In this document: positions 1-64,000 of the stretch, in pieces
Numbering within the stretch: position 1 is the stretch's first letter
Layout of the letters: every line of letters starts with the position of its first letter
Source of the DNA: Candidatus Gastranaerophilales bacterium
GTDB lineage: Bacteria; Cyanobacteriota; Vampirovibrionia; Gastranaerophilales; JAILCC01
Length of the DNA: 64,000 nucleotides
Reading direction: 5' to 3'
Assembly (NCBI GenBank): GCA_028696075.1
Contig: JAQVHS010000005.1
Span: 70,656 to 134,655 of the forward strand
Program-made: the position numbers and the translations under genes
Notes under the pieces: generated by a model
The model's database searches: none
The model's input: only the letters and a program-made list of their open reading frames with translations
What the model was told of the DNA's origin: nothing

Positions 1-1
1 T

Positions 2-553
2 AAAATCGCCAAAGAAGACGCCTCACAAGCACAGGTTATTCAGGCATGGTTTGGACCGACACTGATTAATGAAGATTTTCCCGCTTTTATGGTTTTAAAT
101 ACCCTCTTGGGTGCAGGCGGGTTGAGTTCACGCTTGTTTTTGGAACTGCGTGATAAAAAAGGTCTTGCTTATGTTGTAAGAAGCAATATAGACGGTATGA
201 AATATGCGTCAACATTCAGTATTTATATCGCAACAGAGCCTAAAAATATACGAGTAGCGCTTGAAGGGTTTAAAGAAGAAATCGGCAAAGTCCAAAACAC
301 GCCTGTTTCACAGGAAGAGCTTGAAGGGGCTAAAAATAACATAACAGGCAAAAGAGCCTTCTTACATGAAACAAATTCGCAGCAGTCATACTACCTCGGG
401 TACTATGAATTGTTAGGGCTAGGGGCAGAGTTTGATGAGCATTTAAATGAAAAAATTAATGCAATAACCCCTCAAGACGTTCAAAACATTGCAAAAAAAT
501 ATCTTAGTGAAAAATCGGTTATCTCGCTGCTTGCACCTAAGGATTATTTATAA
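2..553 (+). CDS. M16 family zinc peptidase, C-terminal part (5' end outside window)
   Basis: The frame is open from base 2 to the TAA at 551-553, so the gene enters from the left edge and only about 183 C-terminal residues are seen. The stretch GGLSSRLFLELRDKKGLAY matches the conserved C-terminal domain of M16 (insulinase/pitrilysin, processing-peptidase-like) proteins, in which a non-catalytic half closes over the substrate. The HxxEH zinc motif should lie in the missing N-terminal half. It cannot be told whether this is the catalytic partner or a non-catalytic one of a PqqL/YmxG-like pair. The gene converges on the GIY-YIG gene, 14 bases away. Confidence 0.85.
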   Translation, partial: KIAKEDASQAQVIQAWFGPTLINEDFPAFMVLNTLLGAGGLSSRLFLELRDKKGLAYVVRSNIDGMKYASTFSIYIATEPKNIRVALEGFKEEIGKVQNTPVSQEELEGAKNNITGKRAFLHETNSQQSYYLGYYELLGLGAEFDEHLNEKINAITPQDVQNIAKKYLSEKSVISLLAPKDYL

Positions 554-567
554 AGGGGGCAATCCTT

Positions 568-822
568 TCACCTCTTAACCTTTATGAGCAGGTCTTTTTG
601 CTCTCTTGTTAAAGCTTTTATTCTAAGCTCTTCTTTCATTGCTTCTGATTTTGTAGCAAACTCCTGTGAATAGACAACTTTTACGGGTTTGAACGCACGG
701 GTGTATTTCGATGCTTTACCTTCAAGATGTTTTTTAAAACGTGCCTCGACATCATCCGTATAACCACAGTAATATGTGTTATTTTGGGTTAAAAGTATAT
801 ACACAAAGTAACTTTTAGGCAT
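568..822 (-). CDS. GIY-YIG domain protein (YhbQ/UPF0213-like)
   Basis: This is a small single-domain protein of 84 residues. It begins MPKSYFVYILL and carries YYCGYTDDVEARFKKHLEGK, the GIY-YIG nuclease signature in its YhbQ-like form. Such stand-alone proteins are putative DNA- or RNA-processing endonucleases without an agreed role. The ATG at 822 is chosen over the upstream one at 840 because the family begins just before the VYIL strand and a GAGGA lies 11 bases upstream. It overlaps the end of the dihydrouridine synthase gene by 8 bases, so the two are probably co-translated. The last codons lie in a short stretch (564-581) that resembles words of the intergenic repeats elsewhere in the window. 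Confidence 0.8.
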   Translation of the reverse strand: MPKSYFVYILLTQNNTYYCGYTDDVEARFKKHLEGKASKYTRAFKPVKVVYSQEFATKSEAMKEELRIKALTREQKDLLIKVKR

Positions 823-1786
823 TTTGTCTAATTTCCTCATAAACCTTCAAAATCTCATCAAAAGTGGGGATTTTCACTAATCTGTCACGATATGCCGCTG
901 CGCCCCTGATATTTCTTATGTAATGAGAGTGAAATTTCCTCATAAACCTGACGGCATGAGGCTCTGAACGGTAAAAAATCTCCCGTTCAAAATGCTTTAT
1001 AAGAATGTCGATACGCTCATTCAAAGAAGGTTCGCTCAAAATTTCACCGGTTTTAAAATAATGCTCTATTCTTGCTATAAGACCCGGGTCGCCTATAATT
1101 CCCCTGCCTATGGCTACTCCGCTGCAATTTGAGAGTTTTTGGCATTCAATGGCGTCTTGCGTTGAATTTATATCACCATTGGCGAAAACAGGGATGCTGA
1201 CCTCGTCTGTCAATTCCTTTATTGCTGCCCAATCCGCTTTGCCTGAATACATTTGACTACGTGTTCTGGCATGAAGCGTAATCATATCTGCGCCGGCATC
1301 TTGCATAAGCTTGCCGAATTCGACGTAATTTTTGGAGTTGTTATCCCAGCCGAGTCTGAATTTAACGCTTAAAGGCACGTCAATCACGTCTTTTACCGCT
1401 CTTACTATATCAAATGCCAATTGAGGATTTTTCATCAAAGCTGAACCGTCCTGATTTTTGACGATTTTATTTACGGGGCAGCCCATATTAATATCAATCA
1501 TATCAGCTCTTGAGAGAATTTTTTTGGCTGCTTTTGCCATAATATCGGGCTTGTGTCCTGAAAGCTGGTATGCAACAGGGTGTTCAAAATCTTCGCAATG
1601 CAAAATTGATTGTTCCTTGTTCCACAAAACAGCCTCTGAACTCAGCATTTCCGTGGTAAGCAGACAATCAGGCGACAATTCCCTTACAATCTGCCTGAAG
1701 GCGGCATCCGTTACTCCTGCCATAGGAGCAAGTGAAACTTTTGAATTTAATTTTAGTATTCCTGCTTCCAAACTGTTTTTATACAT
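815..1786 (-). CDS. dusB: tRNA-dihydrouridine synthase (DusB-like)
   Basis: This FMN-dependent enzyme reduces uridines in the tRNA D-loop to dihydrouridine. Seen in order: APMAGVTDAAFR (FMN-binding start of the barrel), INMGCPVNKIVKNQDGSALM with the catalytic cysteine, VKFRLGWD, HARTRSQMYSGKADW, FANGDI and AIGRGIIGDPGLI (phosphate-binding end). About 323 residues is normal for the family. The start at 1786 leaves about 20 residues before APMAG, as in relatives, and lies just after the TAA of the upstream TPR gene, which suggests translational coupling. An in-frame ATG at 1819 would overlap the TPR gene by 32 bases. Neither start has a clear Shine-Dalgarno sequence. Confidence 0.9.
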   Translation of the reverse strand: MYKNSLEAGILKLNSKVSLAPMAGVTDAAFRQIVRELSPDCLLTTEMLSSEAVLWNKEQSILHCEDFEHPVAYQLSGHKPDIMAKAAKKILSRADMIDINMGCPVNKIVKNQDGSALMKNPQLAFDIVRAVKDVIDVPLSVKFRLGWDNNSKNYVEFGKLMQDAGADMITLHARTRSQMYSGKADWAAIKELTDEVSIPVFANGDINSTQDAIECQKLSNCSGVAIGRGIIGDPGLIARIEHYFKTGEILSEPSLNERIDILIKHFEREIFYRSEPHAVRFMRKFHSHYIRNIRGAAAYRDRLVKIPTFDEILKVYEEIRQNA

Positions 1787-1787
1787 T

Positions 1788-3923
1788 TTATTTAATTTGA
1801 GATAACCTTTGTTTTGCATATTTTACATATTCATCGTTAGAATTTCCTGAAAGTTCAACAAATTTTTGATACATTTTTTTAGCTTCAACATAATTTTTCA
1901 AAGCGTCATAATCCAGCGCTATTGAATAGTATGCCATATGTAAATCGGGGATAAGCGAAACAGCTTTTTTATAATCTGTTATTGCTTGAGCGGGTTTACT
2001 CTGAACATCATAAACCATTCCCCTGTAATAATATGCGTAACCGTTTTCAGGACTTAGAGTAATAGCGGCGTTTAACATAGTCAACGCTTCCGTATAGGAA
2101 TTCTTATCAAATAATTCCACGGCTTTATTCATTTTTTCTTCACTTTGAGCAAATTTGACGGTTTTTAGAGCATCCTGAATATCGGGATTTATATTATCCA
2201 AAGAGGCTGCTTTTTTCAAAGAAGCTTCGGCTTTTGCATAATCTTTTTTATAATAGTATGCTAAGCCTAAAAAATAGTGCGCATTAGGATTTGAAGGGTC
2301 CATAGCGGCAACTTTTAAATAGTTTGCTATGGCATCATCATATTTTTCCATCGCCTGATAACAAGCCCCTATTCCTAAATAAACATCTTCTGTGGGTTCA
2401 GAAATAGAGCGGTATATATCAATTGCTTCCTGATATTGCTTTTTATCATATAATTCCGCCGCTTTATCCATTTTGGAAAAAGATACTTCCGCATTAAAGT
2501 CCTCAAGCATTTGAACAATTCTTTTATCGGACGGCAAGACAGACTTTGCCGTCTGCAGCTCTTCAATAGCTTTAGCGGTGTTATTTTGGGATTTATAAAT
2601 CGCGGCTATATTCAAATAAGCATCCGCTGATTTATTGTTAAGCCTTAAAGCTTTTTGGTAATACGAGAGGGCTTCATTGTACCTTTTATTCTGATGAAGC
2701 ATATAAGCAAATTCATACTGTATAGTATAATCATTCGGATTTTTTGCCGCAAGGTCATACATGTTATTTAAGGCAGCTTCTGTGGGCATTTCTTTAATAG
2801 TGGTAATGATATCTTCTTTTATTTGTGAGTTATTGGGGTTAGAAGCCAAAAGCGTTTTATAAATATCTATTGCTCCGGCTTTTTGCCCGCTTTTTCTTAA
2901 TGCACTTGCTTTGTAAGAATTAGCCAAAACATCATTGGGATTGGCTTTCAAGACAGAGTCATAAATAGCGAGCGCATCTTGCAAATTTCCCTGCTGTTGG
3001 TATAAAGTTGCCATATTTAAGCGTATCATTTGATTTTGAGGGTCGATTGTCTGAGCAAGTTTGTATTGGTTAAGAGCTTTGTCCAATAAGCCTTTTTCCT
3101 GATAAACCGCGCCTAAATTCATTTGTGCAACGGGGTCTTTTGGGTTTTGTCGGACTTTTTCACTCCAGATGGCTTCCAATTGCGCCAATGCATCGTCTTT
3201 GGTAGAGGGATTTTCCATTGCTATATCAAATTCTTTTACCGCCAAATCTATTTTGCCTAAAGCAAGCAGTACTCTTGCGAATTTCAAATGGGTATTGGGG
3301 TCTTTTAAATCAATAGCAAGCGCTTTATCATAATAAACAGCCGCGTTATAGTTATCACCGAGAATTTTTGTAATATCACCCATGGAAACATAGCTCTCAT
3401 AAGCAAAGTTTCTGTCTTGAGCTGCTGCTGCATATTCTACTACCGCAGGAATAAGTTCGCCTTTACCGCGCAGTTCTTTTGCTTTTTTCAAACGGGCTTG
3501 AGGCGATAAAGAAGCTTTTTGCACCTGCATAACAGAGGCAAGATTTTGTTCCGCTATTTTTATATTTTCATTTATAGTCGGAGAGTTCTCATAGTTTCCG
3601 TAATATTTTAGATAATAAATAGCGCTTCTATAGTCATTTGCGGCTTTTTCAAGGTCTGTTCCCTGATTATAATAATAAGTTCCTCTTGAGGTGTAAGCTA
3701 CGCATAAATTATTTCTCACAGAAGGTTCCGACGGGTTTTGTTTAAGCGCTTTTGTCAAACTTTCAATAGCTTTTGTGTATTCACGATTTTGGATAAATTC
3801 CATGCCCGCATCATAATGATTAATATTATCATTGTAACTTTGGACATATTCGTATGAAAACGCAGGCAAAGAAGCAATATTCAAACATATTAACAAAGCA
3901 GCTACGGCATAATTTTTTTTCAT
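1788..3923 (-). CDS. Secreted or periplasmic TPR protein
   Basis: The 711-residue protein starts with a signal peptide (MKKNYAVAALLICLNIASLPAFS, cleavage probably after AFS). Essentially all the rest is tetratricopeptide repeats, many with the W/A-G-Y-A pattern, for example NAHYFLGLAYYYKKDYAKAE and GYAYYYRGMVYDVQSKPAQA. TPR arrays are scaffolds for protein contacts, and nothing here points to an enzyme. The gene is 77 bases downstream of cheA and directly abuts dusB. Its substrate or partner cannot be read from the sequence. An envelope-assembly scaffold is a reasonable but untested guess. Confidence 0.85.
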   Translation of the reverse strand: MKKNYAVAALLICLNIASLPAFSYEYVQSYNDNINHYDAGMEFIQNREYTKAIESLTKALKQNPSEPSVRNNLCVAYTSRGTYYYNQGTDLEKAANDYRSAIYYLKYYGNYENSPTINENIKIAEQNLASVMQVQKASLSPQARLKKAKELRGKGELIPAVVEYAAAAQDRNFAYESYVSMGDITKILGDNYNAAVYYDKALAIDLKDPNTHLKFARVLLALGKIDLAVKEFDIAMENPSTKDDALAQLEAIWSEKVRQNPKDPVAQMNLGAVYQEKGLLDKALNQYKLAQTIDPQNQMIRLNMATLYQQQGNLQDALAIYDSVLKANPNDVLANSYKASALRKSGQKAGAIDIYKTLLASNPNNSQIKEDIITTIKEMPTEAALNNMYDLAAKNPNDYTIQYEFAYMLHQNKRYNEALSYYQKALRLNNKSADAYLNIAAIYKSQNNTAKAIEELQTAKSVLPSDKRIVQMLEDFNAEVSFSKMDKAAELYDKKQYQEAIDIYRSISEPTEDVYLGIGACYQAMEKYDDAIANYLKVAAMDPSNPNAHYFLGLAYYYKKDYAKAEASLKKAASLDNINPDIQDALKTVKFAQSEEKMNKAVELFDKNSYTEALTMLNAAITLSPENGYAYYYRGMVYDVQSKPAQAITDYKKAVSLIPDLHMAYYSIALDYDALKNYVEAKKMYQKFVELSGNSNDEYVKYAKQRLSQIK

Positions 3924-4000
3924 ATTAATATCCTCAACTAAATCCTACATCAAGTATAGCAAAATAATTGAATTTACGACATTACCATTGTAGTGATTTT

Positions 4001-7000
4001 TTAATTTTCTTCGTGGTGTAGTATTTCAAATACAGTTTTTAAAAAGTTTTTTTCCGAAAAATCTTTTTTAGATATAAATTCCTGTATGGCAAATTTTGTG
4101 CATTTTTCTCTATATTCTTTTGAATCAAAAGAAGAAAGAACTATTGTAGGGATGGAAATATTCTCTTTTTCAAGTTTTTCAAACAATTCCAATCCGTCCA
4201 TTTCAGGCATTTCCAGGTCGCTGATAAGCAAATCGATTTTTTCATGCAAGAGTATTTTATATGCTTCTAACCCGTTCACTGCTTGAACTACAGTATATCC
4301 TGCGGATTTTAATATATTTTTTTCCAATGAAATAGTAGTAACAGAGTCATCTGCTATTAAAATTGTTTTCTGCTTTATTTTTTTGATAGGAATAGCAAGC
4401 ATTTCCTTTGCTCGTGACAGTTCTTTGTTTTCGGTGGCGGATTTAATAATATCGCTTATGTTAAGCACCAGACAAACTTCGCCGCTGCTTAAAGACGCCA
4501 CTCCCGAGATATTTTTAACTTTTATCAAAGGCGCATCGAGTCTTTTCTGCAAAATTTCTTCGGTTCCCGTAAATGTGTCCACTTCAAGAGCAAGCATATT
4601 ATCCTCAAAATGTAAAAGAACTGCATTATATTTATCTTTTTCACTCAAAGTTGTATTTAGGGGATTAAGCAGTGCGGACAGATTTGCCAGAGGAACTGAT
4701 TTCCCGTCGTGAATAATATATTCTTTATTTTCCCGCTTAATTATATCTTCTTTTTTTAACACCATGGCAGAAATAATAAAATTAGAAGGTATTGCAAAAT
4801 TTTGGTTATCGGTTTTTATCAAAAATCCTTTTATCGTAGCTAAAGTAATAGGAATTTTTATCAAAATTTTAAACCCTTCTTCAGCTTTTGATTTTATTGA
4901 AACTTTGCCGTTAAGCTGGCTGATTTTTGTATGCACAACATCAAGCCCTACCCCTCTGCCGGAAAGCTCCGTTACGTTTTCTTCGGTAGAAAACCCCGGC
5001 CAAAATATTACGTTCATAAGCTGTGATTCGGTTAATCTTTCCAGCTCTTCTCTTGCTAAAATATTTTTTCTTAATATTTTTTCCTTAATTTTTTCCAAAT
5101 CAAGCCCTCTGCCGTCGTCGGTAATTTCAATATTAATTGCATTATCTGAATAATAGCAGCTTAAAACAATTTTCCCTGTGGGGTTTTTACCTGTTGCAAT
5201 TCTTTCTTCCGGCGTTTCTATCCCATGGTCCAGCGCATTTCTTATAATATGTATAAGCGGGGATTTAAGCTCTTCAATAATAGTTTTATCGGCGCTTGTT
5301 TCGCTGCCCGAGATGATTATTTCAGCCTGTTTATTGCTTGTTCGTGCAATATCCCTGACCATGCGCGGAAACATATGAAAAATAGTGGATAAAGGCAGCA
5401 CCCGTATAGTCTTTACCATATTTTCAATTTCATCCACCAAAAAGTTAAGGCGGGTGTCATCATTTTGGAGAGTTCTTTGTAATAAGCTTGTTTCATCAAT
5501 AAGCTCGTGGGTCTTTTCGTTTATTTTTTCAATATAGCTGCTAAAATTCTTGAGTATGTTAGTTCTGCCGGAGGTAAAGCTGTCAGAATAGAACTTTTTG
5601 TCAAAATATTTTATATAATTATATGACTTGATTACATCTTTTTGAATTTCCGTCATTTTTTTTATAACTTCGGCAATATGCTTAAGATGGCGTTTGTTTT
5701 TAATTTTCATAACAATAAGCTCTTCCACTTCATTTTCAAGCTTATCAAGTTTTTGGGTATCAACACGCAGTGTTTTAAATGTTTCTGCTTCATAGCCTTC
5801 AATAATTTCGTTGGTTTGGAGGAAGGTTGATTTGTTTGTTTTTATTATTCCGTTTGTTTCCTGAATTGCCGTTTGTTTAATGACTTCCTGTATTTGGTTG
5901 TCTTTATTCAACTCCAGCATTTGTTTAAGTATTGTAAGCCCCTGTTTAATTAATGTTATATCTTCCTCGGAGTTTTCATTATTCGCTATGGCAAATGCCG
6001 TATCTAAAGTCTTCTCTATTATTTTCACGGATTCCTGATCGGGAATAACTTTGAATTCTTTTATATATAACAGGATTTCTTTTACTAAAGAGAAAATCTC
6101 TTTAATTTCATCTTCTGCAACTTTTTTTGAAAAATCGTTCAGCAGCATAATTATTTCATTTACGGCTTCTGTTTGCTGATGTTTGTTATTTATATAAGCA
6201 ACATTGTGCATTATAATTTTTATTTTGGCGTCATCTAAAACATCGGTAGTTCCGTTGGAATTCTGTTTAATTGTAACAGAATCATCTTCTTTTTTTTCTT
6301 TTTCAAAAAATTTAATCGGGTTTAATCCGAGGTTATGAGCAATGGAGTTTGATAATTTAACAAGATTTTCTATTTCATTTCCAAGCGTATAGTATATTTC
6401 CTCATTTTTTTGCTGTTGATATTCATTGGCTAAAGAGAAAATTTCCGACAAAAAATAATCCAGTTTTCTATTGTCAATATTAGAAGCAAATTCCTGAATA
6501 CGGAACAATACGTTCAAGAAACTTTCCATTCTTTTATTCTGAAAATTCTTAATTAAAGAAGGTAAAAGTATTAATATATCAGCGAAAAGCTCGGGAGTTA
6601 AAATTCTTTCCTCAACTATTTGCGGCTCAGGCTTTTTTTTTTGAGTTAAAAGGTTGTTTTGAACTTCTTCAATTTCCTCGACAATCAAGTTGCTTAGAGG
6701 GTTTGGAACAGAAAGATTTTCCCGATTTATAGAGTTAATAATATCGGTTATACAATCAACCGCTTTGCAAAAAATATCAATAATAACAGAATCCAGCACA
6801 ATTATGCCGTCTTTTGCAAGACCCAGTAAATCTTCCATCTTATGTGCGATAGTCTGGACGGAATCAGCATTAACCATTCTCGCAGAGCCTTTAATACTAT
6901 GGGCTTCTCTAAAAAGCATAGAAATAAGTTCCATATTATCGGGTTCTTTTTCAAGGTCCAGCAGGCATTTGTCTATACTTGACAAATGTTCCAGCCCCTC

Positions 7001-7051
7001 TTCCTTAAAAATACGTAAAATTTCATCTAATTCTTCGGGAGAAAAATCCAT
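4001..7051 (-). CDS. cheA: Chemotaxis histidine kinase CheA, hybrid with C-terminal receiver
   Basis: The 1016-residue protein has an HPt domain (residues 1-105, phospho-acceptor His51 in REAHSIKGSA) and a long helical region of about 320 residues where other CheAs carry a P2 or further HPt domains. It then has a dimerisation region, an HATPase domain (N-box IIRNALDHGIE near 600-610, DDGRGLD, GRGVGLDVV near 699), a CheW-like domain (about 735-870) and a receiver domain (896-1016, acceptor Asp945 in LLISDLEMPEMDG, Lys995). CheA takes signals from chemoreceptors and phosphorylates CheY-type receivers. The fused-receiver form is typical of cyanobacterial Tax/Pil systems and of FrzE. It sits 10 bases downstream of the MCP gene, a clear operon. 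Confidence 0.92.
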   Translation of the reverse strand: MDFSPEELDEILRIFKEEGLEHLSSIDKCLLDLEKEPDNMELISMLFREAHSIKGSARMVNADSVQTIAHKMEDLLGLAKDGIIVLDSVIIDIFCKAVDCITDIINSINRENLSVPNPLSNLIVEEIEEVQNNLLTQKKKPEPQIVEERILTPELFADILILLPSLIKNFQNKRMESFLNVLFRIQEFASNIDNRKLDYFLSEIFSLANEYQQQKNEEIYYTLGNEIENLVKLSNSIAHNLGLNPIKFFEKEKKEDDSVTIKQNSNGTTDVLDDAKIKIIMHNVAYINNKHQQTEAVNEIIMLLNDFSKKVAEDEIKEIFSLVKEILLYIKEFKVIPDQESVKIIEKTLDTAFAIANNENSEEDITLIKQGLTILKQMLELNKDNQIQEVIKQTAIQETNGIIKTNKSTFLQTNEIIEGYEAETFKTLRVDTQKLDKLENEVEELIVMKIKNKRHLKHIAEVIKKMTEIQKDVIKSYNYIKYFDKKFYSDSFTSGRTNILKNFSSYIEKINEKTHELIDETSLLQRTLQNDDTRLNFLVDEIENMVKTIRVLPLSTIFHMFPRMVRDIARTSNKQAEIIISGSETSADKTIIEELKSPLIHIIRNALDHGIETPEERIATGKNPTGKIVLSCYYSDNAINIEITDDGRGLDLEKIKEKILRKNILAREELERLTESQLMNVIFWPGFSTEENVTELSGRGVGLDVVHTKISQLNGKVSIKSKAEEGFKILIKIPITLATIKGFLIKTDNQNFAIPSNFIISAMVLKKEDIIKRENKEYIIHDGKSVPLANLSALLNPLNTTLSEKDKYNAVLLHFEDNMLALEVDTFTGTEEILQKRLDAPLIKVKNISGVASLSSGEVCLVLNISDIIKSATENKELSRAKEMLAIPIKKIKQKTILIADDSVTTISLEKNILKSAGYTVVQAVNGLEAYKILLHEKIDLLISDLEMPEMDGLELFEKLEKENISIPTIVLSSFDSKEYREKCTKFAIQEFISKKDFSEKNFLKTVFEILHHEEN

Positions 7052-7061
7052 TTAATGCACC

Positions 7062-8093
7062 TTATTTTTCGTCTACTTCCTCTTTTAGAGAATTGGAAAT
7101 TTCCAATGTTTCTTTAACTACTTTAATCTTGTCCTGTAATTCAACGCTTGTTAATTCGAGGTTATTATTAATATTTTTTGTAGTTTGTGAAACATATTCC
7201 GCATTGTCTGACTGTACATTAAGCGAACTTACAATTCTGTAAATATCGTCAACCGTTTGGTTAATATTAACTTTTAATACATCAATATTTTCAGCAATTT
7301 TTTGGATAAGTTCGACCCCTATTTCCACTTCTTTAGAGCCTTCTTCTGCCGCCATTACCGTGGAGTTGGTAGCATTTTGTATTTCGCGAATCAGCTGAAT
7401 GATTTTAGAGGTAGCTTGTTTACTTTCATCGGCTAATTTACGAATTTCGCTTGCCACTACTGCAAAACCTTTCCCATGTTCGCCTGCGCGCGCTGCTTCA
7501 ACTGCCGCATTTAACGCAAGCATATTGGTTTGTTCCGCTATATCTTCAACCGTTCCTATATTATTGCCAATAAGCTGGGTCTGTTCCGATAATTCCAAAA
7601 TTAACTCTGCAATTATTTGAATTTTTTGTTTGATGGTGTACATTTTTTCAATATTCTGTTTAACAAATTCCTGCTCTTTTGTTGATACCATGAGCGTTTT
7701 TTGTGATTTTTCAACAACATTTTGTGCAATTTCTTTTGAATCAAACGCGTTAGATTTCAGCCCTTCCGAATAAAGCAAAACTTCATCTACAAGTTTTTTA
7801 TTCTTATCGATGAAATTCTCCTGCGACAGTACAACATCCAAAATCTCCGATGACACCAGTGATGAATTTACAATAACATTTTTCACATGTTTTGAAATTA
7901 CCGTAGAAAAGATATGTTCTACATACTGAAGAAATAAAATAATTATCACAGCACAAACAGTAATCACCGCGGTTAAAACAATTCCGAATATATTGTAAAA
8001 AAATAAACTTGCTGCAATAAGCCCCAGCAAAAGCAATTGTGAAAACTTGATTAAAAAATTAACTTGTTTTCTTAAACTCATATTCAAAAACAT
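7062..8093 (-). CDS. Methyl-accepting chemotaxis protein, short, membrane-bound
   Basis: Two adjacent hydrophobic segments in the first about 65 residues form a hairpin with almost no periplasmic loop. The rest is a cytoplasmic coiled coil with the conserved receptor tip: [40 protein letters not shown]. There is no recognisable ligand-binding domain and no clear HAMP, so it may sense something in the membrane or cytoplasm. An open frame reaches a TTG at 8129, but the ATG at 8093 is preceded by AGGAG at five bases' distance (8099-8103) and is the better start, giving 343 residues. It is followed by cheA 10 bases later. Confidence 0.9.
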
Positions 8094-8219
8094 TCTAGCT
8101 CCTAATTTTCCAAAACATAAATATAACAAAAGTATATTTTATTTAATCATACAACAATTTATCGCTTTTACTCAAGCTTTTATTATATAATTTATTATCA
8201 ATGAAGGGAAATAACAAGA

Positions 8220-8636
8220 ATGATTTTAGAAGGCGCTGCTTTATTAATAATAGCAAAATCAGACCCGGTTAAATATTTGCCGCAAAAAACCATGTATCCT
8301 TCAGGGGTTAAAGAAATAGATAAGTACAACCCTTATGCGAAGCCTGCAAGCAAAATGCCTTTATTTGCGCTTGAGCGGACTTTGGTCGACAAGGATAACC
8401 ACAGCGTTTTGCCGGGTCAATATTTGGCTGCGATTTCTAAAGATAAAAAGTATATTATGCTTTTTGCAAACGACCAAGTTGAAGGGGTGTTTTTGATAGA
8501 CAACTTTAACGTGCTTGAGAAACAATTAAAAGTGAACAGTGCGGTTTTGACGTTAAAAGCAAACGGTACCGTTGCCGAAATCAGAGTTTGTCAGGATATG
8601 TTTATTGCCACAGCGCAAATAAAACTTAACCCTTAA
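8220..8636 (+). CDS. Hypothetical protein, 138 residues
   Basis: I do not recognise this family. The N-terminus MILEGAALLIIAK is hydrophobic but too short for a confident membrane segment or signal peptide. The C-terminal half looks like a small beta fold (YLAAISKDKKYIMLFANDQ, VEGVFLIDNF, NSAVLTLKANGTVAEIRV). An AAGGGAA Shine-Dalgarno sequence lies 9 bases before the ATG, and a TATAAT at 8186-8191 could be its -10 box. It is divergent from the MCP gene and its last 11 bases overlap the end of the small convergent gene on the other strand. Confidence 0.7.
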   Translation: MILEGAALLIIAKSDPVKYLPQKTMYPSGVKEIDKYNPYAKPASKMPLFALERTLVDKDNHSVLPGQYLAAISKDKKYIMLFANDQVEGVFLIDNFNVLEKQLKVNSAVLTLKANGTVAEIRVCQDMFIATAQIKLNP

Positions 8637-8877
8637 ATGAAAAGGTATCGCAAATAAGCTTTTTGCCCTGTATTTTTCTTATATTCTTAAAGATAAAATT
8701 CAAAAATTTTGATTTTTCTGTTCGTTCAAGCTTTTTTAAAAGTACTGCTTTTTGTATCAAAAGTCTGTTATAGATAATATTAGCAATATCTGTTTGCAGT
8801 TTTTCCTTTCGCATTTGTTTTATGCGGTGATTCAAACACAAAATTTCTTTCTGCAAATTTTCTTTGGTATTATTCAT
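8626..8877 (-). CDS. Hypothetical small helical protein, 83 residues
   Basis: It is lysine-rich and predicted mostly helical (NLQKEILCLNHRIKQMRKEK, IQKAVLLKKLERTEK), possibly a short coiled coil. No family is recognised. The ATG at 8877 is preferred to the upstream TTG at 8883. The Shine-Dalgarno sequence is weak (AGGC). The amino-acid composition looks like real protein and it lies tail to tail with the preceding gene, but with no homology evidence it could be spurious. Confidence 0.5.
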   Translation of the reverse strand: MNNTKENLQKEILCLNHRIKQMRKEKLQTDIANIIYNRLLIQKAVLLKKLERTEKSKFLNFIFKNIRKIQGKKLICDTFSFKG

Positions 8878-8955
8878 ATACAAAGCCTAAATAGTAATGG
8901 GAGTATTGATACCATTATATTAAGTGTGTTTTAAAACTTTTACTTCCTCTGAATA

Positions 8956-9000
8956 GCGGATTTTTGCAAGGCTGACCGAACAAGGCGAGGGAATGCCGTC
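8956..9000. repeat. Dispersed repeat module A, copy 1
   Basis: This begins GCGGATTTTTGC and runs through GGCTGACCGAA to GGGAATGCCGTC. It is closely related to 27059-27105 and, in its core, to 27369-27397. It precedes the 131-bp element in the same order as at copy 2. Confidence 0.75.
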
Positions 9001-9091
9001 CAAGTGAGGAGAGTGGTGAAATGAAGCCTTTTGCTTTAGCAAAATGGCGGAATGAAATCCAAGCTCTACGAACTGCAAAAATTCAAGAAGC

Positions 9092-9222
9092 GGATTTTTG
9101 GGAGGGTGCCGTGTGAGGCAAAGCCGAACCCAACCCGTAAGAGCAATAGCCGAATTGAACGGAAACTTTTTCGTCAGAAAAATGTTGGAGTGAAATGGCA
9201 GGCTATGCACGCCCAAAAATCC
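9092..9222. repeat. 131-bp dispersed element with terminal inverted repeats, copy 1
   Basis: The ends are GGATTTTTGGG (9092-9102) and CCCAAAAATCC (9212-9222), an exact 11-bp inverted repeat. GTGC (9106-9109) and GCAC (9207-9210) extend the pairing inward. The inside is nearly identical to 27156-27286, which has exactly the same length. It may be a MITE-like or structured-RNA element. No transposase is present. A minus-strand open frame runs through it but is not credible as a gene. Confidence 0.85.
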
Positions 9223-9274
9223 AAGACAAGTATCGTTTTGTGAGAGGGGTAGACGCGCTGAAAAGCTTTTGTAC

Positions 9275-9280
9275 TATAAT
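9275..9280 (+). promoter_or_regulatory. Possible -10 box of the tRNA-Leu promoter
   Basis: TATAAT lies 41 bases before the mature 5' end of tRNA-Leu. The -35 region is not clear (nothing close to TTGACA 16-18 bases upstream). Confidence 0.35.
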
Positions 9281-9320
9281 AATGTTTAACAATCGTTGAA
9301 AATTTAATACCTATTTTGGT

Positions 9321-9401
9321 GTCGGTGTGGCGGAATGGTAGACGCATACGTTTCAGAGGCGTACGAGGAAACTCATGGGGGTTCAAGTCCCCCCACCGAC
9401 A
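9321..9401 (+). tRNA. tRNA-Leu (anticodon CAG)
   Basis: The acceptor arms GTCGGTG and CACCGAC pair perfectly. The anticodon stem TACGT/GCGTA encloses the loop TTCAGAG with anticodon CAG. A long variable arm (CGAG GAAA CTCA) marks class II leucine tRNA, and the T-arm is GGGGG TTCAAGT CCCCC. The total is 81 bases including discriminator A, and CCA is not encoded. The 3' end is repeated about 1.56 kb downstream, which marks it as an integration site. Confidence 0.95.
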
Positions 9402-9411
9402 ATTTTAAAAT
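9396..9411 (+). repeat. att-like direct repeat, left copy (tRNA 3' end)
   Basis: CCGACAATTTTAAAAT covers the last bases of tRNA-Leu and 10 bases beyond. An identical 16-mer occurs at 10955-10970. The two copies bracket the two-gene cassette. Confidence 0.65.
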
Positions 9412-9440
9412 AGACCTTCTAAAAGGTCTATTTTTATTTT
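9410..9440 (+). terminator. Intrinsic terminator after tRNA-Leu
   Basis: ATAGACCTT and AAGGTCTAT form a 9-bp stem around a 4-base loop, followed by a T-rich tract (9431-9440). Confidence 0.85.
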
Positions 9441-9580
9441 CCTCATTGGGGTTTAAAAGTTCAAGTGTAAAACCTTAATTTCTTATTAATAATTTTCGTA
9501 AAATAAACCAACTAATGTATTTAAAAAGTGTTTCTTAAGAGTATAATATTTCATGTGGTACTGCTGAAAGGTGTCAATTT

Positions 9581-10087
9581 ATGGAAGATAAACAAATTTC
9601 AGAACTTATAAGTGCCCCAAAAAAGATAATTAAAAATCCTAAAAAAGAAACAAAGTTGATTCAAGGTTCTTATAGAAATGATTTTGAACTTGCTCTGATT
9701 GATAATACAAAAGTAACATTCAAGGTTCATTTGCGTAAAAATAAAAAGTTTTCTGAGAATTTTTCAGTTATTTTGTCATATTTTGCCCCAGAACTTAATA
9801 AAGATATCTTTTTAGTACGATATAATGGCTCACATGGTATCCACAAAAATAAAATAATTGATGATGAAGTTTTAGGAAGTTTTCATATTCATAAAGCTAC
9901 TTCAGAAGCTCTCAGAGAAGGTTATAATGCAGAATGTTGGGCTTTTGAATCAAATGACTATAAAACATTTGAAGAAGCTGTTACAAGATTTTGGCAAGAT
10001 ATGAATATACAAGACGATATAAATAAATTCTTTGGAGATTATAAAGTAGTACAATTGTTTTTATTTGAAGAACAGGAGTCACGATGA
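9581..10087 (+). CDS. Cassette protein 1, DUF6978-like
   Basis: The 168-residue, lysine-rich protein has no signal peptide. It reads as a mixed alpha/beta domain with a HIH motif (GSFHIHKATSEALREG) followed by the segment YKTFEEAVTRFWQDMNI. This arrangement resembles proteins labelled DUF6978, a family without known function (recognition by eye, moderate certainty). The start has AAAGGTG about nine bases upstream, and a possible -10 (TATAAT, 9542-9547) lies in the leader. Its TGA overlaps the next start in ATGA, so the two are translationally coupled. The cassette is markedly AT-rich and sits between a tRNA-Leu terminator and a copy of the tRNA 3' end, consistent with horizontal acquisition. 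Confidence 0.75.
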   Translation: MEDKQISELISAPKKIIKNPKKETKLIQGSYRNDFELALIDNTKVTFKVHLRKNKKFSENFSVILSYFAPELNKDIFLVRYNGSHGIHKNKIIDDEVLGSFHIHKATSEALREGYNAECWAFESNDYKTFEEAVTRFWQDMNIQDDINKFFGDYKVVQLFLFEEQESR

Positions 10088-10842
10088 TTACAATTGATGA
10101 CGTTAAAAAATATATAAATACAGAAATAAAAATCAAGGAAAAACGTCCAAATATTTATCAAATTATAGCGCCATTTTTTCATGAAGACGGCGACATGGTT
10201 GAAATGTTCTTAGAAGTGAATCAAAACAATATGTTAAGATTTTGCGACTATGGTCTCACTGTAATGAAATTGTCATACTATTTAGAAGAGTTATCTAAAA
10301 CTAATCAAAGGGTCTATAATGAGATATTAAAAGAAAATTCTCTTGACCAAGAAAATGGAAATATTTTCTTAGATACAGATTTAGATAATTTAAATACTGA
10401 CTTTTTACATTTTGCCGAAACTTTGAGTAAAATATCAAGTTTAAAATATTTTGACTCTCATAGGCAAAAAAGCATATTTTACGATGTTCTTTCTGAATTG
10501 ATTTCCGATTCATTTAAAGATATTAATGTAAAAAAAGACTTCGTACCAATAAAAGAGTATCCTGAGAATAAAGTTGATTACGCTTTTGAAGGCAAAGAAC
10601 GGTCATTATATCTTTTTGGAGTCAAAGATAATAATAAAGCCTTAGATGTCGTTGCGTCTTGTTTAGAATTTAAACAAAAAGGCTCCAAGGCTCAAAGCGT
10701 TGTTGTTTATGATGATTTTTCAAAAATGAACTTAAGCACTAGAACTCTAGCCCGACTGCTTAGAAATACAGATAAACAATTTATGGATTTAACCCAATTT
10801 AAAGAAGAAGGACAAAATTATATATCAGGAATGATAGCTTAA
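10084..10842 (+). CDS. Cassette protein 2, DUF1828/DUF1829-like
   Basis: The 252-residue protein has an N-terminal part (residues 1-120) with the pattern YQIIAPFFHEDGDMVEMFLE then RFCDYGLTVMKLSYYLEEL, as in DUF1828 (target-to-conserved-glycine region, DxGxTxxxL). The C-terminal part (about 135-250) resembles DUF1829. Proteins of this type occur in prophages and mobile regions and have no assigned activity. It shares an ATGA overlap with cassette protein 1. G+C counted by hand over 10321-10440 is about 24 percent, lower than neighbouring genes (about 30 percent over 11401-11460). A two-component defence or toxin-antitoxin-like unit is an inference from this layout only. Confidence 0.75.
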   Translation: MITIDDVKKYINTEIKIKEKRPNIYQIIAPFFHEDGDMVEMFLEVNQNNMLRFCDYGLTVMKLSYYLEELSKTNQRVYNEILKENSLDQENGNIFLDTDLDNLNTDFLHFAETLSKISSLKYFDSHRQKSIFYDVLSELISDSFKDINVKKDFVPIKEYPENKVDYAFEGKERSLYLFGVKDNNKALDVVASCLEFKQKGSKAQSVVVYDDFSKMNLSTRTLARLLRNTDKQFMDLTQFKEEGQNYISGMIA

Positions 10843-10868
10843 AATCACTTTTTAGACTTTATAAGATC

Positions 10869-10952
10869 TTGCAATTTTTCAAAGAATAAAAAATTGTCTG
10901 GATTTCTGATTCCATTTAATAAATTAATGGCTAAAAGTTCAAACTTTGTCAC
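10869..10952 (-). other. Possible gene remnant on the minus strand near the right att copy
   Basis: The bases just before the right att repeat read on the minus strand as an open frame ending FFEKLQDLIKSKK and a TGA. The same frame stays open upstream across the repeat to about 11050 with protein-like composition (INLIYQILKLSEVTKFELLA). It has no convincing start codon with a Shine-Dalgarno sequence and may be the tail of a lost gene or chance. Confidence 0.25.
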
Positions 10953-10954
10953 CT

Positions 10955-10970
10955 CCGACAATTTTAAAAT
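10955..10970 (+). repeat. att-like direct repeat, right copy
   Basis: This is an exact 16-base copy of 9396-9411 (CCGACAATTTTAAAAT). It is preceded by GTTCAA and CACC-like remnants in the same order as in the tRNA T-arm, so the copy looks like a decayed tRNA 3' end rather than a chance match. Confidence 0.6.
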
Positions 10971-11089
10971 TTGATAAATTAAATTAATCCGACTTAGAAC
11001 CCCGGTTGTGTCTTTCGCCACAACGGCGGTTGCCGATAAATCACCGGCTAAGGCTCATGCTTTAATAATCTTTATGTTACAATGCAGGC

Positions 11090-11866
11090 ATGGATAAAAA
11101 AGTAAGATTAAATAAATATATAGCCTCCTGCACTGATATATCAAGACGTGCTGCGGATGAATTAATATCCCTGGGCAAAGTTAAAGTTAACGGCAAAATA
11201 GTGTCGGAACTCGGAATAACGCTCGGCGGCAAAGATACTGTAATAATAGACGGCAAGCCTATTGTGCCTCAAAAACATGAATATTATGCGTTTCACAAAC
11301 CTGCGGGCTATATAACGACAAAATCAGACCCGCAAAAACGCAAAACCATTTATAATATACTTCCGGAAAGCTTGAAATCTTTAAACCCCGCAGGAAGATT
11401 GGATAAAGATTCATCAGGTTTAATAATTTTGACCAATGACGGTGATTTGCTTTTGAAATTAACCCACCCAAAAATAAAAGTGGCAAAGGTTTATAAAGTA
11501 ACAATTAAAGGTAAATTAAGCCAGGGTGATATATACAAACTCGAAAACGGTATTGAAATTGAACCCGGCAAAGTTGCTTATGCGGAAGTTGAAATGCTTG
11601 AATACAAAAAAGGCATAAGCATGCTTAAGGTAACCCTTCACCAGGGCTATAACCGGCAAATCCGTAAAATGATGGAAAGCATAGGACATCCGATTCAGGC
11701 GCTTAAACGTATTTCACATGCGACAATCAATATTTCGGGGCTTGAAAAAGGTCAATATCGCAAGATAAATATTAAAGAATTGAAGAATTTAAATATATAC
11801 TTAAACAAAAAAATGAATGATTTGTATAAAAAAGAAAAAAAATCATGCGCTGAAACTCAACTATAG
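11090..11866 (+). CDS. rRNA pseudouridine synthase, RsuA/RluB family
   Basis: An S4 RNA-binding domain occupies residues 1-60 (VRLNKYIASCTDISRRAADELI, VKVNGKIV). It is followed by the synthase domain with the catalytic aspartate in PAGRLDKDSSGLIILTNDG and the RsuA/RluB/E/F motif GYNRQIRKMMESIGHPIQALKR. The enzyme isomerises specific uridines in rRNA. RluB (23S) versus RsuA (16S) cannot be decided by eye. The 258-residue length is normal. A TACAAT (11078-11083) lies only six bases before the ATG with no strong Shine-Dalgarno sequence, so the transcript could be nearly leaderless, though no good -35 is seen. Confidence 0.9.
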   Translation: MDKKVRLNKYIASCTDISRRAADELISLGKVKVNGKIVSELGITLGGKDTVIIDGKPIVPQKHEYYAFHKPAGYITTKSDPQKRKTIYNILPESLKSLNPAGRLDKDSSGLIILTNDGDLLLKLTHPKIKVAKVYKVTIKGKLSQGDIYKLENGIEIEPGKVAYAEVEMLEYKKGISMLKVTLHQGYNRQIRKMMESIGHPIQALKRISHATINISGLEKGQYRKINIKELKNLNIYLNKKMNDLYKKEKKSCAETQL

Positions 11867-12007
11867 CCGTATAATTGTATTTTATATGAACAAATGTTAA
11901 AATAATATAACATCTGAATACGCAGTATAGCAATTTTATATAACAGAATGTTTTTATTAAAGTATAAGAGATAACAAATTGTACAAAATACAGAAGAGGA
12001 GAAAAAC

Positions 12008-12196
12008 ATGGCTAGAGTACTTATTTCAATGCCCGACGAATTTTTAGAGAGAATTGACAGCGTTGCAGGAAATGAATCAAGAACACGCAGTGAGCTTATC
12101 AGAGAAGCACTTCGTTCTTATATTCATAAAGCAAGAGTTAAAGAAAGTGCTGTCGCTAACAAGAATGCAGCTATTTTAGAGTCGCTACTAGACTAA
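12008..12196 (+). CDS. CopG-type ribbon-helix-helix regulator
   Basis: The 62 residues match the ribbon-helix-helix fold: a beta strand RVLISMPDEFLERID, then SRTRSELIREALRSYI, the conserved second helix. These bind operators as dimers of two-stranded sheets. There is no toxin gene beside it, so it is either a solitary regulator or an autoregulator. A very good Shine-Dalgarno (AGAGGAG) precedes the ATG and a strong terminator follows, so it is probably a monocistronic, well-translated gene. Confidence 0.85.
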   Translation: MARVLISMPDEFLERIDSVAGNESRTRSELIREALRSYIHKARVKESAVANKNAAILESLLD

Positions 12197-12217
12197 GAGC
12201 AAATTTTGAGGAATGGG

Positions 12218-12247
12218 AAAAGCCGCCGAATATTTCGGCGGCTTTTT
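12218..12247. terminator. Intrinsic terminator after the CopG-like gene
   Basis: AAAAGCCGCCGAA pairs with TTCGGCGGCTTTT around a 3-base loop and ends in five T. It also lies 37 bases past the end of the convergent minus-strand gene. Confidence 0.9.
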
Positions 12248-12284
12248 AAATTGAGAAGATTACAAAAAAACTAATTTTTACATT

Positions 12285-12680
12285 TTAGTACTTAAGGGCT
12301 AAAACCAATTCAAATTCTTCTTTATATTGTTTAGCTTTTTTAGTTACATCTGTTAATTTTTTTTCGTCCTTAACGTAATTTTTAAGCAACGAATACTGCT
12401 CGGATGCTTTTTTAAGTCTGAAATATGCTAAATTCAACAGTGTTTCGAAGTTGTAAACTGCTTTATTTTCTTCAAAATATTCAACGACATCCTGTTTCAA
12501 GTCAAACAGATATTTTTCCAAATACTTACCCTGAAGGTCAGGTTTTTGCAAAAATGCATAGTTAAAGAAAGTTTCATACAATACAGAATTAGTATTAAAT
12601 TCCTCATCAAAAATAATGTAGTTATCTAAATTGTCTCTAAAACTGTTTTTGGATTTTTGTGCTGTTTCAAGTTCGTTCAT
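12285..12680 (-). CDS. Hypothetical helical protein, 131 residues
   Basis: The family is not recognised. The protein is charged and predicted almost wholly helical (DLKQDVVEYFEENKAVYNFETLLNLAYFRLKKA), with no signal peptide or membrane segment. AGGGGCGG eight bases or so before the ATG supports the start. It is the last gene of the leftward run that includes cobO and the HD-GYP gene, 75 bases after the latter. Confidence 0.7.
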   Translation of the reverse strand: MNELETAQKSKNSFRDNLDNYIIFDEEFNTNSVLYETFFNYAFLQKPDLQGKYLEKYLFDLKQDVVEYFEENKAVYNFETLLNLAYFRLKKASEQYSLLKNYVKDEKKLTDVTKKAKQYKEEFELVLALKY

Positions 12681-12755
12681 AATACCGCCCCTTACATGAT
12701 TTTGTTACCCTTAATTTAATAAAGTCATTTTATGAAAAAAAATTGCCTTTTTATT

Positions 12756-13739
12756 TTAAATTGTAGTATCCATGCTCTCTAGCTGTTCTTTTGTAAGAGG
12801 TTCCGAGTTCTCACCTGTAATAAGAGCTGAAGTATCTTTATAATTTGCAAGGTAAATAAATTTATAGAGCATAAACGGATTAAACGAGCGGCTGCCTTCA
12901 GAGAGCATAATTTTAATTGCTTCGTGGGATTTCATTGCTTTTTTATAAACTCTTTCTGAAACAAGCGCATCATAAACATCGCAAATGGACGCTACCTGTG
13001 CGTACAGGTGTATGGCTTTGCCTTTTAAGCCGCCGGGATAGCCAAAGCCGCCGTATTTTTCCTGATGTTCAAGCGCTACTCTTGCTATATCTTCTTTAAG
13101 TTTTAATTCTTTCGTTATAATGTTATAGCCGTATACTGTATGATTTTTCATTTCGGTAAACTCGTCAGGGGTAAGTTTGTCAGGTTTATTTAATATAGCC
13201 TTTGAAACTTTCATTTTGCCTATGTCATGCAGCAAACCGCCCATAGCAAGGTCTTTGATATCTTCTTCGCTAAAGTTCAACATCATACCAAGCGCTGTTG
13301 CCATAGATGAAACGTTAATTGTGTGAGAATATGTGTAGTGGTCAAATACCCTCAGCTGCCCCATACATTCCGCTTTATCAAGTTTGTCTGATATTTCGTC
13401 AACAATAATATCTCTTGTCGCTTCGCATACGGACATATCGGGTGTTTTTTGGTCAAGTATTTTGTACAAAATCTTTTTAGTATTATCAACCAAATTATCG
13501 GTGATACTCTGGGGAATAATTGACTTAATTTCAGGTTCGCCAATCAATTCCATATCATCTTCCAGAAGCCGGCCTCTTTTTGCAACAGGTTTTATAAACA
13601 GCTGTTTATAATTCATTTGCATAATAATATTAGGGTTCAGTTTTAATCCCATAGGGTAGATAACTACACCGTTTTCATCATATATATCAACATCTAAAAT
13701 AGTTTTGCCTACAAGCTCAAGGGGTGATATTCTTCTCAT
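12756..13739 (-). CDS. HD-GYP domain protein (cyclic-di-GMP phosphodiesterase family)
   Basis: The C-terminal about 200 residues form an HD-GYP domain. HDIGK carries the metal-binding His171/Asp172, and HQEKYGGFGYPGG holds the GYP motif (233-235). This family hydrolyses cyclic di-GMP to GMP or pGpG. The N-terminal about 125 residues (VIYPMGLKL, MNYKQLFIKP) match the small domain that precedes HD-GYP in many proteins; there is no receiver or membrane segment. Sites HD and GYP look intact, so activity is likely. It lies 64 bases after cobO. Confidence 0.85.
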   Translation of the reverse strand: MRRISPLELVGKTILDVDIYDENGVVIYPMGLKLNPNIIMQMNYKQLFIKPVAKRGRLLEDDMELIGEPEIKSIIPQSITDNLVDNTKKILYKILDQKTPDMSVCEATRDIIVDEISDKLDKAECMGQLRVFDHYTYSHTINVSSMATALGMMLNFSEEDIKDLAMGGLLHDIGKMKVSKAILNKPDKLTPDEFTEMKNHTVYGYNIITKELKLKEDIARVALEHQEKYGGFGYPGGLKGKAIHLYAQVASICDVYDALVSERVYKKAMKSHEAIKIMLSEGSRSFNPFMLYKFIYLANYKDTSALITGENSEPLTKEQLESMDTTI

Positions 13740-13803
13740 TTTTTTCCTAAAACAAAATATTTAATTACATTATACTCTAAATTAAAAAAAATAGAACAAA
13801 CTG

Positions 13804-14373
13804 TTAATATTCTATTCCTTTACGGGCATGTATCCCTATATCCCAATAATGCTTGACAGGGTCAATGTTGGAAACCAAATGTGCCAGCTCTGTTATTTCT
13901 TCATTTGCTCTTCTGCCTGTTAAGACAATTTCCAGAGCTTTGGGCTTATTGCTGAGAAATTCCTTCATTTCTTCAACGGTAATTAAGTTCAAATCTATAG
14001 CTATATTAGCTTCATCCATTATTATCAGCTGGTATTCTTTAGATACTGCGGCTTGTTTTACAATTTCCCATCCTTCTCTTACTGCTTTTTTATCATCTTC
14101 ATTTTGGTTGTTTGAATAAACTATTCTGTCCAATCCTGCTTGCACAATGGTTAATTGTTTTTTGAGTTTTGGGGATAATTCTCTTAATGCAAAAAGTTCA
14201 CCGTAATCATCACCGCCTTTGGTAAAAAATACAATTAAGACACGCCAGCCCCTCCCCAGCGCACGCAGCGCCAAGCCTAAAGAAGCTGTGGTTTTCCCTT
14301 TTCCGTTGCCTGTGTATATCTGTATATAGCCTATTTCACTGAAATTAGGATTGATTAAATTATTATTTTCCAT
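13804..14373 (-). CDS. cobO: Corrinoid adenosyltransferase, CobO/BtuR type
   Basis: The 189-residue ATP-binding protein has the N-terminal P-loop GNGKGKTT (22-29) in the context YTGNGKGKTTASLGLALRALGRG, then VLIVFFTKG and the Walker B-like IIMDEAN. The closing region is VLTGRRANEEITELAHLVSNIDPVKHYWDIGIHARKGIEY. These are the CobA/CobO/BtuR family hallmarks. The enzyme transfers adenosyl from ATP to reduced cobalamin or cobyrinic acid diamide. No other cobalamin gene or cobalamin riboswitch is seen nearby, so salvage of scavenged corrinoid is plausible. Confidence 0.92.
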   Translation of the reverse strand: MENNNLINPNFSEIGYIQIYTGNGKGKTTASLGLALRALGRGWRVLIVFFTKGGDDYGELFALRELSPKLKKQLTIVQAGLDRIVYSNNQNEDDKKAVREGWEIVKQAAVSKEYQLIIMDEANIAIDLNLITVEEMKEFLSNKPKALEIVLTGRRANEEITELAHLVSNIDPVKHYWDIGIHARKGIEY

Positions 14374-14408
14374 GTATATAGTATGAAAGATTATATAGTG
14401 AAATGCAA

Positions 14409-16688
14409 CTATTTTTTGGCTGCGATGCTTAATAAAATTTTTGTTTGTTTTACAAGGCTTAACAGTTCTTTTGGGCGGTTAAAATCATATTTCATATAAA
14501 CAGATGTAAATGCCGAGGTGTCTTTTTCGATTATATTAACTTTTTTCAAAGCTCTTTGATATTGCAAATTTTGTATATCAACAAGAGTTGAATTTACCTG
14601 TGCAATAATTGTATCGAAATCTTTTCTTTCTTTTGCACTCATATCATAAGCAATATTAGAGTACAAAGTCAGATTATCCTTAAAAGTATTTAGCATGCTG
14701 TATGCGCATTTGGGCTGATTGTAAGACGGGTTTGCCGCATTATCCGAAAAAATACCGTATTGAAGAAAATTGGCTTTTTTCTCATCCAGCTGTGCATAAG
14801 CAAATATGGTAGAGCCCAGCATTCCTTTTTCCTGTTCAATGTAGTTAAGCTGTTTAAGCATTTCAATTTCATCGACGTGTTTTAAGGCAATACCCGGATA
14901 TATCAGGCATTTGGAACTAACTTCGTTTGTAAAACACTCAAGGTTTTTGGCAAGACTTTGAACGTTCATGGAGTAGGTCATAGGGTTTATAATATCAACC
15001 CAGTCATTTTTTGCCCAAAGCTCCCAATTTTGTCCTACGGTTTCACGTCTTTCCTGTTGGCTTTTGCCAAACACGGCACAGGAGATTTTGAGGTTAGGGT
15101 TTATTTTTTTTGTTTCATAATTAAAGCGCTGAACAAAGTTATCTATATTTTTTTCTTTCCATTGCATCCAGAGAATAGATGTTTCATAGTTGGTATTGAG
15201 CAATTTTTCGCCTGTAATATTTTCAAATTGTTCTACCGAATTGCTGTTTAATCCCATAAGGTTGCTTGAATTTTGGAAGGGATATCTTATATAATCAAGC
15301 TGAATGCCGTCCACCTGGTATTTGGCAACGATTTCTTTGCCCAGATTAAGCAAGAAGTTAACCCCTTCTTTATTGGACGGGTCAATCCAAAATTCGGGCT
15401 GGTTTTTGGGTCTTAGATTGCCGTATTCGCCGATTAATGCCCAATCGGGGTAATTGCTTAAAACAGGACCTTCAAAGTCTTTTGGTTTATTAATTATAGG
15501 GTTATGTCTGTCATTGCCTACCGCAAATACCCAAATCCAGGCATGAAGTTTAATATTGCGTTTATGAGCTTCCTCCACCGCCCATTTTAGCGGGTCTGAA
15601 TTTATAGTTAAAGGGTTTTGGGCAGCCATTTTTGACGGAAAAATACTGTATCCTGCGTTATAGGTTTCTATATAAACGGTATTAATACCTGCCTGTTTAA
15701 GCTTTTCAAACACTTGCCCCATTTGTGCCTGGTTTTTTATATTAACTATGCTGCCTCTGTCCAGCCAAATTCCCCTGTGCTGGGCAGCTTTTAACGGTTT
15801 AGCGTAACAAATAGTATTTAAAATATTAGCATTTGCATTGTACAGATATGTTTTACACAAGTCGTAACTGCCTTTTTCGTAAGCATCTTGAGCAAGTATT
15901 TCGTTTATTTTTGAGCGCTGCGCCTGCTCTTGTGCATTGCATAAATCGCCGCTGTAGCATGAGATGTTGTTTGAATAATTATCTGCAACCTCTCTTGCCT
16001 CTTGCAGTTTTTTAAGGTCATTTTTGAAATCGGATTTTGTATAAACCACGGATTTTATAATTTGAGTTTTAGGCAGAATATACTCAAAAATATACTCCAT
16101 AGATTTCGCGTTAAAGTTTTTATCGGCATCCTTACCCCAGCGCCAGCTGATAAAAACCCCGTCAGGGTTGAAGGATATCGCGCATTCATTCTTTTCTGTT
16201 TCATCAAATACCGCTAAAGCCGTTGTATTCCCTGTCAGAGATATTTTAGCGACAGTGGTGTTTTTCTCCAATTGGTTATCGCTAAGAGTTTTTTCCACCC
16301 AGTTAATTTCCTTTTTTTGAGCTGTTGTTTCAATACCTTCAACATTTACACCGATAATAGAAGCCAGTTTTTTAAAAAACTCCGGGTTTGAATCTTTGGC
16401 AGGGGTTATAAGAACCAGCTTTCCTTTTGAATTGACATACTCTTTCAGGGAATTATAATCATTGGAAGTCAGTTTATCATAGCAAGGAATAACCAGTACC
16501 TGCACGGATTTGATACTTAAAGACGACAGGTTCGCTTTGGGAATTAATACTGAATCTATGTTAGCAGCTTTAAAAGTTTCATTGAACGAACCATCGCAAT
16601 CTAAAATTCCGACAGGAGCGGCGAGTACATAGGGTGAGGTCAAAAAAATAATAAAAACTGATATGACTTTTACAATTAATTTTATCAT
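14409..16688 (-). CDS. GHL10 (DUF187) family glycosidase-like protein, secreted
   Basis: A signal peptide (MIKLIVKVISVFIIFLTSPYVLAA) is followed by an N-terminal beta-rich domain. From about residue 320 the glycoside-hydrolase-like 10 domain has RGIWLDRGSI, AGINTVYIETYNAGY, HAWIWVFAVGNDRHNP, PEFWIDPSNKEG, DGIQLDYIRYP and WVDIINPMTYSMN. The family is a TIM-barrel associated with cell-wall or polysaccharide hydrolysis, mostly uncharacterised. The ATG at 16688 overlaps the TGA of the upstream gene as ATGA, so the correct start is 16688 (about 759 residues), not the longer open frame. The C-terminus is helical. Confidence 0.85.
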   Translation of the reverse strand: MIKLIVKVISVFIIFLTSPYVLAAPVGILDCDGSFNETFKAANIDSVLIPKANLSSLSIKSVQVLVIPCYDKLTSNDYNSLKEYVNSKGKLVLITPAKDSNPEFFKKLASIIGVNVEGIETTAQKKEINWVEKTLSDNQLEKNTTVAKISLTGNTTALAVFDETEKNECAISFNPDGVFISWRWGKDADKNFNAKSMEYIFEYILPKTQIIKSVVYTKSDFKNDLKKLQEAREVADNYSNNISCYSGDLCNAQEQAQRSKINEILAQDAYEKGSYDLCKTYLYNANANILNTICYAKPLKAAQHRGIWLDRGSIVNIKNQAQMGQVFEKLKQAGINTVYIETYNAGYSIFPSKMAAQNPLTINSDPLKWAVEEAHKRNIKLHAWIWVFAVGNDRHNPIINKPKDFEGPVLSNYPDWALIGEYGNLRPKNQPEFWIDPSNKEGVNFLLNLGKEIVAKYQVDGIQLDYIRYPFQNSSNLMGLNSNSVEQFENITGEKLLNTNYETSILWMQWKEKNIDNFVQRFNYETKKINPNLKISCAVFGKSQQERRETVGQNWELWAKNDWVDIINPMTYSMNVQSLAKNLECFTNEVSSKCLIYPGIALKHVDEIEMLKQLNYIEQEKGMLGSTIFAYAQLDEKKANFLQYGIFSDNAANPSYNQPKCAYSMLNTFKDNLTLYSNIAYDMSAKERKDFDTIIAQVNSTLVDIQNLQYQRALKKVNIIEKDTSAFTSVYMKYDFNRPKELLSLVKQTKILLSIAAKK

Positions 16689-17983
16689 TTTATGCGGCTG
16701 CCTTCCAATGTCCTGTATACCTGCCATTTGTCCTGATTTTTAGAAAAACTTAATGCCGCGCTGTATTGGGTGGTATCTGCAAAATAAGGAATCGGGGTTT
16801 TTGTCTTTATTGTTATTGTATCTGTTGTTTCTTGCGGGCTTAAGATATTTTTTTCGTCTATAATCTGTTTTTCAAGCTCTTCTGTTTTTTCTTCCGTTTC
16901 ATTAAACAGTACTATTTTTGCTCTTAAATCTTCAATATTTTTTGCTGACAGGTTTTTCACCTTGAATGTGAAGATTGCAAATACATCATCCTTTCCTTTG
17001 TCTTTTTTAAATTCAAGTTTTGCATCTTCAATAACTATATTGAAAAATTTTTCGCTGGCAGGAATTAAACTTTCTTCCAATATTTTTAATAGTTTTTTTG
17101 TGTAGTCTGCCTGGAATTCTTGCCCGTCTTTTTCAAAATAGTTGATAAAGTTAATTAAATTAGCTTTGGTTGCAAGCTTTTCTTCATGTGTTTTAGACAA
17201 AATAACCGCCTGCTTGAGGTAATTTACGGCAGCTGCAGGGTTATCTACCAAAAATACTATGGCAAGTTTGTTATTAGTTTCCGCCGTATTTTGATATTTT
17301 TCAATAATTTTTAAAATATTTGCAGCACCCTGGACATCACCGGACTGGAACTGCTTGTCGGCTATTTTATAGTAGTTATTTACAAGTTCTTTTAAAGCCG
17401 TATTATATTTTTTTTCATCATATTTTTTGTAATAAGTTAACGCTCTGTTAAGGTTTATAATTTTGTCTTCGGTAGAATCGCTTTTTTGCGCCATAAGAAT
17501 ATAAAAATCGCCTTTGGCTACGAAATTTTCTTTTTTATTAAGCGGCAGCATTTTCATCGCTTCTTCCGCCATATTAAGTTCATTTATTTCTAAATACAAT
17601 TTTGCAAGTTCAATATAGTTGTCTGAATAATTTGGTGCAAGTCCTTTTGAACCAAAAAAATAAAATTTTGCACGGTCATATTCCTTTATTGCGCTGTAAG
17701 CCATGGCAAGCCGTGTCATTGCCTTATAATTATCAGGATTTTTATCAACCTCGGATCTATAATATTGAATTGCCTTTGGATAATCTTTAGCGGCAAATGC
17801 TTGCTCCCCTGCGGTTTGAATACCGGGTAAACTTTCATTTTGAATGATTTTTTTGGGCGGTTGTTTTTCACCGAATATTACATACAATGTAAAAAAACTG
17901 GTAAAGTAAATCAACACGAGGAATATAATCCTTAGTATAATTCTTTTTTTATTATATTTTTTCTTTTTTACGATTATGCTCAT
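16685..17983 (-). CDS. Membrane-anchored TPR protein
   Basis: It has a basic N-terminus and one membrane segment (IILRIIFLVLIYFTSFFTLYVIF), followed by several TPR motifs (AEQAFAAKDYPKAIQYYRSEVD, AYSAIKEYDRAKFYFFGSKGL). The C-terminal about 110 residues form a beta-rich region with the pattern FTFKVKNLSAKNIEDLRAKIVLFNE, resembling the small FxLyD/immunoglobulin-like domain. Both ends are joined to neighbours by ATGA overlaps (MgtC before, GHL10 after), so the three are translationally coupled. The likely role is an accessory to the GHL10 protein at the inner membrane. Confidence 0.8.
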   Translation of the reverse strand: MSIIVKKKKYNKKRIILRIIFLVLIYFTSFFTLYVIFGEKQPPKKIIQNESLPGIQTAGEQAFAAKDYPKAIQYYRSEVDKNPDNYKAMTRLAMAYSAIKEYDRAKFYFFGSKGLAPNYSDNYIELAKLYLEINELNMAEEAMKMLPLNKKENFVAKGDFYILMAQKSDSTEDKIINLNRALTYYKKYDEKKYNTALKELVNNYYKIADKQFQSGDVQGAANILKIIEKYQNTAETNNKLAIVFLVDNPAAAVNYLKQAVILSKTHEEKLATKANLINFINYFEKDGQEFQADYTKKLLKILEESLIPASEKFFNIVIEDAKLEFKKDKGKDDVFAIFTFKVKNLSAKNIEDLRAKIVLFNETEEKTEELEKQIIDEKNILSPQETTDTITIKTKTPIPYFADTTQYSAALSFSKNQDKWQVYRTLEGSRIK

Positions 17984-18717
17984 GGTTCAAAGTTTAGGTT
18001 TGTAATATATACATTTTCAACATGTTCAATTTTGCTGATTTCACTATACATATCAAGAATAGGGTCTTTTGAAACAACTTTTGTAACGAAATAAATTTTT
18101 TCTTTTCCCTGTTCCCTGTCGCTTTTTGTATGATTAAGTTCAACAATTTTCCTGAATTTTTTGCCTAATTTTGTTATAACTTCGTTTAAATTTGCACTGT
18201 CAACAACCAAGGTTGCCTTAATATTGGCGGTTTTTTGGGAAAGTCCTCTTAAGAAAGTAACCTCAAGATTTCTTATAAGAATAAGAACCATTAAAGTTAA
18301 AATCGTGGCAAAAACAGCAAGGGATATGGAACCTGCTCCTGCAGCCATTCCGATACTTGCGGTAGTCCACAAAGTCGCCGCCGTAGTAAGTCCGAAAACT
18401 GAAGGACCATGACGCAGCACTGTACCGCCGCCTATAAAACCTATACCCGTAAGTATTTGGGCGGCAATTCTGGCGGGGTCACCGTATGCTACCGGATTTC
18501 CGCCTGCGGAAATTGTAGGGAAAGCATAAATTGATAAAATAGTAAACACACAGGAACCTAAACAAACAAGTATGTGGGTTCTAAGCCCCGCAAATTTGCT
18601 TGTTATTTCACGCTCAATACCGATTGCAAAGCCCAAAACCAATGCCAATGTCACTCTCAACGCCATATCCGTATAGTATGCAGGTATGGAAGAAAAATCA
18701 AAATTAAATAAATCCAT
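17980..18717 (-). CDS. MgtC/SapB family membrane protein
   Basis: It starts with the MgtC core: ALRVTLALVLGFAIGIERE, GLRTHILVCLGSCVFTILS, RIAAQILTGIGFIGGGTVLRHG and GLTTAATLWTTASIGMAAGAG. About five membrane segments are followed by a soluble C-terminal ACT-like domain (about 165-245). Family members are linked to magnesium limitation, virulence and regulation of ATP synthase rather than to proven transport. The length is 245 residues, normal for the group. It is the first gene of the ATGA-coupled run. Confidence 0.9.
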   Translation of the reverse strand: MDLFNFDFSSIPAYYTDMALRVTLALVLGFAIGIEREITSKFAGLRTHILVCLGSCVFTILSIYAFPTISAGGNPVAYGDPARIAAQILTGIGFIGGGTVLRHGPSVFGLTTAATLWTTASIGMAAGAGSISLAVFATILTLMVLILIRNLEVTFLRGLSQKTANIKATLVVDSANLNEVITKLGKKFRKIVELNHTKSDREQGKEKIYFVTKVVSKDPILDMYSEISKIEHVENVYITNLNFEP

Positions 18718-18941
18718 TGTTATACCGTATTATGTGTCTTATTCAGATTAAATTGTAGCATTTATGAATGCACTGCACAAGAATTTAATCTTTTTACGGT
18801 TTTTATATATGATTGTCCTGTATAGCAAGCGTTTTCACGATAGTTGCGGTAAAATTTCCTGTTTTTAGTGTGTTAATTTTCTCTTGCCTTTGAGGTATGT
18901 TTGGAATATAAATTAAGATGATAGAATATTTAAGAAAGTGA

Positions 18942-19955
<1,014 letters not shown>

Positions 19956-19980
19956 TTTCTGTTTAACATAATATTTTTAA

Positions 19981-20008
19981 AAAACCGCTTCAAAAGAGCG
20001 GTTTTTTG
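19981..20008 (+). terminator. Intrinsic terminator after gap
   Basis: AAAACCGCT and AGCGGTTTT pair around a 7-base loop and are followed by T residues. Confidence 0.88.
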
Positions 20009-20048
20009 TTACAGTGAGGCGGCTATCTCTTCCGCTCTGAAACTTAAT

Positions 20049-20096
20049 CCCAGCTTCCCAGCTTCTCAGCTGCTCAACTTCTTAGCTTCTTAGCCG
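20049..20096. repeat. AGCTTCC-type word repeat, site 1
   Basis: The stretch is built of near-identical 8-10 base words (CCCAGCTTC, TCAGCTTCTTAG). The same words occur at 27412-27466, 35865-35922 and 42240-42340. Confidence 0.75.
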
Positions 20097-20125
20097 CCAA
20101 TCTGATTTATACTCCAAATCCTTTA

Positions 20126-20155
20126 TAGACATAAAGCACCCAAATGACCTATAAT
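20126..20155 (+). promoter_or_regulatory. Promoter of the helicase gene
   Basis: TAGACA (20126-20131) and TATAAT (20150-20155) are separated by 18 bases and lie 44 bases before the ATG. Confidence 0.55.
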
Positions 20156-20198
20156 AAGGTGTTAATCACATAATCAAATTTATCAAAAAGGGGATATT

Positions 20199-23100
20199 AT
20201 GCTGCAAGAAGCATCAAAGTTAATAAACAGTGCTTTTCAACAGAGCTTTTTAAAAAGGCTTTGCCAGTATTTGCACGATTGTATAAGAGAAGAAGTTAAA
20301 AGCGCTACATTCAGAAACCTAAATCAGGATAAGGACAATCAATGGGTGTTTTTGGAAGAAGAGGCAGGAATGCTTATTTCGCCGAATAATCCGCTGAAAC
20401 TTTCTGATTCTGACGGTCATTTGACTAAATTAATGGTACATGCCGATACCTCACAAAAAGACAAATATCTTATGTTCGGATTTCTCTTTGTAGAAGGCAA
20501 ATCAGGCAAGAAAAAAGTTTCAAACGAGTTTTTAACCCCGCTTTTGTACATACCTTGCAGGCTTGAGCGAAGCGGGACAAATCTGGCTTTGATTTTGACC
20601 GAAGAAACCATTTCACTTAATACAGGCGCGCTTTCAGGTTTGCTTAACTATGATGATGAAGACCAGGCAGAAAACCTCTTTGGCGGCTTGATTGACGTAG
20701 TGCCTGATTATCCCGTTACCCATGAAAAAATGCAAATATTTTTAACCACCTTAAAATCAATTATCCCCGAGCTTGATATAAGCGAATGCGCAAGCTTCTT
20801 TGCTAAAAAACCCGAAGTCGACAAAGACAGCGACATAGCCATAACCAACAAATCTGCGGTTATTTTAACCAAAAGACCAACCGTTACGGCTGGTGTTTTG
20901 CATGAACTTACACAAATGGCGGAAAAACCGAGCGGAGTGTTCAGAGAAACTTCTCTGCGTCCGATAAACGAAGAATTTATGGGCACAAAAGGCAAAATAA
21001 GCGTACGAAAAAGCGACAAGGATTTTTGCCCGATTACCCCCTTGTCTTTAAGCGAATCTCAAACAGAGGTGTTGAAAGCTGTTGACGATAATACTTTAAT
21101 AACTGTTTTTGGTCCTCCGGGAACAGGAAAATCACAAACCATCGTTAATCTGGTTACGCACCTTGTTGCTAACGGCAAGAGTGTACTTGTTGCTTCACGT
21201 ATGGATAAAGCTGTAGATGTTGTGGTAGAAAGGCTCAGTGAATTTGGCGCGCCTTATTTGGCATTGAGGGCAGGAAGAGCCAATTACCAAAAGCAGTTGA
21301 ATTTCGAAATACAGGATATTTTATCAAACAAGCTTGATTTAGACACAGGGTTTGAGGGGGCTGTTTTTGCCGATATTGACGATATGAAAACCCTCTTGAA
21401 AAACATTTCCGACACGCAAAAGAAAGCCGATGAAATAATTAAACTCGAACATATCTGGTATGAAATTTTGGAAGAATATAAAACAAATGCGGCAAAGCTT
21501 GAGAACGAATATATCAACAAAAAGCTTTCTGATATGGATATTTCCATAGGCAAATCAATTTTGAAAAAAATTGAAAAAGTGTCGGAAGGAACAAACTTCT
21601 TTAACAAGATTTTATTCTGGATTTATAATTTTCAGCTGAGAAAAAGCCTCATGCTCAAAAACCTTGAATTCACTCATGAAGCAGTTATCGCAATCAGCGA
21701 AGAGCTTGAAGTGAAAGAATTATATAACCGATTAAAATCAATCGAGCAAAAAATCAATAAGATAGGAAATTTGCACGTATTATTGCAGCAGGTGCGGGAT
21801 TTAAAGACAAAGCAGCGTAAACTTGCCATAGATATTTTGAAAAACAAACGCCGCAAGGCATTGAACGAAATAACCCGCGACCAAGCGAAACGCCAGCGTT
21901 TGATGGTGCATTCCAAAGCGTTAATAGAACGCAAGAAAAACCTGCAAAACAGACTGCTTGAAGATGAAGATTTTCAGCCGTTGGTTGAGGCTTTTCCCTG
22001 CTGGGCAGTTACAACCTATGCTGTCAGCGAAAGTTTACCGTTAAAAGCAGGGCTTTTTGATGTGGCTATTATCGATGAAGCTTCTCAATGTGATATCGCA
22101 AGCTGCTTCCCTATAATGTTCAGGGCGAAAAAGACGATAGTCGTCGGCGATGACAAGCAGCTGCCCCATTTATCCTTCCTTGAAAAAGCAAAAGAACAGT
22201 CGTTCTTCACCCAGTACAACATACCCGACAAGTACCAGTTAATGTGGCGGTTCAGAACAAATTCGGTATTTGATTTGGCAAATTATTATTCAACCTGCCC
22301 GATATTGCTTGATGAGCATTTCAGAAGTTTGCCGCCGATAATAGACTTTAGCAATAAAGAATTTTACGGTTCAAGGCTTCGTATAATGAACAAAGAAACC
22401 AAGCTTGGCGGGATTTTGGAACTTCATATTGTCGAAGATGCTAAAGTTGACCCCGACGCAACCAGAAATGCGGCAGAAGTTGAAAAACTTCTGGAGCGCC
22501 TTCAGGAAATAATGCAGGAAGACGCGGCCAAAAAGCCTAAAAAGCCTGTTTCTATAGGTATTATCTCGCCTTTCAGAGGTCAGGTTGAACTTATTAAAAA
22601 AGCTGTTGCACAGGTTATACCTGACAAACTCGTCCGCAAACATGAAATTGATATAGGAACAGCCCATACTTTTCAGGGTGATGAGCGTGATATAATTATG
22701 CTTTCTTTTGCGCTTGCGCCTAACAGTCATAACCAAAGTTTAACCTTTGTACAGAAGCCAAACCTGTTTAACGTTGCAATAACAAGAGCACGCAAAAAAT
22801 TAATCTGTTTTATTTCCAAAAAACCTCAGGATTTACCCGCAGGTTTAATGCGTGATTTCTTGAATTATATTCGTGATTTTAACGAACATTATGAAATATC
22901 AAAACGGTTAGACCCTAATTTGGCGGATTATAACAATAAACTTGAAAGAGAAATTGCACAAATGTGCATAGATGAAGGATTAGAAGTTTTATCAGGTTTT
23001 GAAACCGCAGGCATGCGGGTTGACCTTATTACAGGCGACGGCGAAAATCAGATTGCCGTTGAATGCGACGGCATGGACGACGAGTTTGAAACCTGCCAAA

Positions 23101-23246
23101 AACAGGTTTACAAACAAACTATTCTTGAAAGATGCGGTTTTAAAGTTGTCCGAATAACCGCCAGAGAATGGTATTACAGCCAAATAGCCTGCATAGAAAA
23201 AATTAAACGTGAATTAATTGATATAAAAATATCTAAAGGCGGCTAA
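20199..23246 (+). CDS. Upf1-like superfamily 1 helicase fused to a PD-(D/E)XK-type nuclease
   Basis: The 1015-residue protein has a Walker A (VFGPPGTGKSQT, near 303-313), Walker B (AIIDEASQCDIA), VVGDDKQLP, an EHFRSLPPIIDF motif, AHTFQGDERDIIMLSF and NVAITRARKKL: an SF1B helicase of the Upf1/AAA_11-AAA_12 type. The last about 80 residues (RVDLI, AVECDG, then a segment like QKQVYKQTILERCGFKVVRI) resemble the REase_MTES_1575 endonuclease-like domain. The first about 290 residues are unassigned. Such helicase-nuclease fusions occur in antiphage systems such as Mokosh, which suggests a defence role, unproven. GGGG precedes the ATG by six bases. There is no second gene with it. Confidence 0.85.
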   Translation: MLQEASKLINSAFQQSFLKRLCQYLHDCIREEVKSATFRNLNQDKDNQWVFLEEEAGMLISPNNPLKLSDSDGHLTKLMVHADTSQKDKYLMFGFLFVEGKSGKKKVSNEFLTPLLYIPCRLERSGTNLALILTEETISLNTGALSGLLNYDDEDQAENLFGGLIDVVPDYPVTHEKMQIFLTTLKSIIPELDISECASFFAKKPEVDKDSDIAITNKSAVILTKRPTVTAGVLHELTQMAEKPSGVFRETSLRPINEEFMGTKGKISVRKSDKDFCPITPLSLSESQTEVLKAVDDNTLITVFGPPGTGKSQTIVNLVTHLVANGKSVLVASRMDKAVDVVVERLSEFGAPYLALRAGRANYQKQLNFEIQDILSNKLDLDTGFEGAVFADIDDMKTLLKNISDTQKKADEIIKLEHIWYEILEEYKTNAAKLENEYINKKLSDMDISIGKSILKKIEKVSEGTNFFNKILFWIYNFQLRKSLMLKNLEFTHEAVIAISEELEVKELYNRLKSIEQKINKIGNLHVLLQQVRDLKTKQRKLAIDILKNKRRKALNEITRDQAKRQRLMVHSKALIERKKNLQNRLLEDEDFQPLVEAFPCWAVTTYAVSESLPLKAGLFDVAIIDEASQCDIASCFPIMFRAKKTIVVGDDKQLPHLSFLEKAKEQSFFTQYNIPDKYQLMWRFRTNSVFDLANYYSTCPILLDEHFRSLPPIIDFSNKEFYGSRLRIMNKETKLGGILELHIVEDAKVDPDATRNAAEVEKLLERLQEIMQEDAAKKPKKPVSIGIISPFRGQVELIKKAVAQVIPDKLVRKHEIDIGTAHTFQGDERDIIMLSFALAPNSHNQSLTFVQKPNLFNVAITRARKKLICFISKKPQDLPAGLMRDFLNYIRDFNEHYEISKRLDPNLADYNNKLEREIAQMCIDEGLEVLSGFETAGMRVDLITGDGENQIAVECDGMDDEFETCQKQVYKQTILERCGFKVVRITAREWYYSQIACIEKIKRELIDIKISKGG

Positions 23247-23318
23247 GCTGATATTTAGCAAGAGCCTATACAATTTTTGCGCCGTAGCTTATAATATGGT
23301 AAGCAAGTGAGGTTAAAT

Positions 23319-25112
23319 ATGAACGAAAATCTTAGAGAGGCCGGCTCTTATTTTATTCAGAAAAATTATAAAAAAGCTATTGAATTATATTACAAAGTTC
23401 TGGCGGATAACCCCGAAAATACCTTTGTGTTGAGCAAAATAGCACAATGCTACTTGTTTTTAAGCAATTATGACAAGGCTATTTCTAACTATGAAAGAAT
23501 TTTAGAGCTTGAGCCACATAATATTGAAGCTTACCTGAGCGCTGCAAAAGTTTATGAGAACACAGATGATATTGACTCTGCTGTGGAATTTTTGAATCTT
23601 GCTCTTAAATACGAACCTAATAATACCTCTATTTTGGAAAATTTATATTTTTTGTATGTTGATAATGAAGATTATGAAAAGGCCTTGTATGTTCTCAGGG
23701 ATAAACTTATTAATATCATGCCCACCTCGGCTAACTATTTTTTGCTGGCTCAGGCTTATGAAAGATTGTTTAACTACGAACATGCGCTTAAATATTATTT
23801 AAAATCCATTTCCATCAATGAAAATAATATTGATGCAAAAATGGCCGTCGCAAGAATACTTTTTGCAGACAAAGACTATGAAAAAGCCAAAAAATATGTT
23901 GTGGATATTTTAACGCAGGATATTTCCAATTATGATGCGCACAAGCTTTTGGGGCAGCTTTATATTGAAGAAGAAAAATATGCTTTGGCGGTTGATGAAT
24001 TTAATTTTGCATTGAATATCAACCCTAAAGATGATGAACTTTATTATTATATCGGATTTTGCTACAGTATTTTGAAAAAACATGATAAGGCAATTACCGC
24101 TCTTAAAAACACGCTGCAAATTAATCCGATTAACCATACCGCTAAAATTCTTTTGGCTAATAATTACTTTGCCGACGGTGATATTGAACAAGCCCAAATT
24201 CTTATTAATGAGGTTCTTAATTTTATGCCCGTCAATGACGATGCGCAAAAGCTTACTGCAGAAATTTTAATGGCTAAACACAGATATGAACGTGCTTTAG
24301 ACAGATTTAATTCAATCTTGAAAAGAAATCCGAATGATTCCTATTGTTTGTATAAAAAAGGTGTTATTTTAAGTATTTTAGGGTTAGGCGAAGAAGCCCA
24401 AAATTGCTTTAAAAAAGCTATTTCTTATAACAAATACGACCTAAAATCCTACATAGCGCTGGCTAATTCTTATATTGATACAGGCAAAATTATAAAAGCG
24501 CTTAATTGCTTTAAAAGGGCTTTGACTATATCTGCAGATTCTTACGATGTTATTTTAGGTATTGCAAATGCTTATTACCTTAAAAATGATTTTGAAAATG
24601 CCCGTGAAAACTATATTAAGATTTTAAAAATCAATCCCGGCGAACACCAAATTTCTTATAACCTCGGCAAGATTTATTTTCGACAAGAAGATTATATGCT
24701 TGCCTTCAAGTATTTTAAAGATGCAGTCCTATTAAACTCTGATGATTATATGTATCATTATGACTTGGCAAAAACTTATATTGAACTTGCGCAAGTTGAG
24801 GATGCGCTTGAAGAGTATTCAAAGTCTTTGGACTTAAACCCGGCTTTTCTTGATTGCAAGCTTGAATTCGCGGATTTATTAGCAGCCTCCGGGAATACGG
24901 AAAAGGCGATAACCGTTTTAAAAAGAAGCATAAGAATGTTTCCGGAAGAGTTTACTATTTATATCCGCTTATCCGAACTGTACCAAACTACGGGCGATAT
25001 CAAAAAATCTAACGAAATACTTGATAAATATCTAAAAGACAGGAATGATATTGATGAAGATATTTTAGAAAAAATAGAAAATATGAAGTCAACCCTGCTT
25101 GAAGTTAAGTAA
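23319..25112 (+). CDS. TPR repeat protein, 597 residues
   Basis: The protein is tetratricopeptide repeats end to end, starting [20 protein letters not shown], with canonical motifs such as [26 protein letters not shown] and [23 protein letters not shown]. It has no signal peptide, so it is cytoplasmic. An upstream GTG at 23307 is in frame, but GTGAGG there acts as the Shine-Dalgarno for the ATG at 23319. A TATAAT lies at 23290-23295. It is 11 bases ahead of a DUF6485 gene and then a histidine kinase, suggesting an operon that acts in signalling. Confidence 0.85.
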
Positions 25113-25123
25113 AGGAGTTTACT

Positions 25124-25318
25124 ATGGAATGCAAAATCAGCCAAAACAAAGCACATTGTACCTGTTCTTATCCCTGCCAAAGAAGAGGGCTGTGCTGTGA
25201 ATGTGTAGCTTATCACCGCAGTGCGGGGCAAATTCCCGGCTGTTTCTTTACTCCTGCCGGCGAAAAAACTTACGACCGTTCTTATAAAGCTTTTATCAGA
25301 GATTGCGAAAATAGATGA
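25124..25318 (+). CDS. DUF6485 family cysteine-rich protein
   Basis: The 64 residues contain nine cysteines, most in [16 protein letters not shown] (12-27), followed by VAYHR and PGCFFT. This matches the DUF6485 pattern, a small putative metal-binding protein found in anaerobes. AGGAG precedes the ATG. Its TGA overlaps the kinase start in ATGA (25315-25318). No function is established. Confidence 0.85.
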
Positions 25319-26871
25319 TGAAAATACCCGAATTGCCAAAATTTTTTAAAGAAATATTTTTCTCTTCCAATAATGAAATATTTATCCTGCACGAAAACGG
25401 TGAAATTATCTCCATGAACTCAAGCGCTGTAGAAAGATTTTCGAATTTGAAAAATATTTACGAGATTAACCATTTGCTAAACTTTGAAATTTGTATTCTC
25501 CAAAGCGATGAAATTATGACTTATACCCCGCTTTATGCTTGCCTTAATTCTAACGAACCGTTTTTTGCAAATGTAATATTACAACAGGGTGAGGACCAAT
25601 TTTCGGAATATTTTTTGTATTCTTTTCAAGAAGCAGGCTGCAGGATTTTATTCTTGCAAAACCGATTTAGTAAAAATCTTGAAAACAGGTGTTTTCAGCT
25701 GCAATCCGAAGTTTCGCAAACACGAGAACTTAAGCAGAAACTGGAATCACAGTTTTTGAGGACAAAGCTCCTTAACCTCATTTCTTCTAAAATAAGAGAA
25801 CATATTGATACGGCTAAAATCCTTGAAATAGTTGAAGAACAGCTTAAAAAAACTGTTAATCTTCAGGAGTTTATGTTTATAAAATCAGAAAACAACACCG
25901 TTAACTACAAAAATAATATTTTTAAAGACAAGGTTAAGACTTTCAGAGAGAATAGTTTTAGTGAATTGTATGTTCCGGTTTTTCAAGGTCAAAACCTTGC
26001 AGGCGGAATGGTGATTGCGAAGGACAGCGATTTTGCGCAGGAAGAAGAAGATTTAATTAAAAATTTATCCAATCTCTTATCAACGGCATTCAATCAGGCG
26101 GCGTTATTTGAAGAGCTTGAAATGCAGAAACAGTCTTTGGAAACAGCATTGCAGCAGTTGAAAAATGCGCAGCTTCAAATTGTACAATCAGAAAAAATGG
26201 CAACTTTAGGGCAGCTTGTGGCAGGTGTTGCACACGAAATTAATACTCCGTTAGGGGCTATTTCAAGCAACCTTGATTTGGTTGAAAAACTTATTAATTC
26301 GGGCAAAGACGGGCATGAGCTTATTAATTTGCTGCAGCAGATTTATCCTGTGAACAAAGAAGCCATTCAGCGGATAGAAAAAATAGTTAAATCGCTGAAA
26401 AACTTTACCAGACTGGATGAAGCCAAGCTTAAAAAGGTCGATATAACCGAAGGAATCAAAAGCTCGATAGAGCTTGTGCGCCATGAAGCTAAAAACAGAG
26501 TTAAAATTATCGAAAATTATGCTGACATTCCGCCCATAAAATGCTTTGCCGACCATATTAACCAGGTTATAATGAATATTTTGATTAATGCTATTCAAAG
26601 TATTAAAAATGAAGGTATCGTTGAAATTACAACTGCTGAAAAAGGTGATTTTATATCCGTTGCAATTAAAGATAACGGGGAAGGTATCGACCCTGAAATC
26701 TTAGACAGAATTTTTGAATTCGGCTTTACAACCAAAAAAATCGGTATAGGCACAGGGTTAGGTTTATCTTTGGCTAAAAAAATTATTGAAGACCACCATG
26801 GTGAGATAAAAGTTTACAACAACGAAGGTGAAGGCACTACCTTTGAAATACTCTTGCCCGTTACTTGTTGA
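25315..26871 (+). CDS. Sensor histidine kinase (PAS-like, GAF-like, HisKA, HATPase)
   Basis: The 518-residue soluble protein has an N-terminal PAS-like region ([20 protein letters not shown]) and a GAF-like region (about 150-260). A coiled coil leads to the HisKA domain with His307 in [17 protein letters not shown], and the HATPase has N-box [22 protein letters not shown] and [20 protein letters not shown]. It has no membrane segments. No response regulator is adjacent; a candidate lies at 32718-33089 but is paired with another kinase. An ATG at 25318 is an equally possible start. It is translationally coupled to DUF6485. Confidence 0.9.
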
Positions 26872-27031
26872 GGATTTTGTATTAAGTTTTGTAACTATTA
26901 CATTGAAATACGCAATTTTTGGACGAGAATATACTTTATATATACAGAAGAGATAAATTAATAAGAAACGAGCAATTAAATTTCCTTCCAACTTCCTTCC
27001 AATTAAATTCCCTTTTTTTAAACAAGTATTC

Positions 27032-27058
27032 GGCTAACCCAAAGTTAGCCCTTTTTTT
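27032..27058 (+). terminator. Intrinsic terminator after the histidine kinase operon
   Basis: GGCTAAC and GTTAGCC pair around a 5-base loop and are followed by seven T. Confidence 0.85.
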
Positions 27059-27105
27059 GCGGATTTGCACTAGGCTGACCGAAACACAGTGTAGGGAACG
27101 CCGTC
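27059..27105. repeat. Dispersed repeat module A, copy 2
   Basis: GCGGATTTGCACTAGGCTGACCG through GGGAACGCCGTC. Related to 8956-9000; a third core copy is at 27369-27397. Confidence 0.75.
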
Positions 27106-27155
27106 TGTTCGAAGCAACCCGATGAGGGTTGCGAGTTGTGCAAATCCAAGACAGC

Positions 27156-27286
27156 GGATTTTTGGAAGGGTGCCGTGTGAGGCAAAGCCGAACCCAGCCC
27201 GTAAGAGCAATAGCCGAATTGAACGGAAACTTTTTCGTTAGAAAAATGTTGGAGTGAAATGGCAGGCTATGCACGCCCAAAAATCC
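27156..27286. repeat. 131-bp dispersed element, copy 2
   Basis: Ends GGATTTTTGG and CCAAAAATCC. The length is the same as copy 1 and the interior nearly identical. It is flanked on both sides by AAATCCAAGACAGCG (about 27142-27156 and 27281-27295), a direct repeat that overlaps the element ends and resembles a target duplication or tandem junction. Confidence 0.85.
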
Positions 27287-27368
27287 AAGACAGCGCCGCT
27301 GACGCGGGTCGGATTGTTGTACGATTTTAGAACAGTGTGTTTAATGGTTGTGAGGTGGCGTTGACGTA

Positions 27369-27397
27369 GGCTGACCGAAACGCAGTGAGGGAACGCC
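27369..27397. repeat. Dispersed repeat module A, partial copy 3
   Basis: GGCTGACCGAAACGCAGTG followed by AGGGAACGCC. Only the core of module A is present; no 131-bp element follows it here. Confidence 0.65.
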
Positions 27398-27411
27398 AAC
27401 CAACTCTTAAG

Positions 27412-27466
27412 CTTTTCACCTTTTCACCTCTTAAACTCCCAGCTTCCCAACTTCCTTAAGCCCTTT
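27412..27466. repeat. AGCTTCC-type word repeat, site 2
   Basis: Words such as CTTTTCACC, CCCAGCTTCCCAACTTCC and TTAAG; the same vocabulary as at 20049, 35865 and 42240. Confidence 0.75.
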
Positions 27467-27541
27467 GTGAATGCTTGACTATATTTTATGGTTGAATGAA
27501 AATTTATAGTGTATAAACAAAAAAATTAGAAGGAGAATTAG

Positions 27542-28243
27542 ATGGATACAATACAGATTTCTCACGAAGTAGAATCAATGTGTTGCGTAAAAAGAGGGGT
27601 AAAAGGCGAACCTGCTCCGATTCCTCAAGAAGGCGGATGGACTAGGTCTAAAGAAATAACAGATATTTCGGGTTTAACTCACGGCTGCGGCTGCTGCGCA
27701 CCTCAACAAGGTACTTGCAAATTAACACTTAACGTTAAAAACGGCATTATTCAAGAAGCTCTTATTGAAACTCTTGGTTGTTCGGGTATGACCCATTCCG
27801 CTGCAATGGCGGGCGAAATCCTTCCCGGCAAAACAATACTTGAAGCATTAAATACAGACCTTGTTTGTGATGCTATCAACGTTGCTATGAGAGAATTATT
27901 CTTACAAATTGCTTACGGCAGAACACAAACAGCGTTTTCTTTAGGCGGACTTCCTGTAGGTGCAGGGCTGGAAGACCTGGGAAAAGGCTTGCGTTCACAA
28001 GTAGGTACTATCTTCTCAACAAAACAAAAAGGTCCAAGGTATTTAGAAGTAGCAGAAGGCTACATCTTAGAAACAGGTTTGGACGAAAACGACGAAATCA
28101 TAGGCTACAAATTTGTTCACTTAGGCAAAATGATGGAACAAATCAAAAAAGGCGTTGACGCTAAAGAAGCTTACGAAAAAAATATCGGAACTTACGGCAG
28201 ATTTAACGACGCCGTGAAAACAATTGACCCGAGATTACAATAA
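27542..28243 (+). CDS. NifU/IscU-like iron-sulfur scaffold-related protein
   Basis: The 233-residue protein has several conserved cysteines (14, 15, 49, 51, 52, 59, 80), with the cluster THGCGCCAPQQGTC and ETLGCSGMTHSAAMA, the latter shaped like the GC-containing loop of IscU/NifU scaffold proteins. Such proteins occur with GGGtGRT proteins in anaerobes, and the role is unknown. It precedes that gene by 12 bases, with AAGGAG before its ATG. It probably binds iron-sulfur clusters, by inference from the cysteines. It is not a bona fide housekeeping IscU, since the rest of the protein differs. Confidence 0.8.
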   Translation: MDTIQISHEVESMCCVKRGVKGEPAPIPQEGGWTRSKEITDISGLTHGCGCCAPQQGTCKLTLNVKNGIIQEALIETLGCSGMTHSAAMAGEILPGKTILEALNTDLVCDAINVAMRELFLQIAYGRTQTAFSLGGLPVGAGLEDLGKGLRSQVGTIFSTKQKGPRYLEVAEGYILETGLDENDEIIGYKFVHLGKMMEQIKKGVDAKEAYEKNIGTYGRFNDAVKTIDPRLQ

Positions 28244-28255
28244 GAGGATAGAAAT

Positions 28256-29254
28256 ATGATTAAATTTGAAGGACAAGATAGAAGACAGGCAAAATTAGAC
28301 AAAGTTTTACCTGAATACGGCTTCAAATCCTTGGAAGAAGCCAGAGATTTATGTTTATCAAAAGGCATTGATGTTGATGAAATCGTAAAAGGCACTCAAA
28401 CAATTGCATTTGAAAACGCAGTATGGGCATATACTTTAGGTTGCGCCATTGCCATTAAAAAAGGTACAAAAACAGCTGTAGACGCTGCTTGTGATATCGG
28501 ATTAGGCTTGCAGGCTTTTTGCATTCCCGGTTCTGTAGGCGACCAAAGAGATGTAGGGATAGGGCATGGTAATCTTGCTTCCATGCTTTTGAGAGAAGAA
28601 ACAAAATGTTTTTGCTTCCTGGCAGGGCATGAATCTTTTGCAGCCGCAGAAGGCGCTATCGGTATAGCAAGAAATGCAAATAAAGTAAGAAAAGAGCCTT
28701 TGAGGGTTATCTTAAACGGTTTAGGCAAAGATGCCGCTTATGTTATTGCGCGTATCAACGGTTTTACTTATGTTGAAACCGAATATGACTATGCGACAGG
28801 CAAATTACATATCGTAAGCGAAAAACCTTTTTCAACAGGTGAAAGAGCAAGCGTTAAAGCTTATGGCGCTGATGATGTTTCAGAAGGTGTTGCTGTTATG
28901 GTTCACGAAGGCGTAGACGTTTCCATCACAGGGAACTCTACTAACCCTACCCGTTTCCAACACCCTGTTGCAGGCACTTATAAAAAATGGTGCAACGAAA
29001 ACGGAAGAAAATACTTCTCTGTAGCATCAGGCGGCGGTACAGGCAGAACTCTTCACCCTGACAACATGGCTGCAGGACCTGCAAGCTACGGTATGACGGA
29101 TACTATGGGAAGAATGCACGGAGATGCGCAATTTGCCGGTTCTTCTTCAGTACCCGCTCACGTTGAAATGATGGGTGTAATCGGTATGGGCAACAACCCG
29201 ATGGTTGGAGCTACAGTAGCGGTTGCAGTTGCAGTTCAAAACGCTATGAATTAA
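28256..29254 (+). CDS. GGGtGRT family protein
   Basis: The 332-residue protein has the defining motif SVASGGGTGRTLHPDNMAAG (near residue 255-275) and long conserved blocks such as GIGHGNLASMLLREETKCFCFLAGHESFAAAEG and MGVIGMGNNPMVGATVAVAVAVQNAMN. The family is conserved in anaerobic bacteria with no established activity. It is downstream of the NifU-like gene with AAGAGG as Shine-Dalgarno, a strict two-gene operon closed by a terminator. Residues suggest a compact enzyme-like fold, but no reaction can be named. Confidence 0.88.
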   Translation: MIKFEGQDRRQAKLDKVLPEYGFKSLEEARDLCLSKGIDVDEIVKGTQTIAFENAVWAYTLGCAIAIKKGTKTAVDAACDIGLGLQAFCIPGSVGDQRDVGIGHGNLASMLLREETKCFCFLAGHESFAAAEGAIGIARNANKVRKEPLRVILNGLGKDAAYVIARINGFTYVETEYDYATGKLHIVSEKPFSTGERASVKAYGADDVSEGVAVMVHEGVDVSITGNSTNPTRFQHPVAGTYKKWCNENGRKYFSVASGGGTGRTLHPDNMAAGPASYGMTDTMGRMHGDAQFAGSSSVPAHVEMMGVIGMGNNPMVGATVAVAVAVQNAMN

Positions 29255-29270
29255 TTAAAATTCATTATAA

Positions 29271-29301
29271 AAAAGCCCTGTTCTTATTGAATAGGGCTTT
29301 T
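29271..29301. terminator. Bidirectional intrinsic terminator
   Basis: AAAAGCCCTGTTC pairs with GAATAGGGCTTTT around TTATT, with T tracts on both strands. It serves both the GGGtGRT gene and the convergent TolC-like gene. Confidence 0.92.
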
Positions 29302-29303
29302 TA

Positions 29304-30557
29304 CTAAATACTTGTACCGATGGCACGCTCAAGGTCGCTTATTGCATTTTGATAATCTTTGATTAGTGTTATGTAGGAATACTTTACTTTAATAGCGGCT
29401 TGCTGTGCCATTATAGCCAAAATTATGTCATTATTGTCTTTATCAAAACTTTGTTTAGATTTTGCAACAACTTCATTTGCTTTTCGCAAAAGTTTGTTCT
29501 CATATTTTTCTATCAAAATCGTATCCGCTACTATCCTTGAGTAAGCATCTTGAATTTCGTTAGTTATCTCTTTTTTTTGCAGCTCATAATTCTTTTCGCT
29601 ATAGTATCTTTGGGCTACAGCTTCTTTTATAGGTCCTTGCTGGCGGTTGAAAACAGGAACCTCAAATGCACCCATGATAAAAGCACCGAGATTTGTACCG
29701 TCAGTTGTTACCATGTCGGGTCCGCCTGCCAAGAGTAAATTGGGGACTCGGTTTGCTTTTGCTATTTCTAAACGTTTCACGGCAAGTTTAATGTTATTTT
29801 GTTCTATTTTTAGTTCGGGGCGGTTTTCGTATGCAATTATTTGCAGTTTTTCCAAATTCTGACTATGCTCTTCCTGACTAAGTTTATGAATATTTGTAAG
29901 TCTTTCTGCCAAATTGGGGGTTTCAAGTGAATATTTGACACCCGCATCATGTCCCAAAAGCAGATTTAAATCGGTATGCGCCCTAAAGATTGCCATTTTT
30001 GTGTCTTCAATTTCATTTTCAGTGTTAATCCTTGTAATTTCAATCTGCAAAATTTCTTCATCCCGCAAAAAACCTTTTTTCTGTTTTTCATGTGTTATTC
30101 TCAGCAATTCATCGATTGTATTCAAAATTTCCATTGAAGCTTTTTCTTGTTCTTGCAATGCATAAAGTTCAATGTATGCTTTTCTGACTTTTGATTTTAT
30201 ATCAAGTATTTTGGCATTTATTTCTTCTTTGGTTATATCAAGCACTACATTAGCGGCTTCGGTACGTTTTTTTCTTTTTGATGCCGTTTCTATAACTATC
30301 TGAACACCTAAGCGGTAAGTCTCTTCAGCTATACCGTTATCGGAAATAATTACAGGGTTAAGTATGCTGTTTGCCGTAAAGACCCTCGATTCGCTTATTC
30401 CAAATCTTGCTTGTTCGCTTCTTAACTCGTGTGAGTTTTCAACCGCAATTCCTATTGCTTCGTCAATCCCGCCCAAAAACATGGTGGTTGCATTTGCATG
30501 ATGTTGAAATATTAATATAGCTGAAAATATTGCCGTAAGCCTGATATAGAACTTCAT
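29304..30557 (-). CDS. TolC-family outer-membrane efflux protein
   Basis: A signal peptide (MKFYIRLTAIFSAILIFQHHANA) is followed by about 395 residues of mostly coiled-coil. Typical features are EAIGIAVENSHELRSEQA at the front, repeated heptads (LDIKSKVRKAYIELYALQEQEKASMEIL), the mid-region YENRPELKIEQNNIKLAVKRLEIAKANRVPNLLL and a second repeat of the same layout. It is an outer-membrane duct for efflux or type I secretion, CusC-like in length (417 residues). No partner pump genes are adjacent. Its stop lies against the shared terminator. Confidence 0.85.
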   Translation of the reverse strand: MKFYIRLTAIFSAILIFQHHANATTMFLGGIDEAIGIAVENSHELRSEQARFGISESRVFTANSILNPVIISDNGIAEETYRLGVQIVIETASKRKKRTEAANVVLDITKEEINAKILDIKSKVRKAYIELYALQEQEKASMEILNTIDELLRITHEKQKKGFLRDEEILQIEITRINTENEIEDTKMAIFRAHTDLNLLLGHDAGVKYSLETPNLAERLTNIHKLSQEEHSQNLEKLQIIAYENRPELKIEQNNIKLAVKRLEIAKANRVPNLLLAGGPDMVTTDGTNLGAFIMGAFEVPVFNRQQGPIKEAVAQRYYSEKNYELQKKEITNEIQDAYSRIVADTILIEKYENKLLRKANEVVAKSKQSFDKDNNDIILAIMAQQAAIKVKYSYITLIKDYQNAISDLERAIGTSI

Positions 30558-30663
30558 AACGCTTAAACTTAATTACTCTGACAAAAATTATTCTACATCA
30601 CACATATGAGTTTTTCAAAGAAACATTAAAGTTTTCAAAAAATTTGCCGATATATAAATCAAG

Positions 30664-30745
30664 TAAGGAAAGACCGATAAGGTCATATTCCAAACCTCCT
30701 CCCCAAGTCTAGTAGCCGCCCATATAGAGCGGCTTTCTTTTTTTT
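30664..30745 (+). ncRNA. Candidate C-rich small RNA
   Basis: A first hairpin (GGAA/TTCC around GACC/GGTC, 30667-30691) is followed by a single-stranded stretch AAACCTCCTCCCC and then an intrinsic terminator (AGCCGC 30714-30719 / GCGGCT 30729-30734 plus an 11-base T-rich tract). The -10-like TATAAA (30653-30658) is 6-10 bases before the likely start. The C-rich stretch could pair with Shine-Dalgarno sequences, as in Gram-positive C-rich sRNAs. No ORF covers it. Not recognised as a known Rfam family. Confidence 0.45.
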
Positions 30746-30923
30746 ATAACTTTAATATTTTTTCTACTTTATTCACTTTATGTTTTAAAATTAAAATCCG
30801 TCCACATCAAACACTAGATAAGTTCTCAGTATCAGAATATTTTAAGTTATCACCATTTCTTATACATTCTATAAGAATATGTAAAGAAAAATTTGCAAGA
30901 ATAAGGTTATAAAGGGTAATAAG

Positions 30924-30952
30924 TTGGCGCGCCGTATTATTCATCGTATAAT
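30924..30952 (+). promoter_or_regulatory. Promoter giving a leaderless transcript of the histidine kinase
   Basis: TTGGCG (30924-30929) and TATAAT (30947-30952) are spaced by exactly 17 bases. The ATG begins six bases after TATAAT, where transcription would start, and no Shine-Dalgarno sequence is present. Confidence 0.6.
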
Positions 30953-30958
30953 AATGCT

Positions 30959-32725
30959 ATGCCTAAGATTTTAGTTTTTTCAAACCAAAGCGATGATTTT
31001 ATCAACATTGTTAACCCTTTAAAAGAAATAGGTTACATTGTTGAGTATTTGAGTGATGAAAGTAAAATTTTTGAAACCATATCGGCTTTTGTGCCTGATA
31101 TTATGCTGCTTTGTTCTTACACTGCGATAAAAGATATTGCATTTGCCCTCAGGAAAATCAGGCTTCAGGACGAAGGCGGGGACATCCAAATCATTTTGCT
31201 GGTTAATAAAGACGCTGAGATTGATGAAGTTTTTTCAGGCGCCGACGGCTATGTTACCCGTCCTATTAACCCAAATATCCTCGTGGCAACGGTAAATGCG
31301 CATTTGCGTTTAAAAAACCATCTCGATATTTTCTCCGCCAACAACAGCGAACTTGCCAAACGGTTTTATCAGCTGAAGGTTTTATACGACACCAATTCTA
31401 ATCTTGCAGGGACGTTAAACAAACGCAGGCTTATTAATATTATGAATGAAGGCTTGGAGCAAAGTATCAGTTATTCTTTATGCTCTACCCTTGTAATGGA
31501 CAATCCTGATGACATAAGCCTCATTATAAATTCTCATTACCCTATAACAAAAAGGCTTGAGCAGGCGTTAAAATTGCGTGCCATGATTGCTTATAAATCC
31601 ATGTTTAAAAATGAATCTCTGCCGTTTGAAATAAATATAGAAAAAGTCAGAACGGAGGTGAATTTTAAACAGGAAAACGGGAAGTATGACCTTGAAGTTA
31701 TGAGTTACGGAAGTGTATTCTCACCCATATCAACTTCCGACAAATTTTTTGGCACGGTAGAAATTATGCGCGATACCGAGCTTTCCAATGAAGATATAAC
31801 GTGTTTTCAAACAGTTGTCAGTCAGGTGGCATTGCCGCTTGAGAGCGCTATTCTTTATGAAGAAATTCAGGATAAGAACGTTAAACTTGAAAAACTTGAA
31901 AAACTCAAATCCGAATTTGTGTCAATAGTATCACACGAGTTGAGAACTCCTCTTACCGCTATCAAAAACTCAATAGATATAATGCTCAGCGGTAAATCAG
32001 GCGAGCTTACGGACGGGATGAAGAACTTCCTTTCTATGGGAGATAGAAATGTCGTAAGACTTTCGGGTATTATTAATGATTTGCTTGATTTGTCCAAGAT
32101 AGAAGCAGGCAAAATGCAATACAGGTTTGAAGAAATCAACCTTGTTAACCCTATTAATTTTGTAATTTCAACGCTTAAATCAACGGCGGAAGCTAAAAAT
32201 ATTACTTTTGGGGCGAAAATTAATATTGATGAAGCCCGGGTTTATGCCGATATGCAAAAAGTCGAACAAATTCTTACCAATTTAACTTCAAACGCTATCA
32301 AATTTACAGGCAAAGACGGCAGCGTAAGTATTACTCTGGACAAGATACAAGCCAAAAACCTTGATATATCAAAGTTTTATGAATATAACAAAGAACCTCT
32401 GGCAGAAAATTATTTTCTGGTGCAGGTACAAGATACAGGGATAGGTATTGCCAAAGAAAACATGACAAAAGTATTCGATAAATTCCAGCAGATAGAAAGC
32501 TCCTTAAGCCGCAAAGTCGGCGGCACAGGCTTAGGGCTGCCCATTGCAAAAGAGTTTATCAATGCGCATAAAGGTTTTGTATGGGCAGAGAGCGAAGAGA
32601 GCAAAGGGTCGGTTTTTTCTTTTGTACTGCCTGAATATTCAACAAAAGTTAAAGGATTTAACACGGACGAAAAAAATGTTAATATGTTAGTAGGAAATGA
32701 CGACTTCGGGGAAGAAAATGAGTAG
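30959..32725 (+). CDS. Histidine kinase with pseudo-receiver N-terminus
   Basis: Residues 1-120 look like a receiver fold (KILVFSNQSDD, PDIMLLCSYTA, GADGYVTRPI), but Cys52 replaces the phospho-acceptor aspartate and Arg replaces the usual lysine, so it is a pseudo-receiver. A GAF-like region (about 155-300) follows, then HisKA with His326 in SIVSHELRTPLTAIKNSIDIM and HATPase (LTNLTSNAIKFTG, DTGIGI, GGTGLGLPIAKEF). The kinase is soluble, 588 residues. The last eight bases overlap the start of the response regulator gene (ATGAGTAG), indicating a coupled pair. Confidence 0.88.
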   Translation: MPKILVFSNQSDDFINIVNPLKEIGYIVEYLSDESKIFETISAFVPDIMLLCSYTAIKDIAFALRKIRLQDEGGDIQIILLVNKDAEIDEVFSGADGYVTRPINPNILVATVNAHLRLKNHLDIFSANNSELAKRFYQLKVLYDTNSNLAGTLNKRRLINIMNEGLEQSISYSLCSTLVMDNPDDISLIINSHYPITKRLEQALKLRAMIAYKSMFKNESLPFEINIEKVRTEVNFKQENGKYDLEVMSYGSVFSPISTSDKFFGTVEIMRDTELSNEDITCFQTVVSQVALPLESAILYEEIQDKNVKLEKLEKLKSEFVSIVSHELRTPLTAIKNSIDIMLSGKSGELTDGMKNFLSMGDRNVVRLSGIINDLLDLSKIEAGKMQYRFEEINLVNPINFVISTLKSTAEAKNITFGAKINIDEARVYADMQKVEQILTNLTSNAIKFTGKDGSVSITLDKIQAKNLDISKFYEYNKEPLAENYFLVQVQDTGIGIAKENMTKVFDKFQQIESSLSRKVGGTGLGLPIAKEFINAHKGFVWAESEESKGSVFSFVLPEYSTKVKGFNTDEKNVNMLVGNDDFGEENE

Positions 32726-33089
32726 AAAGACTGTTTTAATTGCAGACGATGAAGCTGATATCGTTGAAACCATGCAATTTATGCTTGAAGCTGAAGGTTT
32801 TAATACGCTTGTTGCTTATAACGGCGAAGAAGCATTGATGTACGCCAAAGAAAATATTCCTGATTTAATTCTTTTGGATGTTATGATGCCGAAAATGAAC
32901 GGCTATAAAGTATCACGTCTGTTGAAATTCGACAGCAAATATAAAAACATCCCTATTTTAATGCTTACCGCACGTTCTCAAGAGGAGGATAAATTGATTG
33001 GAGAAGAAACAGGAGCGGATGAATATATTACAAAACCCTTTGAAATTACCGCTGTTATTGATAAGATTAAGCAGTATTTAAAGGTGTAG
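32718..33089 (+). CDS. Response regulator, single receiver domain (CheY-like)
   Basis: The 124 residues are all receiver: VLIADDEADI (acidic pair), LILLDVMMPKMNG (acceptor Asp), ILMLTARS (Thr) and EYITKPF (Lys). No output domain is present, so it must act on partner proteins. The ATG at 32718 has GGGGAAGAAA before it and overlaps the kinase stop; the longer in-frame ATG at 32697 is unlikely. The adjacent kinase is the probable phosphodonor. The next gene, a PilB/GspE-like protein, starts 2 bases later and is a candidate target. Confidence 0.93.
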   Translation: MSRKTVLIADDEADIVETMQFMLEAEGFNTLVAYNGEEALMYAKENIPDLILLDVMMPKMNGYKVSRLLKFDSKYKNIPILMLTARSQEEDKLIGEETGADEYITKPFEITAVIDKIKQYLKV

Positions 33090-33090
33090 C

Positions 33091-34326
33091 ATGCAGCTTT
33101 TAACCAACAAAACAATGGAAAAGTTAAAATATGATTTAGTCAGGGAAAACGTTGTAACTTATGAACAACTCACCCGGGCGCAAAATGCTGCTTCGCAAAA
33201 TGCCACCAATATAGGGGTCGAACTTATTCGGGAAAAATTTATAACCGAAAAAGAACTTTTGCAATTTATAGAGAAAAAACTCCACATCCCTTTTGTTAAT
33301 TTGAACGATTATGAAATAGACAAACATTGCCTTCATTTTATCGGAGTTGAAGACGCTCAGAAATATAAAATTATACCTCTGTTCAAAATAGAAGAAGTCT
33401 TAACCATAGCAATGGCAGACCCGTTGGATTTATTTGCCATTAATCAGCTTCTGAAATCACTGGATATTACCATTGAACCTGTTTTGTCTTCCCAAAGCGA
33501 CATAAAGCGCGCCATAGAAAAATTCTACCGAAGTGAAGAAGCCGATACCCCGCAATGGCAAAGTCAAATTTTTGAAGAAAATATGGACGATACGTCATTC
33601 AAAAAAGTAGTGGAAGGAATTTTAGATTCCGCAATTAAATCAGATGCTAAAACCGTTACGATGGAAACCTCTAAAAACGGACTGAGCATCTTTTTTAATA
33701 AGGATTTAAAAGGATTAATACCTGCTATTTTTACGCACAGATTTACCAATGAACTGAAAAGTTTGTTCAATATGGCGCAAGATGAAGAATTTAAAGCCGC
33801 AACATACCACTACAGAGGGTTTTGTTTCCTGCTGTCTACCTTGCAAACGGTTAACGGCGAGCGCCTCTCAATAAAAATCTTTCCTCCGTTGAAAAAATTC
33901 ATCGACTTTTCTTTTGAAATAAAAGACCTCGAAAAACTCTCCAATATTATCAAAGACCCTTGTCTTATAGGTATAGAAGAAGAATATTCAAACGCATTTG
34001 CCCTTGCGTTATTAGAATTTTTAAGCACGGACAAATCGGTATTATCGGTAGAAGCGGTTGTAAAGCACCGAATTGCAGCTGTAACACAAATTCAGAGCGA
34101 TTTAAATGTAGGGTTAAACTTTGAAAAAATAGTTAATGCTATTGATTATCAGGGTTTTGAAGTTATTTATTTTGAAACCCTGTATACAAACGAACAAATT
34201 GAAAAATTAAAACTTTTAGCCAAAGAAAAAACCGTTATTTTTTCAAAAGCGTATAATGAAAAAATAAGCGGTTTAAACTGTAATATAAAAATTTATAATT
34301 CAAAAGCTTCTGTACTAACCGACTAA
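33091..34326 (+). CDS. Degenerate PilB/GspE-like protein (MshEN domain, no Walker A)
   Basis: The N-terminal about 145 residues match the T2SSE_N/MshEN domain of secretion and pilus ATPases (IGVELIREKFITEKELLQFIEKK, AMADPLDLFAINQL). The rest follows the ATPase layout (TVNGERLSIKIFP, then GFEVIYFETL in place of the Walker B region), but IIKDPCLIGIEEEYSNAFAL (286-305) stands where GPTGSGKTT should be, so it cannot hydrolyse ATP in the normal way. It is probably a regulatory pseudo-ATPase, possibly cyclic-di-GMP-binding, although the Arg of the usual motif is not obvious. It is coupled to the response regulator; its end overlaps rpoZ by 12 bases. Confidence 0.7.
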   Translation: MQLLTNKTMEKLKYDLVRENVVTYEQLTRAQNAASQNATNIGVELIREKFITEKELLQFIEKKLHIPFVNLNDYEIDKHCLHFIGVEDAQKYKIIPLFKIEEVLTIAMADPLDLFAINQLLKSLDITIEPVLSSQSDIKRAIEKFYRSEEADTPQWQSQIFEENMDDTSFKKVVEGILDSAIKSDAKTVTMETSKNGLSIFFNKDLKGLIPAIFTHRFTNELKSLFNMAQDEEFKAATYHYRGFCFLLSTLQTVNGERLSIKIFPPLKKFIDFSFEIKDLEKLSNIIKDPCLIGIEEEYSNAFALALLEFLSTDKSVLSVEAVVKHRIAAVTQIQSDLNVGLNFEKIVNAIDYQGFEVIYFETLYTNEQIEKLKLLAKEKTVIFSKAYNEKISGLNCNIKIYNSKASVLTD

Positions 34327-34557
34327 TTCGCCGTCATCATTTTCACTGGCTTTAATCATAATTGCATGCTGAACAGGTTTTTCTTTTTTTAAAGAAGACT
34401 CATAAGTATTGTCAAAATCGCCAAAGTCATCTGTAGGGCGGCGCATTTGCATTTCGTCAATCATTTTTTTTGCCAACTCTGCTATTTGATATACAAGTTC
34501 ATATCTGTTTTCGCTGCTTTCATTTAAGTCCCATGCGATTTTTGTAATTTGATCCAT
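34315..34557 (-). CDS. rpoZ: RNA polymerase omega subunit, cyanobacterial type
   Basis: The 80 residues follow the pattern of cyanobacterial RpoZ: ENRYELVYQIAELAKK (like SNRYRITVQVANRAKR), an acidic linker FGDFDN and KPVQHAIMIKASENDDGE (like KPVIRAIIEMSDE). Omega helps assemble RNA polymerase. AAGGAG lies before the ATG. Its last 12 bases overlap the convergent PilB-like gene. The recognition is by pattern only, but the phylum match is a useful taxonomic pointer. Confidence 0.75.
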   Translation of the reverse strand: MDQITKIAWDLNESSENRYELVYQIAELAKKMIDEMQMRRPTDDFGDFDNTYESSLKKEKPVQHAIMIKASENDDGELVG

Positions 34558-34802
34558 TAAAAATTCTCCTTAGACGACCGTTTATTAAATCATACTATGA
34601 GAACAATACTCAATCAAGGGAATTTTTTATAATCTCAAAAATTTTCAACTCAACAGCATGCCTGAATTATACTATCCGGTTATATTTTTCATTTTTGTAT
34701 TTCAATTTTAAACTCCATAATCGGACAATCGACCAATAACAAAACCAGGCAGCGTAACTTAAACTTTAATTGGAGAGAAAAATTTGCTTTCAAGGAGGAG
34801 AA

Positions 34803-35111
34803 ATGGTAATCAGACAGAGAAATTTGCAATCATCGGAGGTATATTTTGCAGAATTTTATGACGTACCGAAAACATTGTTAAATTGGTTTGATGCTATAGC
34901 TTACGAAAATAATTGCTATATTGAAAAAAAAGAGTGGAAAAGCAAATATAACAGCTACGTAATTTATGATTATGAACCTTTCTGCTCGGACGGGTTTGAA
35001 ATAAATATTGTTTTATCTTCAAATTCTCTTAACAATGTAGGCTTTGTCAAATACTTATATACAAAAAAGCTCAAGACTATCAACTTTTTTAACAAATGTA
35101 TGGATGTATAG
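34803..35111 (+). CDS. Hypothetical protein, 102 residues
   Basis: Not recognised. It appears to be a small mixed alpha/beta domain (SSEVYFAEFYDVPKTLLNWFDAIA, GFEINIVLSSNSLNNVGFVKYLYTKKLKTINFFNKCMDV). The ATG at 34803 directly follows GGAGGAG; an earlier in-frame ATG at 34770 is less likely. The gene is followed by a perfect bidirectional terminator and stands alone. Confidence 0.7.
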   Translation: MVIRQRNLQSSEVYFAEFYDVPKTLLNWFDAIAYENNCYIEKKEWKSKYNSYVIYDYEPFCSDGFEINIVLSSNSLNNVGFVKYLYTKKLKTINFFNKCMDV

Positions 35112-35132
35112 ATAAATTCTATTGAATATACA

Positions 35133-35166
35133 CACTAAAAAAGCTGCTTTTGCAGCTTTTTTAGTG
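35133..35166. terminator. Bidirectional intrinsic terminator
   Basis: A perfect 14-bp stem (CACTAAAAAAGCTG / CAGCTTTTTTAGTG) closes a 6-base loop between converging genes. Confidence 0.92.
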
Positions 35167-35181
35167 TAATTTTTCTTATCG

Positions 35182-35682
35182 TTAAGCATTCATATTAAGA
35201 TTTCCGCCTGATGCTGCGGGATATTTTTGTTTTAATTCCGCTTTAATGGCGATTTCGGAACTTGCAGGGGATTTCTTTTTAATGGCGGCTACAACTTCGT
35301 CAAGAGTTTTACCTGTTGTTAGAACTACCTGAGCTTTATATCTTACTAATCTTGGTAATTGCACGCCGTCTTCTTTTCTTGAATCCAAAACTTCCTGAGA
35401 AGTTCCTTCGCCTGTCGAAGCTTTACTTGCTGTTGCTGTTACGTTGTTTGCTATACTTTGATTATTATTATAAACATACTTGATAAAATCAGATGATGAC
35501 ATTTCCGCCATACTTTGGGTTGGTTTGGTTGTTGATTCTTCTTCATCTTTTTGTGTGAATAATGACTGTGAATTAGCTGCAGCGGTTGTCGATTTAGCGT
35601 TTTGTGTTTTGTTTGTTGTAAAAATGTTAGTTTTTTTAATGGCATTTAACATTGTTAAAAAACTTGTGTCTGAAATACTCAT
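35182..35682 (-). CDS. Hypothetical serine/threonine/lysine-rich protein
   Basis: About 166 residues without a recognised domain. The first half is low complexity (TTNKTQNAKSTTAAANSQS, KDEEESTTKPTQSMAEM). The second half has a more ordered region (QLPRLVRYKAQVVLTTGKTLDEVVAAIKKKSPASSEIAIKAELKQKYPA). The ATG at 35682 has GGAG about nine bases upstream; a longer open frame reaches 35760. It ends near the shared terminator. It lies downstream of the flagellar operon but behind a repeat region, so it is probably independent. Confidence 0.6.
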   Translation of the reverse strand: MSISDTSFLTMLNAIKKTNIFTTNKTQNAKSTTAAANSQSLFTQKDEEESTTKPTQSMAEMSSSDFIKYVYNNNQSIANNVTATASKASTGEGTSQEVLDSRKEDGVQLPRLVRYKAQVVLTTGKTLDEVVAAIKKKSPASSEIAIKAELKQKYPAASGGNLNMNA

Positions 35683-35760
35683 GCTCTCTTCTCCAAAAAA
35701 TTTTTGCTCTCTTAGTTTAATAAAAAAGAATATACAAAATATATTGCCTGGAAATATCAA

Positions 35761-36040
35761 ATATATTTATTTTTGTTAAGAAGATGGGATTAGGCTTAAG
35801 AGGTGAAAGGGTTATTTTGCCGTCATTGCGAAAATGCGCAAGCATTTGAAGCAATCCATAGGAAAGAAGTTGGGAAGTTAGGAAGCTAAGAAGCTGGGAG
35901 GCTGTGAAGTTGCAGAGGTTATTTTGCCGTCATTGCGAAAATCCGCAAGCTCGAGGCTCAATTATCCTACGTCGCCATAGAACGGTTTTGCCCTACAAAG
36001 CCTTGCCCTTCGGCAAGTCTTTTCAGGCTTCACACTCTGC
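35761..36040. repeat. Repeat region with CGTCATTGCG and AGCTTCC-type words
   Basis: Near-identical 35-base units at 35809-35843 and 35916-35950 (TTATTTTGCCGTCATTGCG core) flank AGCTTCC-type words (35865-35922; GAAGTTGGGAAGTTAGGAAG). The rest is a GC-richer tail with a hairpin near 36002-36017 (CTTGC/GCAAG). No gene is seen. Confidence 0.75.
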
Positions 36041-37033
36041 TTACGCGTTTTCTTCTTCGGGGTTAGTCAATCTTTTTAAGAAATCTTTCACAAGGTCTAT
36101 CATTTCATGTTTAGGATAGGTCTTGATAAACATTTTCAAAAGTTCCATGGCGCTTTCTTTATCTCCTATTTTATCGTATGCGAACGCAAGGTTTGATAAT
36201 GTTATAGGGTCATTTTGATTTAATTTTAATGCTTTTTCATACATTTCTATCGCTTTGTTAACTTCGCCTTTGCAATAAAGAGCCAAGCCATATTGACCGT
36301 AAGTTCTGGCAGAGTTAGGATTTTTGGCAATAATTCTCTCGCAATAGCGCACTGATTTTTCCCAATCACCGTTTTTCGCATGTGTAACAGCTATTTTATA
36401 AACCAATTCTTCATCATCGGGATAAATTTCTAAAACTTCATTACATACTTCAAGTAATCGTACAACAGCTTCTTCATCTATTTGCATATCGGTAATTTTT
36501 TCCAGCACTTTTATAAAAAACATTTTATAGTCGGTTTTTTCCGGACTGATTTCGATTGATTTTTCAATATTTTCTTTTGCTTCTTCAAACTCATTTTGTT
36601 CATATTTAATATATCCTATATTAAAATAGGCGTCAGAATCTTCGCTGTTAGCTTCAATCACTTTTTTAAAATAATTCAAAGAGTCTTCATATTCCTTGTT
36701 TTTTAAAGCTATAATTCCAAGGTTAAAAACACTGTCAATATCAGCAGGGTTCAATTCTATAGCTTTCAAAAAACTTTCCTTAGCCTTGTCATATTTGTCA
36801 ATATTAAGATAACTCAAGCCCAAATTATAATAAGCCTGATATCTGCCGGGATTTTTCTTAATAGCGCTTAAAAATTCTTTGACAGCAGGATGATATTGCC
36901 TTTTTTTATACAGAGCAAGCCCTTCATTGTACAAATCGCTGTAAGTAGTTTCATTTTCAGCAAACCGCCACATTACAATGCCTGATGCGACTGTTATCAA
37001 AGTTGCTATTAAAGAAAATTTAAAGAATTCCAT
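36041..37033 (-). CDS. TPR protein with N-terminal membrane anchor
   Basis: The 330-residue protein starts with a single hydrophobic segment (FSLIATLITVASGIVMWRF) and continues as TPR motifs (ALYKKRQYHPAVKEFLSAIKKNPGRYQAYYNLGLSY, ALKLNQNDPITLSNLAFAYDKIG). It is the last gene of the fliL-fliM-fliY run, 9 bases after fliY, so a role at the flagellar motor or export apparatus is suggested by context only. Confidence 0.8.
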   Translation of the reverse strand: MEFFKFSLIATLITVASGIVMWRFAENETTYSDLYNEGLALYKKRQYHPAVKEFLSAIKKNPGRYQAYYNLGLSYLNIDKYDKAKESFLKAIELNPADIDSVFNLGIIALKNKEYEDSLNYFKKVIEANSEDSDAYFNIGYIKYEQNEFEEAKENIEKSIEISPEKTDYKMFFIKVLEKITDMQIDEEAVVRLLEVCNEVLEIYPDDEELVYKIAVTHAKNGDWEKSVRYCERIIAKNPNSARTYGQYGLALYCKGEVNKAIEMYEKALKLNQNDPITLSNLAFAYDKIGDKESAMELLKMFIKTYPKHEMIDLVKDFLKRLTNPEEENA

Positions 37034-37042
37034 TTTTATACA

Positions 37043-38080
37043 CTATAGGTTTTTTAATCTGTTATCAGGGCTTAAAATACTCGTTATTCTAAGTCCGAAA
37101 TTATCCTCAATAACTACAACTTCACCGTTAGCAATAAGTTTACCGTTTGCATAAAGTTCCACCGGCTCACCTGCAATTTTATCAAGTTCAATAACAGAGC
37201 CTCTTGCGAGTTCGAGTACTTTTTTAATAGGCAGTTCAGTCCGCCCGAGTTCCACGGTTAATTTAAGCTTAATATCCATAAGCAGGTCCAAATTTTTACC
37301 CTCTGAAGTAACATGCGGAGCGTTATCAAAAGGCGAAAATCTCACAGGCTGAACGGTAACGGTTTCGTTGTTATAGGCTTTTGATTTAGGCTGAGCCTGT
37401 CCGCCGTCTTCCGCATAGTTTTTAAGAATTTCATAGTTCGGGATTTTAGCAAGTTTGTACGCTTCACATATTCCATGCACCAAAGACAGAGGTAAAATCT
37501 GATAGAATTTACTTTTATAATCGGCACCGATTTCAAAATCATATTCTACCGTAAGAATTTCTTCTTCTGCCAAAGTCGAGGATATATTCGGTTTTTTAGC
37601 CGTAAATACTTTCACCGCAGGGGAAAGCGCACCTATTTTAGTTTCCAAAACTGATGCCAGATTTTCAGTAATTTTGGTGGAAAATTGCCCGAAAGTTTCT
37701 GACAGAATACTTAATTGCAGCTCTCCTATTTCCGCTTCTTTTGTTTCTTTTTCATCCATTTTTGCTCCCATAAGAGAGTTGGATATCAAAAGAGCATCTT
37801 TCGTAAGTAAATTAAAAGCACAAACACCGTTAATACCGGCCTCATAATTAATTTCGGCACTTACACCGTCGCCTAAATTTTTATAAAAAGCCGTGACATT
37901 TTTTTCTTCTTTAATATCGGTAAGCAGCAGCTGCGCAGGCTCATTCAAGAGCATAGAAAAGATGGAAGCGCTATCACAGGTTGTTTTATTTAAAACCTCT
38001 AAAAGAATTTGCAAATCTTCCATTTGAACATTTTTCAATTTTAATTTACCAATCAATTCCTGGTTAAAACTTTCACTCAT
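37043..38080 (-). CDS. fliY: Flagellar motor switch protein FliY (CheC-like and FliN-like)
   Basis: The C-terminal about 80 residues are a FliN domain (MDIKLKLTVELGRTELPIKKVLELARGSVIELD, AGEPVELYANGKLIANGEVVVIEDNFGLRIT). The N-terminal half holds a CheC-like region (EIGELQLSILSETFGQFSTKITENL), giving the FliY architecture of Gram-positive and other bacteria. FliY/FliN forms the C-ring with FliM and can dephosphorylate CheY-P. The CheC-like catalytic pair is not certain by eye. It lies 19 bases after fliM. Confidence 0.87.
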   Translation of the reverse strand: MSESFNQELIGKLKLKNVQMEDLQILLEVLNKTTCDSASIFSMLLNEPAQLLLTDIKEEKNVTAFYKNLGDGVSAEINYEAGINGVCAFNLLTKDALLISNSLMGAKMDEKETKEAEIGELQLSILSETFGQFSTKITENLASVLETKIGALSPAVKVFTAKKPNISSTLAEEEILTVEYDFEIGADYKSKFYQILPLSLVHGICEAYKLAKIPNYEILKNYAEDGGQAQPKSKAYNNETVTVQPVRFSPFDNAPHVTSEGKNLDLLMDIKLKLTVELGRTELPIKKVLELARGSVIELDKIAGEPVELYANGKLIANGEVVVIEDNFGLRITSILSPDNRLKNL

Positions 38081-38099
38081 ATTTGCTCCATTCTTCTAA

Positions 38100-39152
38100 T
38101 TAATTATCACTTTGTGTGTAAACATCAGTAATCTTTATAGCTAAATACTTCCTGTTTGTACCCGGACGTGCATAAAATTTTCTTTCACCGTTTACACATA
38201 CCAATAAATTTTCATTTACCGTATTGTTTAATTTTACCACATCTCCCTCTTTTAAATCGAGAAAATCTTTCAGAGAAATATCAGTTTCACCAAATAAAAC
38301 ATTCAAGCCGATATCGGCTTTCTCAATATGTTCAAGAAGGTTTTCCTGATCCTCGGGAGTAGCCATAACGCCTTTTGCCTGAAATATATGTTGTGAACTT
38401 AACTGGCTTAAAACAATTTCCAAAACAGGATAAGGGAAACATAAACTCAAAAGCCCTGCCTGTTTATTGGATATCTGCACTTCAAAAGTAACAAGGGCAA
38501 CGATTTCTCCCGGGTTGCATACCTGAATAAAGGAATAGCTGTTATCGATATCAATTACACTTCCTCTAACCGGAATAATATTTTTCCAAGCTATTTCGAG
38601 CGACTTTATTAAACGTTCCAAAACTTTTCTTGCAAGTGATTCTTCAATATCGGTCAATTCCCTGGGTATATCTTCACCGTTACCGACGCCGCCAAGCATT
38701 CTGTCAACAACACTTGTTATAACTTCATGGCTCAGCCCTGTTAAAATTTGTCCGTTTAAAGGGTCAAATTCCACAATACCAATGGTTAAAGGGGATGGCA
38801 TAGATCGGGTAAATTCATCATAGGTGAGCTGGTCAACAGAAATAATATTAATTTCAATAGGCATCCGCAAATAAGCTGCAAGCACCAATGAAAATTGTCT
38901 TGAAAATTCTTTGTGAATATCCTGCAAAGCCCTGAGATGATCTTTTGAAAATTTATCAGGACGTCTGAAATTATAGAGTTTATAGCCTTTTTTCTCATCA
39001 TAAATAGACATATCTTCAGAATAAACAGACATAGCTTTCTTTTTCTGGAGTTCCTGAAACGCTTCGTTATTTTCTAAATCATCACTGCTTTTTAAAACTT
39101 CCAGTAAATTATCTATTTCATCTTGTGATAGAATATCTATTTCTGCGTTCAT
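38100..39152 (-). CDS. fliM: Flagellar motor switch protein FliM
   Basis: The 350-residue protein starts with the CheY-P-binding peptide (EIDILSQDEIDNLLEVL). The central domain has FRRPDKFSKDHLRALQDIHKEFSRQF, LSHEVITSVVDRMLGG and DIEESLARKVLERLIKSLEIAW, and it ends in a FliN-like domain (DIGLNVLFGETDISLKDFLDLKEGDVVKLN). FliM sets motor direction in the C-ring. It is 9 bases after fliL. Confidence 0.93.
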   Translation of the reverse strand: MNAEIDILSQDEIDNLLEVLKSSDDLENNEAFQELQKKKAMSVYSEDMSIYDEKKGYKLYNFRRPDKFSKDHLRALQDIHKEFSRQFSLVLAAYLRMPIEINIISVDQLTYDEFTRSMPSPLTIGIVEFDPLNGQILTGLSHEVITSVVDRMLGGVGNGEDIPRELTDIEESLARKVLERLIKSLEIAWKNIIPVRGSVIDIDNSYSFIQVCNPGEIVALVTFEVQISNKQAGLLSLCFPYPVLEIVLSQLSSQHIFQAKGVMATPEDQENLLEHIEKADIGLNVLFGETDISLKDFLDLKEGDVVKLNNTVNENLLVCVNGERKFYARPGTNRKYLAIKITDVYTQSDN

Positions 39153-39161
39153 TTATCATCC

Positions 39162-39815
39162 TTACTGTATGAAAAAGCTTCCGAAACTAACTCTCAAAAC
39201 CTCACGGTCCCCGTCAAATACTGAATTTATAGATTCCTTTATCTGTTCTTTAGCAAGTTCTTTTCCCGGAGTGGTAGCAAGCTCTTCTGCTGTTTTACTC
39301 GATAAAATAGAAATAACGGAATCCCTTATAGCAGGCTTATATTGATTCATTTCAGCTTCTATTTCTTTCATTGGATCAGCAGCAGGTTCAGCGCCATGTC
39401 CATGTCCGCCGCCGCCTGACGGTTTGGCATTCGGAGACGGGTCAGTTTCTTTTTTACTCAATTCTATTGCAACGTCAACCTTTAAAAATTTTCTTGCATT
39501 TGTATCTGCAAGGTTTAAAATAAACTCACCTAAGTCAAGTATAATTCCTCTTTCAGGAGCAGCATCTTCCTCTTCTGCGGCAGCTTCTTCTCCTTCTGCG
39601 GAGGAAGAAAGACCCGCCAGCTTCTGACCTAAAGTAACATGCATAATATAATAATTCGCTCCGACAGTAATAAGTGATACCACTACCGCTATAATAACTG
39701 CAAGAATTACAGGACTCAGACCACCTGACGAAGGAGGTTTTTGAGTCGTAATGTGTTCCATATCTTCTGACTCTGCTCTTGGTTTTGCGTCTTTTGGTTT
39801 TGTCGGATTAGCCAT
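39162..39815 (-). CDS. fliL: Flagellar basal-body protein FliL
   Basis: The protein (217 residues) has one membrane segment (LSPVILAVIIAVVVSLITVGANYYI) and a periplasmic domain with the FliL pattern (GIILDLGEFILNLADTNARKFLKVDVAIEL) ending in the typical DGDREVLRVSFGSFFIQ. A Gly/His-rich insert (PSGGGGHGHGAEPAAD) sits in the middle. The ATG at 39815 with GGAG before it is better than the upstream TTG at 39833. FliL stabilises the stator. It is the first gene of the operon, divergent from mgtE. Confidence 0.87.
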   Translation of the reverse strand: MANPTKPKDAKPRAESEDMEHITTQKPPSSGGLSPVILAVIIAVVVSLITVGANYYIMHVTLGQKLAGLSSSAEGEEAAAEEEDAAPERGIILDLGEFILNLADTNARKFLKVDVAIELSKKETDPSPNAKPSGGGGHGHGAEPAADPMKEIEAEMNQYKPAIRDSVISILSSKTAEELATTPGKELAKEQIKESINSVFDGDREVLRVSFGSFFIQ

Positions 39816-39995
39816 CTTAATCTCCAATTTCAATTATTAAAACACTATTATTTTCTAAAATTATATCAAAATTACATTAAAAGTAACCCCATCATTTAGT
39901 TGAAAATAGTTGTACTTAATTAAAGTATACCACAAATTATTAACTAAACTTTCAATTTGTTGTATCATAATTTTAGCACTTATTCGGACAAAATT

Positions 39996-41372
39996 ATGCT
40001 TAATTTGGAAAATACAATAGAAAGATTTAAAATCTTGCTTACGGCAAAGGATGACGTTCAAATTCGCGAAGAGTTTGAAAAATTTCACAATGCGGATATT
40101 GCAGAGATTTTTGAAGGCTTAACGGAAGAAGAGAGGTTATATTTCTTTAACCTTCTTGATGAAAGCGAAGCAGCCGAACTTTTGGAGTTTTTAAGCCCTC
40201 AAATCCAGGTTGAGTTATTAAGCGATTTAGATGAAGAAAAAGCGGGCAGAATAATCTTGAAAATGCCGCATGACAACCTTGCCGATGTTTTGGGTGATTT
40301 AGAAGACGTAGACTCCGAAACATATTTGAACAAATTGCCGGAGCGGGTATCTAACCAAATCAGGGAACTGTTAAGTTACCCCGAAGATTCTGCCGGCGGT
40401 ATTATGAACTCGGACGTCATTACGGTTGATAAAGATATGACCGTTGATGAAGTTGTTTCGTTTTTAAGAATTAAAGCCCAAACAGACAAAGTAGAACTTT
40501 ACTACGTTTACGTAACCGACAAAGTCGGTCATTTATTAGGGGTATTAAGTTTAAGAAGCTTATTTACCACACCTACCTACGTAAAAGTAGAAGATATAAT
40601 GATTACCGATTTAGTCAAAGTCCATGTGGACGAGGACCAGGAAGTAGCAGCCGAAACGCTTTCCAAGTACGGGATTTTAGCAGTTCCTGTTGTGGACCAT
40701 TACGGGAAATTAAAAGGGATTGTTACCTGGGACGATGCGCAGGATGTTGTTGAAGAAGAAACAACCGAAGAAATCCTGCAAGCATCAGGTATCGCTACCA
40801 ATGACGAAATTGATGAAGAAGAAATTTTAGAAGGTCCTATTTATCAAGCTATAAGAGCCAGAACGCCCTGGCTTTTAATCACGCTGGCAGGGGAATTTAT
40901 TGCTGTTAACGTAGCAAAGCATTTTTCGATAACGTTGGATGCTATGCCTATTATAGCTATTTTTATGCCTCTTTTAGCGGGTCTTGGCGGAAATATAGGC
41001 ACACAAAGTATTACTCTTATGGTTCGCGGTCTTTCGACAGGACAGGTTACAATGGGCAGTGCGGTTTACCACATTTTCAGAGAAGCAAAAATAGGTTTGC
41101 TTATAGGAGTTGTTTTCGGCGCTCTTGTTACACTTTCGACTTTCGGCTGGCAGCACAATATTGCGCTGGGCATAATAGTCGGTTTGTCCATGGCTATAAA
41201 TATGACTATGGCAACAATTATAGGCACAGTTACTCCGTTTATGCTTAAAAAAATTAACATAGATCCCGCTGTTGCGAGCGGTCCCGTTATTGCCACAACC
41301 ATTGATGTTATGGGATTAACAGTGTATTTTTCTCTTGTTACGATTTCTTTGGGCTGGCTGCTTGCCAAATAA
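39996..41372 (+). CDS. mgtE: Magnesium transporter MgtE
   Basis: The 458-residue protein has an N-terminal helical domain (TEEERLYFFNLLDESEAAELLEFLSPQ), two CBS domains (SAGGIMNSDVITVDKDMTVDE, VEDIMITDLVKVHVDEDQEV), and five membrane helices ending in MPLLAGLGGNIGTQSITLMVRGL. MgtE transports Mg2+ under control of the CBS/N domains. The ATG at 39996 lacks a Shine-Dalgarno; an upstream TTG (39957) is in frame but adds residues absent from relatives. It is 4 bases ahead of prmC. Confidence 0.93.
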   Translation: MLNLENTIERFKILLTAKDDVQIREEFEKFHNADIAEIFEGLTEEERLYFFNLLDESEAAELLEFLSPQIQVELLSDLDEEKAGRIILKMPHDNLADVLGDLEDVDSETYLNKLPERVSNQIRELLSYPEDSAGGIMNSDVITVDKDMTVDEVVSFLRIKAQTDKVELYYVYVTDKVGHLLGVLSLRSLFTTPTYVKVEDIMITDLVKVHVDEDQEVAAETLSKYGILAVPVVDHYGKLKGIVTWDDAQDVVEEETTEEILQASGIATNDEIDEEEILEGPIYQAIRARTPWLLITLAGEFIAVNVAKHFSITLDAMPIIAIFMPLLAGLGGNIGTQSITLMVRGLSTGQVTMGSAVYHIFREAKIGLLIGVVFGALVTLSTFGWQHNIALGIIVGLSMAINMTMATIIGTVTPFMLKKINIDPAVASGPVIATTIDVMGLTVYFSLVTISLGWLLAK

Positions 41373-41376
41373 TTTT

Positions 41377-42246
41377 ATGGAAAATATGACCTTGCTTAAC
41401 CGTAAAACTGTTATTAAAGAATTAACAAAAATTACAAACTCTGCACACGATGCAGCGGCAGAATTCAGTATGATTTTAGAAAATGTACTCGGTACCAAAA
41501 ATTTCTATGAACAAGAATACAACACCACGCCCGAACAGTACGCCAAAATTCGGGACATCTTAACATCAAGAAAGCAAAATCTGCCTCTTCAGCAAATTTT
41601 GGGTAAGGCGTTTTTTATGGGGGAAGAATTTTTTGTTGATAAAAACGTTCTTATCCCCCGTCCCGAAACAGAAATTTTAACCAAAAAGTTAATAGATACG
41701 GCAAAAAAAATCAATGCAAAATCTATTTTAGATATAGGTACCGGTTCAGGCTGTATAAGTATTTTAGCGGCAAAAAATCTTGCAAATACCGCAATCACCG
41801 CTGTTGATATTTCAGCCGAAGCGCTAAAAATTGCCGCAAAAAATGCCCAAAAACTTGAAGTTGGGGAAAAAATAACTTTTTTAAACTCCGATATTTTTTC
41901 TGCCGTGCAGGGAAAGTTTGACATTATAGTTTCAAACCCGCCGTATATTTCGCCGCGAGAAGCTTCAAAACTTGAAAAAGAAGTTTTGCAAGACCCTCAT
42001 CAGGCTCTTTTTGCGCCCGATGACAAAGGGATTTATTTTTATGAAAAAATCATCAAAGAAGCCGATAAATTTTTGAACAAAAATGCCTGCGTTATGTTTG
42101 AACTTGGTATAAATCAATCAAAGCTTGTTAGAGAGTTGTTTTTAACCGAAGGCTTTAGCGACGTTGAAATAATCAAAGATTTTGACGGTATAGACAGAGT
42201 TATCTGTGCGAAAGGGCTTAAGGGAGCTAGGCAGCTTAAAAGGTGA
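41377..42246 (+). CDS. prmC: Release-factor glutamine methyltransferase PrmC (HemK)
   Basis: It has the SAM-binding ILDIGTGSGCISILAAK and the catalytic motif NPPYIS (IIVSNPPYISPREASKLEKEVLQDP), with the N-terminal helical domain seen in PrmC. It methylates the GGQ glutamine of release factors. The start at 41377 is chosen by closeness to the mgtE stop; 41386 is an alternative. The last codons (about 42225-42246) run into the AGCTTCC-type repeat region, so the C-terminus has been changed by it. Confidence 0.9.
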   Translation: MENMTLLNRKTVIKELTKITNSAHDAAAEFSMILENVLGTKNFYEQEYNTTPEQYAKIRDILTSRKQNLPLQQILGKAFFMGEEFFVDKNVLIPRPETEILTKKLIDTAKKINAKSILDIGTGSGCISILAAKNLANTAITAVDISAEALKIAAKNAQKLEVGEKITFLNSDIFSAVQGKFDIIVSNPPYISPREASKLEKEVLQDPHQALFAPDDKGIYFYEKIIKEADKFLNKNACVMFELGINQSKLVRELFLTEGFSDVEIIKDFDGIDRVICAKGLKGARQLKR

Positions 42247-42340
42247 AGAGGTTAAGAGTTGAAGAGCTTGAGGAAGCTCAGCTTCTCAGCTTCTTAACTT
42301 CCCAGCTTCCTTAAGCTTCCTTAAGCTTCCCTGCTTCCCT
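42240..42340. repeat. AGCTTCC-type word repeat, site 4, at the prmC and nth ends
   Basis: About 100 bases of words such as GAAGAGGTTAAGAG, AGCTTCTCAGC, CCCAGCTTCCTTAAGC and TTAAGCTTCCC. It reaches into the 3' ends of both converging genes. Confidence 0.8.
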
Positions 42341-42975
42341 AAATTTTTGCCGCAGCAATGTTCAATCGGGCATTCATTACATTTTGGATTTATCGGCTTG
42401 CAGATATTTTGCCCGAAAGTTACAAGCAGCGTATTAAAATCCATCCACAAGTTTTCGGGTAATTTTTTTCGCAATACCATCTCTGTTTCATCCGGAGTTT
42501 TGGTTTTGACATAACCTAATCTGTTACAAATCCTGTGAACATGAATATCCACACAAATTGCAGGTTGATTAAAGCCCTTGGCAATAGTCAAATTTGCGGT
42601 TTTGCGCCCTACACCCTTAAAAGTACACAGCTCCTCTATATCGCAAGGAACTTGAGAGTTATATTTTTCTACAAGAGTTTTAGAAAGCTCAAGAATTTGT
42701 TTTGCCTTATTTTTATAAAACCCCACAGGGTAGATTGCTTTTGATATTTCTTCCTCTTTTCTTTGAGAAATTTCTAACGGCGTTGTTCCTAACTCTCTTA
42801 ACCTCATACTTCCGCCAAAAGTCGTTTCATCTTTGGTTCTAAGGCTCAAAATACAGTATATAAGCACTTGATACGGGTCTTTTAAGGTTTCCATAAAGTT
42901 CACAAAGTCCGACCGTGGCAGGTCTTGTGCCTTCAAAATTTCCACTATATTGTCGATTTTACACTTATTATTCAT
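42286..42975 (-). CDS. nth: Endonuclease III, DNA glycosylase/AP lyase
   Basis: The 229-residue base-excision enzyme has a helix-hairpin-helix with the catalytic lysine ([14 protein letters not shown]), the catalytic aspartate in [14 protein letters not shown] and a 4Fe-4S cluster motif C-x6-C-x2-C-x5-C ([16 protein letters not shown]). The last about 20 residues ([17 protein letters not shown]) are encoded by the AGCTTCC-type repeat and are not typical of the family. Convergent with prmC. Confidence 0.93.
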
Positions 42976-43040
42976 CTCTATTCCTTCCGTAATCAGGCTC
43001 TCACTATGATTAAATGTCTAAAATACACGTTATAAGGGGC

Positions 43041-43069
43041 TTGAAACCTCTTTTGGTATATGCTATAAT
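43041..43069 (+). promoter_or_regulatory. Promoter of the phosphodiester glycosidase gene
   Basis: TTGAAA (43041-43046) and TATAAT (43064-43069) are separated by exactly 17 bases, giving a leader of about 33 bases. Confidence 0.8.
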
Positions 43070-43108
43070 TGTAGTAGATAAAAGATAAAAAAGCAAAAGA
43101 GGCATGAC

Positions 43109-44392
43109 ATGATTAGTCAGTTGAGGCATGATGAGCGATTACTTGCGAAGCTGGTCTTCAGCATCATCTCCTATTCTATTCTAATAACAATACTGATAAA
43201 TCACAACATACCTATAAATAAAATTAAGGCGCAGGAAATAGCTATATCTAATAAAGTGTACGCTGGCTCGGTTATTATGACCGAGCCATTTTTTTTAGGT
43301 GCAAACGAAGCAACAAAACTTTCACACAGAAAACAGCTCTGGGATAAAGATGTTCAAAAACGCTACCCCGGCAGTTTGATTTTAACCGTTCAGGACGGGG
43401 TTAAACATATCAGGTTAACAAAGTACGTCAACGGCAGAAAAGTCAGAATTAATGTAGTAGAGATAAACACTTCCATAAATAAAAATATTTCGCTAAAACC
43501 TGTTTTGGCATCAAATACCTTAAGCAATAAAGCTTCCATAAGAACAATAGCCCAAAAAGAGAATACCATCGCCGCAATAAACGGCTCTTACTTTAAGCCC
43601 CAGAACGGTATTCCGTTAGGGACAATGATGGTAAACAAGGATATCTTGACAGGTCCTGTTTACAACCGCGTGGCTTTAGGTATAGCAGACGGTTATTACA
43701 GGATGTCAAGGGTAGACCTCAATGCCCGGCTTCAATCAAAAGATACGGTTTTAAAAATCGACAATATAAACCAGCCGAGAATGCTCTCCACTTATGTGTT
43801 GGTATATACACGTAAGTGGGGAGCTGTTTCTCCCCCTCCGCCGCAATACGGAGTTCAAATAACTATTGAAGATAATAAAGTAACACACGTAGGTTACGGC
43901 TCTAATGCAATTCCGGAAAACGGTTATGTAATCGTAGGACCAAAAAGCAAATTGGAGCCGTTTTTTAATGCCAAAGATATAAAAATTGATATCAAAACTA
44001 CCCCTGAATGGGATGATGTAAATCATATCATCAGCGGCGGGCCGTATTTGGTCAAAGAAGGAAATGTCTATGTTGATGTCAACGAACAAAAATTAAATTC
44101 TATCGCAGGCAAAAACCCGCGCACCGCCATCGGCTATACGCTGGATAATAATTTCATCATGGTAACGGTTGACGGCAGAGAAGAAACTTCTGTCGGAATG
44201 ACGATTTGGGAACTTGCGAAATTTATGAAACAAATCGGCTGCCAAAATGCAATGAACCTTGACGGCGGCGGCTCCAGCGTTATGTATTTAAACGGCAGCC
44301 TTATAAACAGCCCCTCAATAAAAGGCGGAATTGCTATAAGCAATGCATTGGTGCTTTATACAAATAAAGAGCTTTCCGCTTCAAAAGAATAA
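43109..44392 (+). CDS. Phosphodiester glycosidase (NAGPA-like) family protein
   Basis: The N-terminus has one hydrophobic segment (LVFSIISYSILITILI), an anchor or signal peptide. The domain carries AINGSYFKPQNGIPLGTMMVNKD, then GPKSKLEPFF, GGPYLV, KNPRTAIGYTLDN and MNLDGGGSSVMYLNG, the conserved core of NAGPA/YgbF-like exopolysaccharide glycosidases. The bacterial enzymes act on wall or exopolysaccharide phosphodiesters (family knowledge). AGAGGC precedes the ATG and a consensus promoter lies upstream. Confidence 0.85.
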   Translation: MISQLRHDERLLAKLVFSIISYSILITILINHNIPINKIKAQEIAISNKVYAGSVIMTEPFFLGANEATKLSHRKQLWDKDVQKRYPGSLILTVQDGVKHIRLTKYVNGRKVRINVVEINTSINKNISLKPVLASNTLSNKASIRTIAQKENTIAAINGSYFKPQNGIPLGTMMVNKDILTGPVYNRVALGIADGYYRMSRVDLNARLQSKDTVLKIDNINQPRMLSTYVLVYTRKWGAVSPPPPQYGVQITIEDNKVTHVGYGSNAIPENGYVIVGPKSKLEPFFNAKDIKIDIKTTPEWDDVNHIISGGPYLVKEGNVYVDVNEQKLNSIAGKNPRTAIGYTLDNNFIMVTVDGREETSVGMTIWELAKFMKQIGCQNAMNLDGGGSSVMYLNGSLINSPSIKGGIAISNALVLYTNKELSASKE

Positions 44393-44501
44393 AAAACTGC
44401 TTGTATCAGTAGGTTAAATATGCCATAATAGACTTAGTTATATTAGATGATTGTTAATTATGATTTCTATAAAAATATCGTCATAACTAAATAAGAAATA
44501 A

Positions 44502-44518
44502 CGCAGAGCCTCTCTGCG
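44502..44518 (+). other. Stem-loop in the rny leader
   Basis: CGCAGAG and CTCTGCG pair with a 3-base loop 37 bases before the start of rny. No T tract follows, so it is not an obvious terminator. It could be a structural element of the leader. Confidence 0.4.
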
Positions 44519-44554
44519 ATAGTGTTATAGACTGAATAGAAAGGTATATCATTT

Positions 44555-46096
44555 ATGAACATTATGATGATTATACTGGCTATTTTGGGATTACTTGCCC
44601 TCATATACGCGGTAATCTTACAAATTAAGCTATCAGAGAAAAATAATTCTCTGAAGGAAGTTGAAAAACTTACCGAAAAAAAATTAAAAGAAGCGCAAGA
44701 CCAGATTGCAATCCAAAAAAAAGAAGCGCTGATTTATGCAAAAGAAACCCTACAGGACCAACGTGAAGAGTTTGAAAGAGAAGCAAAGGACCGCAGGAGC
44801 GAACTTCTTAAACTGGAAGCAAAGCTTGAGCAAAGAGAAGACCGTATTGAATCAAAAGCTCAGGAAATTTACGAAAAAGAACATGCTGCTAATAAAAAAA
44901 TGGATGAGCTTTATGCAAAAGAAGATATTTTAGCGGATTTAGTCCAAAAACAAACAGAAGAACTTCAAAGAATCTCCTGCATGAGCCAGGAAGATGCGAG
45001 AAACATTCTTCTTCAACAGATAGACAAAGATTTAACTCAAGAATATGCAACCAGAATCAAAGATACTGAAAGTAAAATCAAAGAGTTTGCAGAAGACAAG
45101 GCAAGAGAAATTGTCAGCAATGTTATGCAGCGCTGTGCAATTGACCATGTTATAGAATCAACGGTTTCTGTTGTGAGCCTGCCTAACGACGAAATGAAAG
45201 GCCGTATAATCGGCAGGGAAGGCAGAAACATCAGAGCCTTAGAAACCTTTACAGGAGTGGATTTAATCATTGACGATACTCCCGAAGCCGTTGTACTGTC
45301 CTGCTTTGACCCTGTAAAAAGGGAAATTGCAAGAAGTGCATTAGAAAAACTGATAGCGGACGGACGTATTCACCCTGTTCGTATTGAAGAAGTTGTTGAA
45401 AAATCAAAAACCGAAATTGACCAGAAAATGTTCAAAGAAGGCGAAAATGCTGCGGCACAGCTTGGAATAGTCAATCTTCATCCTGAATTAATCAAGCTTT
45501 TGGGAAGATTGTATTTCAGAACAAGTTACGGTCAAAATGTACTGACACACTCTATTGAGGTAGGGCATTTGTCAGGCATGATAGCAAAAGAATTCGGGCT
45601 TGACCCCGAACTGGCTAAAAGAGCGGGCTTGCTTCATGACATAGGCAAGGCGGTTGACCAAACTCAGGAAGGTACTCACATTCAATTGGGTGTTGAGCTT
45701 GCGAGAAAATACGGTGAAAAAGAACAGATAGTTCACGCTATTGAAGCCCATCATGACGATGTATCCGCTAACACTATTGAAGCTGTTATTGTAAAAATAG
45801 CAGACAGTATGAGTGCCGGCAGACCCGGTGCAAGGCGTGATACTCTTGAAATTTACATCAAGAGAATTCAAAAGCTTGAAGAAATCGCAACAAGCTTCGA
45901 AGGTATCAAGCGTTCATTTGCGGTTCAATCAGGTAGAGAAGTCCGTGTTATTGTGGAGCCTGCGGCGTTTGACGATGATGCAAGCACAAAACTTGCCCGT
46001 GATATTGCAAGCCGGATTGAAACCGAGCTTGATTATCCCGGTCAAATCAGAGTAACCGTTATTCGTGAAATCAGGAGTACGGAAATAGCAAAATAA
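44555..46096 (+). CDS. rny: Ribonuclease Y
   Basis: The 513-residue endoribonuclease has an N-terminal membrane anchor ([22 protein letters not shown]), a long coiled coil, a KH domain ([27 protein letters not shown]) and an HD domain ([40 protein letters not shown]). It initiates mRNA decay at the membrane. It is the first gene of the operon; its TAA overlaps the ymdB-like start in TAATG. Confidence 0.96.
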
Positions 46097-46923
46097 TGTG
46101 TGAAAGAGTTCTTGACATACTTTTCATAGGGGACATTGTAGGCAGACCGGGAAGAAAAGCCGTCTGCAGGTATTTGAATGACATCAAAAATACTGAACCG
46201 CCGGACTTTGTGATTGCAAATGTCGAGAACGCTTCTCATGGCTTCGGGCTTACTTTTAGAAACCATGAGGAGTTAAAAAGTTATGGAATTAACGCTTTTA
46301 CATCAGGAAACCATATTTGGGACAAAAAAGAAATCTTTGAATACATCAACACCTCGGATGTGTTAATCCGTCCGCTTAACTACCCTAACTGTGATTTTGG
46401 GGTCGGGTATCGGATTTTTGAAGTGAAAGGGGTCCGTCTTTGTCTGATAAACCTTTTGGGCAGGACATTTATGACCCCTGTTGATTCACCGTTTGATGTT
46501 TTAAAAAACGCTATGCCGGAACTAAAAGAAAAAGCGGATATTTTTATAGCGGATTTTCATGCGGAAGCTACCGCCGAAAAAATTTGTATGGCATATTTTG
46601 CCAAAGATTTGGGGATTAACGCGGTTTTGGGTACTCATACCCACGTCCAGACCGCTGATGAGCAGATTATGGACAATATGTTTTACATAACAGATGTTGG
46701 ATTTTGCGGCGCTAAAAACAGCGTTATAGGTATGGACGTCACAACATCAATAAAAAGATTATTAACATGCTTACCGGAGCGTTATGAGATAGAAGCCGAC
46801 AATGAGGCGCAGCTTAATGCAGTCAGATTAAAATTTGATATAAGCTCCAAATCCTGCATGTCTATAGAAAGAATTTTTTGCGATAAGAAGTTAAGTGAGG
46901 AAAAAGACATGAAAGGAAGCTAA
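46096..46923 (+). CDS. YmdB family metallophosphoesterase (TIGR00282)
   Basis: The 275-residue protein has LFIGDIVGRPGRKAV, FVIANVENASHGFG, FTSGNHIWDKKEI, INLLGRTFM and FIADFHAEATAEK plus GTHTHVQTADEQI, matching YmdB. The family has a dimetal site and 2',3'-cyclic nucleotide phosphodiesterase activity, and YmdB often follows rny as here. The start overlaps the rny stop. It may tune RNA decay, cell signalling or biofilm genes. Confidence 0.92.
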   Translation: MCERVLDILFIGDIVGRPGRKAVCRYLNDIKNTEPPDFVIANVENASHGFGLTFRNHEELKSYGINAFTSGNHIWDKKEIFEYINTSDVLIRPLNYPNCDFGVGYRIFEVKGVRLCLINLLGRTFMTPVDSPFDVLKNAMPELKEKADIFIADFHAEATAEKICMAYFAKDLGINAVLGTHTHVQTADEQIMDNMFYITDVGFCGAKNSVIGMDVTTSIKRLLTCLPERYEIEADNEAQLNAVRLKFDISSKSCMSIERIFCDKKLSEEKDMKGS

Positions 46924-46924
46924 A

Positions 46925-47776
46925 TTGAAAGTAGATTTACACGTTCACAGCACATACTCGGATGGTGCTTACACGCCGCGGCAAGTAATTGATACGGCGG
47001 TAAGTGTCGGTTTGAATGCTATTTCAATCACAGACCACGACAACATTTTAGCCTATGAAATCTCCAAGAGCTACATCAGAGAAAAAGGCTATGACCTTGA
47101 AATTATTCCGGGTGTGGAAATTAATACACTCTACAACGGAGAAGAAATTCACATCCTTGGCTATTTTATGGATTTTGAAAATAAAAATTTTCAAAAAATG
47201 ATTAAAATCCAACAGCAAGCCCGTGTTAAACAGACACAAAGAATCGTGGAACTTTTAAACAAAAAGGCAAATATCCCGGTTACAATGAATCAAATAAGCA
47301 ACTATGTCGCCCCCGGCGGCAGTATAGGCAGACCTCATATTGCGAAAGCTATTGTTGTGGCAGGCGGTGCGCAAAACGTTATTGAAGCCTATGCCAAATA
47401 CATCAATGACAACTCGCCTGTTTATATCCGCAGAGAAACCGTAACTCCGCATGAGGCGGTGGAAATTATTTATGAAGCAGGCGGAATTCCTATAGTTGCC
47501 CACCCTTGTGATATTGATAAACCAAAAGAGCTGGTAGAAGATTTAATGAACTACGGCTTAAGAGGGCTTGAAGCATATCATCGCAAACACACTCCCGCTA
47601 TGGTTGAATACTATTCCTCCATGGCAGAAAATTACGGACTAATTGTAACAGGCGGTTCGGATTTTCACAGTCCGAATAACAATAACGTAATTTATCTGGG
47701 CAAAATCTTTATCCCTGATTGGGTTTACAATAATCTTAAAGAAGAAAAAAGAAACATTGAAATTGCGGGAATTTAG
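46925..47776 (+). CDS. PHP domain phosphoesterase
   Basis: It starts at a TTG, supported by GGAAG and by the expected beginning MKVDLHVHSTYSDGAYTP (metal His6 and His8). Further metal motifs are ISITDHDN, IPGVEIN and VAHPCDID, with SDFHSP near the end. It is 283 residues. These are trinuclear-metal phosphatases such as 3',5'-nucleoside bisphosphate phosphatase/RNase AM-like enzymes; the exact substrate is unknown. The gap to ymdB is one base, so it is in the rny operon. Confidence 0.88.
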   Translation: MKVDLHVHSTYSDGAYTPRQVIDTAVSVGLNAISITDHDNILAYEISKSYIREKGYDLEIIPGVEINTLYNGEEIHILGYFMDFENKNFQKMIKIQQQARVKQTQRIVELLNKKANIPVTMNQISNYVAPGGSIGRPHIAKAIVVAGGAQNVIEAYAKYINDNSPVYIRRETVTPHEAVEIIYEAGGIPIVAHPCDIDKPKELVEDLMNYGLRGLEAYHRKHTPAMVEYYSSMAENYGLIVTGGSDFHSPNNNNVIYLGKIFIPDWVYNNLKEEKRNIEIAGI

Positions 47777-47811
47777 CACCCTTGTCTATATAGCCTGAAA
47801 GGAGAAGAACC

Positions 47812-49170
47812 TTGTTTGAAAGATTTACCGAAAAAGCAATTAAAGTAATTACAATGGCTCAAACTCAGGCTATCTTGCTTGAACATGCACAATTGCACAG
47901 TGAGCATATATTCTTAGCTATCTTAATGCAAAAATCAGGCATTGCTTCAAAATTCCTAAAGGCAGCGGGCATGAATTATGAAATGATTAAAGAAGACATT
48001 ATTGCACTTAACTTTGAAAAAGCGACAAAGCAGCAAAATGTCCTGCCGTTTTCCGACGAATTAAAAAAAGTATTGAAACTCGCATGGGACAAGTCCATTG
48101 CTATGCAAAACCATTCAATTATTCCGGAACATTTATTTTTAGCCATAGTAGAGTCTAAAAACCTTAATATTATCAAACTTTTTAACAAGTACAACATTGA
48201 TATTGCAAGGATAAAAAATTCCACGCAAAAAATCGTCCAAAAACAAACCCAAAAATTCATACACCCGGAATTTGTTTTGAATACCCGGCAATTGGAAGAT
48301 ACTAAAAGCGAGATAAAAATAAGTTCGCTTTTGGAAGATGAAAAAGCGAAAGACTTTTTTGCCGCCGTAGCAGATAAAACAGCTAAATCAAACCTGGAAG
48401 CAATAGGAACTGCGCAGATTTTGGCTGAACTTATCAATAACAAAGAGGTTTCCTGCCTGTTTGATGATTTGCCCACAGGCAAAGAAGAACTTATAAAGCT
48501 TTTACATTCAGGACTGTATAGGCAGGAAGATTATGATGAAGAGTATTTATTTACACAAAAAGCCAAAGACTCTATACTAAATGCATTTGAAATTGCAAAG
48601 GAAGCAGGTTCTTCAAGCATAACCCCGGAGCATGTTTTGCTTGGGCTTTTGAAAAACAATTCCGGCAGCGCTTACAAAATTTTAAAAGAACAAAACATTA
48701 ATACAAAAAGCTTAAAACAGCGGCTGATGGATAGAATCGAACAGCAAAAAACCACTTCAATGAAAATTATTAAATTAGCCAAGCTTGAAGCTGCAAGACT
48801 GGGGCATAATATGGTGGGTTCCGAGCTTTTGCTTTTAGGCATTATTATAGAAAGCGCAGGCATCGGCGCACAAGTGCTTCAGGATTTGGGTGTTAATATC
48901 AAGGACGCAAGAAAAATTGTTGAAGAGCTGATAGGCTACGGCAACAATTATGAGGCTAAGAATTATTCCCTGTCGCAAAGGGCGAAAAAAATCCTTGATA
49001 ATGCCTGGGTTGAGGCAAAACAGCAAAATAAAGACCGAATAGACTCTGAACATATTTTGCTCGGTATTATTAAAGAAACCGATTGCGTTGCCAATAAAGT
49101 CCTTGAAGCGTTAGGCGTTGATGCTATTGAAATTGTGGAAGGTATCAAGAAAAAATTCTCAAAAATTTGA
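47812..49170 (+). CDS. Stand-alone multi-ClpN-domain protein without AAA+ ATPase
   Basis: A TTG start with GGAGAAG gives MFERFTEKAIKVITMAQTQAILLEHAQLHSEHIFLAIL, the Clp_N (R) domain of ClpC/ClpA. Further copies: FSDELKKVLKLAWDKSIAMQNHSIIPEHLFLAIV, FTQKAKDSILNAFEIAKEAGSSSITPEHVLLGLL, KIIKLAKLEAARLGHNMVGSELLLLGII and LSQRAKKILDNAWVEAKQQNKDRIDSEHILLGII. No Walker motif exists in its 452 residues. It is thus a ClpN-only protein, perhaps an adaptor or substrate trap for ClpC. It follows the PHP gene by 35 bases in the rny operon. Confidence 0.85.
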   Translation: MFERFTEKAIKVITMAQTQAILLEHAQLHSEHIFLAILMQKSGIASKFLKAAGMNYEMIKEDIIALNFEKATKQQNVLPFSDELKKVLKLAWDKSIAMQNHSIIPEHLFLAIVESKNLNIIKLFNKYNIDIARIKNSTQKIVQKQTQKFIHPEFVLNTRQLEDTKSEIKISSLLEDEKAKDFFAAVADKTAKSNLEAIGTAQILAELINNKEVSCLFDDLPTGKEELIKLLHSGLYRQEDYDEEYLFTQKAKDSILNAFEIAKEAGSSSITPEHVLLGLLKNNSGSAYKILKEQNINTKSLKQRLMDRIEQQKTTSMKIIKLAKLEAARLGHNMVGSELLLLGIIIESAGIGAQVLQDLGVNIKDARKIVEELIGYGNNYEAKNYSLSQRAKKILDNAWVEAKQQNKDRIDSEHILLGIIKETDCVANKVLEALGVDAIEIVEGIKKKFSKI

Positions 49171-49201
49171 AATTGCAATGTATATTAACAATTAGCGTTT
49201 A

Positions 49202-49231
49202 TTGACGTAAACCGGGAATAAATTGTATGAT
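49202..49231 (+). promoter_or_regulatory. Promoter of the membrane protein gene
   Basis: TTGACG (49202-49207) and TATGAT (49226-49231) with an 18-base spacer, 30 bases before the ATG. Confidence 0.6.
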
Positions 49232-49260
49232 GAAAAAGGTTTAATATTTGGAGTGGCTGC

Positions 49261-50025
49261 ATGAATTTTGGCGAAATTCTAAAAGGTCCTTTGACCCCTT
49301 TTAAAAACTTTAATATTGTTTTTATTGCACTTTTTGCATTGGTTGTTCTAATCAGCTTTAATTTAGGCGACCCAAAATCCGCCTCTTTTCAGATACATAC
49401 TCTTGTAACAAATATTTTTAACGGAGTTGTTACTTTATTATTTACAGGTTATTGCGTGAATTATTTTAAAACCAAATATTTATTATCAGACTCTGAGGTT
49501 AATGTAAGTATTGATGCGGGGAATTTTGTAAAAACAGGTCTTAAATTCTATTTATTCGGACTATTACTGGGGATTTATCTGGCTGTATTTTGGCTCCCTC
49601 TTTTCATACTCGGAGGTATAGCATTTGGGGCTTTAGCAGCCCATCAGATTGCTATTGCCGTTATTATGCTGCTTGTTTTAATAACAGTAGGGATTCGGCT
49701 AACTATAAAGTTATACAAATACGCGCTTGTAGCTACATTGCGTTATTTGCAGACCGATGATGTCAAAGAAGGCTGGAATATCAGGGATATTAATTCTATA
49801 ATTAAGTTAAATAACAAGAGCCTTGAATCTTATATTTGGGTTGCCGTCGGGTTATCTGTTATTTACATTACTTCTTTTTTATTCTCATCTGTTTTCCTTT
49901 TAATCAATAAAATTTTTGCATCTGCGCTGCTCGGTATTTTAACATGGTACAGTACGATTGTATTTTATGATATGTACGGCAGTATGCTTGATAATATTGC
50001 TATACAGCCTCAAGAAGCAGGATAA
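49261..50025 (+). CDS. Hypothetical integral membrane protein (DUF4013-like)
   Basis: The 254-residue protein has about six hydrophobic segments (NIVFIALFALVVLISF, FYLFGLLLGIYLAVFWLPLFIL, IAIAVIMLLVLITVGIRL, WVAVGLSVIYITSFLFSSVFLL). It resembles DUF4013-type proteins by overall layout only. GGAG precedes the ATG and a promoter lies upstream. It converges with the SDR gene. Confidence 0.7.
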   Translation: MNFGEILKGPLTPFKNFNIVFIALFALVVLISFNLGDPKSASFQIHTLVTNIFNGVVTLLFTGYCVNYFKTKYLLSDSEVNVSIDAGNFVKTGLKFYLFGLLLGIYLAVFWLPLFILGGIAFGALAAHQIAIAVIMLLVLITVGIRLTIKLYKYALVATLRYLQTDDVKEGWNIRDINSIIKLNNKSLESYIWVAVGLSVIYITSFLFSSVFLLINKIFASALLGILTWYSTIVFYDMYGSMLDNIAIQPQEAG

Positions 50026-50032
50026 AAATAAC

Positions 50033-50851
50033 TTAAAAACTTATTTTTATAAATTTGCGCTGCAAATCCACGCTCAATTTGCTCAAAAATTCGCCTACAT
50101 AAGCACCTATCCCTACGTTATAGCTAAATTTAGGGTTTTTAACCGTCAGGGCATAGAGAGTTTTTTCTGCAACAGCCTCGGGGGCTAAACCGTTTTTAAT
50201 GCTTGTTTCTAATGAAGCCATTAATTTTTGGGTTTTGGGCAAATATTTTTCCAAAGTTTCCGGCGGAATTTTTCCGAATGCATTTTTTGCAAGCTCAAAA
50301 GATTTCTCCCATAAAGGCGTTTTTATAACACCGGGTTTGATGGAAATAAACTTTATGTTTTCATCACACCGCTCTATTGCCAGCCCCTGAAAAAATATAT
50401 CCAAAAGCTTTTTAGAAGCGCAATAAGGAGCTATAAAAGGATAAACAAAATTCGATGAAACAGAGCTGATATTGATAATTCGCCCTTTTTTCATCAGCGG
50501 CAGAAATGTGGTTACAATCTTCAAAGGCGCAAAAGCATTTACTTCAATTTGTTTTCTTATCGCATCAAAATCAGGACATTCCATTACCCCCGCCTGTGCA
50601 AACCCTGCAGCGTTAATAATCGCGCTAAGGCTTATATTTTGGCTTTTGAACTCCTGAAAGAGGTTCTCAATTTTTTCATTATCCAATACATCAAACATTA
50701 CAACAGAAATTTGCGGACTGAGAGCTTCAAGCGCTTCTTTATCTTCCTGTTTTCTGACGCAGGCAATAACTTCATAGCCTTTTGCCGTGAGCTTTTCGGC
50801 AATAGCTTTGCCTATCCCTGATGATGCACCTGTTAATAAAATTTTTTCCAT
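50033..50851 (-). CDS. Short-chain dehydrogenase/reductase
   Basis: Classical SDR: cofactor motif TGASSGIG (7-14), NAAG, the Ser in ISSVSS, and YCASK active-site Tyr/Lys. It is 272 residues. The substrate cannot be inferred; the sequence resembles oxidoreductases of the DltE/3-ketoacyl type. It is 8 bases after alaS and so co-transcribed. Confidence 0.9.
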   Translation of the reverse strand: MEKILLTGASSGIGKAIAEKLTAKGYEVIACVRKQEDKEALEALSPQISVVMFDVLDNEKIENLFQEFKSQNISLSAIINAAGFAQAGVMECPDFDAIRKQIEVNAFAPLKIVTTFLPLMKKGRIINISSVSSNFVYPFIAPYCASKKLLDIFFQGLAIERCDENIKFISIKPGVIKTPLWEKSFELAKNAFGKIPPETLEKYLPKTQKLMASLETSIKNGLAPEAVAEKTLYALTVKNPKFSYNVGIGAYVGEFLSKLSVDLQRKFIKISF

Positions 50852-50859
50852 AAGAGCAG

Positions 50860-53505
50860 CTAAACCAGTTTATCTTTTAAGGTTTTCAAAGCATTATCAA
50901 GGTTCGCCGGATTTTTGGCGCCGCCCTGGGCAAAGTTCGGTCTGCCGCCGCCCTTGCCTTCGCAAGCCTGTGCTATTTCATTTACAATCGCTCCGGCGTT
51001 TATTCCTTTTGCAATAATGCTATCTGAAACCTTTGCTATAATTGAGATTTTATCGTCGCTGTATGAGCATAATACAATCGTGCTTTCGCCTAATTTATCG
51101 GCAAATTTTTCCGCATAATTCTTTAAAATATCAGCGCTTACACCGTCTATGCGCTCAACTAACACTCTGCCTGATTTTCCTTCTGTCGCATTTTGGTATA
51201 AAGTTTCCATTTTGCCTGCAGCAATTTGATTTTGAAGGTCTTTGATTTTTTTGTTTAAACTTTTATTGTCTTCCAAAATTTTCTCTAATCTTCCTTCAAG
51301 TTCAACGACCGGGGTTTTTAAAGTTTTAGCAATTTGTTCCAACACAGCGTTATTTTCTTTGAATAATTTAAGTGCGCTGTTTGCACAAATAACTTCTATT
51401 CTTCTTACACCTGCCGAGATTGCGCTTTCGCTGACAATTTTTGCAACTTTAAGTTCGCTTATATTCTCAACGTGAAGCCCGCCGCAAAGTTCTTTGCTCA
51501 CATCACCAACGCTTACCACTCTGACATCAGCAGCGTATTTTTCATCAAAAAGAGCGGTCGCGCCTGATTTTTTGGCGTCTTCGACCGACATAATCCGCGT
51601 TGTGCAATCGAACCCGAGGTTAATCCATTCGTTCATCAAATCTTCTATTTGGGCAAGTTCATCTTCGCTCAGCCCTCTGTCAAAGTTAAAGTCGAACCTT
51701 GTTCTAAAAGAGTCAACCTGAGAGCCTGCCTGATGAACTTCGCTGCCCAAAGTTCTTACCAAGGCAGCTTGCAAAAGGTGTGCAAGTGTATGGTGGGCTT
51801 TTATTTGCTTTCTCAATAGGTTGTCAACTTCTGCACAAACTTTATCTCCTGTTTTGATTGAACCTTCCGTGATTTTTGCTTTGTGGATAAAAAGGTTGTC
51901 CAGTTTGATTGTATCGACCACTTCAATTTTAACATTTTCGTTTGATATAATGCCGCTGTCGCCTGTTTGCCCGCCTGATTCGGCATAAAGAGGGGTTCTA
52001 TCAAGAATGATATCAACCTCATCACCTATGACGGCTCCATCGGTTTCCACGCTGTCTTTTACTATTGCAACTACTTTAGCCCCTTCAATCCGATTGGTTT
52101 CATAGCCCTTGAAGTCTGTTTCGCCGTATTTTTTCAAAATATCAACGAAAATAAGATTTTGTGTGAGGCTGATTTTGGTATGAGCAGCTTTGGCGCGCTC
52201 TTTTTGTTCGTCCATTTCTTTTTTAAAGCCTGCTTCATCAACTTTTAGCCCTTGTTCTAATGCGGTTTCCAAAGTTAACTCCATAGGAAACCCAAAAGTA
52301 TCATAAAGTTTAAACGCATCAGCACCCGAAATAGTTTTGTCTTTTTTCTGCTTGGCTTCTTCAATAAGCTGGGACAAAAGTAGTTCACCCTTATCAAGCG
52401 TCTGTTTGAAGCGTTCTTCTTCCGCTTTGATAACGGAAATTATCTTATCACGGTTTCGTGCAAGTTCCGGATATGTTTCTTTATAGCTATCTACAACCGT
52501 ATCCACTATTTTGTAAAGGAACGGCAGCTCCAATCCTAAAATTTTGCCATGGCGCAGCGCCCGCCTTAAAATCATACGCTCTACATAGCCGCGTCCCTCA
52601 TTGCTCGGGGTTAATCCGTCTGCAATCATAAACGATACGCAGCGTGCATGGTCTGTGATGATACGAATACTGATGTCGGTTTTGGGGTCTTTTTTATATT
52701 CTTTAGAGGAAAGCTCACAGACTTTTTTCAAAATCGGCTGCAAAAGGTCTGTGTCAAAAGTTGAGGTTACACCGTTTACAACCATTGTTACACGCTCTAA
52801 GCCCATTCCGGTATCAACATTTTTCTTAGCTAACGGGGTCAGGTTGCCTTCTTCGTCCTGATTCAATTCGGTAAATACCAAATTCCAAATTTCAACAAAC
52901 CTGTCGCATTCGCAGGTATCAATGCCGCAATTATCACAGCAGGCATATTCCGCACCTAAATCATAGTGAATTTCGCTGCAGGGTCCGCAAGGTCCTGAAG
53001 CACCCGCAGGTCCCCAAAAATTATCCTTTTTGCCTTTTTTTAATATCCGCTCGGGTCTGACTCCTGTTTTTTTCCATATCTCAACAGCTTCATCGTCTGT
53101 TTCAAAAACCGTAATCCACAGCCTTTCTACATCAAGCTTTATTTCATTTATTACAAAATCCCATGCCCATGGAATAATTTCCTCTTTGAAATAATCGCCA
53201 AAGCTGAAATTGCCGAGCATTTCAAAAAAAGTGTGATGACGTGGAGTTCTGCCTACATTTTCTATGTCTGAATCTTTGCCGCCGGCTCTTGCGCATTTTT
53301 GTACGGTTGCGATTCTTGGCGGGTTTGGCGGTTCTTCATAACCCAAAAACATCGGTACAAATTGCAGCATTCCTGCTGTTGTTAAAAGCACGGTAGGATT
53401 ATCAGGGATTAAGCTTGAACTTTTATATTGCAAATGATTGTGCTTTTTTACAAAGAAATCTATGTATTTTTTCCTTAATTCGTTTCCGGTTAATTTGTCA
53501 GACAT
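50860..53505 (-). CDS. alaS: Alanyl-tRNA synthetase
   Basis: The 881-residue enzyme charges tRNA-Ala. Seen are the class II catalytic domain (NPTVLLTTAGMLQFVPMFLG, GRTPRHHTFFEMLGNFSFGDYFKEEI, GPAGASGPCGPCSEI), the editing domain with HxxxH (HHTLAHLLQ, near 567-571) and CxxxH (ELCGGLHV, near 672-676), and the C-terminal DHHA1 domain (GGGRPNFAQGGA). An extra cysteine-rich segment CCDNCGIDTCECD lies in the catalytic domain. It is followed by the SDR gene. Confidence 0.97.
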   Translation of the reverse strand: MSDKLTGNELRKKYIDFFVKKHNHLQYKSSSLIPDNPTVLLTTAGMLQFVPMFLGYEEPPNPPRIATVQKCARAGGKDSDIENVGRTPRHHTFFEMLGNFSFGDYFKEEIIPWAWDFVINEIKLDVERLWITVFETDDEAVEIWKKTGVRPERILKKGKKDNFWGPAGASGPCGPCSEIHYDLGAEYACCDNCGIDTCECDRFVEIWNLVFTELNQDEEGNLTPLAKKNVDTGMGLERVTMVVNGVTSTFDTDLLQPILKKVCELSSKEYKKDPKTDISIRIITDHARCVSFMIADGLTPSNEGRGYVERMILRRALRHGKILGLELPFLYKIVDTVVDSYKETYPELARNRDKIISVIKAEEERFKQTLDKGELLLSQLIEEAKQKKDKTISGADAFKLYDTFGFPMELTLETALEQGLKVDEAGFKKEMDEQKERAKAAHTKISLTQNLIFVDILKKYGETDFKGYETNRIEGAKVVAIVKDSVETDGAVIGDEVDIILDRTPLYAESGGQTGDSGIISNENVKIEVVDTIKLDNLFIHKAKITEGSIKTGDKVCAEVDNLLRKQIKAHHTLAHLLQAALVRTLGSEVHQAGSQVDSFRTRFDFNFDRGLSEDELAQIEDLMNEWINLGFDCTTRIMSVEDAKKSGATALFDEKYAADVRVVSVGDVSKELCGGLHVENISELKVAKIVSESAISAGVRRIEVICANSALKLFKENNAVLEQIAKTLKTPVVELEGRLEKILEDNKSLNKKIKDLQNQIAAGKMETLYQNATEGKSGRVLVERIDGVSADILKNYAEKFADKLGESTIVLCSYSDDKISIIAKVSDSIIAKGINAGAIVNEIAQACEGKGGGRPNFAQGGAKNPANLDNALKTLKDKLV

Positions 53506-53670
53506 TTACTTTACCTTATATAGCTGTATTTTAATTAAAATTATATAACAAATAAAAGCGTTATATAGCAAGACTTAAATACAGCGGATTGCTTAATGGC
53601 AAAAAAACCGAAAAAATGTTATGATGGCTCTACGTTATTGTTATGGAAAACCTGAAACACAGGGGGTTAT

Positions 53671-54300
53671 ATGAAAGTATTGTTAATAAACAGCAGCGCG
53701 AAACCCGACGGCTGCACATTTACTGCGCTGGGCGAAGTGGCAAAAGCGCTTAACGCTGAAGGAATAGAAACCGAAATTGTTCAATTGGGCGCCGCACCCG
53801 TTGCTGATTGCGTTGCATGTTATGTTTGCAGAAAAAACTCTACAGGCAAGTGTGTCTTTGATGGTGATATTGTAAATATTCTGATTGAAAAAGCAAAAGA
53901 AGCTGACGGGTTTGTTTTTGGTTCGCCCGTTTATTACGCTCACCCGACGGGAAGAATACTATCTGTTATGAACAGGGTATTTTTTGCAGGCGGGCATGCA
54001 TTGAGGTACAAACCTGCGGCAGCTGTTGTTTCAGCAAGACGTGCAGGCACAACCGCTGCTTTGGATGTGATTAATAAGCATTTTACGATTAATAATATGC
54101 CTGTTGTTCCTTCATGTTATTGGAATATGGTACATGGCAGTTCGCCTGAAGATGTTTACAAAGACGAAGAAGGTGTGCAAATTATGCGGACTTTGGGCAA
54201 GAACATGGCTTGGATGTTAAAATGCATTGAAGCAGGCAAAAATGCTGATATTAATCCGCCTGAAGCCGAAGAAAAAATCTGGACGAATTTTATAAGATAG
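53671..54300 (+). CDS. Iron-sulfur flavoprotein-like NAD(P)H oxidoreductase
   Basis: Flavodoxin-like fold: KVLLINSSAKPDGCTFTALGEV at the FMN phosphate loop and FVFGSPVYYAHPTG at the FMN ring. A cysteine motif C-x2-C-x2-C-x7-C (Cys47, 50, 53, 61) resembles the iron-sulfur flavoprotein motif of Isf, so it may bind a 4Fe-4S cluster. It is 209 residues. Its role could be electron transfer or detoxification in an anaerobe. GGGGG lies shortly before the ATG. Confidence 0.82.
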   Translation: MKVLLINSSAKPDGCTFTALGEVAKALNAEGIETEIVQLGAAPVADCVACYVCRKNSTGKCVFDGDIVNILIEKAKEADGFVFGSPVYYAHPTGRILSVMNRVFFAGGHALRYKPAAAVVSARRAGTTAALDVINKHFTINNMPVVPSCYWNMVHGSSPEDVYKDEEGVQIMRTLGKNMAWMLKCIEAGKNADINPPEAEEKIWTNFIR

Positions 54301-54329
54301 CTATCTCACAAATTGCCTGTCCATTTTTC

Positions 54330-54593
54330 TTAATCTTCAATAAAACTTATAGAATTTTTTAACTCTTTTTCAATTGCTGCAATAATCTTTGATAAAGGAA
54401 TGTTTAAGCTTTCGGATATGCGCCATAATGTGGAAAATTGAGGGTCTTTTACACCTTTTTCTAAATCTGACCAAATGGATTTTGATAAATTTACTTCATC
54501 AGAAAGTAAACTTATAGACTTTTTTGATTTCTTTCTAAGAATTTTAATCTGTTTTGCCAATGTATTTTTTAAAATTTGTTTATTCTCTTGCAT
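54330..54593 (-). CDS. XRE-family helix-turn-helix regulator
   Basis: The 87 residues hold one HTH_3 domain (ILRKKSKKSISLLSDEVNLSKSIWSDLEKGVKDPQFSTLWRISESLNI). It is divergent from a small hypothetical gene, with an inverted repeat between them, a layout typical of a self-regulating repressor of mobile or TA-like origin. It converges with the flavoprotein gene. Confidence 0.85.
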   Translation of the reverse strand: MQENKQILKNTLAKQIKILRKKSKKSISLLSDEVNLSKSIWSDLEKGVKDPQFSTLWRISESLNIPLSKIIAAIEKELKNSISFIED

Positions 54594-54618
54594 AATTACA
54601 TATTATTGTACTAATATT

Positions 54619-54645
54619 AGAACATATCGTTCTTATTTAAGAACG
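54619..54645. promoter_or_regulatory. Overlapping inverted repeats, candidate operator of the XRE regulator
   Basis: CGTTCTTATTTAAGAACG (54628-54645) is a perfect inverted repeat of 8-base arms. AGAAC (54619-54623) and GTTCT (54629-54633) form a second, overlapping one. They lie between the divergent genes. Confidence 0.6.
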
Positions 54646-54662
54646 AAACCCGAGGAGTAAAT

Positions 54663-54866
54663 ATGTCTAAAGATATTATTTATATTGAAGATTTAAAGTT
54701 TTTGTCAGAAAGTGTTTTTGTGTTTAGTTCTATTCTTAAAGATTATTGCGGTTATCATAAATCAGAAAGTTTGGAATTGGGTTTTATTGACATATTATCT
54801 GAATATTTGGTTATAACCTCTGATAAGTTAAACAGCATGCTGATTGATTATAATGACAATGATTGA
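54663..54866 (+). CDS. Hypothetical small protein divergent from the XRE regulator
   Basis: 67 residues, acidic, no recognised family (LKFLSESVFVFSSILKDYCGYHKSESLELGFIDILSEYLVI). CGAGGAG lies seven bases before the ATG. It is probably regulated by the adjacent repressor. Similar small acidic proteins accompany type II antitoxin-like regulators, but no toxin is recognisable here. Confidence 0.65.
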   Translation: MSKDIIYIEDLKFLSESVFVFSSILKDYCGYHKSESLELGFIDILSEYLVITSDKLNSMLIDYNDND

Positions 54867-54877
54867 TGTGTATAACG

Positions 54878-56068
54878 TTACTGAAGATGAAAATATTTTT
54901 CAAACTCTTTATGTTTAGTGTCTAACTCCTTTTTTAAAATAAGGAGTTTTTGCCTGAGCTTATCTTTATCTTTTAAAATATCATTGCCAAAAAAGCCTTT
55001 TGCCCGTGATTTTAGAAATAAATTTTTAAAGTCTGTAAGCTGCTGATAAATTTCAATATCAATTTTCAAATCCTGAGAATTTAAAAGCATAAAAATTTCT
55101 CCAAGGGTATTTTTTGTTTGGGTAAGTTTATTGCCCGATAAAAAGTCCTTTAATTGACCCGTAAGTGTGATTAAAGCTTTATAATCTTCATAAATCAAAG
55201 TTCTTTTTGCGGGAAGTGTCTTGTTGAAAAACTCCATTGTTGTTGTGTAGCCTATGTCTATGAGCTTTTGTTTTTCAGGTGTAGACAGATTAAAATTAAC
55301 AAGCAGAATATCTTCGGTGTCTATTTTTATATAATCGAACTTGTCTTGTTTGGCGTATAATCCCATCACAAAATCAGTAGAGCAGTTAGTGATTGTATTG
55401 TAAAGAGTGTTGAAAAACCCGAATACGGAGCTTATTTTGTTATATTTGCCGCCTTCAAGTCTGAATTCAAGTATTCGCAAGTTTTCGGGGCATAAAGACT
55501 TGTCGAGTTTCCAAAGAGGGTTGCTTTTTAATAAATCGCCGTCTGTGAGTAATTTTTCTTCGTGTTCAACAGGGGTCAAAAGCCCGGGCATACTGCCTGA
55601 AATCCTTATCGCTTCGGCTACTTCAAAATCAGGGGTGTGGAATTTTGAAAATATAAAGGGTTTGGAATTTTTTATATCGGTGGTTATAATTAACAAGTCT
55701 TTTTCAAGGTCTTTGAAGCATATCGGAGAGTTTTCGTCTTTTATATAATTTTCTTTATAAAAAATTTTCTCAAGATTGTTTCTTAACCAGTCTAAAAGCA
55801 CCCCGCCTTTGCTTATTGAAAAAGTCGGTGAGAAGCTTAAGTTGATATCTCTGAAAAGCTCGTAATTAACTTCCGAAAAAATATCATACAGGTCTTGACC
55901 GGTTGCCCCTGCTGCAAGAAAAGCGCTTAATATAGCGCCAACCGAGGAGCCTGCATACATCTTCGGTACAATACCAAGCTCTTCAAAGGCTCTTTGCACC
56001 CCTATATACGCGTAACCTCTGACTGCTCCGCCGCCGAATATGCATAGATAATTCAAGTCTTTGTTCAT
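54878..56068 (-). CDS. Patatin-like phospholipase
   Basis: Oxyanion loop GGGAVRG (12-18), nucleophile Ser42 in GSSVG, and the catalytic aspartate Asp176 in LLTDGDLL. It is 396 residues with a C-terminal helical domain of about 180 residues. Patatin hydrolases cleave phospholipid or lipid acyl esters. There is no signal peptide. Its start is 100 bases from the sigma factor end. Confidence 0.9.
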   Translation of the reverse strand: MNKDLNYLCIFGGGAVRGYAYIGVQRAFEELGIVPKMYAGSSVGAILSAFLAAGATGQDLYDIFSEVNYELFRDINLSFSPTFSISKGGVLLDWLRNNLEKIFYKENYIKDENSPICFKDLEKDLLIITTDIKNSKPFIFSKFHTPDFEVAEAIRISGSMPGLLTPVEHEEKLLTDGDLLKSNPLWKLDKSLCPENLRILEFRLEGGKYNKISSVFGFFNTLYNTITNCSTDFVMGLYAKQDKFDYIKIDTEDILLVNFNLSTPEKQKLIDIGYTTTMEFFNKTLPAKRTLIYEDYKALITLTGQLKDFLSGNKLTQTKNTLGEIFMLLNSQDLKIDIEIYQQLTDFKNLFLKSRAKGFFGNDILKDKDKLRQKLLILKKELDTKHKEFEKYFHLQ

Positions 56069-56116
56069 ATAATAATTATAAAGCTAAATGCCAAAAGAGG
56101 CTATTATTTTAATTGC

Positions 56117-56146
56117 GAACGCCGCTCGAATACTCAAGCGGCGTTC
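56117..56146. terminator. Stem-loop between the sigma factor and patatin genes
   Basis: GAACGCCGCT and AGCGGCGTTC form a 10-bp stem. The T tract on the minus strand is poor, so termination is uncertain. Confidence 0.5.
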
Positions 56147-56168
56147 TTGTTAAGACTGTCTGTTTTTT

Positions 56169-57203
56169 CTAATTTTGATCTAAGTAATTTTTTAAGCCTT
56201 TGGCTTCTATGTTATTTTTACATAACTTTTTAAGTTTGCAAATTGCCCTGTTTTCTATTTGTCGGACCCTTTCTCTTGAAACACTGTATTTTGCGCCTAT
56301 TTCTTCAAGAGTTTTTTTCTGTCCGTCATCATCAAGCCCAAATCTTAAAATAAGAATATCTCGTTCTTTTTGGCTTAATTTACTGAGCATTCCCTGAACT
56401 TCATTTAAAAGATTGTCTTGCGTTACTTGAGATTCGGGAGCTATTGAGGCTTCGTCGATTAAAATATCGGCGATTTTTGCAGTTTCTTCTTTTTGGTTAA
56501 TAGGTGTTTCGATACTTATCGTGCCTTGAGCCGAGCGTATCACGTACCTTAATTTAGAAAGCGGCATATCGAGTTTTTCCGCGATTTCTTCTTTGGTGGG
56601 GGTACGATTTAAGTATAATTTTAAGTCTTTTGAAACTTTTTTTATTTTGCCTAAAGTTTCTATCATGTGTACAGGAAGTCTGATGGTTCTTGATTTGTCG
56701 GCGATGCCTCTTGTTATTGCCTGCTGTATCCACCAGGTTGCATAAGTGCTGAATTTGTAGCCCTTTGAATAATCAAACTTTTCCGCGGCCTTAATAAGCC
56801 CTACGTTGCCTTCCTGAATTAAATCAAGGAAAGTTAAGCCCCTGCCTATGTATTTTTTGGCAATGCTTACAACAAGTCTTAGGTTAGCCCTGATAAGTTT
56901 GTTTTTTGCAACCTTGTCATTTTTTTCCTGAATACGTCTGGCAAATTCTACCTCCTGTTCTTGCGTAAGAAGAGAGATTTTACCTATTTGCTGCAGGTAA
57001 ATTTTTACAGAGTCATCGCTAAAGCCCAATGAGTAATCAAGCTCTGATACTTGAGTACTTGCAGGACCTTCGAGTTCTTCTTCAAATTGTTCAAAATCTA
57101 TATCTATATCATTTGAATCATTGTCGTCATCTAAGGAAGATATTTTCGATTTGGATTTTTTTTGTTCATCAGACATCTCTAATGCTAAACCTTTTTGTTG
57201 CAT
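56169..57203 (-). CDS. RNA polymerase sigma-70 factor, RpoD/SigA type
   Basis: The 344-residue sigma factor has region 1.2 ([28 protein letters not shown]), region 2 ([58 protein letters not shown]), region 3, and region 4 ([33 protein letters not shown]). It lacks a full region 1.1 and is short, as for primary or near-primary sigma factors of this phylum. AGGAGG before the ATG at 57203 fixes the start. It may be the principal sigma factor or a group 2 factor. Confidence 0.9.
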
Positions 57204-57231
57204 TTGTACTCCTCCTTATTCTATACCATGT

Positions 57232-57249
57232 TGTAGTTTTTTTACTACA
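57232..57249 (-). promoter_or_regulatory. Inverted repeat upstream of the sigma factor gene
   Basis: TGTAGT and ACTACA are separated by six T. It sits near the -35 region upstream of a TATAGAAT-like -10 and could be an operator. Confidence 0.35.
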
Positions 57250-57263
57250 CGATTTTGATGATT

Positions 57264-58019
57264 TTAACGTTTTTTTACGTTAATTTGTTGGCGGACAAAC
57301 TCAAACATTAGTATAGCAGCTGCATTAGAAACATTTAGAGAGTTGAATTCTCCCGGCATTGGTATTTTTATCAGCACATCACATTTTTTTGCACTAAGCC
57401 GGCTTATTCCCTGATTTTCACCACCGAGAATAAAGGCGGTATTGGTATCATAGCGTACATCAAAGTAGTTTTCGCTTCCCGATGCTTCCGCTCCGTAAAC
57501 CCAAAAGCCGATTTTTTTTAAATCGTCTATCGCATTGTTAAGGTTGGATACTTGTACTATCGGAAGCTGTGAAACTGCTCCTGCGGAACATTTCTCTACT
57601 ACCGAGGTTACAAGAGAGGTTCTCCTTTTAGGAATAATTACCCCTTGCGCTCCTGCACATTTTGCACTCCTTATAATTGCCCCGAGATTATGCGGGTCTT
57701 CTACACCGTCCAGAAGGATTACCAGTGATTTTTCCCTGCCCTTGAGCAAGGCTGCAAAATCATCGAAATCCGTATAACTGATGGGTGCGACTACAGCAAT
57801 TATTCCCTGATGTGATTGCTCCGTCATGGAAGAAAGTTTTTCTTTCGGCGCAATTTGTACAGGAATTCTGTTATCTGACGCTAACTTGAGGATATTTTTA
57901 ATTTTCGGGTCTTTTTTTGCATGTTCTGTGATTATTATTTTATTTATTCTGTCGGTTTTTTCTGATAAAAACAGCCCTTCTACTGCGTTTTTGCCATAAA
58001 TTATGTCTTTGTTTTCCAT
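57264..58019 (-). CDS. rlmB: 23S rRNA 2'-O-methyltransferase RlmB (TrmH family)
   Basis: The 251-residue SpoU methyltransferase has an N-terminal substrate-binding domain (IIYGKNAVEGLF) and the SAM-knot motifs LDGVEDPHNLGAIIRSAKCAGAQGVI, FILGGENQGIS and IKIPMPGEFNSLNVSNAAAILMFE. RlmB methylates G2251 of 23S rRNA; TrmH-like roles on tRNA are possible. It is 60 bases ahead of the sigma factor gene. An inverted repeat (TTAACGT/ACGTTAA) overlaps its stop. Confidence 0.92.
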   Translation of the reverse strand: MENKDIIYGKNAVEGLFLSEKTDRINKIIITEHAKKDPKIKNILKLASDNRIPVQIAPKEKLSSMTEQSHQGIIAVVAPISYTDFDDFAALLKGREKSLVILLDGVEDPHNLGAIIRSAKCAGAQGVIIPKRRTSLVTSVVEKCSAGAVSQLPIVQVSNLNNAIDDLKKIGFWVYGAEASGSENYFDVRYDTNTAFILGGENQGISRLSAKKCDVLIKIPMPGEFNSLNVSNAAAILMFEFVRQQINVKKR

Positions 58020-58130
58020 TTTTTTATCCCAATTCTATACCTGCTTTAAGTATATTGTATATTGAGATTATAAAAAAATATACCAAGCACATAATATTCG
58101 CATTAGAATAATGGATTTCCAAACGGGCAA

Positions 58131-58346
58131 TTAATAATTATCTTCCTTAAATTTCTCTATCCATATATATGTATTTTTACAAGCCGAATTATCTAATCGT
58201 TCTGCTTCCTTCTTCAACTTTTCAAATATTATAAAAAAATTTCTGTCAGGATTTTTAAAAGGATTAGCTGAGGTATCTTTGTTAGTTGATTTTACAAAAA
58301 TATCTTTTGTTTCGGTATTATTTTGTTTGTCTTTATCGAAAAACAT
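58131..58346 (-). CDS. Hypothetical small protein, 71 residues
   Basis: Unknown family. It has a polar N-terminus (DKQNNTETKDIFVKSTNKDTSANPF) and a helical C-terminus (FIIFEKLKKEAERLDNSACKNTYIWIEKF). GGGGAAT lies before the ATG. Confidence 0.6.
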   Translation of the reverse strand: MFFDKDKQNNTETKDIFVKSTNKDTSANPFKNPDRNFFIIFEKLKKEAERLDNSACKNTYIWIEKFKEDNY

Positions 58347-58447
58347 AACAAATTCCCCATAATAATTATGTTACAGACCTCATTATTACAGAGATGAGAA
58401 AGAATTTAATCAGAGTAAAGTTTAATATTTTTTATTTGTGCTAAAAA

Positions 58448-58475
58448 AAAAGAAGCCTGTTTCCAAGCTTCTTTT
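58448..58475 (-). terminator. Intrinsic terminator for the winged-helix gene
   Basis: AAAAGAAGC and GCTTCTTTT pair around a 10-base loop, with a long T tract on the minus strand. Confidence 0.88.
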
Positions 58476-58492
58476 CAACATTTCTAGTTACA

Positions 58493-58714
58493 TTATACAA
58501 TGTAAATTCTGGTAGAAGTACCTTTTCTTCTCATATCAATTCTACCTTCTCTGGCTAACCAGCCCAGTGCTAATGCGGCACTATCACCGGTCATTTTAAG
58601 ATCTTTTTTCAAAGCCGCCATTGTGCAATCACCTTTATCTGAGATGTATTCAAAAATACGTCCTGCGTCTTCGCCGATTGCGTTAATTTCGATTGAAATT
58701 TCTGTTGCTAACAT
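58493..58714 (-). CDS. Winged-helix protein (DUF2582-like)
   Basis: 73 residues fold as a winged helix (GRIFEYISDKGDCTMAALKKDLKMTGDSAALALGWLAREGRIDMRRKGTSTRIYIV). GGAGGAC precedes the ATG. It is monocistronic with a strong terminator. The role as DNA- or RNA-binding regulator is inferred from the fold. Confidence 0.85.
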   Translation of the reverse strand: MLATEISIEINAIGEDAGRIFEYISDKGDCTMAALKKDLKMTGDSAALALGWLAREGRIDMRRKGTSTRIYIV

Positions 58715-58845
58715 TTTTTATGTCCTCCATTTTAGTGAAATTAAAAATTGTTTAACCTAACCTCTGTTTTAATAATAATAGAAAAAAATTTTTTGTACAA
58801 GCGTTTTTGACCGCCATTGACCAAAAACATTTAAACGTATGATTT

Positions 58846-59572
58846 TTATTTTATGTTAAAAGTTATAGTTACTGTTGCTGTAATTTTAATTTCTCCCGCT
58901 TCTATTGTTACAGGAGTAGAGTCCGCTTCGCTGCCTGCGGCTTTCATGCTCATAAAGTTGTCTGCATAAACCGCACGCGGTACCAAATTCGAACAGTTAT
59001 AGGAAATATTTGCTACATTTACTATTTTCATTCCCAGTGAATTAAGCAGAGCTTCGGCGTTTTTTCTCGCTTTTTGAGCTGCTTGAGCTGTTAATTGATT
59101 GCAAACAGCATCTGTGTTTTCCAATGTAAAGACCAGATTGTCTACATTATTTGCTCCGTTTTTCACTGCTATATCAATTAGCTTGCCTACTTTATTGATA
59201 TCTTTAAGTTTCAAATTTACGTTGTTTTTTACCTCGTAATCTTTGAACATATTTTTTTTGGTTATATTGTTGTACTCATAATTAGGGTTTAGCGAATATG
59301 CGCTTGTTTTAACAGTTTCATCAGGGGTTAAAGATTTTTTCAACGCGTTAATCATTTGTGTTGTTTTTTTGTTGTTCAGACTTACGGCTGTTTCGCTGTT
59401 TTTATCATTGGTTATAACGCTAAAAGTTACATACACGGTATCAGGCGCTATGGATTTTTCTTCTTTTGCCGTCGATGAAATTTTTCCGTTTTCAGCTGAA
59501 TTGGCAAAAGTTTTATAATTTATTCCCAATGTGCCGATGGCAACAAGAAATACAAACAGTGCAATTAAAATT

Positions 59573-59589
<17 letters not shown>
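58846..59589 (-). CDS. SIMPL (DUF541) domain secreted protein
   Basis: A signal peptide (ILIALFVFLVAIGTLGINYKTFANS) precedes a SIMPL domain (TVYVTFSVITNDKNSETAVSLNNKKTTQMINALKK, SLNPNYEY, KAGKLIDIAVKNGANNVDNLVF, ARKNAEALLNSLGMK). The length is 247 residues from the ATG at 59589, which has AGGAG 7 bases upstream. It overlaps the previous gene by 17 bases. The family is of uncertain function, possibly in stress or signalling. Confidence 0.85.
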
Positions 59590-61949
<2,360 letters not shown>

Positions 61950-62384
61950 TTATTTAGAAAGATGCTTAACCATTGCTCTTAAAGCAAGATAATAGCCTTC
62001 ATCTTTAAATCCCGAAATTTGCCCTATGCACACCGGCGCAAGGTAAGAAGTTTTTCTGAATTCTTCCCGTGCATGAATATTAGATAGATGTACCTCAATC
62101 GTCGGAATTTCAACCGCCAATACGGCATCTCGCAAGGCAATACTGGTATGGGTATAAGCGGCAGGGTTTATAATAATACCGTCATAAAGCCCTTTGGCTT
62201 TTTGAATTTTGTCTACAATTTCACCTTCGGTATTGGATTGGAAAAAATCTACCGCTGTGTACAAATGTTTGGCTAAATCAGAAATATTCTCATTGATTTG
62301 CGAAAGTGTAATTGTTCCGTAAGTGTCTTTTTCTCTTGTGCCTAAAAGATTTAGGTTTGGACCGTTTATAACGAGTATTTTCAT
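61950..62384 (-). CDS. aroQ: Type II 3-dehydroquinate dehydratase AroQ
   Basis: The 144-residue enzyme has the lid and active site INGPNLNLLGTREKDTYG (Tyr/Arg), INPAAYTHTSIALRDAV and VHLSNIHAREEFR. It forms 3-dehydroshikimate in the shikimate pathway as a dodecamer. It is 4 bases after the coiled-coil gene. Confidence 0.95.
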   Translation of the reverse strand: MKILVINGPNLNLLGTREKDTYGTITLSQINENISDLAKHLYTAVDFFQSNTEGEIVDKIQKAKGLYDGIIINPAAYTHTSIALRDAVLAVEIPTIEVHLSNIHAREEFRKTSYLAPVCIGQISGFKDEGYYLALRAMVKHLSK

Positions 62385-62388
62385 AAAA

Positions 62389-62988
62389 TCAGCCTTCTTG
62401 TTGAGAAAGTGTTAAATCGCCTGAATCATAAATCGATTTATAATAAGCGATTTGCTGCTCTGAATTATCTTTCAATTTGCCTAATTGGTTTTGCCCGGCT
62501 GAAACAATAGCCTGCAGCTCCTGCATATCATCGACAAGCCTGCCAAAGACGCTCTGGGCATATCTGTCCGCACCTTCTCTTATTGCAATAACTTCTGTTA
62601 TGACCTGTTTTTTCAATTTCATGCATTCGGCAATGGTTTTTTCTCTGATGATATCTCTTTCTGAAATTGTTTCTTCTTTAATCTTCTCAGCTTCGGTTTT
62701 CACTCCTTCAAGGATTTCATGCTGGTCAATTCTTCTGATAGCTTCTTTTTTAGCTTCCGATATGATTTCTTCCGCCGTTGTTTGGGCTTCTCTGTTGATT
62801 TCATCTTTTCTTTTAATGATGGAGTTTGCTTCCTGAATTTCTTTCGGGAGTACGCTTCTTACCTTGTCTATCAAGTCAAACAAGTCTTCTTTATCAACCA
62901 CTACATAAGAAGTTAAAGGAATGGTTTTGCTTTTTTCTAATGTGGATTCCATGTAGTTAAGTAAGTTGTTTACGCTATTAATGCTCAT
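62389..62988 (-). CDS. Coiled-coil protein downstream of coaD (DivIVA/Cdv3-like)
   Basis: 199 residues: an N-terminal motif (TSYVVVDKEDLFDLIDKVRSVLPKEIQEANSIIKRKDEI) and a long coiled coil. The same N-terminal motif is seen in Clostridia proteins often labelled ATPase and in Cdv3/DivIVA-like division proteins of cyanobacteria; this is recognition by pattern. Its ATG overlaps the coaD stop in ATGA. Confidence 0.75.
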   Translation of the reverse strand: MSINSVNNLLNYMESTLEKSKTIPLTSYVVVDKEDLFDLIDKVRSVLPKEIQEANSIIKRKDEINREAQTTAEEIISEAKKEAIRRIDQHEILEGVKTEAEKIKEETISERDIIREKTIAECMKLKKQVITEVIAIREGADRYAQSVFGRLVDDMQELQAIVSAGQNQLGKLKDNSEQQIAYYKSIYDSGDLTLSQQEG

Positions 62989-63473
62989 AATTCACCTCTG
63001 TTATTATAATTTACTAAATACTTTTTAACAGGCTCGGTTACAAATTTTTCTATATCCCCGCCGAGTCTTGATACCTCTTTGACCGTGCTTGATGCAATGA
63101 AATTGTATTTTGATTTTGGGACTAAAAACACTGTTTCCACTTCATCACATAAGTTGTTGTTCATTTGCGCCATTTGCATTTCATATTCAAAATCACTAAC
63201 GGCTCTAAGCCCTCTTATTATTGCCTTTGCACCTTTCAATTTGGCATAATTCACGGTCAATCCTTCAAAAGAGTCTACTTCAACATTTTTTATCTCTTTT
63301 ACCGATTCCTTGATTAACTCAACCCTTGTTTGTGTATCGATAAAAGCATGCTTTGCGGGATGCACGCTTACGGCAATAATTACCCTGTCAAAAATTTTGA
63401 CGGCTTTTTTTAATACGTCTATATGCCCTTTTGTAATAGGGTCAAAGCTCCCCGGATAAATTGCTAAAGACAA
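62985..63473 (-). CDS. coaD: Pantetheine-phosphate adenylyltransferase CoaD
   Basis: The 162-residue CoA pathway enzyme has the nucleotide-binding motif YPGSFDPITKGHIDV, RGLRAVSDFEYE and the C-terminal IASSTVKEVS (ISSTxVR-like). It adenylates 4'-phosphopantetheine. It is the first gene of the run that includes the coiled-coil gene, aroQ and ligA. Confidence 0.96.
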   Translation of the reverse strand: MSLAIYPGSFDPITKGHIDVLKKAVKIFDRVIIAVSVHPAKHAFIDTQTRVELIKESVKEIKNVEVDSFEGLTVNYAKLKGAKAIIRGLRAVSDFEYEMQMAQMNNNLCDEVETVFLVPKSKYNFIASSTVKEVSRLGGDIEKFVTEPVKKYLVNYNNRGEL

Positions 63474-63621
63474 TACTCTTCCTCTGAAATAATATTCTTC
63501 ACTATCTATTATACAAACATAGTAGTCAAAAAGTTAAATATAATAAGTTATGTAAAGAGATTTTAGTTATAGAAATCTTTATTTAGTGAATATTACTTTT
63601 TTAAATTCATTTCATTAGTTT

Positions 63622-63666
63622 GCTTGTTAACTTTTTTAGTTGACAAGCATATCTAAAATTTGTCAA
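63622..63666. promoter_or_regulatory. Clustered TTGACAA/TTGTCAA half-sites upstream of the STAS gene
   Basis: GCTTGTTAAC and GTTGACAAGC (63622-63648) form an imperfect inverted repeat, and TTGACAA (63640-63646) with TTGTCAA (63660-63666) forms a second. This may be an operator for the STAS gene. The TTGACA could also be a -35, but no -10 follows at the right distance. Confidence 0.4.
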
Positions 63667-63717
63667 AATAATACTAAGATTTCAAATCTAAGGTTATGAA
63701 TAAAAAGGAGTTTATAA

Positions 63718-64000
63718 ATGGAATTATCTGTAAAACAAATAGGACCTGTATTGACAGTACTTGCAAGAGGCAGGATTGATATGCTTAACACTCCCACTTT
63801 TGAATTTGAAGTCAACAAAGCCATAACTGATGAAGTAAAAGAATTAATACTCGATTTTACGTACGTTGAATATCTTTCAAGCCTGGGGTTGAGGATTGTA
63901 CTTGAATTGCAGAAAAAAATGAATGCAAAAGGCGGCACGATGAAATTAATGAACGTTAACGACAATATTATGGATATTTTTGAAATAACAGGATTTACAA
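63718..64000 (+). CDS. STAS domain anti-anti-sigma-like protein (3' end outside window)
   Basis: The frame is open from the ATG at 63718 to the right edge. It reads MELSVKQIGPVLTVLARGRID, then TDEVKELILDFTYVEYLSSLGLR, the SpoIIAA-like STAS fold with the phospho-acceptor serine in LSSLGLR. It probably binds an anti-sigma or kinase partner. AAAAAGGAG precedes the ATG. It is divergent from coaD. The rest lies beyond the window. Confidence 0.88.
   Translation, partial: MELSVKQIGPVLTVLARGRIDMLNTPTFEFEVNKAITDEVKELILDFTYVEYLSSLGLRIVLELQKKMNAKGGTMKLMNVNDNIMDIFEITGFT

Follow-up and report, generated by a model that had tools for sequence, protein, structure and literature searches.

The closest described counterpart of the two genes studied here is PDC-M24, a PADLOC entry in which a DUF6978 gene (here A) is directly followed by a DUF1828 gene (here B). 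PDC genes have been described as candidates (PMC11514479), and PDC-M24 itself is a candidate system only; in the literature searched we found no paper naming or testing it, with DUF1828 and DUF6978 mentioned in passing only. Two kinds of vehicle also serve for comparison: IS1595/ISXO2 transposons, one of which (L076) carries a passenger pair that shares 63% (A) and 77% (B) identity with ours, and elements or prophages at tRNA genes (for example, L091), with which our locus shares an insert that begins at a tRNA 3' end, lysogeny-type cargo and a bounding copy of the tRNA end. The window, a 64,000-nucleotide stretch of contig 5 in the 1.84-Mb genome of a gut bacterium related to cyanobacteria (order Gastranaerophilales), carries such a pair beside a tRNA-Leu gene. 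The best explanation of the locus as a whole, and in our judgement a fairly probable one, is a mobile PDC-M24-like pair inserted at the 3' end of tRNA-Leu(CAG). An earlier note, made from the sequence, had read the locus as a small integrated element, and this interpretation is largely supported; the kind of candidate was already known, and this member of it is divergent.

How close is the pair to PDC-M24? Gene A (9581-10087, + strand, 168 aa), a divergent PDC-M24A homologue, scores 28.9 bits against DUF6978 (PF22398), just below the Pfam cut-off of 29.6, and gene B (10084-10842, + strand, 252 aa), a PDC-M24B homologue with a PD-(D/E)XK-like C-terminal half, scores 63.5 bits against DUF1828 (PF08861), for which the cut-off is 22, in agreement with the family likenesses proposed in the earlier note. 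B also matches PADLOC's PDC-M24B (4.4e-12 and 3e-7), whereas A lies beyond the reach of the PDC-M24A models: it matched no PADLOC model, nor did the A proteins of its closest relatives, L076 and L116. A is linked to PDC-M24A by a chain of homology only, which runs to the A protein of L075 and from there to a phage A that matches PDC-M24A. The phage homologues match both PDC-M24A and PDC-M24B, and a pair from another cyanobacterium does so at 3e-85 and 1e-133, respectively. With its A protein out of range of those models, PADLOC would miss the system here. Judged by homology, the window pair is a divergent branch of the candidate PDC-M24 and not a called system, and the earlier suggestion of a defence-like pair holds to that extent.

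AlphaFold2 gave confident models of A and B, with pLDDT values of 88.5 and 88.3. In A, the near-invariant residues are R52, R80-x-N82-G83 and H102-x-H104; its model matched no PDB fold, the sole match being a weak one in BFVD to an uncharacterised siphovirus protein, and sequence searches returned no credible relative of solved structure. In B, P30, D35-G-D37 and D55 are invariant, these acidic residues lying in the DUF1828 half, and the best Foldseek matches are SfsA, Cdn1 and Hjc (probability 0.89-0.99, and 0.97-0.99 at the top; E-values 1e-3 to 4e-2, global TM 0.24-0.38). Its C-terminal half follows the alpha-beta-beta-beta-alpha-beta succession of these PD-(D/E)XK proteins and keeps D165 in 39 of 40 sequences, but the TM values are low, the acidic position of the (D/E)xK motif is taken by Gly179 (Ala in 4 of the 40) and is never acidic, and the lysine is present in only 21. 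The canonical D ... (D/E)xK active site was not found in B across the 40 sequences, and on its model B appears PD-(D/E)XK-like without a canonical ExK. Neither A nor B matched a toxin-antitoxin family in Pfam. The conserved R/N/HxH set of A could nevertheless be an RNase-like active site, as might be expected if the two genes formed an addiction module and not a dedicated defence system, and they are two small coupled genes found on mobile elements, one copy on a viral contig adjoining an apparent HicA/HicB-like pair. We consider a toxin-antitoxin pair unlikely, however, given that B is about 250 aa long, lacks a DNA-binding antitoxin domain and is more strongly conserved than A, and that the pair is found repeatedly within or next to type I restriction-modification genes.

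The pairing itself is conserved. A stands upstream of B on the same strand and the two overlap by ATGA, a translationally coupled arrangement already remarked on in the earlier note; in profile searches almost all of 58 loci have A immediately 5' of B, the gap between them ranging from -60 to +20 nt in 36 of the 37 measured, with the 4-nt overlap of the window in 15. Differences between the window pair and that of L076 stand at 43-45% for codon position 3 and 10-18% for codon position 2, and this concentration at position 3 indicates that both proteins are under purifying selection. Both genes are also compositional outliers, more AT-rich than their neighbours as the earlier note had observed: of the 51 window ORFs with 120 aa or more, these two rank lowest in both GC (0.280 for A, 0.285 for B) and GC3 (0.160 and 0.229), the window as a whole having a GC of 0.364. 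Homologues of B are absent from all 60 nearest relatives searched, within the phylum DUF6978 was present in only 9 of 386 genomes, and searches for plasmid homologues of the pair found none.

The target of the insertion, tRNA-Leu(CAG), occupies 9320-9402 on the + strand (ARAGORN, Rfam). The last nucleotides of the tRNA and the adjoining flank form one copy of the 16-mer CCGACAATTTTAAAAT (9396-9411, +; putative attL), and a second, identical copy lies 1.56 kb downstream (10955-10970, +; putative attR). The repeat described in the earlier note is thus confirmed, and these are its only two copies in the whole genome; a first-order Markov model puts the expected number of such recurrences within 3 kb at about 1e-5. 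The inserted stretch is about 1.54 kb long, and A and B are the only genes between the repeats. A terminator-like hairpin of 12 pairs with a T tail (9407-9434, +), already listed in the earlier note as a terminator, sits just 3' of the tRNA and overlaps the left repeat, and a promoter-like TTTAAA-16-TATAAT (9520-9547, +) precedes gene A, a consensus match only and of a kind whose frequency in the AT-rich cassette region is not much above chance. Purifying selection on both genes would be compatible with ordinary housekeeping genes, inherited vertically and placed by accident between 16-mers that recur by chance, but the absence of B from relatives, the outlying composition, the rarity of the repeat and the displacement of the tRNA flank described below make this account hardly credible. 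As a separate matter, 32 IMG/VR contigs contain the 16-mer, none of them in a tRNA context, and we rejected these occurrences as chance and not as phage att sites. An intergenic repeat family occupies window positions 8954-9318 and recurs in L137-L156, in pieces of about 60-160 bp with 74-97% identity; the genome contains about 20 partial copies, and several adjoin tRNA-Leu genes.

What did the locus look like before the pair arrived? In the family members G001 and G002 the only shared part is the downstream pseudouridine synthase gene, which has no tRNA beside it in either genome. The window genome, however, contains a paralogous tRNA-Leu(GAG) at C5:19192 that bears on the question from within. 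Some 90 bp upstream of the two tRNA genes are 97% alike (the promoter region, 9229-9318, +), and about 87 bp of the downstream flank are 94% identical, except that at the CAG locus this flank is displaced by 1.56 kb to the far side of the cassette (10952-11038, +), where it represents the original tRNA-Leu 3' flank; elsewhere in the genome it is present only at the tRNA-Leu(GAG) locus, in two copies. Joined in silico, 9231-9411 and 10971-11100 give a sequence whose alignment to the intact tRNA-Leu(GAG) locus is nearly unbroken across the tRNA and for about 70 bp past it, and the empty-site junction of the CAG locus is predicted to read tRNA-Leu(CAG) ... CCGACAATTTTAAAATTTGATAAATTAAATTAATC. By this comparison of sequences, the tRNA-Leu(GAG) locus is an intragenomic empty site, paralogous and not orthologous, and the strongest evidence for insertion. 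In G002, tRNA-Leu(GAG) and tRNA-Leu(CAG) stand intact in tandem, about 115 bp apart (L048:2361-2641), whereas the distance is 4.4 kb in G001, where a long repetitive open region intervenes, and 60 kb in the window genome.

The right-hand junction is sharp. Only the last 9 nt or so of tRNA-Leu are recognisable in the right copy (10952-10970, 18 of 19 positions matching), where the likeness breaks off just upstream of CCGACA, whereas that of the flank persists at about 94% through 11038. The TTCAA/CACC letters that the earlier note took for remnants of the T-arm are unconvincing as such, having no support above chance level, and are probably a coincidence. The shared core, 16 bp when counted as exact identity, reaches 6-9 nt into the tRNA, which is shorter than in most tRNA att sites. 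Insertion at the tRNA end is nonetheless supported by the paralogous empty site, by the lack of B in 60 relatives, by the outlying composition and by the mobile and restriction-modification contexts of the homologues. Of the small integrated element in the earlier note, the insertion stands, while the step driven by an integrase is one that we infer.

Must a tRNA-directed recombinase have made the repeat? Beside the tRNA-Leu(GAG) of the window genome, its 3' end and flank are repeated as a 151-bp tandem copy, and related genera contain 200-225-bp partial copies of the same 3' end, which makes duplication without an integrase a real rival: the direct repeat could have arisen when the 3' region of tRNA-Leu was duplicated, segmentally or in tandem, the pair having come without any tRNA-directed integration, for instance in an IS1595 transposon that has since decayed. 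The pair's closest relatives are indeed transposon cargo, and one broken IS1595 transposase is present elsewhere in the genome. In the two closest MAGs (L076 and L077, both Gastranaerophilales) the pair lies immediately 3' of an IS1595/ISXO2 transposase, and L076:3623-8866 looks, from its sequence features, like an intact 5.24-kb IS1595-family transposon with restriction-modification-like and candidate defence cargo, having a 41-nt terminal inverted match, an 8-bp target duplication (ATAAATTA), an ISXO2-like transposase, an N6-methylase gene and the DUF6978-DUF1828 pair. The window is homologous to the cargo end of the L076/L077 transposon over 9486-10855 (+, 74% DNA identity), a segment that takes in the promoter region and both genes, starts about 40 nt past the transposase stop and ends 13 nt past gene B, before the transposon termini. 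Yet no IS1595 transposase, inverted repeat or 8-bp target duplication was recognised in the cassette, which is flanked by tRNA-end copies and does not qualify as an IS1595 element, and the 16-bp repeat coincides with both cassette ends. Proximity to tRNAs also recurs in unrelated hosts: among 41 loci, tRNA 3' ends face the pair within 300 bp in 3 clusters, as against 0.13 expected (P=1.8e-4). We regard the duplication account as possible but doubtful.

The tRNA-Leu(GAG) loci with partial copies come from three genera (L046:1806-2435, L047:6705-6729 on the - strand and L049:4500-4922). In L046 a truncated 5' end is interrupted by the palindrome ACAAAACGAT...ATCGTTTTGT, L049 is similar, and in L046, L047 and L049 a truncated 3' end follows 150-225 bp downstream. 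To judge from their arrangement, these partial copies suggest that small insertions or duplications have recurred at one tRNA.

The earlier note had proposed a survey of gene neighbourhoods, and homologous pairs do lie near tRNA genes, integrases and restriction-modification genes, in a transposon and in a prophage. In Pseudomonas phages the pair follows cI; on the viral contig with the HicA/HicB-like genes it sits between the repressor region and an integrase; and L091:6774-10311, from a Bacillota MAG, reads repressor, A, B, tyrosine integrase, tRNA-Arg, as at the end of a prophage. Among the other tRNA-adjacent homologues no second copy of the tRNA end was detected. We dropped a suspected serine-recombinase fragment in L118, placed between tRNA-Met and the pair, for which neither library nor BLAST searches gave support. 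The relative next in closeness to L076 and L077 is L075/L116, where the pair is placed between hsdS and hsdR in a type I operon, as it also is in the cyanobacterial L070; in L067 it lies behind hsdM/hsdS, and in L120 and L122 it adjoins hsdM. These hsd-linked pairs, together with the transposon copy that travels with an N6-methylase gene, would suit a type I restriction-modification accessory, such as a restriction modulator, that has been left here on its own; against this, no HsdR was found in the window genome and most homologues, those of phages included, have no restriction-modification genes nearby, and we hold the accessory reading to be quite improbable. A general defence-island check of 143 neighbouring proteins found defence families present and not dominant, so that the case for defence rests on the specific operon contexts; the majority of the distant homologues lie outside any recognisable defence island. 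On the whole the pair looks like a roaming defence module and not like an ordinary local gene pair.

We return to the preferred reading, a mobile PDC-M24-like pair inserted at tRNA-Leu(CAG). The cassette would have inserted exactly at the 3' end of the tRNA, restoring that end on the left and pushing the old 3' flank to the right, with a promoter region and the coupled DUF6978 (A) and DUF1828 (B) genes as its cargo. The pair itself is mobile in relatives and would move between hosts on IS1595 transposons, prophages, restriction-modification islands and tRNA-site elements. The earlier note had found no integrase, and we likewise found none in or beside the cassette; the genome encodes two tyrosine recombinases, both Xer-like in length, and several large serine recombinases away from the cassette. 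Unlike typical tRNA-site elements and prophages, then, the cassette has no integrase, spans just 1.54 kb and has a short repeat core. Most likely a prophage or other tRNA-integrating element brought it in as att-proximal cargo, the integrase and remaining parts of that carrier having been lost or having acted in trans, and such site-specific integration is, like an anti-phage function, something we infer. A distinctly unlikely variant is that the cassette is a minimal integrase-less tRNA-site element of short att copies and two defence genes, moved as a satellite by recombinases in trans, in a family where tRNA-Leu 3' ends repeatedly serve as such sites. As a working model, A and B might act as one complex on infection, with B, PD-(D/E)XK-like but with a noncanonical active site, sensing or binding nucleic acid, and A, with its conserved R/N/HxH set, serving as an enzymatic or regulatory partner.

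These comparisons join DUF6978 and DUF1828, neither of them of known function, in a single mobile module of two genes. It has several independent vehicles, and their range, from an IS1595 transposon and a prophage lysogeny region to a type I restriction-modification operon and a tRNA site, makes a strong and testable case for an anti-phage role. Present defence finders miss the divergent branch because their A models fall short. The use of a paralogous tRNA in the same genome as an empty site is a workable method where close relatives are unsequenced, and L091 offers a ready locus for probing a tRNA-integration origin of the pair. Elsewhere in the window, at 35810-35942, we also noticed a direct repeat of at least 26 bp (GGTTATTTTGCCGTCATTGCGAAAAT) whose copies are 107 bp apart.
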